Below the pieces are notes generated by a model. That model was not told where the DNA came from. It saw only the letters and a program-made list of their open reading frames with translations, and did not search any database. A DNA stretch of 64,000 nucleotides from an uncultured Microbacteriaceae bacterium (GTDB taxonomy: Bacteria; Actinomycetota; Actinomycetes; Actinomycetales; Microbacteriaceae), in the NCBI GenBank assembly GCA_903859205.1, contig CAIOLM010000042.1:1-64000 (forward strand). Reading direction: 5' to 3'. Each line of letters opens with the position of its first letter. The stretch's first letter is position 1. Shown piece by piece: positions 1 through 64,000 of this stretch. A program made the translations under genes and the position numbers.

Positions 1-36
1 GCCGAAGTGCGCCGCATTGCTCAGGCCCTTCTCTAA
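1..36 (+). CDS. 3' end of an unidentified gene (partial)
   Basis: The first 36 bases read in frame 1 as eleven codons, AEVRRIAQALL, followed by TAA. This looks like the last helix of a protein whose body lies outside the window. Family and function cannot be told from so short a piece. It converges on the polyprenyl synthase gene that ends at 64. Confidence 0.45.
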   Translation, partial: AEVRRIAQALL

Positions 37-46
37 GTGAAGGGTT

Positions 47-74
47 GCTCCGGCTGAGCGAAGTCAGGCCGAGC
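47..74. terminator. Imperfect hairpin between convergent genes
   Basis: GCTCCGGCTGA (47-57) and TCAGGCCGAGC (64-74) form an 11-bp stem with two mismatches and a 6-nt loop. It overlaps the stop codon of the polyprenyl synthase gene. There is no U-tract on either strand, so it is at best a weak bidirectional terminator. Confidence 0.25.
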
Positions 75-1140
75 GAACTACGACACGCTGGGCGAGTGCG
101 CTGAGCGAGTCGACTGCTTCTTGGCGAATGCTCGAGCTCTTGAGGGCGGTCATCGCGTTGTCGAACTCGCTGTCGATGAGGGCCTCGACTGCGGCGCGGG
201 CGCCCGTTTTCTCGAGCTGATGCTGAATACGTGCGATGTCGGCGGCGCTCAGCGTTGACGATCCGAGCTCCGAGTTGAGCTCATCTCGCTCGGAGCTGGA
301 AAGTTGTTCCATGGCGCGAGCGATGAGAACCGTTCGCTTCCCCTCAGACAAGTCATCGCCAACGGGCTTTCCGGTGACCTCAGGGTCACCAAAGACGCCC
401 AGGATGTCGTCGCGCAGCTGGAACGCGTTACCCAGTGGCACTGCAAACGCTCTCAGGGAGGCAATAATCTCTGGTGCGGCTCCAGACAAGCTCGCTCCGA
501 TGACAAGCGGAGCCTCGATGCTGTACTTGGCCGATTTGTACGTGAGCACGGTCTGCGCGCGCGGGAGAGCGTCAGCAACCGGAACTGTCGGCCAGGCGTT
601 TTCTTCAACGATGTCTAGATATTGCCCCGCTGTGACGTCGAGGCGCATCTGGTCGAATTCGAGTCGTGCCGCGAATGACGCGTCACGGTCTGCGTGATCG
701 CGGAAGCCTCGAGCGACCGCAAGATCACTGAGTGCCAGCAGGAAGTCGCCAAAGAGAAGTGCCGATGAAACCCCAAAGTGCTCGGCGTCGCCGTGCCACC
801 CTTGGTCGCGGTGTGATTGCTCAAAAAATCGGTGAGCTGCCGGGATGCCTCGACGAGTGTCTGACTTATCCATGATGTCGTCGTGGGCCAGGGCTGCGGC
901 GTGGAATAGCTCGAGGCCAGCTGCGACGTCCCACAATGAATCGGGGAGGTCTGACGACCCTGTTGCGTAGCCGAGGGCGCAGAACTGTGCACGGAATCTC
1001 TTGCCTCCGCGAAGCATCTCGGCTGCGAAGTCCGTAAAGGCCGTAACGTCGGATCCGAGGTGAGCGAGAGTGGCTCTCTGGTTGTCGAGAATGGTGGCGA
1101 TGTGCGCATTCACACGATTCACCCAGTCAGCAGTATCCAC
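64..1140 (-). CDS. Polyprenyl diphosphate synthase (trans-isoprenyl diphosphate synthase)
   Basis: A 358-residue all-alpha prenyltransferase of the geranylgeranyl/polyprenyl diphosphate synthase family. These cytosolic enzymes condense isopentenyl diphosphate onto an allylic diphosphate to make precursors for quinones, carotenoids or lipid carriers. The family signatures are visible: GKRFR at about 46-50, the first aspartate-rich motif DDIMD at 87-91 with the following DTRRG, and the second motif DDILGVFGD at 244-252. Length is typical. The start is GTG at 1140; a TAGGCT -10 element ends 8 nt before it and no Shine-Dalgarno is present, so the mRNA is probably leaderless. It is divergent from the DUF3040 gene. 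Chain length of the product cannot be read off; the residues before the first motif (LFHAAALAH) are small, compatible with GGPP or longer. Confidence 0.9.
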   Translation of the reverse strand: MDTADWVNRVNAHIATILDNQRATLAHLGSDVTAFTDFAAEMLRGGKRFRAQFCALGYATGSSDLPDSLWDVAAGLELFHAAALAHDDIMDKSDTRRGIPAAHRFFEQSHRDQGWHGDAEHFGVSSALLFGDFLLALSDLAVARGFRDHADRDASFAARLEFDQMRLDVTAGQYLDIVEENAWPTVPVADALPRAQTVLTYKSAKYSIEAPLVIGASLSGAAPEIIASLRAFAVPLGNAFQLRDDILGVFGDPEVTGKPVGDDLSEGKRTVLIARAMEQLSSSERDELNSELGSSTLSAADIARIQHQLEKTGARAAVEALIDSEFDNAMTALKSSSIRQEAVDSLSALAQRVVVRSA

Positions 1141-1148
1141 GATGCCCT

Positions 1149-1154
1149 AGCCTA
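1149..1154 (-). promoter_or_regulatory. -10 element TAGGCT of the polyprenyl synthase gene
   Basis: On the minus strand TAGGCT matches the actinobacterial TANNNT -10 consensus and sits 8 nt upstream of the GTG at 1140. That places the transcription start at or next to the start codon. No clear -35 box. Confidence 0.5.
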
Positions 1155-1170
1155 GCTTCACTGCGAGGCT

Positions 1171-1176
1171 TAGACT
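1171..1176 (+). promoter_or_regulatory. -10 element TAGACT of the DUF3040 gene
   Basis: TAGACT at 1171-1176 gives an expected start near 1183 and a roughly 30-nt leader carrying the strong AAGGAGGTG ribosome-binding site at 1200-1208. It lies back to back with the minus-strand -10 element at 1149-1154. Confidence 0.4.
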
Positions 1177-1212
1177 TTAGTCACGCAACCGCGCGTCGTA
1201 AGGAGGTGTTCC

Positions 1213-1575
1213 GTGCCACTGTCAGAAGAAGAGCAGCGCCTGCTCGACGAGATGGAGCGCAATCTTTACGGATCCTCCCAAGACGTGCACGCCGCCGGCT
1301 CTTCCGGCTCCCGCTTGTCTTCTCGCGGAATCTTGTTCGGGGTGCTCGGTCTCCTGGTCGGTCTAGGCGCGCTTATTCTCGGCGTAGCCGTGCAGTCATT
1401 GATTCTGGGTGTCGTCGGTTTCGTTGTCATGTTCCTGGGGGTCGTTCTGGCCTTGAGCGTGCGGGCGCCGCGCGAGGGCACCAAGCCCACCCGTTCTTCA
1501 GCCTCAGCACCGCGCTCGAAGCGATCCTTCATGCAGCGCCTCGAAGACCGCTGGGACGAGCAACAGCGCCCCTAA
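1213..1575 (+). CDS. DUF3040 domain membrane protein
   Basis: A 120-residue protein that opens with the DUF3040 signature MPLSEEEQRLLDEMERNLY, followed by a central hydrophobic stretch (about 42-84) that should form two membrane helices, and a basic C-terminal tail. The family is widespread in actinobacteria, usually just upstream of mraZ; its function is unknown. The start is GTG 1213 with an AAGGAGGTG ribosome-binding site ending 4 nt upstream. It is a single-gene unit closed by a strong terminator. Confidence 0.88.
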   Translation: MPLSEEEQRLLDEMERNLYGSSQDVHAAGSSGSRLSSRGILFGVLGLLVGLGALILGVAVQSLILGVVGFVVMFLGVVLALSVRAPREGTKPTRSSASAPRSKRSFMQRLEDRWDEQQRP

Positions 1576-1595
1576 TTACCTAGGATTTGTCATCA

Positions 1596-1619
1596 ACCCA
1601 CTTCGGTGGGTCTTTTTTT
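1596..1619 (+). terminator. Intrinsic terminator after DUF3040
   Basis: ACCCAC-TTCG-GTGGGT (stem 1596-1601/1606-1611, UUCG tetraloop) followed by a run of eight or nine T. It separates the DUF3040 gene from the mraZ promoter region. Confidence 0.9.
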
Positions 1620-1724
1620 GTGCCCCGTTGTGGAAATCTCCACCATTTTCCTCCACCGTGGAATGCCTGTTATCTCAATAAAATTTCTGGATTATTCGAA
1701 AATATTGCTGAGTTTTCCAATTAT

Positions 1725-1749
1725 GTGGATAGAAATGGAGTAAAGTGGA
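1725..1749 (+). promoter_or_regulatory. MraZ operator: three GTGGA-type repeats, 10-bp phase
   Basis: GTGGA at 1725-1729, ATGGA at 1735-1739 and GTGGA at 1745-1749 are spaced exactly 10 bp apart, upstream of the mraZ ribosome-binding site. MraZ proteins in several bacteria bind direct repeats of a short G-rich box upstream of their own operon and repress it. More GTGGA boxes occur at 1630-1634 and 1658-1662. Assignment is by position and spacing, not by experiment. Confidence 0.6.
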
Positions 1750-1784
1750 AAAATCATCCACCAGGGCCGGAAGGAGGTGCGCAA

Positions 1785-2216
1785 GTGTTTCTTGGTACCC
1801 ACTCACCAAAACTCGACGACAAAGGGCGCATTATCCTTCCCGCGAAATTCCGGGATGAACTCGCTTCGGGCATCGTGGTCACCCGTGGCCAAGAGAACTG
1901 CCTTTACGTCTTCAGCTCTCGCGAGTTTGAAGTCATGCACGACAAAATCCGTCAGGCACCGGTAACGAGCAAAACTGCCCGAGATTTCCTTCGTCTTTTC
2001 TTGTCAGGTGCCAGTGCCGAGACGCCCGACAAACAGAACCGCATCACGCTTCCCATGAATCTGCGTCAGTACGCCGGGCTCAACCGTGAGCTGACCGTGA
2101 TTGGTGCTGGGAACCGCATTGAAATTTGGGACAGCGAGAAGTGGGATTCCTACCTCGCTGCCAACGAAGCCGACTTCGCCAATACGACGGAGGAGGTGAT
2201 CCCCGGACTCTTTTAG
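1785..2216 (+). CDS. mraZ: Transcriptional regulator MraZ
   Basis: A 143-residue protein, the usual MraZ length, made of two AbrB/SpoVT-like half-domains. Each carries a version of the family motif: [15 protein letters not shown] near 8-22 and DKQNRITLP near 83-91. MraZ is a DNA-binding, ring-forming repressor of the dcw operon. The start is GTG 1785, placed 6 nt after a perfect AAGGAGGT (1771-1778); an open frame continues upstream to 1587 but runs through the operator and terminator regions and lacks homology. It is the first gene of the division cluster. Confidence 0.95.
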
Positions 2217-2315
2217 CCCTGGTGCTGACCTCCAGCCATAGGCAACCTGACATCGCTTCCCCGATAGCAGGCGGCGATGGATGGGGATCACCACCCGGGA
2301 CTTCCGGAACACACC

Positions 2316-3269
2316 ATGACGGACTTCACCCAAATCCACACCCCAGTACTGCTCGAGCGTTGCGTCGAACTGCTGGCTCCCGCACTGGACCGCGATGGGG
2401 CAATAGCGATCGATGCAACGCTCGGCATGGGTGGGCACACCGAAGCGATGCTCGAGCGTTTTCCTGGTTTGAGGGTCATCGGGTTCGACCGCGACACTGA
2501 CGCCCTGGCCATTGCAACCAAGCGTCTCGAACGTTTCGGGTCGCGACTCATTCCGGTACATGCCGTGTACGACCAGATTGAAGAAGTTCTTGCCGAGCAC
2601 GACATCGCCGCTGTCGACGGGATCCTGTTCGACCTTGGTGTCTCGTCAATGCAGCTTGACGAAGCTGATCGCGGTTTCGCCTACAGCAAGCCGGCCCCGC
2701 TTGACATGCGCATGAACGCAGAAGACGAGACGACGGCCGCCGATATTTTGGCGAGTTACAGTGAGCGTGATTTGGCTCGCATCTTTCACGAGTACGGCGA
2801 TGAAAAGCTAGCGCGACGATACGCGACGGCCATTGTGAAGGCTCGCGGGGAATCCGCCATTGAATCGTCAACCCAGCTTGTATCGATTTTGACCGATGCC
2901 ACGCCGGGCGCATTGCTGGGCGCCGGACACCCGGCTAAGCGTGTCTTTCAGGCCTTGCGCATCGAGGTCAACCAAGAGCTCAGCGTCCTTGAAAATTCCA
3001 TTCCGCAGGCGATTTCCGCTCTGGCTGTGGGCGGTCGCATCGTGGTGATGTCGTACCAGTCGCTCGAAGATCGCATCGTCAAGAGATTCCTTACGGTTGC
3101 CTCGACCTCGACCGCGCCGCTCGACTTACCAGTCGAGCTTGAAGAGCACCGACCAATCCTTCGCCTGCTGACCCGCGGCGCTGAACAAGCATCCGCCCCG
3201 GAGCGCGCATTGAACTCCCGATCCATCCCGGTTCGACTTCGCGCCGCCGAGAAAGTGAGAGCAGCATGA
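2316..3269 (+). CDS. rsmH: 16S rRNA (cytosine(1402)-N(4))-methyltransferase
   Basis: A 317-residue SAM-dependent methyltransferase that modifies C1402 in the decoding centre of 16S rRNA. Visible features: HTPVLLERCVELL at the start, the SAM-binding loop DATLGMGGHTEAML, GFDRDTDAL, LFDLGVSSMQLD, the PLDMRM segment, and a C-terminal NSRSIPVRLRAAEK. The start is ATG 2316, fitting the family start; an in-frame ATG at 2277 gives 13 extra unconserved residues. It is second in the dcw cluster; its stop overlaps the next gene by 4 nt. Confidence 0.95.
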   Translation: MTDFTQIHTPVLLERCVELLAPALDRDGAIAIDATLGMGGHTEAMLERFPGLRVIGFDRDTDALAIATKRLERFGSRLIPVHAVYDQIEEVLAEHDIAAVDGILFDLGVSSMQLDEADRGFAYSKPAPLDMRMNAEDETTAADILASYSERDLARIFHEYGDEKLARRYATAIVKARGESAIESSTQLVSILTDATPGALLGAGHPAKRVFQALRIEVNQELSVLENSIPQAISALAVGGRIVVMSYQSLEDRIVKRFLTVASTSTAPLDLPVELEEHRPILRLLTRGAEQASAPERALNSRSIPVRLRAAEKVRAA

Positions 3270-3856
3270 GCGCCCTCTTAAGTGCCCCAGCGCTCAGGCG
3301 CGAGGCGAAACCGACTCGCGCACAGGCCTGGCTGCGCCCCTTGCAGGCCAAGCCGGGAGCCAAGCGTCGCCCCAAGGTTTTCTACGCCACCGTGACCGTG
3401 GCAGTGGTTGCCGCCATCATTTTGGCTCAGATTGTTTTGAGCGTGGCTGTCTCTAGCGGTGCCTACGAAATTGCAACCTTGCAGAAGTCTTCGAAAGAAC
3501 TTTCCCGCACGTACACGAGCATGTCTCAAGAGCTCGAGCAGATGTCGTCGCCGCAGCATGTCGCAGCCCGTGCAGAGAGCTTTGGAATGGTGAGCAGTAA
3601 CTCACCGGCGTATCTGCGGTTGTCGGACGGCAAAGTTTTGGGTGTTCCGCATCGCGCCGCGGATTCCGGAGCGCTATTGCGTGGCTCTCACGCATCTCTC
3701 GTGCAGAACATCTTGCTGACCGACATTCCGGCTGGTTCGGTTCCTGCGGCTGTGAAGATGGGACGTACGGGCGTGGCATCGACAGCTGCCGGGAGCTCGA
3801 ACGTAGCCTTGCCTGGTGGTCCACTTCAAACGATGCCGTCACCGCGAACGCGGTAG
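3266..3856 (+). CDS. FtsL-like division protein
   Basis: A 196-residue protein with a basic N-terminal segment, one membrane helix (about 39-63), then an acidic/polar coiled-coil stretch ending in the FtsL-type motif EQMSSPQHVAARAESFGMV. A low-complexity periplasmic tail of about 85 residues follows. Position between rsmH and ftsI is exactly where ftsL lies, and topology agrees, although direct sequence similarity in this family is weak. FtsL forms the FtsQ-FtsL-FtsB complex that activates FtsW/FtsI. ATG 3266 overlaps the rsmH stop (ATGA), implying translational coupling. Confidence 0.75.
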   Translation: MSALLSAPALRREAKPTRAQAWLRPLQAKPGAKRRPKVFYATVTVAVVAAIILAQIVLSVAVSSGAYEIATLQKSSKELSRTYTSMSQELEQMSSPQHVAARAESFGMVSSNSPAYLRLSDGKVLGVPHRAADSGALLRGSHASLVQNILLTDIPAGSVPAAVKMGRTGVASTAAGSSNVALPGGPLQTMPSPRTR

Positions 3857-3881
3857 GCACTCCCGTTTGGTGGCTTGTTAA

Positions 3882-5645
3882 ATGAAGCCGGTTATTACTC
3901 GCAGACGAATCGTCATCACGATGTTTGTCGTGCTCGCCCTCATTGCGCTGTTCGTGGTTCGCCTCGTCGATATTCAGGTTGTGCGGGCCGCTGCGCTCAA
4001 CGAGCAATCCAGCGGCAAAATGTCGAGCCCGAGCACCGTCTATGGGGTTCGAGGCGACATCTCTGATCGCAACGGCATTATCTTGGCCCAGGCTCAGATG
4101 CGTTACAACGTCACGGCATCCCCGCGAAACGCCAAGGATTTTGAACGCACCGTTGACGGAAAGAAAGTTACGGTGACGCCGGCTCAGGCCGCCAGTGAGA
4201 TTGGTCGCATCACCGGGCAATTCCCCAACGAGATCATCGACATCCTGAATCGGGCCCTCCAAGAGAACGCAGAGAGCGACTTCGTCTACATCACCAAGGG
4301 GGTCGAGCTTGCTACATACCGCGCTCTCGACGCACTCGACATTCCCTGGCTCTACTTCGAATCTGCGCCTTCTCGGGTTTATCCGAATGGTGCCGTAGCA
4401 GGCAATCTCATCGGTTACGTAGGTTCAGACGGCAAGCCCCTGGCCGGACTTGAGCAGACAGCCAACGAGTGCGTCGGGTCTACCGATGGCCAACAAACCT
4501 ACGAGCGTGGGGCTGACGGAATCATGATTCCCGGCAGCAACGTCGTTTCGAAACAGGCCGTGAACGGCGGCAAGCTCAAGCTGACCATCGACGCAGATTT
4601 GCAATGGTATAGCCAGCAGGTTCTCGCAAAACAGGTGAAAGATCAGCGTGGCTCGTGGGGCATCGCGGTCATTCTTGAGGTCAAAACCGGCAAGCTCATT
4701 TCTGTTGCCGATTATCCAAGCGTTGACCCTAACAACGTTGATGGAACGGCTGATCGCTTTCGCGGTTCGCTTGCGTTCTCTGCCCCGTACGAGCCCGGTT
4801 CAACCATGAAATCCCTGACGTCGGGCATGCTGCTCGATGCGGGTAAGGCCAGCGCCTCGTCAAGAGTGAACGCTCCGTATGAAATCACTTTCCCGAATGG
4901 GGCAAACTTTCACGACTCGGGACACCACAATCCGCACCTGACGCTCGCTGGGGTCATGGTGGAGTCCTCGAACGTGGGCATCTCCAAATTGGCCGACAGC
5001 TTGAGCCCTAGCGTGCGCTATGACTACATGACCAAGTACGGCTTGGGAAGCGCCACGAATGTCAATTTCCTCGGTGAGTCCGAAGGCATTCTTCGTCCGT
5101 CTCGCGAGTGGGACAACCAGACGCACTACACAACAATGTTTGGTCAGGGATTTACTGCGACGGCCGTTCAGATGGCCAGTGCTTACCAAGCAATCGCAAA
5201 CGGGGGAGTGCGCATTCCCGTAACCCTGGTAGATGGATGCACAAAGCCCAATGGCGACTATGTCCCGGCCAAGACCGGTGACTCGGTCAAAGTAATTTCG
5301 CCCGAGGCGGCGCGCGGCGTCGTCGACATGATGGAAAACGTGGCAAGCCAGGGTTGGCTGCGCGACAAATTCAAGATTCCCGGCTATCGCGTTGCAGCCA
5401 AAACCGGCACGGCCCAGCAGTCCAACGGACAAGGCGGGTACTCAAAAAGCTACATCGTGACAATCGCGGGCATGGTCCCGGCTGGCGACCCCAAGTACGT
5501 CATCCTGACGACGATTGCCGATGCCTCGCTTAACTCGACGGCGGCTGTGGCGCCGGTGTTTCATGATTTGGCTGTTCAAGTTCTCAAGCACTACCGCATT
5601 CAACCCAGCACGAGCGGCGCCTCTCGCCTTCGTCTCTACTACTAG
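3882..5645 (+). CDS. ftsI: Peptidoglycan D,D-transpeptidase FtsI (PBP3-type)
   Basis: A 587-residue class B penicillin-binding protein that cross-links septal peptidoglycan. It has a short cytoplasmic N-terminus, one membrane helix (about 9-28), a dimerisation/pedestal domain beginning near RGDISDRNG, and a transpeptidase domain with the three active-site motifs: STMK (catalytic Ser 307), SSN (362-364) and KTGTA (507-511). Length is normal. It lies 25 nt after the FtsL-like gene and 27 nt before murE. No PASTA domain is present. Confidence 0.95.
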   Translation: MKPVITRRRIVITMFVVLALIALFVVRLVDIQVVRAAALNEQSSGKMSSPSTVYGVRGDISDRNGIILAQAQMRYNVTASPRNAKDFERTVDGKKVTVTPAQAASEIGRITGQFPNEIIDILNRALQENAESDFVYITKGVELATYRALDALDIPWLYFESAPSRVYPNGAVAGNLIGYVGSDGKPLAGLEQTANECVGSTDGQQTYERGADGIMIPGSNVVSKQAVNGGKLKLTIDADLQWYSQQVLAKQVKDQRGSWGIAVILEVKTGKLISVADYPSVDPNNVDGTADRFRGSLAFSAPYEPGSTMKSLTSGMLLDAGKASASSRVNAPYEITFPNGANFHDSGHHNPHLTLAGVMVESSNVGISKLADSLSPSVRYDYMTKYGLGSATNVNFLGESEGILRPSREWDNQTHYTTMFGQGFTATAVQMASAYQAIANGGVRIPVTLVDGCTKPNGDYVPAKTGDSVKVISPEAARGVVDMMENVASQGWLRDKFKIPGYRVAAKTGTAQQSNGQGGYSKSYIVTIAGMVPAGDPKYVILTTIADASLNSTAAVAPVFHDLAVQVLKHYRIQPSTSGASRLRLYY

Positions 5646-5672
5646 TCTGGGCTGAGGCGATGAGACAGATGG

Positions 5673-7220
5673 ATGGCATCAGTGGGCGTTAGCGCGGAGT
5701 CGATACGACCCGAACATCCTCGTCCTCGTCAGCTGTCAGCGCTTGCAGAGCTGGTCGGACAATCTGGTTTTGTAGGTCCAGATTCAGAAGTGAGTGGCGT
5801 GGCGGCCGGTTCGTCTGAGGTTCGTCCGGGTGATGTCTTTTTTGCTCTACCCGGGGCGAAGGCGCACGGTGCAACGTTCGCCGAGAAGGCCATTTCGGCA
5901 GGTGCTGTAGCGGTTGTCACGGATGTTCGAGGCCTGGCTTTACTTTCTGGTTGCGCCGTTCCCGTCGTGGTCTGCAACGACCCGCGGTCGTTGCTTGGCC
6001 CGGTGAGCGCCTGGGTGTACCACACGGACCACAGCACGCCGGAGCTCTTCGGTGTTACCGGAACCAATGGAAAGACCACCGTGGTCTACCTGGTGGCCGC
6101 GCTCTTGGAGCAGATGGGTTTGAGCACCGGTCTTAGCTCCACCTCGGAGCGTCGCATTGGCGATGAGATTTTTGAAAGCGGGCTCACCACGCCCGAGGCA
6201 AACCACATTCACTCGCTGTTGGCTCGAATGAATGAGGCCGACATTCGCGCAGCGGCTCTTGAGGTGTCGGCTCACGCACTGAGTCGGCGTCGCGTTGATG
6301 GCGTTCATTTCGACGTCGTGGGCTTTACAAACTTCAGCCATGACCATCTCGATGATTACGGTTCCCTCGACGAATATTTCGCGGCAAAGGCAATGCTCTT
6401 CGAACCCGACCGCGCAGCCCGTGGGGTCGTCGTTCTCGACTCTGATTGGGGTCGGAAGCTCTCTGATGAGGCTCGCATTCCGGTTGTGACAATTGCCCAT
6501 GCGGATGGCGGTCCGGCGACGTGGGTAGTTGAAGTGCTCGATCGCACAGCAGTGAGCACTACGTTCGCTCTGCGCGGGCCGCAAGGGCATTCGATTCAGA
6601 CATCCGTCCCTATGGTGGGCGACTACTCGGCGCTCAACGCGGCTCTCGCGATTGTCATGGTCGTCGAGGCGGGTCATGCGTTCGATCTGGTGGCACACAC
6701 CCTCGAGCGTGACGGAGGGTTCAACGTCTTCGTTCCCGGCCGCACTGAACTCGTCTCGGGCGATCGCGGGCCGATGTTCTTTGTTGACTACGGCCATACT
6801 CCTGAGGCTTTTGCACACACTCTTCAGGCTTTGCGAGCCGTAACCGCGGGACGACTCATCATGGTCTTTGGTGCTGACGGGGACCGTGACACCGCAAAGC
6901 GGCCAGACATGGGCGCCATTGCGGCGCGGGGCGCCGACACTGTCATCGTCACTGATTTTCATCCGCGCACTGAAGACCCACATGCGATTCGTGCGGCGCT
7001 GTTGGCTGGTGCTCGGGGCGCAAATTCTGCGGCTGAGATCCGCGAGGTAGCTGATCCGCGTTTGGCGGTTCGCGAGGCTATCGCCAAGGCCGAGCCGGGT
7101 GATGTCATTCTTTACGCCGGCCCCGGACACGAGGATTACCGTGATGTTGGAACCGAGCGCATTTCTTACAGTGCCCGAGATGACGTGCGACTAGCTCTGG
7201 CTGAGGCAGGCTGGATGTAA
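5673..7220 (+). CDS. murE: UDP-N-acetylmuramoyl-tripeptide synthetase MurE
   Basis: A 515-residue Mur ligase that adds the third stem-peptide residue to UDP-MurNAc-L-Ala-D-Glu in the cytosol. Visible: N-terminal UDP-binding domain, P-loop [10 protein letters not shown] (about 127-136), the central domain with the LEVSAHAL segment (lysine/Mg site region), and a C-terminal domain with the amino-acid selectivity loop TDFHPRTEDP and GPGHEDYR. In DAP-adding enzymes the loop reads DNPR, in L-Lys enzymes of the staphylococcal type DNPA; DFHPR matches neither exactly, so the residue added is left open. Stop is directly followed by murF ATG with no spacer. Confidence 0.93.
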   Translation: MASVGVSAESIRPEHPRPRQLSALAELVGQSGFVGPDSEVSGVAAGSSEVRPGDVFFALPGAKAHGATFAEKAISAGAVAVVTDVRGLALLSGCAVPVVVCNDPRSLLGPVSAWVYHTDHSTPELFGVTGTNGKTTVVYLVAALLEQMGLSTGLSSTSERRIGDEIFESGLTTPEANHIHSLLARMNEADIRAAALEVSAHALSRRRVDGVHFDVVGFTNFSHDHLDDYGSLDEYFAAKAMLFEPDRAARGVVVLDSDWGRKLSDEARIPVVTIAHADGGPATWVVEVLDRTAVSTTFALRGPQGHSIQTSVPMVGDYSALNAALAIVMVVEAGHAFDLVAHTLERDGGFNVFVPGRTELVSGDRGPMFFVDYGHTPEAFAHTLQALRAVTAGRLIMVFGADGDRDTAKRPDMGAIAARGADTVIVTDFHPRTEDPHAIRAALLAGARGANSAAEIREVADPRLAVREAIAKAEPGDVILYAGPGHEDYRDVGTERISYSARDDVRLALAEAGWM

Positions 7221-8624
7221 ATGATTCGTTTAAGTTTGGCTCAGATGGCTACCGCGATGGGTGGAGTTCTTCTCGGCTGCGATACCCCTGAGGACATATT
7301 TGTTGACGGGCCTTCAGACACTGATTCGAGACTGATTGTGCCCGGGGGAGTCTTCTTTGCGAAGCCCGGTGAAGTCACGGATGGTCATTTATTCGTCGAT
7401 GCAGCAATTGCAAACGGAGCCGCTGTCGTTATCGTCGAGCGTGATGTGCGCGCGAGCGTTCCTCAAATCGTCGTGCCCAATGTCGTGGATGCCTTGGGTG
7501 CCCTGGCAAAGTTTGTCGTGGCGTCGGTGCGCGCGGCCGGAGAGTTAACCATCATCGGCATTACCGGGTCAAACGGTAAGACAACGACAAAGAATCTTGT
7601 GGCAACCCTCTGCGCAACGCTCGGAAAGACGGTTGCCCCCCGCGATTCGTTCAACAATGAGGTCGGTGCGCCGCTGACCATGCTCAAGGTTGAGTCAGAC
7701 ACTCGATACCTTGTGCTCGAGCTGGGAGCCAGTGGCATCGGTCATATCAAGCGCCTTACGGATTTGGCCTCGCCGGACATCGGGATCGTGCTCATGGTTG
7801 GTCTCGCGCACGCCGGCGAGTTCGGTGGCGTTGAGGCGACCGTTCGAGCCAAGAGTGAGCTGGTTCAGGGTCTGGTTCCCGGTGCCCCGGTCATCCTCAA
7901 CGTTGATGACCCTCGAGTTGCGGGCATGGCTGAACTGGCAACCGGAGACGTGCTGTGGTTTGGTCAAACGGGCAAAGCGCAGGTGCGGGCATCCGATGTC
8001 GAGATTTCGCTCGCAGGTACCTCCTTCATGCTGCACTTGCCAGATGGGTCCTCAGCGCGAGTCGAGTTCAAGGTGCTCGGCGAGCATCACGTGATGAACG
8101 CGCTGGCGATGGCCTCGGTCGGCGTTGCGTTGGGTGTATCGCTAGATGGCATCGTGGGAGTTCTGGAGTCCGTCGTTCGTGCGGAGCGCTGGCGCATGGA
8201 GCTGATGGGTGGCACTGGCGTAACGGTCATCAACGACGCGTACAACGCAAGCCCTGACTCGATGGCAGCTGGGCTGAAAACCCTTGTTCAAGTGGCCCAG
8301 ACAGCCAATCGCACCATCGCCGTTCTGGGCGAGATGAGCGAGCTTGGTGAATACGCAGGGGAGGAGCACGACCGAATTGCCCTCTTGGTCGTAAGGCTCA
8401 ATATCGACCAGCTCGTTGTGGTGGGCACAGGTGCTCGGCGACTCCATATTTCGGCGATGAATGAGGGCTCATGGGACGGTGAGTCACGCTTCTTCGAGAA
8501 CAGCGACGACGCGTACGATTACCTTGTGAGTTTCTGCCATGCCGGTGACATTGTCCTGGTCAAATCGTCCAACTCGGCAGGCTTGCGTTTCTTGGGCGAT
8601 CGCGTTGCGGAGGCGTTTGCGTGA
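7221..8624 (+). CDS. murF: UDP-N-acetylmuramoyl-tripeptide--D-alanyl-D-alanine ligase MurF
   Basis: A 467-residue Mur ligase that adds the D-Ala-D-Ala dipeptide to complete the UDP-MurNAc-pentapeptide. Visible: N-terminal domain with [17 protein letters not shown]-loop [13 protein letters not shown], the NNEVGAPLT substrate segment typical of MurF, the [10 protein letters not shown] segment, and a C-terminal domain with [11 protein letters not shown] and [14 protein letters not shown] 7221 begins on the base after the murE stop; the 3' end overlaps mraY by 4 nt. Confidence 0.95.
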
Positions 8625-9718
8625 CCACGCTATTTCTCGCGGGAACAATCTCGTTTATCTTTACCCTGCTCATGACGCCGGTATTCATTCGCATCTTCCG
8701 GCGCATCGGCTGGGGGCAGGCAATTTTTGACGGGCTCATGCCGGATCAGCACCGTGCCAAGAAGGGCACGCCCACCATGGGCGGCATTGTTGTGGTTGTC
8801 GGTATCGTCCTCGGCTACTTTGTGGCCAGCTGGATTACCCAGGCCCCGATTGCACTGCCGGCACTTCTCGTTTTGCTCATGATGATTGGTCTTGCCGCGG
8901 TTGGCTTTATCGACGACTACATCAAGACACATAAGCAACGGTCACTCGGTCTCGGACCGTGGGCCAAGATTCTTGGCCAGGTCGTCGTTGCCCTCGTCTT
9001 TATTATTTTGGGTCTGAATTTTCCCGACGAGCACGGGAATACATCGATCTCGACAAAGATTTCGTTCATCCGTGACCTGCCGTTCGACTTTCTCTCGCTC
9101 GGCGCAGTGCTCGGCATGATCCTCTTTGCGGTGTTCATCATCTTCATCGTGACGGCAACGTCGAACGCGGTGAACCTCACAGATGGTCAGGACGGCCTCG
9201 CCACGGGGTCTTCGATATTTGCAATTGGTGCGTTCGTCATCATCTGCTTTTGGGAGTTCAACCAGTCCTGCTTCAGGGCAGCTCTTGACCCTGACGTCGC
9301 CTACAAGTGCTACGACGTGCGTGACCCGCTTGATCTCGCGATCATTGCGGCTGCCGTGGTCGGCGCACTCATCGGATTCCTCTGGTGGAACACTTCACCG
9401 GCGCAAATCTTCTTGGGCGATACCGGGTCCATGGCTCTCGGCGGCGCACTCTCGGCTCTGGCTATCCTCAGCCACACCGAATTGCTCTTGCCGATCATCG
9501 CTGGTCTCTTCGTGATGGACACCGGATCGGTCATCCTGCAGCTCAGCTACTTCAAACTGACTAAGGGCAAACGCATTTTCTTGATGAGCCCGATTCACCA
9601 CCACTTCGAAGGCAAAGGCTGGGCTGAGTGGACCGTCGTCGTGAGGTTCTGGATTATTGCTGGCCTATGCGTCGCGGTCGGCGTGGGGCTCTTCTACATT
9701 GAATGGCTGTACCGGTAA
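8621..9718 (+). CDS. mraY: Phospho-N-acetylmuramoyl-pentapeptide-transferase MraY
   Basis: A 365-residue, ten-helix integral membrane enzyme that transfers phospho-MurNAc-pentapeptide to undecaprenyl phosphate, giving lipid I. Family motifs: [12 protein letters not shown] near the first cytoplasmic loop, FIDDYIK (aspartate pair), [13 protein letters not shown] and [12 protein letters not shown], and the C-terminal [13 protein letters not shown]. The GTG start at 8621 overlaps the murF stop (GTGA), implying translational coupling. A cysteine-containing insert ([19 protein letters not shown]) in the extracytoplasmic region is typical of actinobacterial MraY. Confidence 0.96.
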
Positions 9719-11199
9719 CCCTCGTGGCTAAGTCATTGGATGACCTCACCAGCTGGCACTCGAACTGGTCGGGCCTTCGCGCCGTTGTGCTCGGTCTAGG
9801 TGCCACGGGATTCTCTGTGGCCGACACGCTCGCCGAACTGGAATGCAGCGTACTTGTTGCCACTGAATCCGCCGACGAACTTCGGTTAAGAATGTGCGAC
9901 GTTTTGGGCGTCGACGTCGTAATGACGGCCGGTGCCACGAACGTGGAGCAGGCTCTCAGCGAGTTCAATCCGGATGTCATTGTTGTTTCTCCTGGCTACG
10001 CTCCGAGCCATCCCCTCGTTGTCTGGGCAGGGGCAACGGGCACGCCAATGTTGACCGATATCGATCTGGCCTGGCGCCTGCGCGACAAGGTAGGGCCTCC
10101 GGCGGAGTGGATTCTGGTCACGGGCACTAATGGCAAGACCACCACCACGCAACTAGCGGCACACATGCTTCAAGCTGGGGGATACCGGGTGGCTCCCTGC
10201 GGCAACATCGGTGTGCCCATCCTCGACGCGATCCGTGACCCTGAGGGGTTTGATTTTTTTGTCGTCGAACTCTCCAGTTACCAACTGCACTACATGGGTG
10301 CGGTTTTTCCACACTCGGCGGCCTGTCTCAACATCGCCGATGACCACCTCGACTGGCATGGATCGCTTCAGGCCTACGTTGAGGCAAAGGCCAAGGTCTT
10401 TCACAACGTTCGGGTTGCCTGCGTCTACAACCGCACCGACCCGCTCACTGAGGCAATGGTCGAGGGTGCGGAGGTCGTCGACGGAGCCCGCGCTATTGGC
10501 TTCAGTTTGGGCGTCCCTGGCATGAGCGACCTTGGTTTGGTCGAGGACGTTCTGTGCGACCGTGCTTTTCTGGAGGATCGTAAAGATCGCGCCATCGAAA
10601 TATCTACTCTCTCTGAATTGGCTGATTTCGGTCTCGCATCGCCGCACATGGTGGCGAATGTTTTGGCGGCGAGCGCCTTGGCTCGCGCCTGTGACGTCAC
10701 CCCTGAGGCGATCTCTGTCGCCCTATCAACATTCTCGGTGGATGCGCATCGGCACGAGATTGTTGCGGTCAGCAAAACCATTACCTGGATCAACGACTCG
10801 AAAGCGACAAATCCCCACGCTGCGAACGCCGCGCTCATGGCGCACGAGTCAATCGTCTGGATTGTTGGTGGCTTACTTAAGGGCGTGAGTCTCGACGACC
10901 TCATTTCCTCGCACAAGCATCGCCTGCGTGGCGTCATTGTTATCGGCGAATCGAGGCTCGAGGTTATCTCCGCGTTCGAACGACACGCGCCGGGCGTCCC
11001 GGTTCGAGAGGTCGACACGACCGAAACTAGTGAGGTCATGTCACTCGCGGTGAATTATGCGGTTGAGATGGCACAGTCAAACGATGTTGTGTTGCTTGCT
11101 CCGGCGGCAGCCTCAATGGACCAATTTGTAGATTACGCGCACCGTGGCCGGGAGTTTTCCGAGGCGGTGAATCGAGCGCTGGGAGGGCGTCATGGTTAG
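9703..11199 (+). CDS. murD: UDP-N-acetylmuramoyl-L-alanine--D-glutamate ligase MurD
   Basis: A 498-residue Mur ligase that adds D-Glu to UDP-MurNAc-L-Ala. It has a Rossmann-like N-terminal domain ([16 protein letters not shown]), P-loop [13 protein letters not shown], the ELSSYQL segment, [12 protein letters not shown] and a C-terminal domain with [11 protein letters not shown] and the catalytic-lobe end [12 protein letters not shown]. The reading frame opens at ATG 9703 inside mraY (16-nt overlap); a GTG at 9724, just after the mraY stop, is an equally possible start. The 3' end overlaps ftsW by 8 nt. Confidence 0.94.
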
Positions 11200-12370
11200 C
11201 ACGACGCAGTCGCGACCAGCACCGAGGTCGTTTGCGGCCCGACTCAATCTCGGCTCGTTGCTCCGAGCGGAGTCGTCGACCTTCTACCTGATTTTGGGCA
11301 CCACGCTTTTTCTGGTCGGCATCGGCCTTGTCATGGTTCTCTCGGCATCGTCCGTTGATTCCTATTTGGCCGAAGAGGGTTTCTACGGTCGTTTTCTCAA
11401 GCAGCTCACGTTCGCTGTTCTCGGAATCCCGGTCATGCTCATCGCCAGCCGTCTGCCACTCGTGTTCTACAAAAAATGGGCAGTCGTGTTTCTGGTTGGA
11501 AGCGCCATCATCCAACTGTTGGTTTTTACGCCGCTGGGCTATGAAACCGGCGGAAACCGAAACTGGATTCGGATTGGCACATTCAATGCCCAGCCGAGTG
11601 AGCTTTTGAAGCTCGCCCTTGCTTTGTGGCTTGGTGTGGCACTGCCCAAGAGCATGCAGCGCAACGGCACCCACTGGAAGGTGCTGACCCCGCTAGTAAC
11701 TGCCGCTGGAGTCATGGGTCTGGTCATGCTCGGTGGTGACCTCGGTACCGTGATTATTTTGTCGATGGTGGTTATCGGGTGTCTCATTTTCGCAGGCATT
11801 AGTTGGAAGAACATCCTGGTTCCGATCGCTGGCGGTGCAGTCATCTTCTTACTATTTGCAATCGTGAGCCCGAACCGCGTTGCTCGAATCACAACGTTCT
11901 TCGGCACTGCGTGTACGACAGATACCAACTGGTGTTGGCAGCCCTTGCACGGAACCTGGGCGATGGCCAACGGCAGTATTTTTGGAGTTGGTCTGGGGCT
12001 CTCGAAAGCTAAGTGGTCGTGGTTGCCCGCGGCAGACAACGACTACATCTTTGCCATCATTGGCGAAGAGCTCGGCATGATTGGCTGCATCGTCGTGCTC
12101 GCACTGCTGGTCATCCTCGCAGTCGGTTTCCTTCGGGTGATTCGCAATGCGACCGACCCGCTGATTCGCATTGCGACCGGTGGGATCATGTTCTGGCTCA
12201 TCGGCCAGGCATTTATGAACATTGCGGTTGTGCTGGGTGTGATTCCGGTGCTCGGAGTACCGTTGCCCTTCATTTCATCAGGTGGTACCGCTCTGTTCAT
12301 GGCCCTCGCGGCGGTCGGTGTGGTGCTCTCGTTCGCTCGTCACAACGAGCGCTCGAAAGAAATTCGATGA
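11192..12370 (+). CDS. ftsW: Peptidoglycan glycosyltransferase FtsW
   Basis: A 392-residue SEDS-family polytopic protein with about ten membrane helices. It polymerises lipid II at the septum together with FtsI. Visible: MVLSASSVDSYL after the first helix, GGNRNWIRIG and QPSELLKLALALW (SEDS signature), the large loop before LPAADNDYIFAIIGEELG, and the final PLPFISSGGTAL. ATG 11192 overlaps the murD end by 8 nt; its stop overlaps the murG start (ATGA). Context in the dcw cluster favours FtsW over RodA. Confidence 0.95.
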   Translation: MVSTTQSRPAPRSFAARLNLGSLLRAESSTFYLILGTTLFLVGIGLVMVLSASSVDSYLAEEGFYGRFLKQLTFAVLGIPVMLIASRLPLVFYKKWAVVFLVGSAIIQLLVFTPLGYETGGNRNWIRIGTFNAQPSELLKLALALWLGVALPKSMQRNGTHWKVLTPLVTAAGVMGLVMLGGDLGTVIILSMVVIGCLIFAGISWKNILVPIAGGAVIFLLFAIVSPNRVARITTFFGTACTTDTNWCWQPLHGTWAMANGSIFGVGLGLSKAKWSWLPAADNDYIFAIIGEELGMIGCIVVLALLVILAVGFLRVIRNATDPLIRIATGGIMFWLIGQAFMNIAVVLGVIPVLGVPLPFISSGGTALFMALAAVGVVLSFARHNERSKEIR

Positions 12371-13458
12371 CTTCGTACCTCTTGGCCGGTGGTGGCACGG
12401 CCGGACACGTCAATCCCATGCTTGCTATTGCCGATGAGATTCGTCGGCGAGACCCCGAGGCTCGCATTGTCATGATCGGCACCAAGGAAGGCCTCGAGGC
12501 TCGACTCGTGCCGCAGCGCGGCTATGACCTGCACACGATTGCTCGATTGCCTTTTCCGCGTCGCCCAGACGCGCGGGCCCTGAGATTCATTGCGGGCTGG
12601 AATAAGGCGGTCCGTGACGTTCAAGATGTCATCACCGACCGCGAAGTAGATGTTGTGATTGGAGTAGGCGGGTACGCGGCTGCACCTGCCTATCAAGCGG
12701 CAAAACGCTCGCGGGTTCCGATTGTCATCCACGAGGCCAACGCCAAGCCCGGCTTGGCCAATCGGCTCGCTGCTCGGTGGACGCGATTCATCGGCGTTGC
12801 CTTTGAAGGCACGAGTTTGCCGAATGCTCGGTTTGTTGGCATGCCGCTGAGGCCAGAGATTCAGAGTCTGGACGTCGCGGCTACCCGCGAGAAGGCACGA
12901 AAGCATTTTAAGTTGGCCCTGGGTCATCCTGTCCTGCTCGTGACGGGAGGTTCATTGGGGGCTGAGCGCCTCAACGCTGCTGTCGAAGGGGCGCTTCCGG
13001 CTTTTGAACGTGCGGGCATTGACGTGCTGCACATCGCAGGCGAGCGCGCGCAGCTTTCGAAGGTCACTATGCCCGGCTACGTGCGGATGGAATATTGCGA
13101 TCGAATGGATTACGCCTTCGCCGCAGCCGACCTTGTTCTCTCTCGATCAGGGGCCAGCACGGTGAGTGAACTCTCAGCGCTCGGAATCCCCGCCGTATTC
13201 GTGCCTTATGCGGTCGGAAACGGAGAGCAGAGCCTGAACGCGCAAAACAGTGTGGATGCTCGGGGGGCCTTGGTCGTTAGTGACGTGGACCTCGATGCAC
13301 AGTGGCTTGAGCACCACGTCATTCCGATCATCTCGTCAAGCCGTACTCTGGCGAAAATGGCAAAGGGCATGGCCAGCACCGGAACACGCCGTGGTTCTGA
13401 AATGACGGTCAATCTGGTCGAGGAGGCGCTCGCCTCCCGGTTTAGCTCAGCCTCATAG
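12367..13458 (+). CDS. murG: UDP-N-acetylglucosamine--lipid I N-acetylglucosaminyltransferase MurG
   Basis: A 363-residue GT-B glycosyltransferase, peripheral on the inner membrane face, that turns lipid I into lipid II. Motifs: the N-terminal glycine loop LAGGGTAGHVNP, GVGGYAAAPA, VIHEANAKPGLANR, the second-domain loop VTGGSLGAERLN, and the nucleotide-sugar site SRSGASTVSELSALGIPAVFVP. ATG 12367 overlaps the ftsW stop by 4 nt and fits the family N-terminus; the longer open frame from 12013 lies inside ftsW and is rejected. Confidence 0.96.
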   Translation: MTSYLLAGGGTAGHVNPMLAIADEIRRRDPEARIVMIGTKEGLEARLVPQRGYDLHTIARLPFPRRPDARALRFIAGWNKAVRDVQDVITDREVDVVIGVGGYAAAPAYQAAKRSRVPIVIHEANAKPGLANRLAARWTRFIGVAFEGTSLPNARFVGMPLRPEIQSLDVAATREKARKHFKLALGHPVLLVTGGSLGAERLNAAVEGALPAFERAGIDVLHIAGERAQLSKVTMPGYVRMEYCDRMDYAFAAADLVLSRSGASTVSELSALGIPAVFVPYAVGNGEQSLNAQNSVDARGALVVSDVDLDAQWLEHHVIPIISSSRTLAKMAKGMASTGTRRGSEMTVNLVEEALASRFSSAS

Positions 13459-13470
13459 GTTATAAACAGA

Positions 13471-13492
13471 AGGCACCTTATTCGCGGTGCCT
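13471..13492 (+). promoter_or_regulatory. Perfect inverted repeat between murG and murC
   Basis: AGGCACC (13471-13477) and GGTGCCT (13486-13492) form a perfect 7-bp stem with an 8-nt loop in the 57-nt murG-murC gap, one of the few real gaps inside the wall operon. There is no T-run, so it is not a standard terminator. It might be an mRNA processing or stabilising hairpin. Confidence 0.4.
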
Positions 13493-13515
13493 GTAGGGAT
13501 TCGGAAGGCTGTTGC

Positions 13516-14925
13516 ATGATCAAGCCTGAGTCCACCTCAAATGCACCGGACAACATGTCGTCAGCGCACTTCATTGGCATTGGCGGGTCAGGCATGAGCG
13601 GAATTGCATCGATGTTCGCGCAATTGGGCATCAAAGTCTCTGGCTCTGACGTTCGCGACTCACACGCGATTCAGACTCTGCGTGAACAGGGTATTGATGC
13701 CCGCGTGGGCCACGACGCAGAAAACCTTGGCGATGTAGACGCCGTGGTCGTTACCGGTGCCCTGTGGCAAGACAACCCCGAGTATGTCTCCGCGCAAGAG
13801 CGTGGAGTGACAATCATGCACCGGTCTCGGGCCCTGAAGTGGCTGACTCGGGGCAAGAGATTGGTTTCCGTTGCGGGCGCACACGGCAAGACGACATCCA
13901 CCGGCATGATTGTTACTGCCCTTCTCGACCTCGGCGCCAAGCCTGGCTTCGTAAACGGGGGAGTCGTTCAGGCACTGCGAACGAGTGGCTCGCTCGGCGA
14001 TTCAGAGCTATTTGTTATCGAGGCAGACGAGTCCGATGGATCGTTTTTGATTTATGACACCAAAGTTGCCCTGATTACCAATGTTGATGCTGACCACCTC
14101 GACCATTACGGCACGCACGACGCTTTTGACGATGCCTTCGTGGAATTTGCCGATGCAGCCGACGAGCTGGTCGTTATTTCGAGCGATGACCAAGGGGCCC
14201 GTCGCGTGCACGAAAAGCTTCGGCACGCACACGTCGTCACCTTTGGACTAGACGCGTCTGCAGATGTTCGGGTCACTGATATTCACTCCGACGCCTCCGG
14301 GGTCTCGTTTGTCGTTCACTACTCAGGTGCCTCGCTGCCAGGGCGGCTCGGTGTTTCCGGTTCGCATAACGCAATCAATGCTGCTGGCGCTTTTGCGGTC
14401 GTCGTTGGTCTGGGATTCGAGCCGGCGGCGGCACTGGCGGCAATTGAGACCTTCGGAGGTACTGAGCGTCGGTTTGAGTTGCACGGAATCGTCAATGAGG
14501 TCAGCGTTTACGATGACTACGCCCATCACCCGACCGAAGTTGAGGCAATTCTCATAGCAGCTCGCACTGTGGTCGGTGAGGGTCGCCTCATCGCAATACA
14601 TCAGCCCCACACATACAGTCGCACCCAGGCAATGTCATCCCAGTTCGCCCAGGTCCTGGAGTCTTTGGCTGATCACACCATCGTTCTCGATGTGTATGGG
14701 GCACGAGAAGATCCTGTGCCCGGAGTGACAGGCGCGCTTGTCTCACAGGCGTTCTCAGATTCCTCACGAGTTGCCTTTATCTCAAGCTGGGATGACGCGG
14801 CTGACTATGCCGCCGCCATTGCCCGACCGGGCGATTTCTTTATCACTCTGGGCTGTGGCGATGTCTATCGCATCATTCCGAGCGTGTTGAAGGCGCTGGA
14901 ATCGCGCGGTTCGGAGTCGCGCTAG
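13516..14925 (+). CDS. murC: UDP-N-acetylmuramate--L-alanine ligase MurC
   Basis: A 469-residue Mur ligase that begins stem-peptide synthesis by adding L-Ala to UDP-MurNAc. Motifs: N-terminal [11 protein letters not shown] (UDP-MurNAc binding), P-loop [32 protein letters not shown], and the C-terminal [11 protein letters not shown] and HQPHTYSRT. The ATG at 13516 is preceded by GGAAGG at about 13503. An alternative ATG at 13555 ([11 protein letters not shown]) would remove 13 unconserved residues. Its stop overlaps the ftsQ start by one base. Confidence 0.95.
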
Positions 14926-15893
14926 TGCGCCGCCCTGACGGTGGGCGCGTTGGGCCCGACCAAGCGCCGACGTCTGCGCAAGCTTCACGCTCGGCCAAGA
15001 AGGCAAAGCCCGTTCGGGTGACCAAGGCGCGCAAACCAGCCAAGCAGTCGAAGCAACCCCGAAGTCCTCAACCAGCACCCGCGGCTCGGTCCACGCGAAC
15101 TGTGCGCCGGGTCGAATATGCCGCGACCATCGCACGTCGTGAACTCCGCGAGGCTGTCAAGGCCCGCAAGGCTTTTGAGCGAAACGAATCGCGCAGATTC
15201 ACGGCGCACCTGCGTCGACGCCGAATCACTTTTTTTGTGATTGCGGGAAGCGTGCTGGGCTTGGGCATTTTCATTGGCGTGGGTGTCTTTTCTCCACTCA
15301 TGTCGTTGCAGACCATCACGGTTGTGGGCGCCCACCGAGTGGATGCGTCCGCGATCATCAAAGATCTTCAGACGCAGCTCGGTCGCCCGTTGCCCCTGGT
15401 TGACACCCACAGCGTCGAGGCCACTCTTATGAAGCAACCGCTGGTCAAGAGCTATTCGACGCAGTCGATTCCACCGCATACTTTGGTCGTCAACATCGTT
15501 GAGCGGGCTCCGATTGGCTATCTCGATACGCCACAGGGCTTCAGCCTCGTCGACCCCGCCGGCGTTTCCATCGAGGTCACTTCTGACCGGCAACGTGAGT
15601 TGCCCATCATTGACGTTAAGGGCGCCTCACCCACTGCACACGGGTTCCCGGCAGCTGTCGCTGTTCTCAGCGCCCTGCCGTCTCGAGTTCGCAGCCAAGT
15701 TGATCGAGTCATCGCAACCACGACCGACGATGTGAGCGTGATTCTGAAAGGTTCTCACGTGCGAGTCATTTGGGGCTCACCCGACCAGTCGTCGCTCAAA
15801 GCGACCGTCCTGGCGACGCTCATGCGCGCGTATCCACCTCACGGTGGAGCGATTTACGACGTCTCGTCGCCCGCGTCAGTCGTTGTCAAGTAG
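14925..15893 (+). CDS. ftsQ: Cell division protein FtsQ
   Basis: A 322-residue bitopic membrane protein. A long basic, alanine/proline-rich cytoplasmic part (1-100) is followed by one membrane helix (about 101-120), a POTRA domain starting at LQTITVVGAHRVDASAI, and a beta-rich FtsQ/DivIB domain ending in YDVSSPASVVVK. FtsQ anchors FtsL and FtsB at the divisome. The GTG start at 14925 shares its G with the murC TAG stop. The extended basic N-terminus is common in actinobacterial FtsQ. Confidence 0.92.
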   Translation: MRRPDGGRVGPDQAPTSAQASRSAKKAKPVRVTKARKPAKQSKQPRSPQPAPAARSTRTVRRVEYAATIARRELREAVKARKAFERNESRRFTAHLRRRRITFFVIAGSVLGLGIFIGVGVFSPLMSLQTITVVGAHRVDASAIIKDLQTQLGRPLPLVDTHSVEATLMKQPLVKSYSTQSIPPHTLVVNIVERAPIGYLDTPQGFSLVDPAGVSIEVTSDRQRELPIIDVKGASPTAHGFPAAVAVLSALPSRVRSQVDRVIATTTDDVSVILKGSHVRVIWGSPDQSSLKATVLATLMRAYPPHGGAIYDVSSPASVVVK

Positions 15894-15993
15894 CTCCCTC
15901 TGACCTTTTCGCGTTTCGCGCGTGTCGCGACGCAATGGAGTCGCCGTCTGCACTTAGCCTCAAACACAAGAAATACATACTGAGCATAACTTT

Positions 15994-16012
15994 AAGCCTC
16001 AACCTGAGGTTT
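15994..16012 (+). promoter_or_regulatory. Hairpin in the ftsZ leader
   Basis: CCTCA-ACC-TGAGG (15997-16001/16005-16009), extendable by a G-U and two A-U pairs, lies 22 nt upstream of the ftsZ start codon and just before the GGGAGG ribosome-binding site. It sits in the 141-bp ftsQ-ftsZ gap, where ftsZ-specific promoters occur in many actinobacteria. Its role here is inferred only from position. Confidence 0.4.
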
Positions 16013-16034
16013 AGGGTTCTCAGGGAGGCCGGTT

Positions 16035-17246
16035 ATGAACAAGCAAAATTACCTCGCTGTCATCAAAGTTGTTGGTGTCGGCGGCGGCGGAGTCAATGCG
16101 GTCAACCGCATGATTGAACTCGGCCTCAAAGGTGTTGAGTTCATTGCGATCAACACGGATGCCCAGGCCCTCCTGCTCAGTGAGGCTGACGTCAAGCTCG
16201 ACGTCGGGCGCGAGCTCACCCGCGGACTTGGTGCAGGCGCCGACCCTGAGGTCGGACGCAAGGCTGCCGAGGACCACGCGGAAGAAATCGAAGAAGCACT
16301 TGCCGGCGCCGACATGGTTTTTGTTACCGCAGGTGAGGGTGGCGGTACTGGTACCGGTGGCGCCCCTGTTGTTGCCAAGATTGCGAAGTCAATCGGTGCG
16401 CTGACCATCGGTGTCGTCACTCGACCATTTGGTTTTGAAGGCCGTCGCCGTCAGTCGCAAGCTGACTCGGGCATCGCCGCGCTTCGTGCCGAGGTCGACA
16501 CCCTGATTGTTGTTCCCAACGACCGTCTTCTTGACATCAGCGACCGCAGCATCAGCGTGCAAGAGGCTTTCGCTACTGCTGACCAGGTTCTGCTCGCCGG
16601 CGTTCAGGGCATTACCGATCTCATCACCACGCCCGGCCTCATCAACCTCGACTTTGCCGATGTCAAGTCGGTCATGCAGGGTGCCGGTTCTGCCCTCATG
16701 GGTATCGGTTCGTCACGAGGCGCTGACCGTGCGATCAAGGCCGCCGAGCTTGCCGTTGCCTCTCCGTTGCTCGAAGCATCCATCGAGGGCGCGCGTGGAG
16801 TGCTCCTCTCGATTCAGGGTGGTTCCAACCTCGGCATGTTTGAGATCAATGACGCCGCCAAACTCGTTCAGGACTCGGTCCACCCTGAGGCCAACATCAT
16901 CTTCGGTACCGTGATCGACGACACCCTCGGTGACGAGGTTCGCGTGACCGTCATCGCCGCTGGTTTCGACGGCGGCGAACCGACCAAGCGAGAGTTCCCG
17001 AACCCCCTGGGTGCAACAACGGAGCCTGAAACCTTGGCAGCTGACACGGGGGCATACAACTCCGGTTCCTACTCGGCTGTGCCGGTTTCGTCTGACCCAT
17101 TCGCACCAGCTCCGGCTCCCGCCTTCGCAGAGGCCGATCCTTTTGCGTCAGTGCCGGCTCCGGCTTCATACTCCAGCGTTCCGGTGAGCACGAGCTTCGA
17201 CGACGACGGTGCTGATCTTGACGTGCCTGACTTCATGAAGAACTAG
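16035..17246 (+). CDS. ftsZ: Cell division GTPase FtsZ
   Basis: A 403-residue tubulin homologue that polymerises into the Z-ring. Motifs: N-terminal [15 protein letters not shown], the tubulin signature [10 protein letters not shown] (about 98-107), NDRLL, the T7 loop segment [11 protein letters not shown], then a variable linker rich in Ala/Pro/Ser and the conserved C-terminal peptide [15 protein letters not shown] that binds SepF. A GGGAGG ribosome-binding site (16022-16027) precedes ATG 16035. No ftsA is present, as expected in actinobacteria, where SepF tethers FtsZ. Confidence 0.98.
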
Positions 17247-17263
17247 GCGTTCACGCACTCGTC

Positions 17264-17971
17264 ATGACCGACTCGTCGGCGCTGAGCTCGAGGCTCGCTA
17301 AGGTGCGCGACGACGTCGCCGAGGCGGAAATGAGCTCGTCTCGACCCATGGACGACATCACGCTCATCGTGGTGACCAAATTTCATCCTGCTGAACTTGT
17401 GCGCGCGCTCTATGACCTAGGTGTTCGAGACGTAGGCGAGAACCGCCATCAGGAAGCCGCAGACAAGGCCCTCGAAACGGCCGACCTCGACCTCACCTGG
17501 CACTTCATCGGTCAGTTGCAGTCCAATAAGGCGCGAGCTGCACTCGAATACGCGGATGTGATCCACTCAGTGGATCGTGAGTCGCTCGTCTCGGCTCTCG
17601 ACCGGGCCTGGATTGACCGCCAAGAGCACAATCCCAGGTCGCCGATCGACTCGTTCATTCAGCTCAATCTCACCGATGACCCAGGCCGGGGAGGAATTAA
17701 TCCCGATGAACTTGAAGCGTTCGCGACTCGCATCCTCGAGACCCAATCTTTGAACCTCCAGGGAGTGATGGCTGTCGCACCCTTGGACGAGGACCCGGCA
17801 CGTGCCTTTGATCGTGTGGCGCTTGCATCTGAACTTGTGCGCCGACTTAAGCCAGCAGCGAGGTTCATTAGTGCAGGGATGTCGCACGATTTTCGCGAGG
17901 CCATTGCCATCGGTGCGACACACCTGCGCATTGGTACCGCAATCACGGGAAATCGACCCACCGCCGGTTAA
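17264..17971 (+). CDS. YggS-type pyridoxal-phosphate homeostasis protein
   Basis: A 235-residue PLP-binding TIM-barrel protein of the YggS/YlmE/PLPBP family. These proteins bind PLP without known catalysis and balance vitamin B6 and amino/keto acid pools. Visible: the PLP lysine in VVTKFHPAE (family: VSKxxP), DVGENRHQEAADK, WHFIGQLQSNKAR, and the C-terminal SAGMSHDFREAIAIGATHLRIGTAI. The gene commonly follows ftsZ in Gram-positives; the laccase-domain gene often found between the two is missing here (18-nt gap). Confidence 0.93.
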   Translation: MTDSSALSSRLAKVRDDVAEAEMSSSRPMDDITLIVVTKFHPAELVRALYDLGVRDVGENRHQEAADKALETADLDLTWHFIGQLQSNKARAALEYADVIHSVDRESLVSALDRAWIDRQEHNPRSPIDSFIQLNLTDDPGRGGINPDELEAFATRILETQSLNLQGVMAVAPLDEDPARAFDRVALASELVRRLKPAARFISAGMSHDFREAIAIGATHLRIGTAITGNRPTAG

Positions 17972-18003
17972 CCTCAAGTAAGAGTTTTCCCACGGAGGTT
18001 TCA

Positions 18004-18450
18004 ATGCTCAAGAAAATGTTGGTCAATCTAGGCCTAGCTGAAGACCAAGAGTCTTACGAGGATGAGCGTCCGACTGCCGTTCGCGGTTCGACCTCCGATG
18101 CTCCTCGCTCGGCTTCAGTTACCCCGCTGCGTCGCAACACGGGCCGCAACGCAGCCGTCTCTGACCTCAATGAGATTGTCACGATTCACCCCAAGGAGTA
18201 CTCCGACGCTCGCGCAATCGCCGAGAACTACCGTGAGGGCCTTCCGGTCATCATGAACCTCGGGCAAATGACCGACGTTGACGCTCGTCGAATTATTGAC
18301 TTTGCCAGCGGACTGGTTCAGGGTCTGCGTGGTCGTATCGAAAAGGTCACCAGTAAGGTTTTCTTGCTCTCGCCTGAGCACGTAGCTGTGACCGGTGACG
18401 ACGCAGCGAACACTGCTGAGGTCGACACGACGCACTTCATTAGCGAGTAA
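18004..18450 (+). CDS. sepF: Cell division protein SepF
   Basis: A 148-residue protein that binds the FtsZ C-terminal peptide and the membrane. It has an amphipathic N-terminal helix (MLKKMLVNLGLA), an unstructured linker, and the SepF core from about residue 58 (TIHPKEYSDARAIAENYREGLPVIMNLGQM, here given only as landmark segments) through DFASGLVQGLRGRIEKV and VFLLSPEHV. A GGAGGTTTC ribosome-binding site precedes ATG 18004. Positioned after yggS, as in other actinobacteria. Confidence 0.95.
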   Translation: MLKKMLVNLGLAEDQESYEDERPTAVRGSTSDAPRSASVTPLRRNTGRNAAVSDLNEIVTIHPKEYSDARAIAENYREGLPVIMNLGQMTDVDARRIIDFASGLVQGLRGRIEKVTSKVFLLSPEHVAVTGDDAANTAEVDTTHFISE

Positions 18451-18489
18451 AGTTCCTTCGATTCGTGTAGCTCACGGGTTACGCGTCGG

Positions 18490-18495
18490 TAAGTT
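18490..18495 (+). promoter_or_regulatory. -10 element TAAGTT before yggT
   Basis: TAAGTT ends 6 nt before ATG 18502 and no Shine-Dalgarno is visible, so a leaderless yggT transcript is possible in addition to readthrough from sepF. Confidence 0.35.
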
Positions 18496-18501
18496 ACAAC
18501 C

Positions 18502-18801
18502 ATGGTCCTAGGAATTATTTACGGCGTTCTCGACGCGTTCATTCAAATCTTCATCCTCTTGATGTGGATTCGGTTGATTGTGGATTTCGTTCGTTCTGCT
18601 CGCCCGGGCTGGCGACCATCGCCTTTCTTTTTGGTCGTCTTCTCGATTGTCTTTGCTGTCACAGACCCGCCTGTCAAGCTCGTTCGCAGAATCATCAAGC
18701 CGGTGAGATTCGGCAGTGTCTCGATTGACTTTGCGTGGACGATTGTGCTGATCGCGGCCATTGTTTTGGGCAATGTGATCGCTGGATTACCGCGAGGATA
18801 G
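18502..18801 (+). CDS. YggT family membrane protein
   Basis: A 99-residue protein with two hydrophobic segments (about 6-26 and 72-95), typical of the YggT family. It is found next to sepF and divIVA in most Gram-positive division clusters. Role is unresolved; involvement in envelope or osmotic functions has been proposed for homologues. Visible family segments: FIQIFILLMWIRLIVDFV and TDPPVKLVRRIIKPVRFG. Confidence 0.9.
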   Translation: MVLGIIYGVLDAFIQIFILLMWIRLIVDFVRSARPGWRPSPFFLVVFSIVFAVTDPPVKLVRRIIKPVRFGSVSIDFAWTIVLIAAIVLGNVIAGLPRG

Positions 18802-18843
18802 CCAGATTTTACGGAGTCCGACCCGAGGGCTACCGAGATTTGC

Positions 18844-18849
18844 TAGCGT
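18844..18849 (+). promoter_or_regulatory. -10 element TAGCGT before divIVA
   Basis: TAGCGT in the 96-bp yggT-divIVA gap predicts a start near 18856 and a 40-nt leader with the GAGGTGAC ribosome-binding site just before ATG 18898. No convincing -35 box. Confidence 0.35.
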
Positions 18850-18897
18850 AAGAGCTTAGAGCTTTCCGATTTGTACTCAAGAGTGAGGTGACACCGC

Positions 18898-19461
18898 ATG
18901 GCGCTTACGCCCGAAGACGTTGTCAATAAGCGTTTCCAGCCGACAAAGTTCCGTGAGGGATACGACCAAGATGAGGTCGATGATTTTCTCGACGAAATCG
19001 TTGTTGAACTTCGCCGCCTGACTCAGGAGAACGAAGAGCTTCGCCAGCGCGCAGTAGCGCTCGAATCTCGCACGGCCGAGACGGGTTCCGTAACGGCGGC
19101 GCCTGTCACTGCTCCGTTCCCCGAGGCTGCCACGCCCTCAACCGACGCCCTCGAAGAGGCGCAGAGCTCGAACAGCATGCTTCAACTCGCACGTCGTCTC
19201 CACGAAGAGCACGTCCGTGAGGGTGTTGCCAAGCGCGACGAGCTCATTGCCGAAGGACATGTCACCGCGAGCAAGATCATTGCTGACGCCGAGTCGAGTG
19301 CTGCAGCTCAGATTGCCAAGTACAAAGCCGAAATTTCTGTTCTTGAGACCAAGACAAATGAACTGCGTTCGTTCGAAGCGGAGTACCGACTTAGCCTTCG
19401 TTCCTACATTGAGAAGCAGCTTCACGACCTCGAGTCGACCGCTAACCCCTCCGCCAAATAG
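18898..19461 (+). CDS. divIVA: DivIVA/Wag31 polar growth protein
   Basis: A 187-residue coiled-coil protein with the N-terminal DivIVA lipid-binding signature MALTPEDVVNKRFQPTKFR and GYDQDEVDDFLDEIV (about 1-36), a first coiled coil, a Pro/Thr-rich linker (about 62-85) and a second long coiled coil (about 86-180). In rod-shaped actinobacteria it marks the poles and recruits the elongation machinery. It is shorter than mycobacterial Wag31 (about 260 residues) because the linker is short. Its TAG stop is followed immediately by the GTG start of lspA. Confidence 0.94.
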   Translation: MALTPEDVVNKRFQPTKFREGYDQDEVDDFLDEIVVELRRLTQENEELRQRAVALESRTAETGSVTAAPVTAPFPEAATPSTDALEEAQSSNSMLQLARRLHEEHVREGVAKRDELIAEGHVTASKIIADAESSAAAQIAKYKAEISVLETKTNELRSFEAEYRLSLRSYIEKQLHDLESTANPSAK

Positions 19462-20031
19462 GTGACGCAAGCATCTTCGGTCGTACCTGTCCCACGCGGG
19501 CGTTCGGTTCGGCTCATCGCGCTGCTGGCGGGTCTTGCGTTGGCTGTTCTGGTACTTGATCAAGTCACCAAGACGATTGTTGTTGCCACGATGTTCGAGG
19601 GGCAGCGCATTGAGGTAATTCCTTACGTCCTCCAGCTGATTTTTGTTCGAAACCCTGGGGCAGCCTTCTCGATGGCGTCGGGTCAAACGTGGATCTTTTC
19701 GATTCTTGCGGTCGTCGTTACTGGCGTAATTATCGTTGTAGCGCGCAAAATCCATTCGAAGGCCTGGGCCGTTGTTTTTGGATTGATTCTTGGCGGAACG
19801 CTGGGCAATCTCGCTGACCGACTCTTCCGCGAGCCCGGTTTTGGCGTCGGTCACGTGATTGATTTCATCAATATGCCGTGGCTCATGCCGGCCATCTTCA
19901 ACGTTGCTGACATTGCGATTTCGGCGGCGGCGGTGACTTTCGTGCTGCTGATTCTGTTGAGTATTGGTCTCGACGGAAAGCGCCAACGCAAGACGGCCAC
20001 GCCGAAAGAGGCGACTCATGGAGACGCGTAG
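19462..20031 (+). CDS. lspA: Lipoprotein signal peptidase (signal peptidase II)
   Basis: A 189-residue membrane aspartyl protease with four helices that cleaves prolipoproteins before the lipid-modified cysteine. Motifs: [10 protein letters not shown] in helix 1, [23 protein letters not shown] (first catalytic Asp) and [11 protein letters not shown] (second catalytic Asp). GTG 19462 abuts the divIVA stop with no spacer. The 3' end overlaps the next gene by 14 nt. Likely substrates in this window are CtaC and the FKBP lipoprotein. Confidence 0.95.
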
Positions 20032-20935
20032 CGCACTCGTGCCCGAGGGGCTCGACGGAATGCGGGTCGATGCCGGCCTGGCCAAGCTCTTTGGATTTTC
20101 ACGAACCCAGGCTGCCGAGATTGCAGAGGCCGGGGGAGTCACCCGCTTGGGCGTCACGCTGGGAAAGTCTGACCACCTGACGGCCTCCGACATGATCGAG
20201 GTTTCTTGGCAGCCTCGACGCGAAGCAACGCTTGAGGAAACCCCCGTCGAGAATCTCGGAATCATTTTTGACGACGATGACATCGTCGTGGTCGATAAGC
20301 CGGTCGGTGTAGCGGCACACCCCGCGGTCGGCTGGGAAGGCCCGACCGTTATCGGTGCACTTGCCGCCGCCGGATACAGGGTGTCGACCTCGGGTGCCGC
20401 CGAGCGTGCCGGGATTGTTCATCGACTCGACGTCGGCACGAGCGGACTCATGGTGGTCGCGAAGAGTGAATCGGCCTATACAGCCCTCAAGCGTGCTTTT
20501 CACGACCGCGAGGTGAGCAAGGTGTATCACGCGGTCGTACAGGGGCATCCTGATCCCCTCGCCGGCACTATTGATGCCCCCATTGGCCGTCATCCGCGCT
20601 CGAACTGGAAGTTCGCGGTTACGAGCGACGGAAAGCCCTCGGTTACGCATTACGAGACACTCGAAGCGTTTCCGGCAGCCTCCCTGTTGGAGGTGACACT
20701 CGAAACCGGACGAACGCACCAGATTCGCGTGCACATGGCGGCGCAGCGTCATCCCTGTGTGGGCGACACTCTCTACGGGGCCGACCCCACGCTCTCGGAG
20801 CGGTTGGGATTGACGCGTCAGTGGCTGCACGCTCACCGTCTGGGCTTTAATCACCCCGCGACGGGCGAGTGGGTCGACTTTGAGAGCCCGTATCCCGAGG
20901 ATTTACAGCACGCGCTGGAAGTGTTGCGCACGTAA
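20018..20935 (+). CDS. RluA/RluD-family 23S rRNA pseudouridine synthase
   Basis: A 305-residue protein with an N-terminal S4 RNA-binding domain ([22 protein letters not shown]) and a pseudouridine synthase domain with the catalytic-Asp motif [16 protein letters not shown] and the later [11 protein letters not shown]. It converts uridines to pseudouridine, probably in 23S rRNA. ATG 20018 lies within the last codons of lspA and follows GAAAGAGG; the longer open frame from 19964 is inside lspA and unconserved. lspA-rluD adjacency is widely conserved. Confidence 0.94.
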
Positions 20936-20949
20936 TCGTCCCCACGATT

Positions 20950-20955
20950 TAGGCT
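20950..20955 (+). promoter_or_regulatory. -10 element TAGGCT before dnaE
   Basis: TAGGCT 40 nt upstream of the dnaE GTG; TTGCGC at 20924-20929 could serve as a -35 box, but with a 20-bp spacer this is weak. Confidence 0.35.
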
Positions 20956-20994
20956 AGAGGCTCACCCTACGGAACTAGAAAAGGCAGACTGCGC

Positions 20995-23900
20995 GTGGCT
21001 GGCAACTCGGATTCATTTGTGCACCTTCACGTGCACACCGAGTACTCGATGCTCGACGGTGCTGCTCGAGTAAAGCCGCTCATCGACGCCGCCATTGAGA
21101 GCAATATGCCGGCGATTGCGATTACCGACCACGGCAACATGTTCGGGGCATACGACTTCTGGAAAACCGCGACCAGCGCGGGTATCAAACCCATTATCGG
21201 CACCGAGGCTTACATCACTCCGGGCACCCACCGAGGAGATAAAACCCGAGTGCGTTGGGCCGAGGGTGAAGCCGACGACGTTTCCGGTGGTGGTTCGTAC
21301 ACGCACATGACCCTCCTCTCAGAGTCGACCGTGGGCATGCACAATCTTTTCCGGCTGTCGTCGCTGGCGTCCATCGAGGGGTTCTACTTCAAACCCCGTA
21401 TGGACCGCGAGCTCTTGAGTCGTTACGCGGAGGGCCTCATCGCGACTACCGGATGTGTCGGTGGCGAAGTGCAAACGCGCCTGCGCCTGGGCCAGTACGA
21501 AGAGGCGAAGGCCGCGGCCTCAGATTTTAGAGACATCTTCGGCAAAGAAAACTTCTTCGTCGAAATCATGGATCACGGCATTGAGATTGAGCGACGCACC
21601 ATGACGCAGCTCATCCAGCTCGCGAAAGAGCTTGATCTGCCGTTGGTGGCCACGAATGACTTGCACTACACGCACGCGCACGACGCGACTGCTCACGCCG
21701 CCCTGCTGTGCGTTCAGTCTGCCTCGACTCTCGACGACCCCAAGCGCTTCAAGTTCGGGTCGGATGAGTTCTATCTCAAGTCGGCCGCTGAGATGCGCAA
21801 CATCTTTCGCGACTACCCCGAAGCTTGCGACAACACGCTGCTCATCGCGGAGCGTTGTGAGACCACGTTCGAGCACCGCGATCTGCTTCCGCGATTCCCG
21901 GTTCCTGCGGGGGAGTCGGAGGCCAGCTGGTTTGAAAAAGAGGTGGCGGCCGGAATGAAACGCCGATTCCCGCAGGGCATCTCGGCTGAACACCAAGCTC
22001 AAGCCGACTACGAAGTAGACGTCATCAAGAACATGGGCTTCCCCGGCTATTTCCTCGTCGTCGCCGACTTCATCGCTTGGGCTCGCTCGCAGGGCATTCG
22101 CGTTGGCCCCGGACGCGGTTCGGCCGCAGGCTCTCTGGCGTCCTACGCAATGGGCATCACTGAACTCGACCCTCTCAAGTACGGCCTTTACTTTGAACGT
22201 TTCCTCAACCCGGATCGCGTATCACTGCCCGACGTCGACGTCGACTTTGACGACCGTCGCCGGGGCGAGGTCATCCGGTATGTCAGCGAAAAATACGGCG
22301 ATGACCGCGTCGCCCAGATTGTGACCTACGGAACAATCAAGGCCAAGCAGTCGCTAAAAGACTCCGCTCGGGTGCTGGGCATGCCCTATTCAGTGGGTGA
22401 GCGACTGACCAAAGCGATGCCGCCTTCGGTAATGGGCAAAGACATCACCCTCTCTGAGATCTTCGACTCCAAAGCCGAGCGCTACAAAGAGGCAGCCGAC
22501 TTCCGCACGCTCGTCGAAACCGACTTCGAGTGCAAGACCGTGTTCGAAACAGCCAAGGGTCTTGAGAATCTGAAGCGGCAGTGGGGTGTCCACGCTGCTG
22601 GAGTCATCATGTCGGCCGAACCGCTGATTGATGTCATTCCGATTATGAAGCGCGAGGACGACGGCGCGATCATCACCCAGTTTGACCAGCCGCCGTGCGA
22701 AAGCCTCGGATTGCTCAAGATGGACTTCCTCGGTTTGCGCAACCTCACCGTCATTGAGGACGCCCTGGCAAACATCAAGGCCAATCGAGGTGTCGTTGTC
22801 GAGCCTGAATCCCTGGATCTCGATGCAGATCCGGCCACGTATGAACTACTGAGCCGGGGAGACACCTTGGGGGTCTTCCAGCTCGATGGAGGGCCGATGC
22901 GCTCTCTGTTGCGGCAGTTGAAGCCAACCAGCTTCGAAGACATCTCGGCCGTGATCGCCCTGTACCGCCCGGGCCCGATGGGCGTGAACTCGCACATCAA
23001 CTACGCCCTTCGCAAAAACGGGCTGCAAGACATTGAGCCGATTCACCCAGAGCTCGAAGGTGCGCTCCAAGACATTCTGGGAATGACGTACGGGCTCATT
23101 GTGTATCAAGAGCAGGTGATGGCGGTGGCCCAGAAGGTCGCAGGCTTCTCGCTTGGTCAAGCAGACGTTTTGCGCCGGGCAATGGGTAAGAAAAAGAAAG
23201 AAGAACTCGACAAGCAGTTCGAAGGCTTCGAAGCTGGCATGCTCGAACGCAACTTCAGCAAGAACGCAATCAGTGTCCTGTGGGAAACGCTTGTGCCCTT
23301 TGCTGACTACGCCTTCAACAAGGCGCACTCGGCCGGCTACGGCGTGCTCAGCTATTGGACCGCCTATCTCAAGGCGAACTATCCCGCCGAGTTCATGGCG
23401 GCACTGCTGACCAGCGTTGGTGATTCCAAAGAGAAACTTGCCATTTACCTTTCCGAGTGCCGTCGAATGGGACTCAATGTTTTGCCACCAGACGTTAACC
23501 AGTCAGATGGTGTCTTCTCTGCTGTGGGCCAAGACATCCGATTTGGGCTCGGCGCCATTCGTAACGTTGGGGCAAACGTCGTCGAGGGCATCAAGTCAGC
23601 TCGGGCTCAGGCCGGTGCGTTCACCTCGTTCCACGACTTCCTCAAAAAGGTTCCGATGCAGGTCGCGAACAAAAAGACCGTCGATTCCCTTGTCAAGGCC
23701 GGCGCCTTCGACTCCATGGGTAACACTCGGCGTGCTCTGGTTGAAATTCACGAAGAAGCGATTGAATCCGCCGTCAGCTTGAAACGCAACGAGGCTCAAG
23801 GCATGGTCGACCTCTTCGCCGACATTTTTGAGTTCGACGACCACGAGGACGCAGTTCCTGATCGCCCCGAGTGGACCAAGCGCGACAAACTGGCCTTCGA

Positions 23901-24510
23901 GCGAGAGATGCTCGGTCTCTACGTTTCTGATCATCCGCTTGCTGGTCTTGAGTCTCAACTGGCGAAGTTCGCCTCGACGAACATCCTCGATCTGACAACT
24001 TCAGAAGATGTGCGAGACGGAGAAACCGTTACCGTCGCCGGCCTTCTGACCGAGGTTGAGCGACGCGTCGCTAAGAATTCGGGAAACCCCTATGGGCGAG
24101 TCACGATTGAAGATTTCAGCGGTGAAATGTCGATTATGTTCCTCGGTAAGTCGTACCTGGAATTCGGTGAGCTTCTGAAGAATGACACCGTGGTCACGAT
24201 TCGTGGTCGGGTGACTAAGCGAGATGATGGCGTATCTCTCCACGCGCACGAGCTGCGTGTGCCCGATTTGGGCGCAGCGACAACTGACACGGGGCCGTTG
24301 ACACTGCAGGTCCCTGAGCAGAGGGCGTCTGCCCACATCGTTTCTTCGCTCGACGAGATTTTGCGTCGGTACCCGGGCGACACCGAGGTTCGGCTGAGGT
24401 TGACCCGCGGCAATGTTGCTCGCGTGTTCGAGCTGCCCGCCCGTGTCCGCATCACCTCAGACCTCTACGGCGAGCTCAAATCGCTCTTGGGTCCGGGCTC
24501 GCTCGTCTAA
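20995..24510 (+). CDS. dnaE: DNA polymerase III subunit alpha
   Basis: A 1171-residue replicative DNA polymerase of the DnaE1 type. Order: PHP domain (VHLHVHTEYSML at the start; DHGNMFG near 44), polymerase palm with catalytic aspartates in PDVDVDFDD (about 411-419), GPGRGSAAGS just before, the fingers segment with FNKAHSAGYG, helix-hairpin-helix region, and a C-terminal OB-fold (VAGLLTEVERRVAKNSGNPYGRVTIED split as landmarks). Start is GTG 20995. It is a stand-alone gene after the division cluster, 59 nt beyond the pseudouridine synthase. Confidence 0.97.
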   Translation: MAGNSDSFVHLHVHTEYSMLDGAARVKPLIDAAIESNMPAIAITDHGNMFGAYDFWKTATSAGIKPIIGTEAYITPGTHRGDKTRVRWAEGEADDVSGGGSYTHMTLLSESTVGMHNLFRLSSLASIEGFYFKPRMDRELLSRYAEGLIATTGCVGGEVQTRLRLGQYEEAKAAASDFRDIFGKENFFVEIMDHGIEIERRTMTQLIQLAKELDLPLVATNDLHYTHAHDATAHAALLCVQSASTLDDPKRFKFGSDEFYLKSAAEMRNIFRDYPEACDNTLLIAERCETTFEHRDLLPRFPVPAGESEASWFEKEVAAGMKRRFPQGISAEHQAQADYEVDVIKNMGFPGYFLVVADFIAWARSQGIRVGPGRGSAAGSLASYAMGITELDPLKYGLYFERFLNPDRVSLPDVDVDFDDRRRGEVIRYVSEKYGDDRVAQIVTYGTIKAKQSLKDSARVLGMPYSVGERLTKAMPPSVMGKDITLSEIFDSKAERYKEAADFRTLVETDFECKTVFETAKGLENLKRQWGVHAAGVIMSAEPLIDVIPIMKREDDGAIITQFDQPPCESLGLLKMDFLGLRNLTVIEDALANIKANRGVVVEPESLDLDADPATYELLSRGDTLGVFQLDGGPMRSLLRQLKPTSFEDISAVIALYRPGPMGVNSHINYALRKNGLQDIEPIHPELEGALQDILGMTYGLIVYQEQVMAVAQKVAGFSLGQADVLRRAMGKKKKEELDKQFEGFEAGMLERNFSKNAISVLWETLVPFADYAFNKAHSAGYGVLSYWTAYLKANYPAEFMAALLTSVGDSKEKLAIYLSECRRMGLNVLPPDVNQSDGVFSAVGQDIRFGLGAIRNVGANVVEGIKSARAQAGAFTSFHDFLKKVPMQVANKKTVDSLVKAGAFDSMGNTRRALVEIHEEAIESAVSLKRNEAQGMVDLFADIFEFDDHEDAVPDRPEWTKRDKLAFEREMLGLYVSDHPLAGLESQLAKFASTNILDLTTSEDVRDGETVTVAGLLTEVERRVAKNSGNPYGRVTIEDFSGEMSIMFLGKSYLEFGELLKNDTVVTIRGRVTKRDDGVSLHAHELRVPDLGAATTDTGPLTLQVPEQRASAHIVSSLDEILRRYPGDTEVRLRLTRGNVARVFELPARVRITSDLYGELKSLLGPGSLV

Positions 24511-24518
24511 CCGACCAA

Positions 24519-24524
24519 TAGACT
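24519..24524 (+). promoter_or_regulatory. -10 element TAGACT before hisD
   Basis: TAGACT ends 9 nt before ATG 24534. No Shine-Dalgarno in the 23-nt gap after dnaE, so a leaderless start is likely. Confidence 0.4.
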
Positions 24525-24533
24525 TGAGGCATC

Positions 24534-25847
24534 ATGATGCGAGTTTTGGACCTGCGCGGTCAACGCCCCTCTCGCGCGGAAATGCTTGACCTCATTCCGC
24601 GCCACACGGGCGACTCCGAATCGGCGCACGCGGCTGCTCGTGATCTCGTAGACGAGGTTCGCCGCGATGGCGAGAAGGCCCTGCGCCGTCACGCCCAAGA
24701 ATTTGATCGAGTCACCGGGCACTCGATTCGCGTGCCGCGAGAGCAACTCATCGGGGCACTCGAGAGTTTGTCGCCTGCTGTTCGCGCAGCGCTCGAAAGC
24801 ACGATTGAGCGTGTGCGTCAGGCTTCTGCCGTGCAGGTGCCGGCCGAGGCAACCACTGACTTCTCGAACGGAGGCCGAGTCGTTCAGCGATGGCTGCCAG
24901 TGGAGCGAGTCGGACTTTATGTTCCCGGGGGCAAGGCGGTTTATCCGTCGAGTGTTGTTATGAACGTCGTTCCTGCGCAGATTGCGGGTGTTTCGTCTAT
25001 CGCGCTGGTATCGCCACCCCAGCACGCGTTCGACGGTCGAGTTCACCCCACGATTTTGGCCGCCGCCGAATTGCTTGGTGTGACTGAGGTCTACGCCATG
25101 GGCGGCGCAAGCGCCATTGGGGCATTGGCATACGGCGTAGCCGACATAGACCTCGCGCCGGTAAGCGTCATCACGGGCCCAGGCAACCAGTACGTCGCAG
25201 CCGCAAAGCGTTACGTGCGCTCGCACGTTGGCATCGACTCTGAAGCTGGTCCCACCGAAATATTGGTCATTGCAGATGACTCTGCAGACGCTGCATTTGT
25301 CGCCGCCGACCTGATCAGTCAGGCCGAGCACGATGAGCTCGCTTCCTCGATTTTGGTCACAGATTCAGCGGCGCTGGTAGATGCCGTGAGTCGAGAACTG
25401 GTTTCCCAGGTGGCGTCGACGTCACACTCCGAGCGCGTTTCGGTCGCCCTGCGGGGCGCTCAGTCCGCGTTGGTGATCGTCGATGACATCGATGTGGCTG
25501 TCGACTTTTCTAACGCCTACGGGCCCGAGCACCTCGAGGTGCAAACGACGGTCAATGCTCTGATTGTGCCCCGTCTGGTCAATGCTGGCGCGATTTTTGT
25601 CGGTGACTATTCCCCGGTGAGCCTGGGTGACTACTCGGCGGGTTCTAACCACGTCTTGCCTACGGGCGGTCACTCTGCTTTCTCGTCAGGCCTAGGCGCA
25701 TATACGTTCCTGCGCGCCCAGCAAGTCATTGAGTACTCGAAGGATGCCCTCCGCGAGGTAAGCGCCGGACTGCAGGCACTGGCGTCCAATGAAGATTTGC
25801 CAGCACATGGTGACGCCGTGGCTGTTCGTTTTGAGACCGAGAAATAG
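24534..25847 (+). CDS. hisD: Histidinol dehydrogenase
   Basis: A 437-residue zinc enzyme that oxidises L-histidinol in two NAD-dependent steps to L-histidine, the last stage of the pathway. Motifs: GLYVPGGKAVYPSSV, VTGPGNQYVAAAKRYV, GIDSEAGPTEILVIAD, SQAEHDELASSIL (catalytic His/zinc ligands) and YSAGSNHVLPTGGHSAFSSGL. Two tandem ATGs (24534, 24537) are possible starts. No other his gene is adjacent; the neighbours are dnaE and nrdR, an arrangement seen in related actinobacteria. Confidence 0.95.
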   Translation: MMRVLDLRGQRPSRAEMLDLIPRHTGDSESAHAAARDLVDEVRRDGEKALRRHAQEFDRVTGHSIRVPREQLIGALESLSPAVRAALESTIERVRQASAVQVPAEATTDFSNGGRVVQRWLPVERVGLYVPGGKAVYPSSVVMNVVPAQIAGVSSIALVSPPQHAFDGRVHPTILAAAELLGVTEVYAMGGASAIGALAYGVADIDLAPVSVITGPGNQYVAAAKRYVRSHVGIDSEAGPTEILVIADDSADAAFVAADLISQAEHDELASSILVTDSAALVDAVSRELVSQVASTSHSERVSVALRGAQSALVIVDDIDVAVDFSNAYGPEHLEVQTTVNALIVPRLVNAGAIFVGDYSPVSLGDYSAGSNHVLPTGGHSAFSSGLGAYTFLRAQQVIEYSKDALREVSAGLQALASNEDLPAHGDAVAVRFETEK

Positions 25848-25856
25848 GGGGCCGCG

Positions 25857-26318
25857 ATGTACTGTCCGTTCTGCCGACACCCTGACTCAAGGGTGATCGA
25901 CTCACGCACCTCAGACGATGGATTGTCCATCCGTCGTCGTCGCCAGTGCCCGGAATGCGGCGGACGATTTAGCACAATGGAAACCGCGAGCCTCAGCGTC
26001 ATTAAGCGCTCGGGCGTCGTAGAGCCTTTTTCTCGCGAGAAGGTCGTCGCCGGTGTGCGCAAGGCTTGCCAGGGCCGCCCGGTCACGGATGCCGACTTAG
26101 CCGTTCTCGCTCAGAAGGTCGAAGAGGCCATTCGAGCAACAGGCGCGTCGCAAATTGAAGCGAACGAGATTGGCTTGTCGATTCTTGCCCCGCTACGCGA
26201 GCTTGATGAAGTGGCGTACCTGCGCTTCGCCAGCGTTTACCAAGCCTTTGAGTCACTTTCTGACTTTGAAGCTGCCATCAGCGTTCTTCGCGCCGACCAC
26301 GACGTCGCCGGAGAGTAA
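25857..26318 (+). CDS. nrdR: Transcriptional repressor NrdR
   Basis: A 153-residue regulator of ribonucleotide reductase genes. The N-terminal zinc ribbon has four cysteines (CPFC near 3-6 and CPECGGRF near 31-38) followed by an ATP-cone domain from about residue 49 ([22 protein letters not shown] as landmarks) that senses ATP/dATP. Length is typical. It lies 9 nt after hisD; its TAA is directly followed by the pyrD GTG. No NrdR box pair was recognised in this window; its targets must be elsewhere. Confidence 0.96.
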
Positions 26319-27365
26319 GTGAATTCCGAAGCTCGACCACCAGCGCTCTATGCGGCAGCATTTCGGTTCGTATTGCGTCGATTCGACCCCGAGACTGCGC
26401 ACCACCTGGGTGCCGCAGTGATTCGTATCTGCGGTTGGCCGCTGATTGGGAATATCGTTCGCGCCTCGTCTGCCCCGCGCACAAACATTTCAGTTGATGC
26501 TCTGGGACTGCATTTCCAGACACCCTTCGGCATGGCTGCTGGTTTCGACAAGGATGCGCGTTACATGCGTGGACTGGCCAATCTCGGTTTCGGACACGTT
26601 GAGATTGGAACTCTTACCGCCCAGGCTCAGCTAGGAAACGAGCGCCCACGCCTGTTCCGCTTGGTGGCCGACTACGCACTCATTAACCGAATGGGATTCA
26701 ACAACCAGGGTGCGGCAGCCGCGGTGGCGCGGCTGACCAAGATCCGCCGTTGGAAAAACCGTCCCGTGATTGGTGTCAACATCGGCAAGAGCCGCGTCGT
26801 CGATGTCGAAAACGCAATCGATGACTATGTCACCAGTGCCAAGGTCATCGCACACCTGGCTGATTACGTTGCGGTGAACGTGAGCTCGCCGAACACCCCG
26901 GGCCTGCGTGGGCTACAAGAAATAGACCAGCTGCGCCCACTGCTCTCCGCAGTGAGCCAGGCCGTCGGTTCAACACCGCTTTTGGTCAAGATTGCCCCCG
27001 ATCTGACCGACACCGAAATCACCAAGGTAACTAAACTCGCGGTCGATTTGGGGTTGGCTGGCATCATCGCGACCAATACGACTCTCTCGCGAGACGGTTT
27101 GAAGACACCCCACGCTGCCGTTGAGGCTATTGGCGCTGGAGGGCTTTCCGGCCGACCGCTCAAGGAACGCGCGCTCGAGGTGCTCAAGGTTATTGTCAAA
27201 CACGCGCCAGCCGGCTTCACTGTGGTGTCGGTCGGGGGAGTCGAAACGGCAGAAGATGTGCGCGCTCGCCTCGAGGCTGGCGCGAGCCTGGTACAGGGCT
27301 ACAGCGCTTTTGTTTACTGGGGTCCGGGCTGGGCCAGGGGTATTAATCGCGGACTGAGCGCTTAG
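26319..27365 (+). CDS. pyrD: Dihydroorotate dehydrogenase (quinone), class 2
   Basis: A 348-residue FMN enzyme of pyrimidine synthesis that oxidises dihydroorotate to orotate and passes electrons to the quinone pool at the membrane. An N-terminal helical extension (1-45) typical of class 2 precedes the TIM barrel. Motifs: FQTPFGMAAGFDKDA, NRMGFNNQGA, VIGVNIGKS, VNVSSPNTPGLR (catalytic serine of class 2) and GGLSGRPLKE. GTG 26319 abuts the nrdR stop. It converges on the DUF3043 gene. Confidence 0.96.
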   Translation: MNSEARPPALYAAAFRFVLRRFDPETAHHLGAAVIRICGWPLIGNIVRASSAPRTNISVDALGLHFQTPFGMAAGFDKDARYMRGLANLGFGHVEIGTLTAQAQLGNERPRLFRLVADYALINRMGFNNQGAAAAVARLTKIRRWKNRPVIGVNIGKSRVVDVENAIDDYVTSAKVIAHLADYVAVNVSSPNTPGLRGLQEIDQLRPLLSAVSQAVGSTPLLVKIAPDLTDTEITKVTKLAVDLGLAGIIATNTTLSRDGLKTPHAAVEAIGAGGLSGRPLKERALEVLKVIVKHAPAGFTVVSVGGVETAEDVRARLEAGASLVQGYSAFVYWGPGWARGINRGLSA

Positions 27366-27396
27366 CTAGCGAGCTGACAATGGCCCGCAAACCGGC

Positions 27397-27966
27397 CTAG
27401 CTCGGGTACTGGCGACGAGCGACCTGCGGCTTGGGCATGCGCATGACTCGCATCTGAACACCACGCATCACTGCGTACCAGCGCACACCGCGCTCGAGCG
27501 TTCCCTTGCCGAACTTGGTCTCGATGCGACGACGCAGCGAAATCAAGAGGAAGAGTGAGTCGATGGCGACAAGAGCGATGAAGGCCCACATCACGTAAAC
27601 CGAGAGGCTCTCAGCGGCGGGGATGAACGAGAAAACGATGACCAGAATCATGAACGGCACTAGGAGCTCACCAAAACTGTAACGAGCATCGACAAAATCG
27701 CGGGTGAACTTGCGCTGGGGGCCGCGGTCACGGGCCGGGAGGTAACGCTCGTCACCGGCGGCAAGGCCAATTCGGGCGCGGTTACGAGCCTCGGTCGTTG
27801 CCGCACGGGACTGCTCACGCGCAACCTTGCGATCGGTGGGAACCAGGGGTCGCTTGTTGGCGGCTTCACGATCCTTGCGGCGGGGGGTTGCCTGACCCTT
27901 CCCGACAACCGGGGCGGTTGTCTCGGGGGTGGATGCGTTGTCTGCAGATTGCTTGCCAGCGGCCAT
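27397..27966 (-). CDS. DUF3043 membrane protein
   Basis: A 189-residue protein with a charged N-terminal half (KGQATPRRKDREAANKRPL, then DERYLPARDRGP) and two membrane helices around 118-138 and 141-161, then a basic tail. This is the actinobacterial DUF3043 family, of unknown function. ATG 27966 is chosen because AAAGGAAC lies 6-13 nt upstream; the frame stays open to 28125 but that part overlaps the divergent dipeptidase promoter and start. Confidence 0.85.
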   Translation of the reverse strand: MAAGKQSADNASTPETTAPVVGKGQATPRRKDREAANKRPLVPTDRKVAREQSRAATTEARNRARIGLAAGDERYLPARDRGPQRKFTRDFVDARYSFGELLVPFMILVIVFSFIPAAESLSVYVMWAFIALVAIDSLFLLISLRRRIETKFGKGTLERGVRWYAVMRGVQMRVMRMPKPQVARRQYPS

Positions 27967-27999
27967 GAACAAAGTTCCTTTACTTTCGCGTTGCGAACC

Positions 28000-28005
28000 T
28001 AAGAT
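28000..28005 (+). promoter_or_regulatory. -10 element TAAGAT before the M20 dipeptidase
   Basis: TAAGAT ends 7 nt before ATG 28013 with no ribosome-binding site, in the 46-bp divergent gap to the DUF3043 gene. Probable leaderless start. Confidence 0.45.
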
Positions 28006-28012
28006 TAGCGGC

Positions 28013-29437
28013 ATGAGCGTTGAATCGTCTTCACATTCCGAGACCGTCACTATCGACACCGTGCGGGAAGCCGTCGCGAAGCTGCTGCCACGGTACCGGC
28101 TTGCTCTGGAAGAGTTCGCTCGCATCGAGTCTGTCTCGTGGCCGAGTTTCGACCAGTCCCAGGTTCAGCGCAGCGCTGAGTTCGTTGCAGGTGCTGCGTC
28201 TGCGCTTGAAATCTTTGATGGTGGGGTAGCCATCGTTCACGCGCCCATGGGTGATTCGACCGAACTTGGGCAACCCGCTGTGATTGCTCGTCGTGAGCCC
28301 AAGAACGGAGCTCCCACGGTGCTTCTCTACGCTCACCACGATGTTCAACCCCCTGGAGACGAATCAAACTGGGAAACACCCGCCTTCGTTCCGACCCAGA
28401 AGGGCGAACGCCTCTTCGGGCGCGGGGTGGCCGACGACAAGGCCGGCGTTATTTCTCACTTAGCAGCCATCGAGGCTCTCTTTACTATCGACCCTGAAAC
28501 GCCTTTGGGCCTTGTTCTGTTTGTCGAGGGCGAAGAAGAATACGGCTCACCTTCATTCGCCAATCTGTTGAAAGACCAGCGACACCTCCTCGAGGCCGAC
28601 GTCATCATCGTGGCCGACTCGGGAAACTGGAGCACTGAAATTCCTGCGCTGACCGTCAGCCTGCGCGGTAATGCCACGCTAAAGGTGACGGTGCGAACTC
28701 TCGACCACGCGTTGCACTCAGGCATGTTTGGGGGAGTGGTGCCCGATGCCATGATGCCGCTGGTGCGCATCCTTGGTCGTCTTCACAACGAAGACGGCTC
28801 TGTTGCCGTGCCTGGCCTCACGAGCAGCTCAGCGCCGGTGCCCGAATACTCCGAAAAGACCCTGCGCGAGGAGTCTGGCCTGCTCGACGGCGTGAGCCCA
28901 GTCGGTCACGGTGAATTCCTCGACCGCATTTGGAACCAACCGAGCATTACGGTGATCGGGCTTGACGCCCCGGCAACCTCGGCCAGTAGCAACACTTTGC
29001 TGCCGGAAGCCAGCGCCATGGTGAGTCTTCGCGTGGCTCCGGGGCAGGATGCCCAAGCCGCGGCCGGTGTACTGGCCGAGTTTTTGGCGCAAAACCCGCC
29101 TCTGGGGGCTCAGGTCGAGGTCGAAATCGTGGGCTCGGGTTCCGCGTTCAAGATGGAATCCACTCACGAGGTGGTGGGTCGCATCAAGTCATCGATGAAG
29201 GCTGCATGGGACGTGGAGCCGGTCGACATCGGCGTGGGCGGTTCCATTCCATTCATCGCGGACTTTGTCGAGGAGTTCCCTGGCGCGGTGGTTCTCGTCA
29301 CGGGGATCGAGGACCCCGACACCCGTGCACACAGTCCCAACGAGTCCCTTCACCTGCCGACGTTCGAAAAAGCGATCATCACGCAGGCACATTTCCTTGC
29401 TGGAATGGGCGCCGCTAGCGCGCATCCTGCTGGATAA
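28013..29437 (+). CDS. M20 family metallo-dipeptidase
   Basis: A 474-residue cytosolic dizinc peptidase of the PepV/CNDP-like M20 group, hydrolysing dipeptides or related amides. Metal-site motifs: YAHHDVQPPGD (His and Asp), GRGVADDKAG (bridging Asp), FVEGEEEYGSPSF (catalytic Glu and ligand), VADSGNWS, and near the end a His in DTRAHSPNE. The lid/dimer domain segment HSGMFGGVVPDAM is typical. ATG 28013 is chosen because the family begins here; the open frame extends back to 27929 across the promoter. Exact substrate is unknown. Confidence 0.9.
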   Translation: MSVESSSHSETVTIDTVREAVAKLLPRYRLALEEFARIESVSWPSFDQSQVQRSAEFVAGAASALEIFDGGVAIVHAPMGDSTELGQPAVIARREPKNGAPTVLLYAHHDVQPPGDESNWETPAFVPTQKGERLFGRGVADDKAGVISHLAAIEALFTIDPETPLGLVLFVEGEEEYGSPSFANLLKDQRHLLEADVIIVADSGNWSTEIPALTVSLRGNATLKVTVRTLDHALHSGMFGGVVPDAMMPLVRILGRLHNEDGSVAVPGLTSSSAPVPEYSEKTLREESGLLDGVSPVGHGEFLDRIWNQPSITVIGLDAPATSASSNTLLPEASAMVSLRVAPGQDAQAAAGVLAEFLAQNPPLGAQVEVEIVGSGSAFKMESTHEVVGRIKSSMKAAWDVEPVDIGVGGSIPFIADFVEEFPGAVVLVTGIEDPDTRAHSPNESLHLPTFEKAIITQAHFLAGMGAASAHPAG

Positions 29438-29468
29438 TGGAGTTACAGACTTCTAAGGAGTGACCACG

Positions 29469-29819
29469 ATGTCGACCGAAACCGAGACCAAAGAGCACGG
29501 CGTCACGCTGACTGCCGCGGCCGCTGACAAGGTTCGCGCCCTGATCAACCAGGAGGGTCGCGATGACCTTCGCCTGCGTCTGGCGGTCCAGTCGGGCGGA
29601 TGCTCGGGTCTGCGCTACGAAATGTACTTCGACGAGCGTCACCTCGAAGGCGATGCAGTCGTTGATTTCGATGGCGTCGAGGTTGTTGTTGACCGAAAGA
29701 GCGTGCCCTTCGTCGACGGGGCGGTTATCGATTTTGAAGACACGATCGCCAAGCAGGGCTTCCAGATCGACAACCCGAACGCCTCGGGTAGCTGTGCCTG
29801 CGGAGATTCTTTCCACTAG
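29469..29819 (+). CDS. A-type iron-sulfur cluster carrier (ErpA/IscA family)
   Basis: A 116-residue HesB/IscA protein that delivers Fe-S clusters to apo-proteins. The three ligand cysteines are present in the standard pattern: GGCSGLRY near residue 42 and CACG (C-X-C) near the end. AAGGAG (29455-29460) is correctly spaced for ATG 29469; a GTG at 29460 overlaps that ribosome-binding site. It precedes the cytochrome oxidase genes, and the Rieske protein QcrA encoded nearby is a plausible Fe-S client. Confidence 0.93.
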   Translation: MSTETETKEHGVTLTAAAADKVRALINQEGRDDLRLRLAVQSGGCSGLRYEMYFDERHLEGDAVVDFDGVEVVVDRKSVPFVDGAVIDFEDTIAKQGFQIDNPNASGSCACGDSFH

Positions 29820-29885
29820 CCGGTTCTCGCTGTTTTTCCCTGTCGGAAACGGCGCGCATCGCCCTCACTTTGCCCACCCACAAGG

Positions 29886-29891
29886 TAGGCT
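29886..29891 (+). promoter_or_regulatory. -10 element TAGGCT before ctaC
   Basis: TAGGCT lies 54 nt upstream of the ctaC GTG in the 126-bp erpA-ctaC gap. No clear -35 box. It would drive ctaC-ctaD-ctaF. Confidence 0.4.
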
Positions 29892-29945
29892 AAAACCAGT
29901 GTTTGAGGACGCTCAAACTTGAATTTTGTTGTCGAAAGGTCTCTC

Positions 29946-30815
29946 GTGCGATCATCGCGTCGACTCCGTTGGATGGCCATCCCGGTCATTGCCACGGTGG
30001 CTCTCGTTCTTAGCGGCTGTACTCAGCAGGAGCTGAACGGATACCTTCCCAGCGACACGGGCATCACAAATAACACAGGTCGCGTTATCGCGCTGTGGAA
30101 CACCAGCTGGATCGTTCTTCTCGTCGTAGGCCTCATTGCCTGGGGGCTCATGATTTGGGCGATTGTTGTTTATCGTCGCCGCAAGGGCGAGACCGGAATT
30201 CCGGTTCAGCTGCGTTACAACATGCCCATCGAAATTTTCTTCACGGTTGTTCCGCTGATTCTCATCATTGGATTCTTCTTCTTTACCGCTCGCGACCAGG
30301 TCGCTATCGAGAAGCGCTTCGACAACCCTGACATCACCATCCAGGCTTTCGGCAAGCAGTGGGCCTGGGACTTCAACTACGTCGACCAGAACACGTACAC
30401 CTCGGGCATCCAGGTACAGCCCTCGACCGATCCGAAGGCACCGGCCGGCTCCATCGACCCGGCTTCAATTCCGGTTCTGTACCTTCCTGTAGGCAAGAAG
30501 GTCGAAATCCAGCTTCAGTCGCGAGATGTCATCCACTCGTTCTGGGTTATTGACTTCCTGTACAAAAAAGACATGATTCCGGGCAAGACGAACTACATGT
30601 CGGTTATCCCGGAGCGCGTTGGAACATACCGAGGCAAGTGTGCCGAGCTCTGTGGTGAGTATCACTCGCAGATGCTTTTCAGCGTGAAGGTCGTCGAGCA
30701 AGCTGAGTTTGACGCGTACATGCAGCACCTGCGTGACGAAGGATTCTCTGGTCAGCTGGGCACCCAGTACGACCGCAACACGAAAAAAGCGGCAGTTGTC
30801 GCAGAGAGCAAGTAG
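29946..30815 (+). CDS. ctaC: Cytochrome c oxidase subunit II (lipoprotein)
   Basis: A 289-residue aa3-oxidase subunit II. It has a lipoprotein signal (lipobox LSGC, Cys 25), two membrane helices (about 50-75 and 95-118), and a periplasmic cupredoxin domain with the CuA site [16 protein letters not shown] (Cys at about 232 and 236, His 240) and the electron-entry segment [13 protein letters not shown] 29946 is chosen because GAAAGG lies 7-12 nt upstream; a TTG at 29919 is in frame but has no support. First gene of ctaC-ctaD-ctaF. Confidence 0.93.
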
Positions 30816-30823
30816 GGGCCATC

Positions 30824-32554
30824 ATGAGCGCAACTCTCACTCCCGTTCCCGTTGTTCAAGCGGATCCGCGCGGTAGCAACACCGTCGGCGTGACACGCAG
30901 CTCCAAGCGAGGCAACGTCATCGTTCGTTGGCTGACTTCGACCGACCACAAGGTGATTGGTCACCTCTACATCATCACCTCGCTGGTGTACTTCGTTATC
31001 GGCGGCATCATGGCCCTGATCATCCGACTTCAACTCTGGGCCCCGGGAATGAACGTTCTCGCCACTAAAGAGCAGTACAACCAGATGTTCACCATGCACG
31101 GCACAATCATGTTGCTCATGGTCGCGACGCCACTGTTCGCGGGTCTAGCCAACGAGATTTTGCCACTTCAGCTCGGGGCTCCCGACGTGGCGTTCCCGCG
31201 TTTGAACATGCTCTCGTTCTGGCTCTACTTCTTCGGTAGCCTCATCGCCGTTTCAGGCTTCCTCACCCCACAGGGTGCAGCCAGCTTTGGATGGTTCGCG
31301 TACTCGCCTCTGTCGAGTGACACATTCTCTCCAGGAATTGGCTCCAACATGTGGGTGCTCGGCCTCGCGATGAGCGGTTTTGGAACGATTCTTGGTGCGG
31401 TGAACTTCATCACGACTGTGATCACCATGCGTGCCCCCGGCATGACCATGTTCCGCATGTCGATTTTCTCGTGGAACATCCTCGTTACCTCAATTCTCGT
31501 CATCCTCGTTTTCCCGGTCTTCGCCGCTGCGCTTCTGGGTCTCGCGGCCGACCGAGTCTTCGGGGCTCATGTGTTCGACGCGGCAACCGGCGGTGCGATG
31601 CTCTGGCAGCACATGTTCTGGTTCTTCGGGCACCCCGAGGTGTACATCCTCGCGCTGCCGTTCTTCGGCGTTGTTTCGGAGATTTTCCCGGTCTTCAGTC
31701 GCAAACCGATCTTTGGTTACAAGACCTTGGTGTACGCAACCCTGGCGATTGGTGCCCTGTCGATGACCGTGTGGGCCCACCACATGTACGTCACAGGCTC
31801 GGTCCTGCTGCCATTCTTCGCATTGCTGACAATGCTGATCGCCGTTCCTACGGGTGTGAAGATCTTCAACTGGATTGGCACGATGTGGCGCGGATCGGTG
31901 ACCTTCGAGACGCCCATGATGTTCGCCATCGGTTTCGTCTTCAACTTCATCTTCGGTGGTTTGACCGGCGTCATCATGGCCTCACCGCCGCTTGATTTCC
32001 ACCTTTCGGACACCTACTTCATCGTTGCTCACTTCCACTACGTCATCGTCGGCGGATTGGTCTTTGGCCTCTTCGGTGGCCTCTACTTCTGGTGGCCGAA
32101 GTGGACCGGCAAGATGATGAACGAGCGTCTCGGGCAGTGGCACTTCTGGTTGTTCCTCATCGGCTTCAACATGACCTTCTTGATTCAGCACTGGATTGGT
32201 GTCATGGCCATGCCGCGTCGTTACGCCACCTACCTGCCCGAAGACGGCATCACCTGGATGAACCAGCTCTCGACCATCGGAGCGTTTGTCATGGCCGTGT
32301 CACTCGTGCCGTGGTTGCTGAACATCTACATCACGGCGCGCTACGCACCCAAGGTGACGGTCAATGACCCGTGGGGCTACGGTCGCTCGCTCGAGTGGGC
32401 CACGAGCTGCCCGCCACCACGACACAACTTCACCTCGATTCCGCGCATTCGTAGCGAGTCTCCTGCCTTTGATGTGAACCATCCGGAGCTTGCGCCTGCT
32501 GGTTACTCACTTCCTGCGGGAAGCTCAGCCAAGGCCGTCGGAAAGGGTGCATAA
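30824..32554 (+). CDS. ctaD: Cytochrome c oxidase subunit I
   Basis: A 576-residue, twelve-helix catalytic subunit holding heme a and the heme a3-CuB site where oxygen is reduced. Motifs: MHGTIMLLM (heme a His in helix II), [10 protein letters not shown] (CuB His cross-linked to Tyr, proton K-channel), WAHHMYVTG (two CuB His) and HFHYVIVGG (heme a3 and heme a His). The C-terminal tail ends in the actinobacterial segment PPPRHNF. It starts 8 nt after ctaC. Confidence 0.97.
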
Positions 32555-32557
32555 CCG

Positions 32558-32974
32558 ATGAAAGCTAATATCGGCGTTCTGTTTATCTTCGGCGGGTTCT
32601 TCCTGCTCGCAGACATCATTTACACAATTTGGAACCTTATCGACACAGGCAACATCGAAATTGTCGGTTCCGTGGGAATCCTGCTCTCGGCGATTCTTGC
32701 TGTGTTCATCGGCTTCTTCTTGAACATGGTGAACCGCTCGCAGGGTGGCATTCTGCTTCCTGAAGACCGTGATGCCGACATCGATGACGCTGACCCTGAG
32801 CTCGGCCAATTCAGCCCGTGGAGCTGGTGGCCCTTCGTGCTGGGGCTAGGTCTCTTCCTTATGTTCCTGGGCCTTGCAGTTGGCTTCTGGATCTGTTTCA
32901 TTGCTGTTCCACTTGCGCTCATCGCCGTCGTCGGCTGGAACTACGAGTACTACCGCGGTCGTTTCGGCCGCTAA
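32558..32974 (+). CDS. ctaF: Cytochrome c oxidase subunit IV (actinobacterial CtaF)
   Basis: A 138-residue protein with four membrane helices (about 4-22, 32-54, 86-106 and 109-128), characteristic of the small subunit IV of actinobacterial aa3 oxidases. It lies 3 nt after ctaD, and the transcript ends at the hairpin at 32990. Confidence 0.93.
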   Translation: MKANIGVLFIFGGFFLLADIIYTIWNLIDTGNIEIVGSVGILLSAILAVFIGFFLNMVNRSQGGILLPEDRDADIDDADPELGQFSPWSWWPFVLGLGLFLMFLGLAVGFWICFIAVPLALIAVVGWNYEYYRGRFGR

Positions 32975-32989
32975 CAGCACTTAACAATT

Positions 32990-33018
32990 GAAGCCCCAGG
33001 CCATTGGCTTGGGGCTTC
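32990..33018 (+). terminator. Hairpin terminator after ctaF
   Basis: GAAGCCCCA (32990-32998) pairs perfectly with TGGGGCTTC (33010-33018); the loop can form a small inner GCC/GGC stem. The following T-run is short (TACGTTTAA), so termination may be partial. Confidence 0.65.
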
Positions 33019-33036
33019 TACGTTTAACGCGGGCGT

Positions 33037-33224
33037 CTACCGGGCGCCGGCATTAGCTGTTAGTTTGTCGTCGCCGTAGGACCGCATCACTTCACTGATG
33101 ACGACCCGGTAGCTGTCGTACCAGCGAGCATTCTCTCGTTTTGCAATGATGTGCCGAGGGTATCGAGCGCAAGGAATTCCTCGTCGTACGTGCCCGGTTG
33201 GAAGATGAACTGGCAGATGATCAT
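33037..33224 (-). pseudogene. Remnant of a small protein gene, frameshifted and internally shortened
   Basis: On the minus strand an ATG at 33224 opens MIICQFIFQPGTYDEEFLAL, a convincing protein start, but this frame stops at 33087. A second frame, ending at 33037, carries the protein-like segment AKRENARWYDSYRVVISEVM and then SYGDDKLTANAGAR. The two pieces look like the N- and C-terminal ends of one small alpha/beta protein, possibly of the ABM (antibiotic biosynthesis monooxygenase-like) fold, whose middle is lost. A TAGGAT -10 element 6 nt before the ATG survives. The family assignment is tentative; the break is seen directly. Confidence 0.6.
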
Positions 33225-33230
33225 GCCTAA

Positions 33231-33236
33231 ATCCTA
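33231..33236 (-). promoter_or_regulatory. -10 element TAGGAT of the gene remnant
   Basis: Minus-strand TAGGAT ends 6 nt before the ATG at 33224, the same spacing as at other leaderless starts in this window. Confidence 0.3.
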
Positions 33237-33334
33237 CGGCGGGGTGGTTGCGCATTCGGACGTGACTGCATGACGACTTTGGGGTCGCTCCGGGGTGACC
33301 TTATCTTTTGAGAGAACCCGGCCGAACATAAATA

Positions 33335-33364
33335 CTGGGGCCCGACCATTCGGCCGAGCCCCAG
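33335..33364 (-). terminator. Terminator of the qcr/ctaE operon
   Basis: CTGGGGC (33335-33341) pairs with GCCCCAG (33358-33364). Read on the minus strand it lies 19 nt after the qcrB stop and is followed by TATTTATGTT, a moderate U-tract. Confidence 0.65.
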
Positions 33365-33382
33365 AAATTGAGCGGAGAACGC

Positions 33383-34957
33383 TTAGTGGTGCGCGTGCTC
33401 GAGAGCTTCCATGTGCTCCGACTTGCTGACCGGCGCAATGCGATCCTCGAAGAAGAAGCGTGACCAGTTGGCTCGTGCCCGCATGCGTGAGGTGATGCGT
33501 CCGCGGGGGTTCGGGCGAAGCATGATTGGGGCGTTGTCGTTGAACGACACCAGCTGCCAGCGCTCGAACTCATCGATCTGCTCGTGCACCTCAATGAACT
33601 CTCCACCGGGAAGGCGAACGATACGACCAGTCTCGTACCCGTGCAGAACAATCTCGCGGTCCTTTTTCTGGAGCGCCAAGCACATGCGCTTGGTAATCAT
33701 GAACGCGAAGATTGGGCCCAAGACAAGCAGAATCTGCAGGGTGTTGATGACGCCTTCCATCGTTACCTTGAAGTGCGTCGCGATGATGTCAGAGCTTGCT
33801 GCTGCCCACAGCACTGCGTAGAAGGTCACGCCAGCGGCGCCGATTGCGGTACGCACAGGGGCATTTCGCGGGCGGTCGAGCAAGTGGTGCTCGCGCTTGT
33901 CTCCGGTTACCCACGCTTCAAAGAACGGGTAGGCAAACACGACGGCGAGGAACACAACCAGGATAATGACCGGGATGAGGATGTTCCACGACCAGGTGTA
34001 GCCGAACCAGTACGTCTCGAGGTGAGGTGGCATGAGACGGAGCGCGCCGTCAGCGAAACCGATGTACCAGTCAGGCTGAGTACCAGCCGAGACGGGGGAG
34101 GGGTCGTAGGGACCGTAGCTCCAGATTGGGTTGATTGTGACCGTTGCGGCGAACAGAGCAACAACACCGAAGACGATGAAGAAGAATCCGCCGGCCTTTG
34201 CAGCGTAAACCGGGAGAACCGGGTAGCCGACGACGTTCTGCTCGGTGCGGCCGGGGCCGGGGTACTGCGTGTGCTTGTGAATGATGACGAACATCAAGTG
34301 CACACCAATGAAGGCGATCACAATCAGTGGCAGCAAGAGAATGTGTAGCGAGTAGAGGCGCCCGACGATGTCACCGCCAGGGAACTCTCCGCCGAAGAGC
34401 AGGAAGGAGATCCAGGTGCCAACAACAGGGAACGCAACGATCATTCCGTCGATGATGCGAAGACCGTTACCCGAGAGCAGATCGTCAGGAAGCGAGTAAC
34501 CGGTGAAGCCTTCGGCCATGGCCAGAACGAAAAGAACGAAACCGATGCTCCAGTTGATTTCACGGGGCTTGCGGAACGCACCGGTGAAGAAAACACGAAG
34601 CATGTGGAGGCCAATTGCCGACACGAACAGCAGGGCTGCCCAGTGGTGAACCTGACGCATCAGGAGCCCGCCACGGATGTCGAAGGAGATGTCGAGCGTT
34701 GACGACATTGCTGCCGACATCTCAACACCCTTAAGCGGCACGTACGAGCCTGAGTACTCAACCGGCGTCATCGAAGCCTGGAAGAAGAAGGTCAAGAACG
34801 TTCCAGAAAGCAGGATGATGACGAAGCTGTAGAGGGCAACCTCACCGAGAAGGAATGACCAGTGGTCGGGGAATATCTTGCGCCCGAATTCCTTGACAGC
34901 ACCTGAAATGCTGGTGCGTTCGTCTAGGTAGTTACTTGCTTTAGCGGTGATACTCAC
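33383..34957 (-). CDS. qcrB: Cytochrome bc1 complex cytochrome b subunit
   Basis: A 524-residue membrane protein of the actinobacterial bcc complex that oxidises menaquinol. Two b-heme ligand pairs are visible: VHHWAALLFVSAIGLH and SLHILLLPLIVIAFIGVH. The quinol-site neighbourhood carries a PYDPSPVSAGTQPDWYIG segment. Eight to nine helices are followed by a long hydrophilic C-terminal extension typical of actinobacteria. GTG 34957 overlaps the qcrA stop by 4 nt. It is the last gene of ctaE-qcrC-qcrA-qcrB. Confidence 0.96.
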   Translation of the reverse strand: MSITAKASNYLDERTSISGAVKEFGRKIFPDHWSFLLGEVALYSFVIILLSGTFLTFFFQASMTPVEYSGSYVPLKGVEMSAAMSSTLDISFDIRGGLLMRQVHHWAALLFVSAIGLHMLRVFFTGAFRKPREINWSIGFVLFVLAMAEGFTGYSLPDDLLSGNGLRIIDGMIVAFPVVGTWISFLLFGGEFPGGDIVGRLYSLHILLLPLIVIAFIGVHLMFVIIHKHTQYPGPGRTEQNVVGYPVLPVYAAKAGGFFFIVFGVVALFAATVTINPIWSYGPYDPSPVSAGTQPDWYIGFADGALRLMPPHLETYWFGYTWSWNILIPVIILVVFLAVVFAYPFFEAWVTGDKREHHLLDRPRNAPVRTAIGAAGVTFYAVLWAAASSDIIATHFKVTMEGVINTLQILLVLGPIFAFMITKRMCLALQKKDREIVLHGYETGRIVRLPGGEFIEVHEQIDEFERWQLVSFNDNAPIMLRPNPRGRITSRMRARANWSRFFFEDRIAPVSKSEHMEALEHAHH

Positions 34958-36027
34958 TTGGAACGCTCCCAGAAGCTTGGTCCGACGGGTTCAGTAAAGT
35001 CGCTTGTCGCAACGAGGTAACCCTCAGCGTCCACCGTGATGGGGAGCTGGGGAAGAGGGCGAGCAGCCGGACCGAAGATGACCTTGGCCTGCTCGGTGAT
35101 GTCGAACTGCGACTGGTGGCAGGGACAGAGCAGGTGGTGGGTCTGCTGCTCATACAGAGCTACCGGGCATCCGACGTGGGTACAAATCTTCGAGTACGCG
35201 ACGATTCCCTGGTAAGACCAGGCTTCACGCTGCGGGTCGGCCCACTTAAGATCTTCAGGCTTGAGACGCACGAGGAGAACTGCGGCCTTAGCCTTGGCGT
35301 TCAGCATCTCTTTCTCGGGCAGGTCAACCAAACCCTCGGGGATGACCTGGAATGCAGAACCGATCGTGAGGTCAGAAGCCTTGATGGGGGTACCAGTGGG
35401 GTCCTGTGTCAGTCGCAGTCCCTTTTTCCACATGGTGTACTTCATCTGGTTGTTCGGGTCAACGTTCATCGGAGCCAGGCCACGGAAGAGCGCGATGGCC
35501 GGCAGCGGGAAGGCCACGATTGCGGCGATGAGCCCATTGCGGATGAGCGTTCGACGGCTGAAGCCAGACTCCTCGTCGGCCTCTTTGAAAATTTCGACGG
35601 CGCGCGCACGAGTCTCGTCATTGCCGCGAACGGGGTGTCGGTGATCGACTCCCTCTTTGTCGGCCATGACGGCTTTGCCCCAGTGGACCGCGGCGATACC
35701 AAGAGCAAGCAGGGAGAGCGTGATACCCAAGCCGATGAACAGAGTATTGAGGCGAATGCTTGTGGTGTCGCCATCCTCGATGGGGAAGAACATGTACGCG
35801 AAAATTGCGAACAGGCTGCCCACAATGGACAGGTAGAAGAGCACATAGACCGCGCGCTCGGCGCGCTTCATCTTCTTCGGGTTGAGGTCGGTAACCCGCT
35901 CGCGGTGGGCGGGAAAACCGGGGTTCTCGAAGGAATCCGGTGCTACAACAGCTGTTCCAAGCTCCACGGACGAATTGACTGAAGTCGACGCGACGAGGTC
36001 GCTCCCAGCCTTCTCGTTCTTAGCCAT
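34954..36027 (-). CDS. qcrA: Rieske iron-sulfur subunit of the bcc complex
   Basis: A 357-residue protein with three N-terminal membrane helices (about 60-80, 93-113, 165-185), the actinobacterial form, and a C-terminal Rieske domain with the 2Fe-2S motifs CTHVGCPV and CPCHQSQFD. The cluster accepts electrons from menaquinol and passes them to QcrC. A disulfide-forming cysteine lies in each motif. An AAGGAGAAAC ribosome-binding site precedes ATG 36027. Proteins of this family need the Tat system, encoded at 52368-53429. Confidence 0.96.
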   Translation of the reverse strand: MAKNEKAGSDLVASTSVNSSVELGTAVVAPDSFENPGFPAHRERVTDLNPKKMKRAERAVYVLFYLSIVGSLFAIFAYMFFPIEDGDTTSIRLNTLFIGLGITLSLLALGIAAVHWGKAVMADKEGVDHRHPVRGNDETRARAVEIFKEADEESGFSRRTLIRNGLIAAIVAFPLPAIALFRGLAPMNVDPNNQMKYTMWKKGLRLTQDPTGTPIKASDLTIGSAFQVIPEGLVDLPEKEMLNAKAKAAVLLVRLKPEDLKWADPQREAWSYQGIVAYSKICTHVGCPVALYEQQTHHLLCPCHQSQFDITEQAKVIFGPAARPLPQLPITVDAEGYLVATSDFTEPVGPSFWERSK

Positions 36028-36058
36028 GTTTCTCCTTGATTGAAAATTCGTTCGCGAA

Positions 36059-36856
36059 CTAGTTGGACTTAGCCGTGATCCAGATGGTCAAACCGACAAT
36101 GGCGCCGATTCCGAAAATCCAGATAAACAAGCCCTCAGAGACTGGGCCGAGCGAACTCAACTCAAGGCCACCGACTGACGGGTGGTTTTTGTTGTACTCG
36201 AGGTAGGCAATGATGTCTTTCTTGTCTTCAGGCGTGAGGTTGAGGTCGTTGAAGACCGGCATGTTCTGTGGGCCGGTGAGCATTGCCTCATAGACGTGCA
36301 CTGCCTCAACGCTCTTGAGCTCAGGTGCGTACTTGCCCTCGGTGAGCGCTCCACCAGCACCAGCAACGTTGTGACACATCGCGCAGTTGATGCGGAAAAG
36401 CTCGCCACCATTGGCAACGTTTCCGTTGACCAACTGGTCAGCCGTGGGGATTGACGGCCCCGGTGCTAGCGATGCTACATACGCAGCGAGAGCCTTGACT
36501 TGCTCATCAGTGAATTGAACCGGCTTCTCGGGAGCCTGGGGACCCTGTGCCTGCATGGGCATGCGGCCCGTGCCGACCTGGAAGTCAACTGCGGCCGAAC
36601 CGACGCCGATAAGCGAAGGGCCAGCCTCTGTTCCCTGGGCTTGCTGACCGTGGCACGTTGCGCAGTTTGCTGCGAAAAGCTTTTGACCCTCGGTGATGAC
36701 CTGCTGACTCTGGAGGTCGACCTCGGCCGAGGCCGTGCTTGCCGAGAAAGCGGCGTAGGCGCCACCAGTAACAAGGAGCCCCAAGACCAACAGGGCAGCT
36801 GATACGGCTGGGCGACGACGGCCTGACTTCAGTGAGGAAACGTTCTTCTTACGCAT
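36059..36856 (-). CDS. qcrC: Diheme cytochrome c subunit of the bcc complex
   Basis: A 265-residue protein with an N-terminal membrane helix (about 18-36), two c-type heme domains with CATCHGQQ and CAMCHN, and a C-terminal helix (about 240-260). In actinobacteria it replaces soluble cytochrome c and feeds electrons directly to CtaC in a bcc-aa3 supercomplex. It lies 31 nt upstream of qcrA and 21 nt downstream of ctaE. Confidence 0.96.
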   Translation of the reverse strand: MRKKNVSSLKSGRRRPAVSAALLVLGLLVTGGAYAAFSASTASAEVDLQSQQVITEGQKLFAANCATCHGQQAQGTEAGPSLIGVGSAAVDFQVGTGRMPMQAQGPQAPEKPVQFTDEQVKALAAYVASLAPGPSIPTADQLVNGNVANGGELFRINCAMCHNVAGAGGALTEGKYAPELKSVEAVHVYEAMLTGPQNMPVFNDLNLTPEDKKDIIAYLEYNKNHPSVGGLELSSLGPVSEGLFIWIFGIGAIVGLTIWITAKSN

Positions 36857-36877
36857 GAGAATGAATAACCGTCCGCT

Positions 36878-37507
36878 TTATTTGAGTACGTAGATAACGA
36901 GGAACAGGGCGATCCAGACCACGTCTACGAAGTGCCAGTAGTAGGAAACGACGATGGCGCTCGTGGCCTCTTTGTGACCGAAGTGCTTGACGGCATAGGC
37001 GCGTCCGATAACGAGCAGGAACGCGATGAGACCACCGGTCACGTGCAGACCGTGGAAGCCAGTGGTGAGGTAGAAGGCGGTTCCGAAGGCGTTTCCGTTG
37101 AAAGTAATGCCGTCAGCGACGAGGTTTGCGTACTCAAACACCTGACCGGCGACGAAGATGGCGCCCAGTGCGTAGGTGAGATAGAACCACTCGGTCATGC
37201 CCCACTGGTTGAGCTTCCATCCGGCACGGTGCGGCTGTAGGCGCTCGGCAGCAAAAACACCGAACTGAGCCGTGAACGACGAGGAAACCAAGATGAGGGT
37301 GTTCACCAGCGAGTACGTGAAGTTGAGCTTGGCCGTCTCTTCGGACCACAGTTCAGGCGACGCGGTGCGAAGCGTGAAGTAGATGGCAAAAAGGCCGGCG
37401 AAGAACATGACTTCGCTACCGAGCCACACGATGGTGCCGACCGCAACGCTGTTGGGGCGGCTCACTGTAGCGTGGCCAGAACTGGGGGAAAGGGAAGCTG
37501 TACTCAC
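36878..37507 (-). CDS. ctaE: Cytochrome c oxidase subunit III
   Basis: A 209-residue, five-helix subunit III, the short actinobacterial form. Segments such as [32 protein letters not shown] and [15 protein letters not shown] are typical. GTG 37507 is the start; GGAGGG lies too close to it to act as a normal ribosome-binding site, whereas a CATAAT -10 element ends 6 nt upstream, so the message is probably leaderless. First gene of ctaE-qcrC-qcrA-qcrB. Confidence 0.95.
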
Positions 37508-37513
37508 CCCTCC

Positions 37514-37519
37514 ATTATG
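37514..37519 (-). promoter_or_regulatory. -10 element CATAAT of ctaE-qcrCAB
   Basis: Minus-strand CATAAT, close to TATAAT, ends 6 nt before GTG 37507. It would drive the whole qcr arm of the respiratory genes. Confidence 0.5.
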
Positions 37520-37572
37520 GCGGATTTAGCGGGCGGCACGCGGGGATAACGCGCGCGCCACACCTAGACAAC

Positions 37573-37578
37573 TACTCT
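37573..37578 (+). promoter_or_regulatory. -10 element TACTCT of trpD
   Basis: TACTCT ends 6 nt before ATG 37585; no ribosome-binding site in between. Divergent from the ctaE promoter, about 55 bp away. Confidence 0.4.
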
Positions 37579-37584
37579 GGATGC

Positions 37585-38637
37585 ATGACACCGACGTACT
37601 CGTGGCCAGCAACTTTATCCGACCTTCTTGCAGGTGGAAATTTGTCTGTCGATCAAGCGACGTGGGCAATGTCTGAAATCGTTTCGGGCAACGTGACGAG
37701 CGCTCAATTGGCAGGTTTTCTCGTCGCGCTCCGAGCTAAAGGCGAGACTGTTGACGAGGTCATCGGCTTCCGTGATGCTGTTCTGGCCCATGCGCTTCCG
37801 CTGGATGTGAGCCCTCGGGCACTAGACATCGTGGGTACCGGAGGAGATCAGCACAAAACGGTGAACGTTTCCACCACCGCTTCAGTTGTTGCGGCCGCCG
37901 CGGGCGTGCCAGTGCTCAAGCATGGAAATCGGGCAGCCAGCAGTGCCTCGGGGTCATCCGATGTGCTCGCGGCGCTGGGAGTTAACCTCGACCTCGATGC
38001 ACGGGGGGTCGCCCGTGTTTTCAACGACGTGGGTTTGTCGTTCGCTTTCGCCGCCATGTTTCACCCGGGTTTCCGCCACGCGGGACCCACGCGCTCCGAA
38101 CTTGGTGTCCCAACGGTTTTCAACATCCTTGGGCCTCTGTGCAACCCGGCTCGCACAGAGGCGATGGCCGTCGGTGTTGCCTCGGCGGAACGAGTCCCGC
38201 TCATCGTGGGAGTCCTTCAATCTCGAGACGCGAATGCTCTTGTTTTTCGCGGTGATAATGGCCTCGACGAACTCAGTACCTGTGGCCACTCCCGCATCTG
38301 GGAGGTCAGTCGAGGTCGTGTCATCGAGCACGATTTCGACCCGCGCTCTGTCGGAATTGAACTTGCTACCCTCGACGACATTCGCGGGGGAGAACCTGCC
38401 GAGAATGCGCGCATAGTTGGCGAAACTCTTCAGGGTGCTCCCGGCGCAGTTCGCGATATCGTGACGCTGAATGCCGCGGCCGGACTGGTCGCCTTTGACC
38501 TGATTGACCGCCCTGATGCGGTCGAAACGCCCCTTGTCGAGCGCCTGGCTGCGAAGCTCAGTGTGGCGCGCGAGACCATTGACTCAGGGGCGGCTTCGGC
38601 AAAGCTCCACGCGTGGGTGGCCGCTACAAACGCCTAG
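37585..38637 (+). CDS. trpD: Anthranilate phosphoribosyltransferase
   Basis: A 350-residue enzyme that joins anthranilate to PRPP in tryptophan synthesis. Motifs: the PRPP loop GTGGDQHKTVNVSTTAS (about 89-105), KHGNRAASSASGSSDVL, HPGFRHAGPTRSELGVPTVFN, and NGLDELSTCG with the Mg-binding acidic pair. No other trp gene is adjacent; trpD next to ctaE is a common actinobacterial arrangement. It ends in a CTAG shared with the stop of glpK on the other strand. Confidence 0.95.
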   Translation: MTPTYSWPATLSDLLAGGNLSVDQATWAMSEIVSGNVTSAQLAGFLVALRAKGETVDEVIGFRDAVLAHALPLDVSPRALDIVGTGGDQHKTVNVSTTASVVAAAAGVPVLKHGNRAASSASGSSDVLAALGVNLDLDARGVARVFNDVGLSFAFAAMFHPGFRHAGPTRSELGVPTVFNILGPLCNPARTEAMAVGVASAERVPLIVGVLQSRDANALVFRGDNGLDELSTCGHSRIWEVSRGRVIEHDFDPRSVGIELATLDDIRGGEPAENARIVGETLQGAPGAVRDIVTLNAAAGLVAFDLIDRPDAVETPLVERLAAKLSVARETIDSGAASAKLHAWVAATNA

Positions 38638-40151
38638 CCTTCGTTTGGCGTCTCGTCGTCAACCCAATTCATGCTCTTAGTGACGGCTTTCTTCCACGTG
38701 CGAAGCAGTCGGTCGCGCACATCCGCATTCATGGCTGGACTCCAGCGTTTGTCTTCCGACCACAGTTTGCGAAGTTCGTCGGTTGACGTCCAGGTGCCGA
38801 CGGCTAGTCCTGCCGCAAACGCGGCGCCCAACGCGGTCGTTTCGGTAATCGACGGGCGAACGACATCGACGCCGAGCAAGTCCGCTTGGAACTGCATGAG
38901 AAGTTCGTTGTGCACCATGCCGCCATCGACTTTGAGTGCCGGCAGTGACGTTCCCGTGTCCGCGTTGATGGCGTCGAGCACTTCTTGGCTCTGAAACGCC
39001 GTTGCCTCAAGCGCAGCGCGGGCAATGTGTCCTTTGTTCACGAATCGTGTCAGGCCCACGAGTGCCCCGCGGGCATCCGGTTGCCAGTAGGGAGCGAAGA
39101 GTCCGCTGAAAGCCGGTACGAAGTACGCGCCGCCGTTGTCGGGAACGGTTTCGGCGAGCGCCTCGATTTCTTTGGCGTCGTTGATCAAACCCAGGTTGTC
39201 TCGAAGCCATTGAATGAGGGAACCCGAGACAGCAACTGACCCCTCCAGTGCGTATGTTGCTGGGGCGCCACTCAGTTGGTAGGCCACCGTAGTGATGAGA
39301 CCGTTGGTGGATCGCACGGGGGTGGTGCCGGTGTTGACCATCAAGAAGTTGCCTGTGCCATAGGTATTTTTGCCTTCGCCCGGGGCAAACGCCGCCTGGC
39401 CGAACGTCGCGGCCTGCTGATCGCCGAGTATGCCGGCAAGGGGAACACCTTCGAGCGGCGAAACACACGCTGCATGAACCGCCGAGGATGGGCGGATGCT
39501 GGGCAGCACTTCCGCTGGCACCCCAAACGTGCTCAGAAGCGACTCATCCCATGAAAGCGTGTCGAGGCTCATGAGGAGCGTTCTCGAAGCGTTGGTGACA
39601 TCGGTGATGTGCGTGCCGCCGTTGGTTCCACCGCTGAGGTTCCAAGCGATCCAACTGTCAGGCGTACCAAATGCGAGCTCGCCAGCCTCGGCACGTTCGC
39701 GCGCACCCGGCACGTTGTCGAGGATCCATCGCACCTTCGAGGCCGAAAAATACGCGGTGACGGGTAATCCCGTGAGCGCAGTAATTTCTGCACCGGCAAC
39801 GCGATCGAGGAGGTCATCGACCCAATCCTGGGTTCGTGTGTCTTGCCACACAATCGCGTTGTAGACCGGAGCTCCGGTGCTGCGGTCCCACACAATCGTG
39901 GTTTCCCGTTGATTAGTGATGCCCACGGCGCTGATGTCGCCAGCGTTAAGTTTGGCTTCGTCGAGCGCGCGTGTGATGACCTCAACCGTGTTGGCCCAGA
40001 TCTCTTGCGGATCGTGCTCCACCCAGCCGCTTTGCGGAAAAATCTGTGTCGTTTCTTTTTGCCCGGAGCCGACCTTGCGCGCATGCTCGTCAAAGATGAT
40101 GGCGCGGGTGCTGGTGGTTCCGTTGTCGATGGCTAAAACGAAGGAAGACAT
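38634..40151 (-). CDS. glpK: Glycerol kinase
   Basis: A 505-residue FGGY-family kinase that makes glycerol 3-phosphate. Motifs: AIDNGTTSTRAIIFD at the start, SGWVEHDPQEIW, ITNQRETTIVWDRSTG, WQDTRT, GDQQAATFGQAAF, YALEGSVAVSGSLIQWLRD and the FGGY C-terminal signature region from VDGGMVHNELLMQFQADLLG. Length is typical. No glpF or glpD is nearby, so the gene is an orphan of its pathway here. Start is ATG 40151. Confidence 0.96.
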   Translation of the reverse strand: MSSFVLAIDNGTTSTRAIIFDEHARKVGSGQKETTQIFPQSGWVEHDPQEIWANTVEVITRALDEAKLNAGDISAVGITNQRETTIVWDRSTGAPVYNAIVWQDTRTQDWVDDLLDRVAGAEITALTGLPVTAYFSASKVRWILDNVPGARERAEAGELAFGTPDSWIAWNLSGGTNGGTHITDVTNASRTLLMSLDTLSWDESLLSTFGVPAEVLPSIRPSSAVHAACVSPLEGVPLAGILGDQQAATFGQAAFAPGEGKNTYGTGNFLMVNTGTTPVRSTNGLITTVAYQLSGAPATYALEGSVAVSGSLIQWLRDNLGLINDAKEIEALAETVPDNGGAYFVPAFSGLFAPYWQPDARGALVGLTRFVNKGHIARAALEATAFQSQEVLDAINADTGTSLPALKVDGGMVHNELLMQFQADLLGVDVVRPSITETTALGAAFAAGLAVGTWTSTDELRKLWSEDKRWSPAMNADVRDRLLRTWKKAVTKSMNWVDDETPNEG

Positions 40152-40230
40152 GGCACTTAGGTTCGCACATCTGACCTATTTCGTGTGCACCCGACGCCAA
40201 GAATTCGAGGTCGGTTCGGTGTGAGCATTG

Positions 40231-40257
40231 AAACACGCAGTTCACTGTGTGTTTTTT
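40231..40257 (+). terminator. Terminator-like hairpin inside the moaF-homologue leader
   Basis: AAACACGCAG (40231-40240) pairs with CTGTGTGTTT (40245-40254) around a UUCA loop, one G-U pair, followed by an uninterrupted T-run to 40257. It is oriented toward the gene at 40278 and ends just before that gene's AAAGGAG site. No plus-strand gene lies upstream within 1.5 kb, so it can act as a leader attenuator or block antisense readthrough. Confidence 0.65.
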
Positions 40258-40277
40258 CGCGGCAAAGGAGCCCAAGC

Positions 40278-41087
40278 ATGAACGAGTCTGTAACCCCCAA
40301 CCTGGTCGAGTCTGCCGAGTGGAAAGCCATGGAGGACTTCTCTGCGGGCATCGACACCAACCGACTGCCGCAGACGGATGCGCTCGAGGGCCAGACTCAC
40401 GAAATCACGCTTGCTGACCGCGGCCACGTTTCGCTGGCATTCGGTGCTGGTCGCACGGTCACCTGGTCGGTCACGGGCGAGAGCTGGGCCGGCTCGGGAG
40501 TGGACACCTACGACGGCGTTGCTGTGGGCGAGGGCGCGTTCTGGGTTGATCTCAACCTCTCTGAGCGACCCGTTGAATCCATCACCGCTGTTTTTCAGCC
40601 AGAAACCGGCTGGGCACTTTTGGTTCACTCAATCATTCACGGTGAGGATTTCACCACCGAGACCCGTGTCATGCAGACCTTCCACCCGGGCTATGTCGGG
40701 ACTCACTCAGACGTGACCCTGCCCGAGGAGACACGTGACCTCATTGGAAAGCGCACGCTCTTTCGCTACAGCGCGAACCACCTGTACGAACACATCTACC
40801 TGAGCACGCGTCGTTTTGTGTGGCACAACCTGGTGGGGGAGCAGCGTGGACACGCAGCAGCGGAGCTTGCGACTACGTGGAAACTCGAAGATGGCCTTTA
40901 CGTCTTTACGTGGCGTGAAGAAATCATCCCGGTGGGAACAGTGTTTGTCTTTGACTACGCGCGTGGTCGTTCCACCGGAAAGTTCATCGGTCTGACCAGT
41001 GACGGCAAGATCGAAAACGGCAAGGGCGGAGCGCTCATCATCCCGTTCGGCCAGTCCAACTACGGCGAGCACCAAGAGCCGGTTTAG
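40278..41087 (+). CDS. MoaF-family protein
   Basis: A 269-residue soluble protein that resembles MoaF: an N-terminal lipocalin-like half (about 50-140) and a C-terminal half with the family-like segments ANHLYEHIYLSTRRFVWHNL, YVFTWREEIIPVGTVFV and GRSTGKFIGL. MoaF genes were named from molybdopterin operons, but the biochemical role is unresolved, and no molybdenum cofactor gene is nearby. ATG 40278 follows AAAGGAG at the right distance; the frame stays open to GTG 40185 but that stretch contains the terminator-like hairpin. It converges on the MFS pair. Confidence 0.75.
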   Translation: MNESVTPNLVESAEWKAMEDFSAGIDTNRLPQTDALEGQTHEITLADRGHVSLAFGAGRTVTWSVTGESWAGSGVDTYDGVAVGEGAFWVDLNLSERPVESITAVFQPETGWALLVHSIIHGEDFTTETRVMQTFHPGYVGTHSDVTLPEETRDLIGKRTLFRYSANHLYEHIYLSTRRFVWHNLVGEQRGHAAAELATTWKLEDGLYVFTWREEIIPVGTVFVFDYARGRSTGKFIGLTSDGKIENGKGGALIIPFGQSNYGEHQEPV

Positions 41088-41102
41088 CCAACCGCCTGCC
41101 GT

Positions 41103-42323
41103 TTATTTGTGGGTGGCCGACTCGAGGGGCTTTGCTGCGCCAGCGGCAATCAGCACGAGCCCAAGCAGGGCGGTAAAGACCCAAAACATGTTTAGAAGTC
41201 CCGTTGCTTGAGCAAGGATGCCCAGCAGTGGTGGGGCGACCAAGAATGCCGCATATCCGAAGGCCGTAACCACGGCGACTCGACCGCTCGAGTTCGGCCC
41301 GTCAGCGGCGGCCGAAATCGTGAGCGGGAATGCCAGGGCGACACCGGCTCCCCACAGCGCGGCGCCGGTCCATGCAAACGCAGGATTCGGGGCGCCGAGA
41401 ATAACGAGGAGCACGCCGGCAATTCCGAGTGCAGCAAAAAACCTCAGAGTGAGAGGACGACCAAGGCGATCGACAATCCATCCACCGCTCAGTCGAACGA
41501 TAGACATTGCGCCAACCAGCACTGCAAAAGTGATTGCGGCGCTTTGGGCAGAAATTTTGTAGTCATCGACCATTGCAAGGGCGAGCCAGTCGCTTGCGCC
41601 CCCTTCGGTAACCGAGCCTCCGAAAATCACGAGTCCTAAAAGGATCAGGCGGGGATTGCGCCAATTCGCCCGGCGTTCCCCAGGGGCAGTCTTTTGCGCC
41701 TGAGCGTGTTCCCCGTGGACCTGGCCCGTTCCGCGAGGAATGAATCGAAAGAACACTGCCAGAATGACGACCGTCATGACGCTGACGAGCACTGACTGCA
41801 AGGGCACTGCGATACCAATGACAATTGCCAAGCTTCCGGCGAGGGCTCCAATGAGTGTGCCGACGCTAAATGCCCCGTGTAACTGGGGCATGAGAGATCG
41901 GCCAGCACGCTTCTCAAGCTCGGTGCTCTCAACGTTGACAGAGACATCGGCGAGCCCTGCTCCCAAGCCGGCAATGAAGTTACCGACCGCCAGCAACAAG
42001 GGCTGGCGATACAGGAGAGCCCCGGCGGCCAGGAGGCCTCCCAGCACATAAACAACAAGGCCGAGAAGAAGACCCCAGCGTGTGCTCAGTCGCGAGATGA
42101 GAACCGGAGCGGCAATGAGCGAAATCATGGCCCCAATGGCTCCCGCGAGGAACAAGAAACCCAAAATGGCTGCGTTGACCTCGAGGATGTTGCGGATGTC
42201 AGGGATACGAACGACCCACGCGGCGTTGGTGAAGCCGAAGACGAAGAAGAAACACGCCAGAGCTATGGTGAGCCATCGGCTGCTCACGGGTCGCTTGGCG
42301 GGGCGGGGGACTGCCTGGGTCAT
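41103..42323 (-). CDS. MFS transporter (second of a coupled pair)
   Basis: A 406-residue protein with about twelve hydrophobic segments, a YbjJ/FucP-like member of the major facilitator superfamily. The N-terminus has the segment FFFVFGFTNAAWVVRIPDIR and loop RLSTRWGLLLG (motif A-like), and the middle loop is charged and His/Gln rich. Substrate unknown. ATG 42323 overlaps the stop of the preceding transporter by 4 nt, so the two are translationally coupled. Confidence 0.85.
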   Translation of the reverse strand: MTQAVPRPAKRPVSSRWLTIALACFFFVFGFTNAAWVVRIPDIRNILEVNAAILGFLFLAGAIGAMISLIAAPVLISRLSTRWGLLLGLVVYVLGGLLAAGALLYRQPLLLAVGNFIAGLGAGLADVSVNVESTELEKRAGRSLMPQLHGAFSVGTLIGALAGSLAIVIGIAVPLQSVLVSVMTVVILAVFFRFIPRGTGQVHGEHAQAQKTAPGERRANWRNPRLILLGLVIFGGSVTEGGASDWLALAMVDDYKISAQSAAITFAVLVGAMSIVRLSGGWIVDRLGRPLTLRFFAALGIAGVLLVILGAPNPAFAWTGAALWGAGVALAFPLTISAAADGPNSSGRVAVVTAFGYAAFLVAPPLLGILAQATGLLNMFWVFTALLGLVLIAAGAAKPLESATHK

Positions 42324-43564
42324 GCCTCGTCCAAAATTGACTCGTGGTGGGGGAGTTCTTCGGGCGCTAGGCGCGTGTGTTTATTCGCAAATAGACCGGC
42401 CACCAGGAAGGCTGCCGGAATCGTGAACACGACCAGGAGTCCGGTGAATTGGGCTAAAACGCCCAGAAGTGGGGGACCGGTGGTCACGGCAACAGAACCG
42501 GTCGTGGCGAGGTAACTGACTCTCGAGCTGACCAAACGCGGTTCAAAGCTGATGGCAGAGACACACAGGGGGAATCCGATGGAAAGCCCGACGCCCCAGA
42601 GGAATGTTCCGAGATACGGCAGGTGAGACCAGGGGGAGCTGATGACGATGCAAATGCCCACAACGGCGACCAGTGCGTAAATGGCTAACGCACGAGCGCG
42701 ACCGAGAAAGTCGACGCTCCAGCCGCCGGTAAATCGACCTACAGTCATGCCCGCGAAGTACAGGGTGAGACCCAGTCCAGCGTCGGCCGCACTCATGCCA
42801 TCACCCTTGACCAGGGCGATGGGAATCCAGGTGCCGGCAACGGCTTCACCTAGCGTGAAGCCAAAGACGATGAACAAGACGCCCCACATGCGGCGCTCGC
42901 GCAGGACGCCGCGGCGCTCAGCTTTGGTGGGAACAGCAGCGATGGCCTGCGTATCCATGTCTTCGGTGAAACGTCGACCCGAATAGCGGGGGATTGACGG
43001 CACGCCGGCTGCCATAGCGATGACATAAATCGCGCAAATGAGGGCAAAAGAGAGGCTGAGATTGACCTGAGAGGCAATCAGAAGCGCCCCGAAGCCTGAA
43101 CCGATAAGCGTTCCCGCCGAAAATGCACCGTGGAGTGAGGGCAGTAGTGAGCGTGACGAGGCGCGGTCAACGGCAGAGCCCTCAAGGTTGATGGCCAGGC
43201 CGCCCAGACCGGATGCCAGGCCGAGCGTGACCAGGAAAATCGCTGTGCCGACAACACTGTGAGCGGATGCACTCAGGCCGATCATCGTCAGGCTGATCAG
43301 AATCGTCGCGTAGGCCGCAATCATCGTGTTTCGCACGCCAAAACGGGGTACGAGTTTGCCGCCGCCCAAAATACCGATGAGACCGCCGATGCTGTTCAGA
43401 AAACCCAGAACGCCCATAACCGCGACGTCCACGCCGAGCAGATGCTCAATTTCGGGTGATCGCGTCCAGAACGCTGTGGCCATAATTCCTTGTCCGGCAA
43501 AAATGACAAACGTCGCCCAGTACCAGCGGCGAGGGGAAATGATGCGCGGGGGTGTCTTGGCCAT
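42320..43564 (-). CDS. MFS transporter (first of a coupled pair)
   Basis: A 414-residue, about twelve-helix transporter of the same MFS subgroup as its neighbour: FVIFAGQGIMATAFWTRSPEIEHLL parallels the neighbour's opening (both place a R-x-P-[ED]-I motif after helix 1). Segments such as GFTLGEAVAGTWIPIALVK and YFAGMTVGRFTGGWSVDFLGR are typical. ATG 43564 is preferred; a TTG at 43579 is in frame. The pair probably arose by duplication. Substrate unknown. Confidence 0.83.
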   Translation of the reverse strand: MAKTPPRIISPRRWYWATFVIFAGQGIMATAFWTRSPEIEHLLGVDVAVMGVLGFLNSIGGLIGILGGGKLVPRFGVRNTMIAAYATILISLTMIGLSASAHSVVGTAIFLVTLGLASGLGGLAINLEGSAVDRASSRSLLPSLHGAFSAGTLIGSGFGALLIASQVNLSLSFALICAIYVIAMAAGVPSIPRYSGRRFTEDMDTQAIAAVPTKAERRGVLRERRMWGVLFIVFGFTLGEAVAGTWIPIALVKGDGMSAADAGLGLTLYFAGMTVGRFTGGWSVDFLGRARALAIYALVAVVGICIVISSPWSHLPYLGTFLWGVGLSIGFPLCVSAISFEPRLVSSRVSYLATTGSVAVTTGPPLLGVLAQFTGLLVVFTIPAAFLVAGLFANKHTRLAPEELPHHESILDEA

Positions 43565-43715
43565 GATTTCTCGGTTCAAGCGTAGTGGGGAGGTTCTTCC
43601 AAAAAGCTACTGGTGAAGACCGTTATCCGTTTTCACACCAACGGGTGGCCTCTGCGGATGCGTTGCGGCGAACCCAGAAGGTCCGAGTGGGCGCGCCGGC
43701 GCTGATCGGCGCGAG

Positions 43716-44324
43716 CTATCCACTAAACGGTGTGAGATGAACTTGCTTGGCGAGCATGTTGGCGGTGGGCAAGTCGCTATCGCTCTCCACGAGTACCCGT
43801 CCGACGACGAGCACTGAATTGTTGGTCGACTTGATCTCTCTTGTTTCGGCGGGCGGGCTGCCGTGGAAGTCCGGTCCCGTGATGAGGAAGGTTCCGGCCG
43901 CGGTGCCGGTGGTGCGTCGCCCGACGTACCCGATGACGTCACCGTTTGAGGGGTTGACGAGTTCGATGCTGTAGTAGCGGTCGGCCACGTCGGGTACGTG
44001 CAGCAGTTCTGGGTGCTTGCTCAGATCGAGTAGCCCAACGGTGTAGAGCGTGTCGTGGTTGGTGCCGTCAATCAGCACGCTCGATTTCGTGGTGGTGGGA
44101 GACGCGAGCCGGGGGACCGTGTAAAGCGTGTTCACCGGAATCCCCGAACCGCCTCCCAGACCCTTCTGGGTGATCACTTTGTCCAGTGCGTTGTAGAGCA
44201 GGCTGGGGGAGAAGAAGACATACGCGGACCCACCGAGGATGAGGGTGATGATCGCGGTGACCGCGAAGATGACCAGGTGCCTTGGCTTGCGCTTGCCCTT
44301 TTGCTCATGGGGCGCCGTTGTCAT
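43716..44324 (-). CDS. DUF1254 domain protein, membrane-anchored
   Basis: A 202-residue protein: a basic cytoplasmic N-terminus, one membrane helix (about 20-42), then a DUF1254 domain with the segments NTLYTVPRLASP, DTLYTVGLLDLSKHPELLHVPDVADRYYSIELV, and GYVGRRTTGTAAGTFLITGP. The function of DUF1254 is unknown. ATG 44324 follows GAAGGAAAC and overlaps the end of the DUF1214 gene by 4 nt (ATGA-type coupling). In many bacteria the two domains are fused as DUF1254-DUF1214 in one chain; here they are separate and in the opposite order. Confidence 0.8.
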   Translation of the reverse strand: MTTAPHEQKGKRKPRHLVIFAVTAIITLILGGSAYVFFSPSLLYNALDKVITQKGLGGGSGIPVNTLYTVPRLASPTTTKSSVLIDGTNHDTLYTVGLLDLSKHPELLHVPDVADRYYSIELVNPSNGDVIGYVGRRTTGTAAGTFLITGPDFHGSPPAETREIKSTNNSVLVVGRVLVESDSDLPTANMLAKQVHLTPFSG

Positions 44325-44959
44325 TTTGTTTCCTTCACTGCGGGCACCTGGTACGTGCCGTCGAGCACTGATGCCCCTGGCTGGTAGGCCCGGAGCCACA
44401 GCATGAAGTCGCCTGTCGGCGCAGGAAGCCAGTTCGCCTCGTGGCCCGTCGGCGCCGCGTTCTGAATGTAGATGTCGGTGGAACCATCGGCGTTGGTGGT
44501 AAGCCCGGACCGGTCGCCGAGGCTGTAGCGGTCAATGGAGTTGGCCACCATGAGGCGCTGCGAGTTGGTCATCGTCAGCGACCAGAATGCGTGATTGGGT
44601 GGAATGTCGCCGGCCGGGAAATGGAGCACGTAGTCGTGCGCGCCGTTCAGCGTCTGGCCCGCCCCGTCAACTGTCGCCGTCCAGTAGACAGCCTCCTGCT
44701 TGAGATTGGCGGCTGGAAGAGTCTTGGCACAAGCGGCTTGCTCGAGGATGTTATTGCCAGGTTGTCCGCACTCCCGCGTCGTGCTCCATCCGTTCTCGGT
44801 CGTCTGCATCGCACCCGCTTGAACGCTGATCGCGATGGTCGCGCCGATAAACGCGAGGACCGCCCCGGCAATGATGCCCTGGACCACGTCCGCGACGACG
44901 GTCCTCCTGAAAAGCAACGCCCGGATTCGGCTGGGCGGCTTGGGGGTGGGTGAGCTCAC
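44321..44959 (-). CDS. DUF1214 domain protein, membrane-anchored
   Basis: A 212-residue protein with a basic N-terminus, one membrane helix (about 24-47), and a DUF1214 domain recognised by YVLHFPAGDIPPNHAFWSLTM, NSIDRYSLGDRSGL and the C-terminal NWLPAPTGDFMLWLRAYQP. Two cysteines (in RECGQPG and AACAKTLP) could form an extracytoplasmic disulfide. GTG 44959 is the start; no clear ribosome-binding site. It is the first gene of a two-gene operon behind a palindrome-rich control region. Function unknown. Confidence 0.8.
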   Translation of the reverse strand: MSSPTPKPPSRIRALLFRRTVVADVVQGIIAGAVLAFIGATIAISVQAGAMQTTENGWSTTRECGQPGNNILEQAACAKTLPAANLKQEAVYWTATVDGAGQTLNGAHDYVLHFPAGDIPPNHAFWSLTMTNSQRLMVANSIDRYSLGDRSGLTTNADGSTDIYIQNAAPTGHEANWLPAPTGDFMLWLRAYQPGASVLDGTYQVPAVKETK

Positions 44960-44983
44960 CTGTTGTGCACTCTCAGACGTTCG

Positions 44984-44990
44984 GTGTCAA
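44984..44990 (+). promoter_or_regulatory. GTGTCAA half-site
   Basis: A single GTGTCAA box identical to the arm of the palindrome at 45032-45051 and 48 bp from it, within the likely 5' region of the DUF1214 gene. Possible secondary operator. Confidence 0.35.
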
Positions 44991-45031
44991 ACAGCCTTGT
45001 CATACCCCAACAGTGCGCCTGCGCCGACCAG

Positions 45032-45051
45032 GTGTCAAGGGTCGTTGACAC
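45032..45051. promoter_or_regulatory. Perfect palindrome GTGTCAA-N6-TTGACAC
   Basis: A 7-bp inverted repeat with a 6-bp spacer, 20 bp in all, about 75 bp upstream of the DUF1214 start. The form is that of a dimeric helix-turn-helix repressor site. Both arms also contain TTGACA-like -35 hexamers, so binding would block a promoter. Confidence 0.5.
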
Positions 45052-45097
45052 AGTTCGCGAACCCGACCCATCCGACACAAATCCCTCATCCCGTTGA

Positions 45098-45112
45098 TTG
45101 CATTTTTTGCAA
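45098..45112. promoter_or_regulatory. Palindrome TTGCA-N5-TGCAA
   Basis: A perfect 5-bp inverted repeat with a T5 spacer in an AT-rich stretch between the divergent DUF1214 and HdeD-like genes. Chance occurrence cannot be excluded for so short an arm. Confidence 0.35.
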
Positions 45113-45133
45113 ATAGAGGAACTTCGAGCTGAC

Positions 45134-45147
45134 ATAATGTGCATTAT
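45134..45147. promoter_or_regulatory. Palindrome ATAATG-N2-CATTAT
   Basis: A 6-bp inverted repeat with a TG spacer. Its centre is about 31 bp (three helical turns) from the centre of the next palindrome, so the two could be bound on one face of the helix. Confidence 0.4.
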
Positions 45148-45164
45148 CGGATACAAATACCGCT

Positions 45165-45179
45165 AAAACAGGCTGTTTT
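45165..45179. promoter_or_regulatory. Palindrome AAAACAG-N1-CTGTTTT
   Basis: A 7-bp inverted repeat with one spacer base, 105 bp upstream of the HdeD-like gene's ATG and about 45 bp upstream of its TACCCT -10 element (45224-45229). Candidate operator for either divergent unit. Confidence 0.45.
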
Positions 45180-45223
45180 CGACTCCCTGCGCCGTTCTCC
45201 CGCGGTTTGCTGTTCAGGTGTTC

Positions 45224-45229
45224 TACCCT
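45224..45229 (+). promoter_or_regulatory. -10 element TACCCT before the HdeD-like gene
   Basis: TACCCT matches TANNNT, predicts a start near 45236 and a leader of about 35 nt containing GAAAGGTTAG before ATG 45270. No clear -35 box. Confidence 0.35.
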
Positions 45230-45269
45230 GAGACGAACGCCCACGCGGGCGCAACGAAAGGTTAGTTTT

Positions 45270-45851
45270 ATGAGTCAGCAGAATGTTCAGGGCTTCGTCT
45301 TTTATGGCGACTCTGCAGATCAGACCAAAACGGTCGTGAAGGCAATTCGCACCGGCCTCATCATCGGCGCCATCTTGACCGCCATCGTCGGCGGACTCAT
45401 CCTGGCGTGGCCCGGAATCACCCTGGCCATCGTGGCCGTGGTCTTCGGCATCTTCATCTTGGTTCGAGGCATTGTGCGCCTTGCAGCCGGAGTTTTTGGC
45501 CCCGGTCTGAGCGCCGGCGGACGCACGCTGAGCATCATTTTGGGCATCCTGCTCATCGCTGCGGCCATTTTCGTGCTCCGCAACCTAGAAGCCGGTTTGG
45601 CAGTTCTGGGTCTGCTCATCGGTCTCTCGTGGATCATTGACGGCATTGCGATGCTCGTCGAGTCAGCCAAGGGCCCAGCGCGCGGTTTCAGCACCGTTGC
45701 TGGCATCATCAGCGTCATCGCGGGTGTTGTGGTCTTGTTCATCCCGGTGAGCGGTGTTGCCGTTCTCACGTGGCTTGCTGGCGTCGTTTTCCTCGTTCTG
45801 GCAGTTCTGCAGATCGTCGGAGCGATTGTGGTGGGCCGCAAGCGCGCCTAG
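45270..45851 (+). CDS. HdeD/DUF308 family membrane protein
   Basis: A 193-residue protein with six membrane helices arranged as three DUF308 hairpins from about residue 28 to 190. Segments include GIFILVRGIVRLAAGVF and GLSWIIDGIAMLVESAKGP, typical of HdeD-like proteins. The E. coli member is linked to acid stress; the role in actinobacteria is unknown. ATG 45270 has GAAAGG 9-14 nt upstream; the open frame back to 45207 overlaps the promoter. The unit ends at the terminator at 45871. Confidence 0.85.
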   Translation: MSQQNVQGFVFYGDSADQTKTVVKAIRTGLIIGAILTAIVGGLILAWPGITLAIVAVVFGIFILVRGIVRLAAGVFGPGLSAGGRTLSIILGILLIAAAIFVLRNLEAGLAVLGLLIGLSWIIDGIAMLVESAKGPARGFSTVAGIISVIAGVVVLFIPVSGVAVLTWLAGVVFLVLAVLQIVGAIVVGRKRA

Positions 45852-45870
45852 CAAAACACACATTCGAAGG

Positions 45871-45898
45871 GGATCCGGCCAAGCGGTCGGGTCCTTTT
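45871..45898 (+). terminator. Intrinsic terminator after the HdeD-like gene
   Basis: GGATCCGGCC (45871-45880) pairs with GGTCGGGTCC (45885-45894) as a 10-bp stem with two G-U pairs and an AAGC loop, followed by TTTT. It separates the gene from the convergent Nudix gene, whose stop is at 45902. Confidence 0.8.
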
Positions 45899-45901
45899 CG
45901 T

Positions 45902-46360
45902 TTAAGGATTCGACAGAGCTTGTTCAACGATGTCGACAAGGTTGAGCGGTCCTACGGGTTCCGTCGTTGACCGCAGCTCCTCGAGCGTCCACCAACGCAC
46001 GTCGTGAATTTCTCGGTGCTCATAATCAAGCCAGTTGTCGCGAACTATTTCGAATGACTCGGTGCGAACGCAAAAGAACTCTGCGTAGGTGGTCTGCACG
46101 TGTCCGTCGGCGAAGGTGGTTTGCCCGCTGATGGTGTGCACCGGCTCCCCCACCGATTCCACAACAAGGCCGGTTTCTTCGAACAATTCTCGAATGGCTC
46201 CCTCGTGGTGGGCTTCGCCCTCGTCGACTCCCCCGCCGGGAGTAATCCAGCGCGTTACTGGGGTGGCCAAGCTGGGTGACTCGGTGAGCATCAAGAGGAT
46301 GCGGTCGCGGTCATCTACCAAGATGATGCGCGAGACGCGGCGGTGTGCCGGTCGTGCCAC
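45902..46360 (-). CDS. Nudix hydrolase
   Basis: A 152-residue cytosolic pyrophosphohydrolase. The Nudix box is complete: G43-x5-E49-x7-R57-E58-L-F-E61-E62-T-G64-L, the metal-binding catalytic helix. The preceding RWITPGGGVD is standard. Substrate (nucleoside diphosphate derivative) cannot be read from the sequence. GTG 46360 lies 2 nt after the SDR gene stop, so the two form an operon. Confidence 0.9.
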   Translation of the reverse strand: MARPAHRRVSRIILVDDRDRILLMLTESPSLATPVTRWITPGGGVDEGEAHHEGAIRELFEETGLVVESVGEPVHTISGQTTFADGHVQTTYAEFFCVRTESFEIVRDNWLDYEHREIHDVRWWTLEELRSTTEPVGPLNLVDIVEQALSNP

Positions 46361-46362
46361 CG

Positions 46363-47127
46363 TTACTCGGCGACGAAGTCGCTGGTGTCGCCGACCAAGC
46401 GCGTGTTGTTGGCGGGTACCGGGTCGACCGCAGCTGCGGCCACCTCTGCAGCGAACTCCGCCACGTTGTAGAGCTTTCCGGCTCCTTCGCGACGGGACTC
46501 AATGGCGCCTGGGTTGGCGCGCTCGAGCAGAGTTGCGGTAATCGTGCCCTCAATCATGTCGCCCGAGACAACTGTGAAACCGATGTTGCGCTCGGCGAGA
46601 GTGGGAATGAGCTCGCGGAGGGCATCTTCGCCGGCACGCTTCGAAAGAGCAACGGGAACGTACTCGGGCATCGTCGGCGTTGTGCGAATGAAGTGCGCCT
46701 GGTGGCTCGTGACGAACACGACTCGGGCGCCGTCGTTGAGAAATGGCAGGGCGGTCGTCAGTAGGTTCACCTGCGAATCGCGGTTAAGGCGCATCGCGTA
46801 GTCCTCGCCCATGCCGGCTTCCATTCCACCGGACGCGTTCATCACCAAGATATCGAGGGCGCCAAAGGCTGCCGCAGCCGACTCAAACATTGCCTTGACT
46901 GAGGCCGGATCGGTCAGGTCTGCTCCAACAGCGATGGCCTCTCCCCCGCTGGCGACGATGTGCTCGACAATCTTGATTGCGCGAGCCTCTTTGTTGCGGA
47001 AGTTCACGACCACTTTCGCGCCGGCCTCGGCAAAATAGTTCAACGTGTCAGCGCCAATCCCTCGGGACGACCCGGTGACGAGTGCGGCTTTGCCGGCGAG
47101 GCTTCCAGGGGCGAGGGGGTTGGTCAC
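46363..47127 (-). CDS. SDR-family protein with an atypical active site
   Basis: A 254-residue Rossmann-fold short-chain dehydrogenase/reductase. The cofactor motif TGSSRGIG (18-25), DLTDPAS and VMNASGG (96-101) are normal. The catalytic Ser is likely S141 (VTSHQAH). The usual YxxxK is not there: the lysine is K163 in VALSK, but position K-4 is Val 159; the nearest tyrosine is Y156 in MPEY. Either a shifted Tyr is used or redox activity is lost. GTG 47127 follows GGAGAAAC. Operon with the Nudix hydrolase. Confidence 0.85.
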   Translation of the reverse strand: MTNPLAPGSLAGKAALVTGSSRGIGADTLNYFAEAGAKVVVNFRNKEARAIKIVEHIVASGGEAIAVGADLTDPASVKAMFESAAAAFGALDILVMNASGGMEAGMGEDYAMRLNRDSQVNLLTTALPFLNDGARVVFVTSHQAHFIRTTPTMPEYVPVALSKRAGEDALRELIPTLAERNIGFTVVSGDMIEGTITATLLERANPGAIESRREGAGKLYNVAEFAAEVAAAAVDPVPANNTRLVGDTSDFVAE

Positions 47128-47223
47128 GTGTTTCTCCGCAGGTGTTGTGGCTTGAGGCCGAAGACTAAGTACGGTTCAGACTACCAATGCCCCTGCCCAG
47201 GCGTCGGGTTGCTCCGTGAGTGT

Positions 47224-47229
47224 TATCGT
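47224..47229 (+). promoter_or_regulatory. -10 element TATCGT before the glycerophosphodiesterase
   Basis: TATCGT ends 7 nt before GTG 47237. If used, the gene starts leaderless at 47237 rather than at the upstream GTG 47216. Confidence 0.4.
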
Positions 47230-47236
47230 CGGGATT

Positions 47237-48001
47237 GTGAAGCATGTGAAGTCCTATTTCGACACCGCTCTTCCCCATGTGCTGGCGCATCGCGGACTCC
47301 ACACTGAGGTACCAGAGAACACCCTTGAGGCGTTTCGGCTTGCGCTTGCCGCGGGGGCCACACACATCGAAACGGATGCACACGCTTCTGCTGATGGTGT
47401 CGCTGTTCTCGTGCACGATCCGACCATCGTGGTTGGCGGTAGAACGATCGTGGTCGCGGACTTGACGGCGGCCGAACTTGCCGCTCTTGATCTGGGGGCA
47501 GGTGAGGGCATTCCGAGCCTGGAATCGGTGCTGGTTGCCTTGCCGGAAGCCCGTTTCAACATCGATGTCAAAATCACGGAAGCGGTCGGTCCGGTAGCTC
47601 ATGCGATAGAGATCGCAAACGCCTCCCAACGAGTGCTCATCGCATCGTTCAAAGCCGCACGCCGAACGGGAACGTTGCGACGACTGACCGGCGTTGCGAC
47701 AAGTTCCTCGGCCACCACCTCACTCCTTGCCGTCCTGCTCGCCACTGTCGGTCTCACGCGCCTCGGTGCGCGCGCGTTGGCACGAGTCGATGCGGTGCAG
47801 CTACCGACCACCATGTTCAAAATTCCAGTGTTTACCCCACGGTTTATTCGCATGTGTCATCGTGCCGGTGTTGTTGTGCACGCGTGGACGATAAACGAGC
47901 CTGATCAGATGCGCAAACTCCTTGAGCGAGGCCTCGACGGCATCGTGACAGACCGGGCTGACCTGGCTTCAGACGTGGTTGCGCAGCTGAAGGTTGCCTG
48001 A
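47237..48001 (+). CDS. Glycerophosphodiester phosphodiesterase family protein
   Basis: A 254-residue GDPD-family TIM-barrel that should hydrolyse glycerophosphodiesters to glycerol 3-phosphate and an alcohol. Motifs: AHRGLHTEVPENTLEAF (catalytic His and Arg), HIETDAHASADGVAVLVHDPT (Glu, Asp, second His), and later FNIDVK and VHAWTINEPDQMRKLLERGLDGIVTD as landmarks. No signal peptide, so it is cytosolic. An in-frame GTG at 47216 gives 7 extra residues. Together with glpK it may feed glycerol 3-phosphate metabolism. Confidence 0.9.
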   Translation: MKHVKSYFDTALPHVLAHRGLHTEVPENTLEAFRLALAAGATHIETDAHASADGVAVLVHDPTIVVGGRTIVVADLTAAELAALDLGAGEGIPSLESVLVALPEARFNIDVKITEAVGPVAHAIEIANASQRVLIASFKAARRTGTLRRLTGVATSSSATTSLLAVLLATVGLTRLGARALARVDAVQLPTTMFKIPVFTPRFIRMCHRAGVVVHAWTINEPDQMRKLLERGLDGIVTDRADLASDVVAQLKVA

Positions 48002-48075
48002 GAAAACCCTCCACAAGGGAAGCGCGGGCTGGATGCGTGCGTTCTGGTCTGTAATAGTCAGCCCAGGAGGTCACA

Positions 48076-48474
48076 GTGTCACGAGAACCTATCCGCGGTA
48101 CCAGTCTCGGATCGCGCAGCCTTACCAGCGACGTTGGAATCGAGCTTGAAGACCGAGTTGTCACGAGCTTTGCATGCTCTCACTGTGGAAGCGGCTTTAC
48201 GGTTCCGTTCGCAGCCGGAGCCGAGCTTCCTGATTCGTGGATTTGTTCCAGTTGCGGGGCGGAGGCCACCCGTGCGGGGGTCAAGGTCAAAGCTGGCTCT
48301 GAGGAACTAGAAAAGACCGGTAAGACGCCTTACGAGATGCTCTTGGAACGACGCTCCGTAGACGAGCTCGAGTTGATTCTTCAGGAGCGCCTTAGTTACC
48401 TTCGCGCTCGCCGCGGCCTCGACCAAGACGCCGGGAAGCAAAAGAACACAGCGCAAAGCCGACTAAGCCGATAG
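48076..48474 (+). CDS. rbpA: RNA polymerase-binding protein RbpA
   Basis: A 132-residue actinobacterial transcription factor that binds RNA polymerase and the principal sigma factor and stabilises open complexes. N-terminal tail (GTSLGSRSLTSDVG), a core with four cysteines (C34, C37, C57, C60), a basic linker, and the sigma-interaction domain ending ELILQERLSYLRARRG. The last 17 residues are an extension beyond the usual end and lie antisense to lnt. AGGAGGTCAC precedes GTG 48076. Confidence 0.94.
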   Translation: MSREPIRGTSLGSRSLTSDVGIELEDRVVTSFACSHCGSGFTVPFAAGAELPDSWICSSCGAEATRAGVKVKAGSEELEKTGKTPYEMLLERRSVDELELILQERLSYLRARRGLDQDAGKQKNTAQSRLSR

Positions 48475-49939
48475 CGCCGAGCAGCCACTCAATCCCCCGG
48501 CCAATCACCATCGCGGGCGTCGTTGAACTGCTCAGATTCAGGGTGTTGGTCATAGCTCCGCGCGTGTGTTCGGGCAACGAGTCGATGGTTTGACCGTCGG
48601 GGCCGATGATTGACGAAATGCCGACGGTTGAAATGTTCACCAGGGTGCGACCGGTTTCTATCGCGCGCAGGCGAGCAATAGCGAGCTGTTGGGCGCTCTC
48701 TTCTGAGTACCCAAAGTCGGCATTGTTCGTTTGGGCAACGATGATGTTGGCGCCACTGCTGAGCATGTCGAATATCTGCTGGTCGTCGACGATGTCGAAG
48801 CAGATGGACAGGCCGATGTTTGTTCCCGCTACCTGAACCACGTTCGATCGAGTTCCAAAGCTGTAGTCATGTGTGACCATATCGACAAGATCGGGTGCGA
48901 GTGCATGAAAGAAGTCACGGTTTGGCATGTATTCGGCAAACGGAACCGGGTGGATTTTGTCGTATTGGGCCGTGACACCTTGGCCCGACATCCATACCAG
49001 TGACGAATTGAAATAGACGCCGTCGCGGGGCTCGGTAATTGTGCCGACGATGAATGGGGCGTTGTATTTAGCCGAAAGGTAGTCGAGTACCTGCGCCGAC
49101 TCCTTAAATCGCGTCGGATCAACGTCTGATGCGTTCTCTGGCCAGATCACGACATCGACCGGGGATTTGACATACGTCAACGTGGTCTCGGCGTGGTCAA
49201 TGACATTCTGCCCAGGCTCAACCACGTCAAAGAGCGCTGACTTGGTGTTGCCTTGGACGGCGGCAAGGCGGATCGTTCCGCTCGTGGCGACCGGAAAGCG
49301 GGGGAACGCAACTGCGCAGACGAGCACAAGGATGGTGATTGCGCCGACGCGCAGAAAGCGCCTGACGCGAATTGCTTCAAAGACGAAAGCTGCGCTCCAC
49401 GCGATAAGAAAACTCAGCCCGGCGGTTCCGCACCAAGCTACGAGGGGACCAAATCCACTTTCCGACTGCGATTGGGCGAGCCTGCCCCAAGCAAAGCCGC
49501 CGTATGGCCAGACCGCGGCAATGCCCTCTCGCGCCACCCAGAGACCGGCAAGGACGAGCGGAATAAAGATCAGACGCTTACGGGTCGTACTCCAGACGGT
49601 TGGACCGTGGCGAAGCACGACGGCGGCAACGGCGCCAAAGATGACGAAGTAGACCGTTTGAACTCCGGCGAGCCCCAGCCAAGGCACTGGTCCGAGGTAG
49701 AGGGTAAGCCAATGGATGAGCGGACCCCAGAACATTGCTCCTGAGACCAGACCAATGAGCAGGCCCGATGCCCATGTTCGACCGTTGAGTGACCACAGAA
49801 TAATGAACACGCCCGCGAACGCCAGCGGCCACAGTGACAACGTTGGGAACGCGGCCCCGAGCACGATTCCGCCCACGGCGGCCGCAATCACGGACGCCCA
49901 GAGGGGTAGCGCGACGAGTCGAGCGGGAAGGCGCTTCAC
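48392..49939 (-). CDS. lnt: Apolipoprotein N-acyltransferase
   Basis: A 515-residue membrane enzyme that adds the third acyl chain to lipoproteins. Six or more N-terminal helices (1-215) are followed by an extracytoplasmic nitrilase-like domain with the catalytic triad Glu 268 (WPENAS), Lys 328 (YDKIHP) and Cys 380 (SICFDI), and a final helix near 490. All three residues are intact. Its last 27 codons lie antisense to rbpA. The start shares one base with the stop of the helicase gene, so lnt follows the helicase in one operon. Confidence 0.94.
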   Translation of the reverse strand: MKRLPARLVALPLWASVIAAAVGGIVLGAAFPTLSLWPLAFAGVFIILWSLNGRTWASGLLIGLVSGAMFWGPLIHWLTLYLGPVPWLGLAGVQTVYFVIFGAVAAVVLRHGPTVWSTTRKRLIFIPLVLAGLWVAREGIAAVWPYGGFAWGRLAQSQSESGFGPLVAWCGTAGLSFLIAWSAAFVFEAIRVRRFLRVGAITILVLVCAVAFPRFPVATSGTIRLAAVQGNTKSALFDVVEPGQNVIDHAETTLTYVKSPVDVVIWPENASDVDPTRFKESAQVLDYLSAKYNAPFIVGTITEPRDGVYFNSSLVWMSGQGVTAQYDKIHPVPFAEYMPNRDFFHALAPDLVDMVTHDYSFGTRSNVVQVAGTNIGLSICFDIVDDQQIFDMLSSGANIIVAQTNNADFGYSEESAQQLAIARLRAIETGRTLVNISTVGISSIIGPDGQTIDSLPEHTRGAMTNTLNLSSSTTPAMVIGRGIEWLLGAIGLVGFALCSFASRRLGRGRGEREGN

Positions 49940-52371
49940 TAGAGCACTCCCGAATAGGCGACAACTCCCCGGCGAATGCCGTCGAGAGCCTTGCGGGCGT
50001 TGTCTGCAATCTCTGGTTCGGCTACCACCGAGAGCTGGTCAAGAAGATCAATCGTCTGTTTAGTCCAGCGTACGAAGTCCCCAGCGGGCATGTCGGCGTC
50101 AAAAAGCACGTCGTCGAGACGCGTTCCCTGAGCCCACTTGTACATCGCCAGAGATAATCCCGCGGCGAGCTGAGATGTGCCTGAAAGCTTGTTGTCATGT
50201 TCGAGGTCATCGAGCTTGGCCCAGAGTTCGTTGGTGGCCGAGAATGCCTCGCGGAACTTGCCTCGAGGCAACATGCGCTCGCTGACGGTTCCCTCTTCAC
50301 GGCGCGGTTCGAAGACAATCGCACAAGCCATGGCTGCCAACGATGGCGCATCCAAGCCGATCCACAGTCCCTTACGCAGGGATTCCGAGACGAGCAGGTC
50401 GCGCTCGCCGTAAATGCGACTCAGCGTCGCTCCAGATGTGGTCGGCGCGAGCGCTCCCCCGGAACTCTTGGTCAAGTAGCCAAGTTCAGTGAGCACGTCG
50501 CACACGCGGTCGAAGACGCGAGCCACTGCTCCTGTGCGGGTGTTGATTTGCTGCACGAGCTTGTCTGTGTCGCGCTTGAGGCGCCACCAGCGCTCAGCCC
50601 AACGGGCGTGATCTTCTCGTTCCGGGCAGCTGTGGCAGGCGTGTGACTTCAGGTTCTTGCGCAGCCGCGCGAGTTCGGCCGCCCGCTTGTCACGCTGCGC
50701 TCGCGGAAGGGCGTTGAGATTCTTGCTGTCGCGCTCAACGTCGGTCAGCTTGCGCCGAATGGTCGAGTACTCCTCGAAATCTCCGAGATGACACGACATG
50801 GGCTTGACGAAACCGGAAAGGCTTTCCTCTTGTTGCTTTACTTTGCGAGCCAGGTCGACGACCGCCCGATCGGCCTGAAACTGAGCAAAAGACGATTCGA
50901 GGATTTCACGCGTGCGCTCTCGCCCGAATCGAGTGACCAGGTTGATTGCCATGTTGTACGTGGGCTTGAAGCTCGAGTTCAGGGGGTAGGTGCGGCGGCT
51001 CGCTAGATTGCTCACGGTCTGCGGGTCAAGGATGTTTGACCACTGGATGAGCGAGTGACCTTCGACGTCGATACCCCGTCGCCCGGCACGACCTGTGAGC
51101 TGCGTGTACTCCCCCGGACTCAGCGGCACGCGACCTTCACCGTTGAACTTGTCTAGGCGTTCGAGTACGACGGTGCGAGCGGGCATATTCACGCCGAGTG
51201 CGAGCGTCTCCGTTGCGAAAACTGCGCGAAGCAGACGCTTCTGGAACAACTCTTCGACGACCTCTTTGAACGCAGGGAGGAGCCCCGCGTGGTGAGCGGC
51301 GATTCCTCGTTCAAGGCCGTCGACCCACTCCCAATACCCGAGAACTCCCAGATCTTCGTCCAGTAGCGTGCGGCAGCGTTCATCCACGATTTCGCGGATT
51401 TCCTCACGCTCTTCTGTGGTCGTCAGGCGCAGACCCGAACGGACGACCTGACTAACGGCTTGGTCGCATCCGGCGCGACTAAAAATGAAGAAAATTGCGG
51501 GGAGAAGGTTCTTTTGACCGAGCATGTCGATGACGTCGGGTCGGTCCATCTTGGCTTCGTGGGCGCGTGGGCCGCGGTTGTCGAACGAGTGGCCGGCCCG
51601 TCCTCGATTTCGCACATGCGGCGCGCGAGCCGCGGCGTTGGCAAGCTGAACGAGTTCGGGATTGACTCGACCGGTCGCAGCCTTGCCGCTGCCGTCGAAG
51701 AGATCAATCATCTTGTGGCCCACGAGAACGTGCTGGTCGAGCGGAACCGGGCGGTCCTCAGAGACGATGACGTCAGTGTCTCCACGAACTGCCTGCAGCC
51801 AGTCGCCGAACTCTTCGGCATTAGACACTGTTGCCGAAAGCGACACCATGCGCACACGACGCGGCAGGTGGATGATGACTTCTTCCCAGACGGCGCCGCG
51901 GAAGCGATCGGCCAGGTAGTGCACCTCATCCATGACGACGAACTCGAGTGAGTCAATCAGGTCTGACTCGGCATAGAGCATGTTGCGAAGCACTTCGGTC
52001 GTCATGACGACAATTCGTGCGCCCGAGTTGATGTTTGTGTCGCCGGTGAGTAGGCCGACGTTCGATTCGCCCCACTCGTCGCAGAGTTCGTTGAACTTTT
52101 GGTTGCTGAGTGCCTTGATGGGCGTCGTATAGAAGATCTTTCCGGCCGACGACAACATCGTGAGATAAACGGCAAACTCCGCTACGACAGTCTTTCCAGC
52201 GCCCGTGGGTGCGGCTACGAGAACGCTGCGTCCCTGCTCGAGCGATTCGCAGGAAGCTATCTGAAACGGGTCTAGGTCGAACGCGCGGTCGGTGCGAAAG
52301 GTCGTGAGTTGCGGATGCTTCGAGCTCGAGCGTGAGGCCGCGTAGCGCTCTGCGGCCGAGAGCTCACTCAC
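49939..52371 (-). CDS. helY: Ski2/Mtr4-like superfamily 2 RNA helicase (HelY type)
   Basis: An 810-residue helicase. Motifs: Q-motif region DLDPFQIAS, Walker A APTGAGKTVVAEF (about 55-67), TPIKALSNQKF (Ia), motif II DEVHYLADR, SATVSN (III), and motif VI QLTGRAGRRGIDVEGHS. A long helical C-terminal part containing CHSCPEREDH and a DSHCT-like end follows. Probably acts in RNA turnover. The GTG start overlaps the tatC stop by 4 nt. Position next to tatCA and pafBC matches mycobacterial helY. Confidence 0.92.
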   Translation of the reverse strand: MSELSAAERYAASRSSSKHPQLTTFRTDRAFDLDPFQIASCESLEQGRSVLVAAPTGAGKTVVAEFAVYLTMLSSAGKIFYTTPIKALSNQKFNELCDEWGESNVGLLTGDTNINSGARIVVMTTEVLRNMLYAESDLIDSLEFVVMDEVHYLADRFRGAVWEEVIIHLPRRVRMVSLSATVSNAEEFGDWLQAVRGDTDVIVSEDRPVPLDQHVLVGHKMIDLFDGSGKAATGRVNPELVQLANAAARAPHVRNRGRAGHSFDNRGPRAHEAKMDRPDVIDMLGQKNLLPAIFFIFSRAGCDQAVSQVVRSGLRLTTTEEREEIREIVDERCRTLLDEDLGVLGYWEWVDGLERGIAAHHAGLLPAFKEVVEELFQKRLLRAVFATETLALGVNMPARTVVLERLDKFNGEGRVPLSPGEYTQLTGRAGRRGIDVEGHSLIQWSNILDPQTVSNLASRRTYPLNSSFKPTYNMAINLVTRFGRERTREILESSFAQFQADRAVVDLARKVKQQEESLSGFVKPMSCHLGDFEEYSTIRRKLTDVERDSKNLNALPRAQRDKRAAELARLRKNLKSHACHSCPEREDHARWAERWWRLKRDTDKLVQQINTRTGAVARVFDRVCDVLTELGYLTKSSGGALAPTTSGATLSRIYGERDLLVSESLRKGLWIGLDAPSLAAMACAIVFEPRREEGTVSERMLPRGKFREAFSATNELWAKLDDLEHDNKLSGTSQLAAGLSLAMYKWAQGTRLDDVLFDADMPAGDFVRWTKQTIDLLDQLSVVAEPEIADNARKALDGIRRGVVAYSGVL

Positions 52372-53198
52372 TTCTCGCTCAGCAACGTGGAGGTGGGCAC
52401 GGGGGCGTGAATCTCGGCATCCAATTCCCGTGCGGCGCGCCTGGCTGAGCGCTTGTCATGAATGACGGCGAGTCCGGCGGCAACAAAATACAGCAGGATC
52501 ATGGGTGCTGCGAGAAGAAGCATCGAGAGGACATCCGCTGCTGGTGTAGCAATTGCCGTAAAGAGAACGATGAGCAACATTGCCCAACGCCATGCCTTGA
52601 CGATGGCCTTGGCCGAAAGAACGCCGGCGAAGTTGAGCAGGACGATGAACACGGGCAGAACGAATGCAACGCCCACGACGATGGTCAATTTCAAGATGAA
52701 ATCGAAGTATGTCTTCGCGGTAATGATCGTCGAGTCGGGTGTCGGAGCAAAGCTGGTCATGAGTTCGACGATGTGCGGGAACACCCACCAGCCCGCAACG
52801 CAACCGGCCAAAAACAGAGGAATAGCCGAGAGAAAGAACCCGAGAACGTACTTGATTTCACGCTTAGACATCGCCGGCATGAAAAACGCGAAGATTTGGT
52901 AGAGCCAGAACGGGCTTGTCAGCACAAGAGCAATCGTGAACGCAATCTGCAACTTGAGATCAAAAGCGCTCGAGATGCCGTCATAGTTGAGCGTTGCTAC
53001 CCGGTGTTGGTTGGCGGCAACGACATAGATGGGCGCGCGCATGGCTGCAAGCACGGGGTCGGTGAGAAACCAGCCACCGAAAGTGCCAACAATGACCGCG
53101 ATGGCTACCAGATACAGCCGTTTGCGCAACTCAACGAGGTGCTGTGCCAGGGACATCTTGCGGCCCTTGCCCGAGGGCGAAGCTTTTCGGGCGGACAC
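52368..53198 (-). CDS. tatC: Sec-independent protein translocase TatC
   Basis: A 276-residue, six-helix receptor of the twin-arginine translocase, which exports folded proteins. Landmarks: HLVELRKRLY near 20-29 (signal-peptide binding region), FTIALVLTSPFWLYQIFAFFMPA and the conserved loop RWAMLLIVLFTAIATPAADVLSMLLLAAPMILLYF. A long basic N-terminus (SARKASPSGKGRK) is actinobacterial. GTG 53198 lies 3 nt after tatA. The Rieske protein QcrA is a likely substrate. Confidence 0.96.
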   Translation of the reverse strand: MSARKASPSGKGRKMSLAQHLVELRKRLYLVAIAVIVGTFGGWFLTDPVLAAMRAPIYVVAANQHRVATLNYDGISSAFDLKLQIAFTIALVLTSPFWLYQIFAFFMPAMSKREIKYVLGFFLSAIPLFLAGCVAGWWVFPHIVELMTSFAPTPDSTIITAKTYFDFILKLTIVVGVAFVLPVFIVLLNFAGVLSAKAIVKAWRWAMLLIVLFTAIATPAADVLSMLLLAAPMILLYFVAAGLAVIHDKRSARRAARELDAEIHAPVPTSTLLSEK

Positions 53199-53201
53199 GG
53201 G

Positions 53202-53429
53202 TTATGACGCGGAGTTGTCAGTGGTGTTCTTGTCAGAAGCGCTCTTGGCTGCGTCTGATTTCGCGTCGGCAGAACCGCCTTCGTCTTTCATCTGCTTCAT
53301 TTCGCTGCGGAAGATGCGCAATGACTGACCGAGGCTCTTAGCCAGACCGGGAAGCTTGGGTGCACCAAACAACAGCAAGACAACAGCAATGATGATGAGG
53401 AAGTGCCAGCCAGTGAGACCGTTCCACAT
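53202..53429 (-). CDS. tatA: Sec-independent protein translocase TatA
   Basis: A 75-residue protein with one N-terminal membrane helix (about 7-22), the hinge FGAPKLPGLAKSLGQSLRIF with the FG-x-x-x-x-P motif, an amphipathic helix and a charged, Ser/Asp-rich tail. TatA oligomers form the translocation path. Length and tail separate it from TatB. Operon: pafB-pafC-tatA-tatC-helY-lnt. Confidence 0.95.
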   Translation of the reverse strand: MWNGLTGWHFLIIIAVVLLLFGAPKLPGLAKSLGQSLRIFRSEMKQMKDEGGSADAKSDAAKSASDKNTTDNSAS

Positions 53430-53477
53430 TTTCAGTACCCCTATCCGTTTGTGCCCTGCGGCGTTGGTGTGTTCAGT

Positions 53478-54437
53478 CTACAGCGCGCTTGTCGCCCACG
53501 CCGCGACGTGAGCGCGCACGGATTCCGGTGAAACGACGGTGATAAGGCCCGGGCGCAGGCTGATGGCGCGGAAAACGCTCTCGAGTGAGCCGAAATTGAT
53601 TTCGAGTTGCACCTTCCCCGCAGCGGAACGTACTTCGCGCGGAGCAAAGTCGGCAAGAGCGGAACGGGCCCAGGTGGGCAGCTCGAGGACCGCAACGATG
53701 TCCGTGTCGCTGACATCGAAGAGCGTGTCCGGCAGGGTCGACGGGTCAATTGCAATATCAATCTTGGTGTCCAACATGCGAACGTTTTCTAAGCGGTCGA
53801 CCCGGAACGTGCGCAACGCTTCACGGCTGTGGCACCAGGCCCGCAAGAACCATGTTCCCGCAACGTTCTCCACCCGAACCGGGTCAACGAGTCTCGTGGC
53901 GCTTCCCGAAGTCGGGCTGCGGTACTCAAACTCCACATGCACTCCGGCCGACAGAGCACGGGTGACCGTCTCAAGGCCAGACGGGGGCGTTGGAGCAGAA
54001 ATGGTTATCTCAGCGGTGCCTTGGGAGGATCCCCGAGCGACCTTGCGAATCAGCTCAGAGATGACGGACTTGGTGTTGGCATCAACCGCCTGTTCGATGA
54101 GCGACAACCCAGCGAGCAGTGTGGCGGCCTCGCGACCCGAGAACCGAGGGGTCGCGTCGATGGCGACCGTGTTGGTCAGGCTAATGATGTCGTCGTGCTC
54201 AAAGAGATCCCAGTCGATGTCAAACATCTGGTTTGAATAGACGTCGCCCGCTCTGTCGGGAACACCCATCGAGGTGAGGTCTTCAATCATTTTCTTAATC
54301 GTGGCCGGCTTCTCATCGAAGTTCTCGGCCACTTCTGCCACGGAGACGGGATTGTTTTGCAGCAAATAGGGAACGAGCGACAACAAGAGCGTGATTCGGT
54401 CTGATGCCTGAGCGCGGGGTTTCGCTGTCGCCATCAC
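53478..54437 (-). CDS. pafC: WYL-domain transcription regulator PafC
   Basis: A 319-residue regulator with an N-terminal winged helix-turn-helix (ITLLLSLVPYLLQNNPVSVAEVAE landmarks) and a WYL domain with VEFEYRSPTSG and WFLRAWCHSREALRTFRVDR. PafB and PafC act as a heterodimer that switches on a RecA-independent DNA-damage response in mycobacteria; the WYL domain is thought to sense nucleic acid. It overlaps pafB by 4 nt (GTG 54437, or ATG 54434). Confidence 0.93.
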   Translation of the reverse strand: MMATAKPRAQASDRITLLLSLVPYLLQNNPVSVAEVAENFDEKPATIKKMIEDLTSMGVPDRAGDVYSNQMFDIDWDLFEHDDIISLTNTVAIDATPRFSGREAATLLAGLSLIEQAVDANTKSVISELIRKVARGSSQGTAEITISAPTPPSGLETVTRALSAGVHVEFEYRSPTSGSATRLVDPVRVENVAGTWFLRAWCHSREALRTFRVDRLENVRMLDTKIDIAIDPSTLPDTLFDVSDTDIVAVLELPTWARSALADFAPREVRSAAGKVQLEINFGSLESVFRAISLRPGLITVVSPESVRAHVAAWATSAL

Positions 54438-55426
54438 TTCACTCCCCCGTGGTTGTGTGCGATGGCGCCAAAACGGCTTTGCAAGGCTTCGACCAAGGAT
54501 GCCGGACTCAGTGCTCGAACACTGTCACCGAATTCCGTGAGCTCGTCGGCCAGAATATTGACGTCGCTGAAGTGAAGTTCTAACTCGCTCGCTTGATTCA
54601 GCGGGCCATAGATTGCGCAGAGCCTGATGTGGGCATCCGAGCTTGGGTCAACACGCAAGACCGCGGTGTTCTGCAGCTCGAGGGCGCTGAGCTCATTCTC
54701 CAACTGATCCGAATAGTCGATAGCCCCGCCATCGAAGGTTCGGTTGGGTAACTTGGTGGGCGTGCTCACCATTCGGCTGAGCAAGAAGGTGCGCTGGTCA
54801 TGGACATCAATGTCGTGACCGAGCATATGCCAAATTCCGTGGCGATTTGTAAGCGCCAGCGGGGCGACCGTTCGCTCTGTGGGAGCGCCCTCGCCCGGCT
54901 TGAGGTAGAGGAAGCGAGCCACGCCCTGACGCTGGAGGGTCTCTTCAAGAACGTCAAACGTGTCGTTGCTTGTGTTGATGCGTGGAGCTACTCCGACGAG
55001 TGCGTCGTTGGCGGGAATGCCGAGGGAACGCAATTTCGTGAGCGCGTGCCGCGACTCCATGCTGAGCGACCCATCGCGCCATGCTTCGGCAGCGAGGCGC
55101 AACAGTGAGAACTCGGCAGGACTGAAGGTGACGTCCTCGGGAAGTTCGTAGTCCGACTCTGAGATTCGATAGCGAGTCTCGTGTCCGTCCTCCCAGGCAT
55201 ACTCGAGCGTGAGCGTTTCAATGACGATGCCGAGATCACGGATATCACTCTTGTCGCGTTCAAACTGTCGCTTCAAACTGTCAAGCGAGGTCTTGTTGTT
55301 GGGGTTGTACTTGTCGCGATACCCCGGGACGCTTCCCAAAATCTCATCGATGAGAAGCCCGTAGCGATGAGAGATCAAAGTGAGAATCAGGCTGAACTGG
55401 CGTTCTTCCTTCGATAACTCAGCCAT
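54434..55426 (-). CDS. pafB: WYL-domain transcription regulator PafB
   Basis: A 330-residue partner of PafC with the same plan: N-terminal HTH (QFSLILTLISHRYGLLIDEIL landmark, SLKRQFERDKSDIRDLG) and WYL domain with VARFLYLKPGEG and HIWHML-type core (RHGIWHMLGHDIDVHDQRTFLLSRM landmarks). ATG 55426 follows GGGGGAG; an in-frame GTG at 55441 is less likely. The pair is retained although no Pup-proteasome gene is seen in this locus. Confidence 0.93.
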   Translation of the reverse strand: MAELSKEERQFSLILTLISHRYGLLIDEILGSVPGYRDKYNPNNKTSLDSLKRQFERDKSDIRDLGIVIETLTLEYAWEDGHETRYRISESDYELPEDVTFSPAEFSLLRLAAEAWRDGSLSMESRHALTKLRSLGIPANDALVGVAPRINTSNDTFDVLEETLQRQGVARFLYLKPGEGAPTERTVAPLALTNRHGIWHMLGHDIDVHDQRTFLLSRMVSTPTKLPNRTFDGGAIDYSDQLENELSALELQNTAVLRVDPSSDAHIRLCAIYGPLNQASELELHFSDVNILADELTEFGDSVRALSPASLVEALQSRFGAIAHNHGGVK

Positions 55427-55449
55427 GCGCTCCCCCGTCAATTCTTGGA

Positions 55450-56382
55450 CTAGTTGACACCCAAGATATCGATGACGAAGACCAGAGTGGAGTTAGCGGG
55501 AATCGCGCCGGATGCCTGATCGCCGTACCCCTGCGCCGGCGGAATCACCACGAGGATTTGCGAACCCACGGTCTGACCGACGATTGCGTCGCGGAATCCC
55601 GGAACGACACCATCCACTGAGAAGTCAGCAGGTGTGCCGCGCGACCAGCTGGAGTCAAAGGGCTGTGCGTTCTTCTCCCAAACCACACCGAGGTACTGCA
55701 CTGTGACGTTCGCGTGTGCGGGAACGACTTCTCCGTTGCCCTTCTTCATCACGGCGATTTTGAGCTCAGTCGGAGCTGGGGTGTTCGGGATGGTGATGCC
55801 TGGAACGCCCGAGTCGTTGAGAACGACCTGGGGGAAGCCGTCAGGAATGACCTGAGCGGCACCGGTGGCCTTGGTTGGGTTGACCTTGACGATGTCGAAA
55901 ACGACGACAATCGTGTCGTTCTTGCTCAGGTTGAGGCTCTTCGCGAGCGTCTCATCGTTGCCGATAACACCGACGACACGGCTACCCGCCTTGTGGCATT
56001 GCACAGCCTTGGAGATGCCACCCAGCTTGGTGACGTCAACGGGAATCTTTGCAGTGCTCTTGCCGTCGTATGCGGTGGCTTGCATCAGCTCACCGGTTTT
56101 GCCGTTGTAAATGGACGCTTCAATCGTGATGGATGAACCGGCTACGGCGACGTCGCCATTGCCCGAAATCACATCGACGGACTCCGTGGCGCTGACGCTG
56201 AGTCCGGGAGCGAACTTGACCTCGGGCTTCTTGCCGAAGTCACCAGAAACCGAGACCGCTTTTGTTCCGTTGCCTGGGCTGGCGAGCGGGTCGCAGGCGA
56301 CGTTTGCGCCGCCGGACTGTGAGCAGCCAGCGAGCCCGAGTACGAGGAGTGCTGCGGCGGTGAGAGCGAGAGGAGTGCGCAA
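55450..56382 (-). CDS. FKBP-type peptidyl-prolyl isomerase lipoprotein
   Basis: A 310-residue exported lipoprotein (signal peptide with lipobox GLAGC, Cys 20). The C-terminal 100 residues are a clear FKBP domain: VTVQYLGVVWEKNAQPFDSS, VVPGFRDAIVGQTVGSQILVVIPPAQGYGD and FVIDILGV landmarks. The region 40-165 resembles a second, degenerate FKBP domain (SGNGDVAVAGSSITIEASIY, GSRVVGVIG, TIVVVFDIVKV). Start is TTG 56382, supported by AAAGGAATTTTC directly upstream. Likely a folding helper at the outer membrane face. Located 8 nt before pafB on the other side of a small gap. Confidence 0.92.
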   Translation of the reverse strand: MRTPLALTAAALLVLGLAGCSQSGGANVACDPLASPGNGTKAVSVSGDFGKKPEVKFAPGLSVSATESVDVISGNGDVAVAGSSITIEASIYNGKTGELMQATAYDGKSTAKIPVDVTKLGGISKAVQCHKAGSRVVGVIGNDETLAKSLNLSKNDTIVVVFDIVKVNPTKATGAAQVIPDGFPQVVLNDSGVPGITIPNTPAPTELKIAVMKKGNGEVVPAHANVTVQYLGVVWEKNAQPFDSSWSRGTPADFSVDGVVPGFRDAIVGQTVGSQILVVIPPAQGYGDQASGAIPANSTLVFVIDILGVN

Positions 56383-56451
56383 GAAAATTCCTTTGGTGTG
56401 AGATGCGATGTCAGTCAGCCTGACAGAGCCAGATAGAGCTTACTTGGGTGG

Positions 56452-57465
56452 TTACTGGGAGTCCCCTGAAGGTTCCTCCGGTGCGTCGCCGGCAAGGGTG
56501 GCGCTGTGTTGAGCAGAGCGAACCCGCTTTCGCAAGATTTTGTCGCTTACTTGCCGTTCATGCAGCGCGCCCGGGGTCCAGGCTTCGACGTCTTCGGCGC
56601 TGTATTCCGACTTGGATGCACGGCGCTTGGGCTCCGGCAAGACCGTTCCTGGCGCCAAGCGTCGAGCGGTGAGTAAAAAGCCAGTGTGGCCAATCATGCG
56701 GTGATCCGGGCGAACAGCGAGTCCTTCGACATGCCAACCGCGAATCATGGTTTCTGACGCGTTTGGATGCGTGAAAAGGCCGGTGGCTCGAATGGCCTCT
56801 ACGGTGCGCGAAAGCTGGGTTACGGTGGCCACGTAGCACAGGAGCACTCCGCCGGGTGTGAGCGCTGTCGCCACAGCCTCGATGCACTCCCAGGGAGCGA
56901 GCATGTCGAGAACCGCGCGGTCAGCCGTGCCCGCATTGACTGTCTCAGGAAGAGCCTCGACAAGGTCGCCGACAGTGATTGTCCAGGTTGCTGGAAGGGA
57001 GCCAAAATATGTCACCCCGTTAGCTCGCGCAATGTCAGCAAACTCTTCTCGACGCTCGAAGCTGTAGAGGCGGCCCTCGGGGCCTAGGGCCCGCAGAATC
57101 CACATCGAGAGAGCGCCAGAGCCAACCCCGGCTTCGATGACGCGAGCACCGGGGTAAATGTCGACCATGCCCAAAATCGCCTGCGCGTCTTTGGGGTAAA
57201 TAATGGCGGCGCCACGCGGCATTGACATGACGAAATCATTGAGCAACGGGCGCAGAGCCAGGTGAGGTTCGCCTGCCTCGTTGTTGATGACCGAACCGTC
57301 AGGCAGCCCAATGATGCTGTCGTGACTCAACGCGCCGCGGTGCGAGTGAAAAACCTTTCCCGGCTCGAGCGTGATGGTGTTGAGCTTGCCCTTGGGTCCG
57401 GTCAGTTGAACCCGGTCACCGACGCGAAAAGGCCCCGATTCGTAGCGTTCAGGAGTCTTAGACAC
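56452..57465 (-). CDS. trmI: tRNA (adenine(58)-N(1))-methyltransferase TrmI
   Basis: A 337-residue SAM-dependent enzyme that makes m1A58 in the tRNA T-loop. An N-terminal beta domain (RVGDRVQLTGPKGKLNTI, HSHRGALSHDSIIG) precedes the Rossmann domain with VIEAGVGSGALSMWILRALGPEGRLYSFE (landmarks) and DMLAPWECIEA. The C-terminal tail is charged and low-complexity. GTG 57465 is the start, with AAGGAGGCG upstream and an 8-nt overlap with the HAD gene; the frame stays open for 58 more codons inside that gene. In other actinobacteria the Pup-proteasome genes follow it. Confidence 0.94.
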   Translation of the reverse strand: MSKTPERYESGPFRVGDRVQLTGPKGKLNTITLEPGKVFHSHRGALSHDSIIGLPDGSVINNEAGEPHLALRPLLNDFVMSMPRGAAIIYPKDAQAILGMVDIYPGARVIEAGVGSGALSMWILRALGPEGRLYSFERREEFADIARANGVTYFGSLPATWTITVGDLVEALPETVNAGTADRAVLDMLAPWECIEAVATALTPGGVLLCYVATVTQLSRTVEAIRATGLFTHPNASETMIRGWHVEGLAVRPDHRMIGHTGFLLTARRLAPGTVLPEPKRRASKSEYSAEDVEAWTPGALHERQVSDKILRKRVRSAQHSATLAGDAPEEPSGDSQ

Positions 57466-58144
57466 GCTCGCCTCCTTGGTGCGCAGCAAACACAATGCCC
57501 AGGTCGTCGGGAGTTGATCCGGCCAGGGTGTCCCAGAGGGTGGTCCCGATGGTTTCGTCCAGAGGGACGAGGTGACGAACGCCGATGAGGGCGCATCCGG
57601 CATCGTGGGCAGAACGCATGCCTGAGGGCGAATCTTCAATGGCTAGACAGTCGCGAGCGGGAAGACCAAGCTTTTCGGCGGCCAGCAGATACGCGGCCGG
57701 GTGTGGCTTCTGATGGGAGACGCGATCACCTGAGACAACGACATCAAAACGCGCCCCGGGGATGCTGTGAGCGACCACGTCGGCAATTGAGAAGACCGAC
57801 ATGGTGACAAGTGCTTGCGGCACACCCTGGGCGTGGAGAGCCGCGAGAAGCTCGACCGCACCCGGACGCCACGGAATGGACTGTGAAAGAAGCTCGCGCA
57901 CGCGCTCGGCCAAGAAATCGATGACCTCGGGAATCGTCAGATCGACTCCCCGATCGATCAGGGCCTGGGCGGTGACTGGAAGCCCCTGTCCCACCTGCAC
58001 GAGGCCGTCTTCGTGAGTCCAGTCTGCGCCGTATTGATTGGCAAGCTCAACCTCGGCGGTAATCCAGTAGTCCTCGGAATCTACGATGGTTCCATCAAGG
58101 TCCCACAACACGGCCGAGGGCATCGGAATCAGTGAACTGCTCAC
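57458..58144 (-). CDS. HAD-superfamily hydrolase, beta-phosphoglucomutase-like
   Basis: A 228-residue phosphatase/phosphomutase-like protein. Motif I is LWDLDGTIVDSEDYW (nucleophile and acid Asp), with a helical cap (about 20-85), motif II TMSVFS, motif III KPHPAAYLLAAEKLGL and motif IV AIEDSPSGMRSAHDAG. Substrate unknown. GTG 58144 is preferred: a TAGACT -10 element lies 7 nt upstream, so the message is leaderless; an open frame continues to 58168 across that element. Precedes and overlaps trmI. Confidence 0.9.
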   Translation of the reverse strand: MSSSLIPMPSAVLWDLDGTIVDSEDYWITAEVELANQYGADWTHEDGLVQVGQGLPVTAQALIDRGVDLTIPEVIDFLAERVRELLSQSIPWRPGAVELLAALHAQGVPQALVTMSVFSIADVVAHSIPGARFDVVVSGDRVSHQKPHPAAYLLAAEKLGLPARDCLAIEDSPSGMRSAHDAGCALIGVRHLVPLDETIGTTLWDTLAGSTPDDLGIVFAAHQGGERV

Positions 58145-58151
58145 TTGTGAG

Positions 58152-58157
58152 AGTCTA
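58152..58157 (-). promoter_or_regulatory. -10 element TAGACT of the HAD-trmI unit
   Basis: Minus-strand TAGACT ends 7 nt before GTG 58144, with no ribosome-binding site. It decides the start choice for the HAD gene. Confidence 0.5.
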
Positions 58158-58173
58158 ACCGCCACCAACCTCG

Positions 58174-58179
58174 TAGGCT
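58174..58179 (+). promoter_or_regulatory. -10 element TAGGCT of the PAC2 gene
   Basis: TAGGCT predicts a start near 58186 and a short leader with GAAAGGAG before ATG 58205. It is 17 bp from the divergent TAGACT element. Confidence 0.45.
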
Positions 58180-58204
58180 GGGCAACGAAAGCGAAAGGAG
58201 CACC

Positions 58205-59104
58205 ATGGCCGAGAATCGGGTCTTTGATGGTCGAATCCTTGTCGTCGCTTTTGAAGGCTGGAACGACGCTGGCGAGGCGGCATCGTCAACCGTGCGTGCG
58301 CTTCTCGACCAGCTCGACGTTGTGCCACTGGCATCCTTCGATTCCGAGAACTATTACGACTTTCAGCAGGTGCGCCCGATTGTTGGCTTCGACGACGAAG
58401 GACACCGCGTTTTGACCTGGCCGACAACGGTGCTCTACTCGCCACTCGTGCCCGGAATGTCGGCTAAGCCGCTAGCCCAAGATGCCTCACTCGACGTCAC
58501 CGGTGAGAATGGGTCAAATATCTACCTCATGCTCGGTCAAGAGCCGACTCGGAACTGGCAGACGTTTGCTGCCGAGGTTATCGATCTGGCGCTCGCCGCG
58601 GACATCTCGGGAATTGTGTTCTTAGGCGCGTTGCTTGCTGAGGTGCCGCATACTCGCCCGATCCCCATCTTTATTTCGAGCGAGAACCCCACGGTGCGCT
58701 CGCAGTTCGATGTTGAGCGCAGTTCGTATGAAGGTCCTGTGGGCATCCTGGCTGTTTTGGCCGATGCTGCCGAGCGCGCCGGGATTCCCACCATGAGCAT
58801 TTGGGCATCCGTTCCGCACTACGTGCACCACGCACCGTCCCCCAAAGCCACGCTCGCTCTTATCGACCGGCTTGAAGAAATCGTGGATGTCACGGTCGCC
58901 CGAGGGGCCTTGGTCAATGATGCTTCAGAGTGGGAGGCAAGTGTGGCCTCGCTAGCCGACGATGACGAGGAAATGGCTGCGTACATCGAGAGTCTCGAGC
59001 GCTCGCGCGATACGTTTGACTCCCCCGAGGCAAGTGGTGAGGCGCTCGCGCAAGAGTTTGAGCGGTTCTTGCGTGATTCCGACGAGAAGCCCGGTGCTGA
59101 CTAG
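58205..59104 (+). CDS. PAC2 family protein
   Basis: A 299-residue protein related to the eukaryotic/archaeal proteasome-assembly chaperone 2. Segments: [47 protein letters not shown] and [22 protein letters not shown] (landmarks). The actinobacterial members are of uncertain function and sit near the trmI-pafBC region in mycobacteria too. AAGGAGCACC precedes ATG 58205. Its TAG stop is shared as CTAG with the convergent uppP gene. Confidence 0.9.
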
Positions 59105-59934
59105 GCGCTCACCACGCCTAGGCCCAGCAACACGATGAGCACGAGCCCGAGCAAGACCCGGTAGACCACAAACGGTAGGAAGCTGCGAGTGCTCAGCCAG
59201 CGCATAAGGAACGCAATCACGCCGAATCCAACGACAAACGCGACCACGGTGGCGACGATCGTCTGAGGCAGCCCTACGGTTGCTGTGAGGGTGCCGTCTT
59301 TGAGACTCGAGTAGAGCTCGTAGAGCCCGCTCCCGAATACGGCGGGAACGGCCAGCAAGAAGCTGTAGCGCGCCGCAGCGGCACGGTTAAAGCCCATGAA
59401 GAGGCCCGCGGTGATCGTGCCACCCGAGCGACTGACACCAGGGATGAGCGCAAGGGCCTGCGCAAAGCCAAAAATAATGCCCCGGCCAGCCGTGAGGTTC
59501 TCGAGCGAGCGCTGTTTACGCCCGACGTAATCGGCAACGCCAAGAATGACGCCAAAAATGATGAGCGTTGCTGCAACCAGCCACAGGTTGCGAGCCACGG
59601 TCTCAATCTGGTGTTTAAAGACCAGGCCGAGCACGACGATGGGAATTGAGCCGACAATGATGAGCCAGCCCATGCGGGCATCCGAGTCTTTCCAAGTCAG
59701 GCGACCAAAGAGAGCGCGAAAAAAGTGCGAAACGATGCGCACGATGTCTCGCCAGAAGTAGATAAGTACAGCAAGCTCCGTACCGATCTGGGTGATGGCG
59801 GTGAAGGCTGCCCCTGGGTCAGAAGCAAAGGGCAGAAAGTGACCGAGAATCAGCAGGTGCGCCGAGCTCGAAATGGGGAGGAATTCAGTGAGTCCCTGAA
59901 CCAAGCCAAGAACGATTGCATCCAGAAAATTCAC
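59101..59934 (-). CDS. uppP: Undecaprenyl-diphosphatase UppP (BacA)
   Basis: A 277-residue polytopic enzyme that dephosphorylates undecaprenyl diphosphate, recycling the lipid carrier used by MraY and MurG. Motifs: [18 protein letters not shown] (about 10-27, with the essential E and S residues) and [18 protein letters not shown]. Eight or so helices. GTG 59934 is chosen because GATGAGG lies just upstream and the family begins here; the frame is open to 60003. Confidence 0.94.
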
Positions 59935-60015
59935 GAAAACCTCATCTCGATGAACGCTGGCACATTGCCAGCCACCACGTTCCACTGTATCCGCCAGGAG
60001 CACTCGTCCGAGGCA

Positions 60016-60043
60016 TTTACCTGTTCAGAAATCGTGATAGTGT
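60016..60043 (+). promoter_or_regulatory. Promoter of tRNA-Leu
   Basis: TTTACC (60016-60021), a 16-bp spacer and TAGTGT (60038-60043) place the start near 60050, about 24 nt before the mature 5' end. Confidence 0.45.
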
Positions 60044-60073
60044 CGATTCCCGGTGCCTCGTGCATCATCACCT

Positions 60074-60157
60074 GCGCGGGTGGCGGAATAGGCAGACGCG
60101 CTAGCTTGAGGTGCTAGTGCCCTTACGGGCGTGGGGGTTCAAGTCCCCCCTCGCGCA
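60074..60157 (+). tRNA. tRNA-Leu (anticodon GAG)
   Basis: An 84-nt class II tRNA. Acceptor stem GCGCGGG/CTCGCGC (one G-U), anticodon stem CTAGC/GCTAG around the loop TTGAGGT with anticodon GAG at 60108-60110, a long variable arm (GCCC-TTAC-GGGC) and a T-arm with GGTTCAAGT in the expected place. The discriminator base is A (60157), typical for leucine. The CCA end is not encoded (CAG follows), so it must be added by the nucleotidyltransferase. It decodes CUC and CUU. Confidence 0.96.
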
Positions 60158-60164
60158 CAGTATG

Positions 60165-60188
60165 ACCCCGGTCTTCGGACCGGGGTTT
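60165..60188 (+). terminator. Terminator after tRNA-Leu
   Basis: ACCCCGGTC-TTCG-GACCGGGGT: a perfect 9-bp stem with a UUCG tetraloop at 60165-60186, followed by a short T stretch (TTTAC). Confidence 0.8.
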
Positions 60189-60228
60189 ACTGGTTAACTC
60201 GACCGGCCCAGTTCAGTGGTGTTTTCGA

Positions 60229-60234
60229 TAGCGT
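60229..60234 (+). promoter_or_regulatory. -10 element TAGCGT of the P-type ATPase gene
   Basis: TAGCGT ends 6 nt before ATG 60241 with no ribosome-binding site. Probable leaderless start. Confidence 0.45.
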
Positions 60235-60240
60235 AAAGAC

Positions 60241-62718
60241 ATGTCAGCCACATCGCGCGAGGGATACAGCCAGAAGCTCGAGCGGGCCCGCGAAAGCATG
60301 CTGGTGGCGCGTGAATCTCTGGCCGCGCTCGCCGATGAAAATCTCGTTGAAGTCGGGCTAACGCAGGCTGAGGTCGCTGCTCGAGTTGAGCTGGGGCTCA
60401 CCAATGCCCAAGATAGTTCGTCTAGTCGAAGCCTCGGGCACATCCTTCGTTCGAACCTGTTGACGCTGTTCAACGCGGTCGTCGGCGGAAGTTTCCTGTT
60501 GCTGCTGATTCTGGGGCAGTGGAAAGACGCTCTGTTCGGTTTCGCGGTCATCTCAAACGTGGTGATTGGCGTCGTTCAGGAATACCGCTCAAAGCGTGCC
60601 CTCGATCGTGTGGCCGTGTTGAATCAGCCCAAGGCACGAGTCTTGCGTAACGGCGAGACTCTCGAAGTCGCGCTGGCCGAGGTCGTTGTCGATGACATCC
60701 TCGTGGTCAGAGCTGGCGACCAAATCCCGGCAGATGCACTATTGCTGCACGGCGATGACCTTGAGCTCGATGAGTCGCTGCTGACGGGCGAATCAGACGC
60801 CGTCGAGAAGTCTCCTGGTGATGCCCTCCTCTCAGGCTCGCTCGTGGTGGCGGGCTCTGGACGGGCTCGAACTGTTCGCGTCGGCATCGAGTCATACGCC
60901 TCGCTGATTACGCTCGAGGCACGACGATTCTCCATGGTCAGTTCGGAACTGAGAAACGCGCTGGCCCGCGTTATTCGCTGGATATCTTGGGCGCTCATCC
61001 CGCTCATGGTCATTGCACTCAACGGCCAAATGCAGGCCGTGGGTGGGTGGCAGGCGGCTTTTTCTGATGGCGCGTGGGTGCACGCTGCGGTGGCCTCGAT
61101 TGCTTCGATCATCAGCATGATTCCACAGGGCCTTGTGCTGATTACGAGCATCACGTTTGCCGTCGCCGCGGTTGTGCTCTCTCGTCGTAACGTGCTGGTG
61201 CAAGAATTGCCTGCTGTCGAGGGACTGGCTCGAGTGGATGTGGTTTGCTTTGACAAGACCGGCACCCTGACCGAAGGTGACATCGAGTTCGATGCGGTCG
61301 AATTCTTGCCCGGCGTCGAAACGGCGGGCGCAGAAAACGCTTTGGGCGTCATTGCTCACGCAGAGGATGCTAACGCAACTGTGAAGAGCCTTCGTCCGCG
61401 ATTTACTGCTCCTGGAGATGCGATTACTGCGAGCACTATTCCGTTCAACAGCGCGCGCAAGTGGTCGGCAATCACGCTCAGCGATGGGGCAACCTGGTAT
61501 TTCGGGGCACCTGAGATGCTTCTTTCGCCTGAGGGAGCCAGCAAGTCCGCCCTCGGTCGAGCACAAGAACTCGCAGCGAGCGGGTTGCGCACCTTGTTGC
61601 TGTGTCGTGGCGCCGTCGTGGGAGTGAACGACAAGCTTCCAGCCGACCTCGCCCCCGTCGCGTTGATCACGCTTCGTGAAAAGATTCGCAGCGATGCGGC
61701 CGAAACCATCGCCTATTTTCTTGATCAAGGACTCAGTCTCAAGGTGATTTCGGGCGACAACCCGGCAACGGTTGCGGCCGTGGCGCTCAAAGCGGGCATC
61801 CCTCAGGCTGACCAGGTCGTGGATGCGCGAACTCTTCCTGAAGACATTGACGAGCTCGCTGCGGTCCTCGAAACGCACAGCGTATTCGGACGCGTGACGC
61901 CCGAGCAAAAGAAACTCATGGTTCTGGCCCTGCGCTCGCGCGGACACGTGGTCGCCATGACCGGTGATGGCGTCAACGACGCCCTCGCACTCAAGAGCGC
62001 AGACCTCGGCATTGCGATGGGCCATGGCTCGGCGGCGACCAAAGCTGTTTCGCGGCTCGTGCTTCTCGATAGTGCCTTCGGCAGTCTGCCGGGCGTTGTC
62101 GCTGCGGGTCGGCGGGTTATTGCCAACGTCGAGCGCGTCTCCCGGCTCTTCTTGACGAAGACAGTCTGGGCCATGCTGCTCGCGGTGGTGTTTGGCGTTC
62201 TGCTCTGGTCCTTCCCCTTCCTGCCCCGTCAACTGTCAGCAGTCGACGGTTACACCATCGGAATCGCTTCGTTCTTCTTAGCCCTGCTGCCCAATAAGCG
62301 CCGTTATGTTCCAGGCTTCTTGAAGCGCGCTCTCATGTTTTGCATTCCTGCGGGTCTGGTTACCGGCGCTCTTGTGATTAGCGCGGACGCGTACATGCGT
62401 TCTCTGGGCATCTATCAACCCGCACAAACTCAAACCGTGATTGCCGTCGTACTCTCGCTGAGTGGCCTCTGGGTGCTCGTTGCGCTCTCGCGCCCATTCG
62501 ATCGCATCAAGCTCGCCATCGTGGCGGCGATGTACCTCATGCTCGCTGCCGTGTTTGGAATCCCGTGGGTGCGCGACTTCTTCGGCTTCGTCGTCTTGCC
62601 GACGGAATTGATATGGCTGGGGCTCGGCGTCGGAACGGTCGCCTGCTTGGGCATCGAAATTATCGATCGTGTCATCGCCAAAGTTCTGGCGAAAGAAAAT
62701 CCAGTTCTAGCGCGTTAG
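60241..62718 (+). CDS. P-type cation-transporting ATPase, CtpE-like
   Basis: An 825-residue membrane pump. Order: a cytoplasmic N-terminal segment, helices M1-M2, actuator domain with LLTGESD, M3-M4 with SIISMIPQGLVLITSITFA, the phosphorylation motif DKTGTLTEGD (Asp 338), nucleotide domain, the hinge MTGDGVNDALALKSADLGIAMG, and six C-terminal helices. There is no CPx motif in M4, so it is not a P1B heavy-metal pump; the PQGL M4 motif resembles mycobacterial CtpE, a Ca2+ importer. The ion here is inferred only from that likeness. Preceded by tRNA-Leu and its terminator. Confidence 0.92.
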   Translation: MSATSREGYSQKLERARESMLVARESLAALADENLVEVGLTQAEVAARVELGLTNAQDSSSSRSLGHILRSNLLTLFNAVVGGSFLLLLILGQWKDALFGFAVISNVVIGVVQEYRSKRALDRVAVLNQPKARVLRNGETLEVALAEVVVDDILVVRAGDQIPADALLLHGDDLELDESLLTGESDAVEKSPGDALLSGSLVVAGSGRARTVRVGIESYASLITLEARRFSMVSSELRNALARVIRWISWALIPLMVIALNGQMQAVGGWQAAFSDGAWVHAAVASIASIISMIPQGLVLITSITFAVAAVVLSRRNVLVQELPAVEGLARVDVVCFDKTGTLTEGDIEFDAVEFLPGVETAGAENALGVIAHAEDANATVKSLRPRFTAPGDAITASTIPFNSARKWSAITLSDGATWYFGAPEMLLSPEGASKSALGRAQELAASGLRTLLLCRGAVVGVNDKLPADLAPVALITLREKIRSDAAETIAYFLDQGLSLKVISGDNPATVAAVALKAGIPQADQVVDARTLPEDIDELAAVLETHSVFGRVTPEQKKLMVLALRSRGHVVAMTGDGVNDALALKSADLGIAMGHGSAATKAVSRLVLLDSAFGSLPGVVAAGRRVIANVERVSRLFLTKTVWAMLLAVVFGVLLWSFPFLPRQLSAVDGYTIGIASFFLALLPNKRRYVPGFLKRALMFCIPAGLVTGALVISADAYMRSLGIYQPAQTQTVIAVVLSLSGLWVLVALSRPFDRIKLAIVAAMYLMLAAVFGIPWVRDFFGFVVLPTELIWLGLGVGTVACLGIEIIDRVIAKVLAKENPVLAR

Positions 62719-63185
62719 CCGGCGAGAGATTCAGCAGCGATAGATTCGGTGGCGAGCTTCGACTTCCAGTCGACCAACGCACGCACATCTGCGCTCGGGT
62801 CATTGGCAAGGTCTTCCATCACGTCTGCCGGAACGAAGAAGTTGATTGCAACCCAGCTGCGCACCATCGACGACTTGTCTTTGGCCAAGGCGCGAAGGAC
62901 GTCGCACGGTGTCGTTTCGTTTCGGGCAACGCAGATGCGAACGCTCTCGACCTTGTCTTTGGACAGGCGAATGAACTCTTCTTCGGGAAGGTGCGTGCTC
63001 AGCGCGGCACTCTCGCGAATCTTGGGGTTCTTGTCCTGAGCCATTGCGCGCAAGCGGGCAATTTTTGAGTCGGTGACCTCGGGAGACAAAAACTGGGCAA
63101 CGGCCTGATCTGCGAGGGCCTTGTCTTGGCGCAAAAGGTCCAACTGGCGACGTTGCGCGGGCGTATTGAATCGGATGCACGACAT
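62715..63185 (-). CDS. Leucine-rich-variant (LRV) type repeat protein
   Basis: A 156-residue soluble helical-repeat protein. Residues from about 50 to 150 are regular 26-residue repeats: each begins D-[KP]-x-x-x-[VI]-R and contains a x-x-P-x-x-x-[LF] turn and L-[AS]-K/N at the end (DKNPKIRES, DKVESVRIC, DKSSMVRSW, DPSADVRAL). This spacing is close to LRV or HEAT-like repeats that form a curved binding surface. No enzymatic motif. Partner unknown. Converges on, and overlaps by 4 nt, the P-type ATPase gene. Confidence 0.75.
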   Translation of the reverse strand: MSCIRFNTPAQRRQLDLLRQDKALADQAVAQFLSPEVTDSKIARLRAMAQDKNPKIRESAALSTHLPEEEFIRLSKDKVESVRICVARNETTPCDVLRALAKDKSSMVRSWVAINFFVPADVMEDLANDPSADVRALVDWKSKLATESIAAESLAG

Positions 63186-63242
63186 GTTTATCAGGGTAAC
63201 CCCGAGATGTCGTATTGACGTGAATCGACGCGTTGTGTCGCG

Positions 63243-64000
63243 CTAGTTTCCAGTTAGTGCGTACAGGGCCACGGCGGATGCTGCCGCCACGTTGAGGGAG
63301 TCGACACCGTGTTGCATCGGGATGCGCACGACAGAGTCAGCTGAGCTGATGGCGGCACTGCTGAGGCCATCACCCTCGGTGCCAAGCACAATGGCAACTT
63401 TGTCGGGCCGGTTCGCGGCAAATCTGCGCAGGTCGATGGAGTCATCAGACAGCGCGAGCGCAACGATGTGAAAACCCGCCGCGTGCAAGACGTCACGTGA
63501 CTCGCTCCAGCCGCCCAGCCTGGCCCAAGGAACCTGAAGCACTGTTCCCATGGAGACCCGAATGCTTCTGCGATAGAGCGGATCCGCGCATGACGGTGTC
63601 ACGAGCACTGCGTCGGCGCCAAGACCCGCGACCGAGCGGAAGACCGCCCCGACGTTGGTGTGATCAACGATGTCTTCGAGAATCACAACCGTTTTCGCAT
63701 CCACGAGCAATTGTCCGGGATCGAGTGGCTGCGGCCGGTGCATTGAGGCTAACGCTCCGCGGTGCAGGTGGTACCCGGTGATCTCCTCGAGAACCTCACT
63801 CTCGGCAACAAAGACAGGGCAATCATCAAAGTTGGCAACCAACTCGAGCACCGAGTCAAGCCAGTCATGCGGACACAAGACAGCGCGCGGTCGATGCCCG
63901 GCGGCGAGTGCTCGACCGATGACCTTGCGCGACTCTGCAATATAGAGGCCCTCAGAGGGCTCACGAACCTTGCGGAGTGCGACATCGGTCAGCTTGGAGA
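63243..64000 (-). CDS. TrmH/SpoU family RNA 2'-O-methyltransferase (5' part missing)
   Basis: At least 252 residues, entering from the right edge of the window. The in-frame sequence from 63998 reads SKLTDVALRKVREPSEGLYI and continues into the longer protein, so the apparent TTG start at 63878 is internal. The SPOUT knot motifs are present: NVGAVFRSVAGLGADAV (1), VAIVLGTEGDGLS (2) and IPMQHGVDSLNVAAASAVALY (3). It methylates ribose in tRNA or rRNA; target not known. Gap to the LRV gene is 57 nt. Confidence 0.9.
   Translation of the reverse strand, partial: SKLTDVALRKVREPSEGLYIAESRKVIGRALAAGHRPRAVLCPHDWLDSVLELVANFDDCPVFVAESEVLEEITGYHLHRGALASMHRPQPLDPGQLLVDAKTVVILEDIVDHTNVGAVFRSVAGLGADAVLVTPSCADPLYRRSIRVSMGTVLQVPWARLGGWSESRDVLHAAGFHIVALALSDDSIDLRRFAANRPDKVAIVLGTEGDGLSSAAISSADSVVRIPMQHGVDSLNVAAASAVALYALTGN

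Follow-up and report, generated by a model that had tools for sequence, protein, structure and literature searches.

How the genes of the Pup-proteasome system (PPS) came to be missing between trmI and an FKBP gene that lie only 69 bp apart is the question raised by the window, the whole stretch of 64,000 nucleotides analysed in this work, which comes from an uncultured Microbacteriaceae bacterium. A sequence-only reading of the window had taken this gap, around which PAC2, trmI, pafBC, tatAC and helY are all kept, for the loss of the block from its usual site. The coordinates of the gap and its flanks proved right, and the Pfam matches agree with the gene names (Table 1). Paired HTH-WYL-WCX proteins are encoded side by side as pafB and pafC. 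In Pfam, PafB had no HTH match and PafC no WCX match; the PDB matches of the two proteins span both parts, and, judged by position and sequence, the orthology of PafB and PafC is not in doubt.

Table 1. Coordinates of the features at the trmI-FKBP locus, given as positions of the window.
Feature	Positions	Strand	Evidence or remark
trmI-FKBP spacer, 69 bp	56383..56451		Between the end of trmI (56452) and the beginning of FKBP (56382), both on the minus strand; place of arc-dop-pup-prcB-prcA-pafA in the order's other families
trmI, tRNA (adenine-58-N1) methyltransferase, flanking the lost block upstream	56452..57477	-	Pfam TrmI-like_N, GCD14; orthologues in 80 named loci
FKBP-type peptidyl-prolyl isomerase lipoprotein, flanking the lost block downstream	55450..56382	-	Pfam FKBP_C; after pafA in other families
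pafB, WYL/WCX regulator with a putatively altered ssDNA pocket	54434..55441	-	Pfam WYL, WCX; PDB matches 6SJ9, 7P5X, 9FND; residue counts
pafC, partner of pafB	53478..54437	-	Pfam HTH_PafC, WYL
tatA	53202..53429	-	Pfam TatA_B_E
tatC	52368..53198	-	Pfam TatC
helY-like DEAD/DSHCT helicase	49939..52371	-	Pfam DEAD, DSHCT
HAD hydrolase	57458..58168	-	Pfam HAD_2; PAC2-HAD-trmI order also in other families
PAC2-family protein, kept without any proteasome	58205..59104	+	Pfam PAC2
PafB codon for L220 (= M. smegmatis R211)	54782-54784	minus	
PafB codon for H205 (= M. smegmatis Y196)	54827-54829	minus	

The genome to which the window belongs (1.70 Mb, 44 contigs, 95.7% complete) gave no match to Pup, PafA/Dop (PF03136), PrcB or Bpa. 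ARC/Mpa was matched in it only below the cut-off, at best with 159 bits versus 504.75 and at profile positions 168-381. The ARC matches in Microbacteriaceae, which reach at most 168 bits at profile positions of about 168-390 against this cut-off of 504.75, were rejected as AAA cross-matches. An assembly gap or a relocated block was also considered and rejected, because the PPS gene searches of the genome were empty; moreover, since the assembly runs unbroken through the locus, the missing block is not accounted for by an assembly gap. The claim that the block is gone from the whole genome was thus borne out by the genome-wide search, with no Pup, PafA/Dop, ARC or PrcB.

The same absence was observed throughout the sampled family. 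PafA/Dop was found by profile search in none of 249 Microbacteriaceae genomes from 85 genera; ARC (0/299) and PrcB (0/249) were over the cut-off in no family genome; and neither Pup nor Bpa was matched in 60 family genomes, with Pup positive in 20/20 outside the family. In the family search, PrcB gave a weak match of 20 bits in one genome (G024), with two stops within it. All 80 named family loci run trmI-FKBP-pafB-pafC, with 14-342 bp (median 131.5) from the end of the TrmI match to the start of the FKBP match, and at these loci tblastn with the PPS genes, PrcA included, gave no match (E 1e-3). The FKBP-pafB distance, with a family median of 78 bp, is about 2.1 kb in L016 and 1.2 kb in L034 (Cryobacterium glucosi, Microbacterium sp. 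AG1240). Locus L061, from a record titled Planococcus sp. APC 4015, is a typical Microbacteriaceae PAC2-HAD-trmI-FKBP-pafBC locus; the record is probably mislabelled or contaminated.

The loss had been pictured as one that could be dated against close Microbacteriaceae keeping the block. This part of the earlier reading had to be given up, as no such relative was found in 249-299 genomes of 85 genera; the loss is neither recent nor peculiar to the genome of the window and is best placed, as an old one, on the family stem. Outside the family, neither PafA/Dop nor PrcB was matched in eight genomes of f4 and one of f3, all of them small (0.8-1.8 Mb), where the PafA/Dop negatives were inferred from genomes missing in the match listing and the family labels and sizes were taken from the PrcB search. 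Such recurrence elsewhere is what would speak for the block having been lost several times independently inside Microbacteriaceae, in which case some close relatives would carry it to this day, but any tested component occurs in 0/249 to 0/299 family genomes and 80/80 loci share the junction, so that we regard independent losses as highly improbable. Removal of the block by streamlining of a small genome would accord with the 1.7 Mb of the genome studied here and with the small size of the genomes that have lost the system outside the family. However, family members of 3-4.8 Mb are equally without the block; small genome size is thus not the cause, and hardly any weight is left for streamlining.

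The other families of the order reveal what the site held before. Of the 396 genomes in an order-wide sample, some of them Microbacteriaceae, 353 had PafA/Dop matches over the cut-off, usually two each; G615 gave one weak match below it (E 7e-4). PrcB, as a positive control, was found in 15 genomes outside the family. PPS genes were present in 20/20 outside loci, which were drawn from 15 families (f2, f3, f5-f9, f11, f13-f19). Both flanks are in view in 15 of them (L116, L118, L119, L120, L122, L123, L125, L127, L129-L135), and in all 15 ARC, Dop and PafA lie in that order between trmI and FKBP, with a TrmI-FKBP distance of 5129-12449 bp; the region is only partly in view in L117, L121, L124, L126 and L128, where the contig or the extracted stretch ends. 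By tblastn, Pup was not picked up in L123, nor were PrcB/PrcA in L129, whose genome (G312, f3) is also without PrcB by profile. The trmI-FKBP intervals of L132 and L119 are long (10.7 and 12.4 kb), which suggests extra genes inside their PPS block.

The tree built from 98 TrmI sequences was a quick one of a single gene, and some of its outgroup branches are long. In it, Microbacteriaceae form one side of a branch with an SH-aLRT of 100, and one change is enough to account for block presence. Because the family is one clade on this tree, a single stem loss suffices, and we infer one loss on the family stem as the simplest account. It could be argued instead that the Microbacteriaceae ancestor never had the block and that other families gained it at the trmI-FKBP site, the possibility by which the sequence-only reading had said it would fall. 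Nothing was found for this beyond the absence itself, whereas the identical interval holds the block in many families, including the nearest-branching ones on the TrmI tree. With the same genes in the same interval of so many families, a single loss is much more probable than insertion at this site time and again, and ancestral absence can be given almost no credence. The loss from the usual site stands, the trmI-FKBP interval being occupied by the block in the other families (15/15 loci with both flanks).

PafBC was retained in the family almost without exception. PafB was matched in 146/150 family genomes, and those without a match were G015 (0.9 Mb), G081, G144 and G088. In f4, the PafB-profile scores are at most about 38 bits in PPS-bearing and PPS-less genomes alike. 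The Pup ligase family is present in three f4 genomes (G268, G284, G326) whose PafB-profile match is not above about 38 bits, and pupylation there apparently goes without PafBC. In f9, f14, f10 and others, the best PafB match and the PPS are apart; since this match is distant from the PPS locus in G256, G261, G257, G269 and G312, adjacency of PafBC and PPS is not general in the order. The association of PafBC with the PPS is loose both ways.

The motif of the mycobacterial RecA-independent DNA-damage response was reported as tTGTCRgtg-8nt-TannnT (PMC5656591). In the genome of the window, TGTCRGTG-N8-TANNNT has 6 exact matches, and with at most one mismatch there are 44 matches versus 17 for the reversed control pattern. 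Each of the six exact sites is followed on its strand by a long ORF whose start lies 20-200 nt from the first base of the motif (the ORF assigned per site was the longest starting within 260 nt). The products are a PcrA-like helicase, an FtsK-like protein, ClpX, an ECF-type ABC ATPase, ribonucleotide reductase alpha (nrdA) and a helicase-like protein that matched no NCBIfam model. All 13 one-mismatch sites that keep TAnnnT were examined. Eight precede named genes, for XseA, HolA, RecA, a ClgR-like regulator, oligoribonuclease (orn), HolB, MetK and a LemA/MamQ-like protein, and the other five are followed by short or unnamed ORFs, or by none. For ftsK, xseA, orn, holB and the LemA-like gene (contigs C24, C4, C27 and C36 of G000; L209, L215, L234, L238, L228), the distance from the first base of the motif to the predicted start is exactly 28 nt, which puts the start 6 nt past the -10 hexamer and suggests leaderless transcripts in these five cases. 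These sites suggest that a PafBC-type promoter motif stands ahead of DNA-repair genes in this genome. ClgR is also reported to recognise the motif, in a passage of PMC5656591 that cites earlier work; a ClgR-like protein is present in the genome, and ClgR, too, could read the promoter-like sites.

That pafBC outlived the PPS in line with a DNA-damage role, as had been proposed, is supported by the kept genes and the promoter-like sites, but the pair did not survive unchanged, for the PafB pocket is unlike the one found in each of the 17 other families examined. In M. smegmatis, ssDNA binding was lost in the PafB double mutant R211A/R214A and likewise in Y196A, R181A and R181A/R204A/R208A (PMC11804915). 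The residues Y196, R204 and R211 are replaced in the window PafB by H205, V213 and L220, respectively, and R181, R208 and R214 are kept as R190, R217 and R223. We compared 95 PafB sequences of the family, of which 79 came from named loci, 15 from other genomes and one from the window, with 40 sequences from the 17 other families. Among the 15, the G046 sequence lies on a contig exactly as long as that of L006 and is probably the same one. Position 211 is R (36) or K (4) in 40/40 outside sequences and L (94) or V (1) in 95/95 family sequences, and the alignment is gap-free over columns 208-214. Y196 is Y in 39/40 outside versus 1/95 in the family, where H (77) dominates, and R204 is R in 37/40 versus 14/95. 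Throughout both sets R214 is invariant, and R181 and R208 are R or K. In f3, f10 and f12, which have no PrcB by profile and keep pupylation, Y196 and R211 are retained; the PafB change thus does not track loss of the core alone. Among 78 family loci, PafC has Y186 in 77 (the window has F) and R204 in 74; R201 is mostly kept and W250 is lost in the family; the window PafC keeps the arginines aligned with M. smegmatis PafC R201 and R204. Of 64 PafB columns that are conserved across the first 15 sequences from other families, about 10 are changed in Microbacteriaceae, several of them N-terminal, so the divergence of PafB is broader than the pocket.

By these alignments, the predicted ssDNA-sensing pocket of PafB is remodelled family-wide, and damage sensing by PafBC is in consequence probably altered in Microbacteriaceae. 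The pocket changes may also be neutral or compensated, with ssDNA sensing as in mycobacteria, which would be compatible with the family-wide loss of the PPS. Three positions (R181, R208, R214) are still basic, PafC keeps Y186 and mostly R201/R204, and the pocket is not the sole changed part of PafB (about 10/64 columns). On the other hand, position 211 is R/K in 40/40 sequences outside and in 0/95 inside, and both R211A/R214A (double) and Y196A abolished ssDNA binding in M. smegmatis (PMC11804915). We consider neutrality a substantial possibility, though not the one to be expected.

Altogether, we hypothesize with high confidence that the PPS block was lost on the family stem, that PafBC was kept for the control of repair genes, and that the PafB pocket was remodelled with a probable change in sensing. 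The whole arc-dop-pup-prcB-prcA-pafA block, whose interval measures 5-12 kb in the sampled loci of other families, would have been lost between trmI and FKBP on the Microbacteriaceae stem, either by one deletion or in steps that began with the proteasome core, as in f3, f10 and f12. All sampled descendants, including the genome of the window, would have inherited the closed trmI-FKBP junction. PafBC would have been retained because its job is the transcriptional control of DNA-repair and replication genes via promoters of the RecA-independent type, and not pupylation, as the retained genes and the promoter-like sites indicate. In the same lineage the WYL pocket of PafB would have been remodelled and damage sensing probably altered. 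The PPS loss is ordinary gene loss at family scale; what merits testing is the remodelled sensor. A further step would be that the PPS loss and the re-tooling of the sensor coincided and that PafBC there answers a different ligand or works in a PafC-led mode; if true, Microbacteriaceae would own a distinct RecA-independent DNA-damage response. We think this rather unlikely. The loss and the PafB change amount to one event on one branch, so their tie may be coincidence.

That the core can be lost while pupylation stays is well established in the literature (PMC6466877, PMC3511204), and according to one review all Actinobacteria have the PPS locus. We found no paper on total PPS loss in Microbacteriaceae in a search outside which the subscription literature largely lay, and specialists may know of it. 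A whole large family without any tested PPS component, including genomes of 3-4.8 Mb, offers a natural set for the DNA-damage role of PafBC free of pupylation, and also a natural test of the PafB residues needed for ssDNA sensing. The actinobacterial PPS locus of mycobacteria, Micrococcus and Streptomyces has the same flanks, with trmI upstream and pafB-pafC-tatA-tatC-helY downstream, whereas the Microbacteriaceae locus lacks all six PPS genes and not just prcBA. The Corynebacterium type, to which f3, f10 and f12 also belong, is likewise a secondary loss at the same locus, but it concerns the proteasome core only and keeps Pup and PafA/Dop, while Microbacteriaceae keep nothing tested. With PafBC of M. 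smegmatis and Arthrobacter aurescens (PDB 7P5X, 9FND, 6SJ9) the family shares the paired WYL regulators and, ahead of repair genes, RecA-independent promoter-like sites; in contrast to these proteins, the family PafB is without R211, nearly always without Y196 and mostly without R204, and its PafC is without W250.
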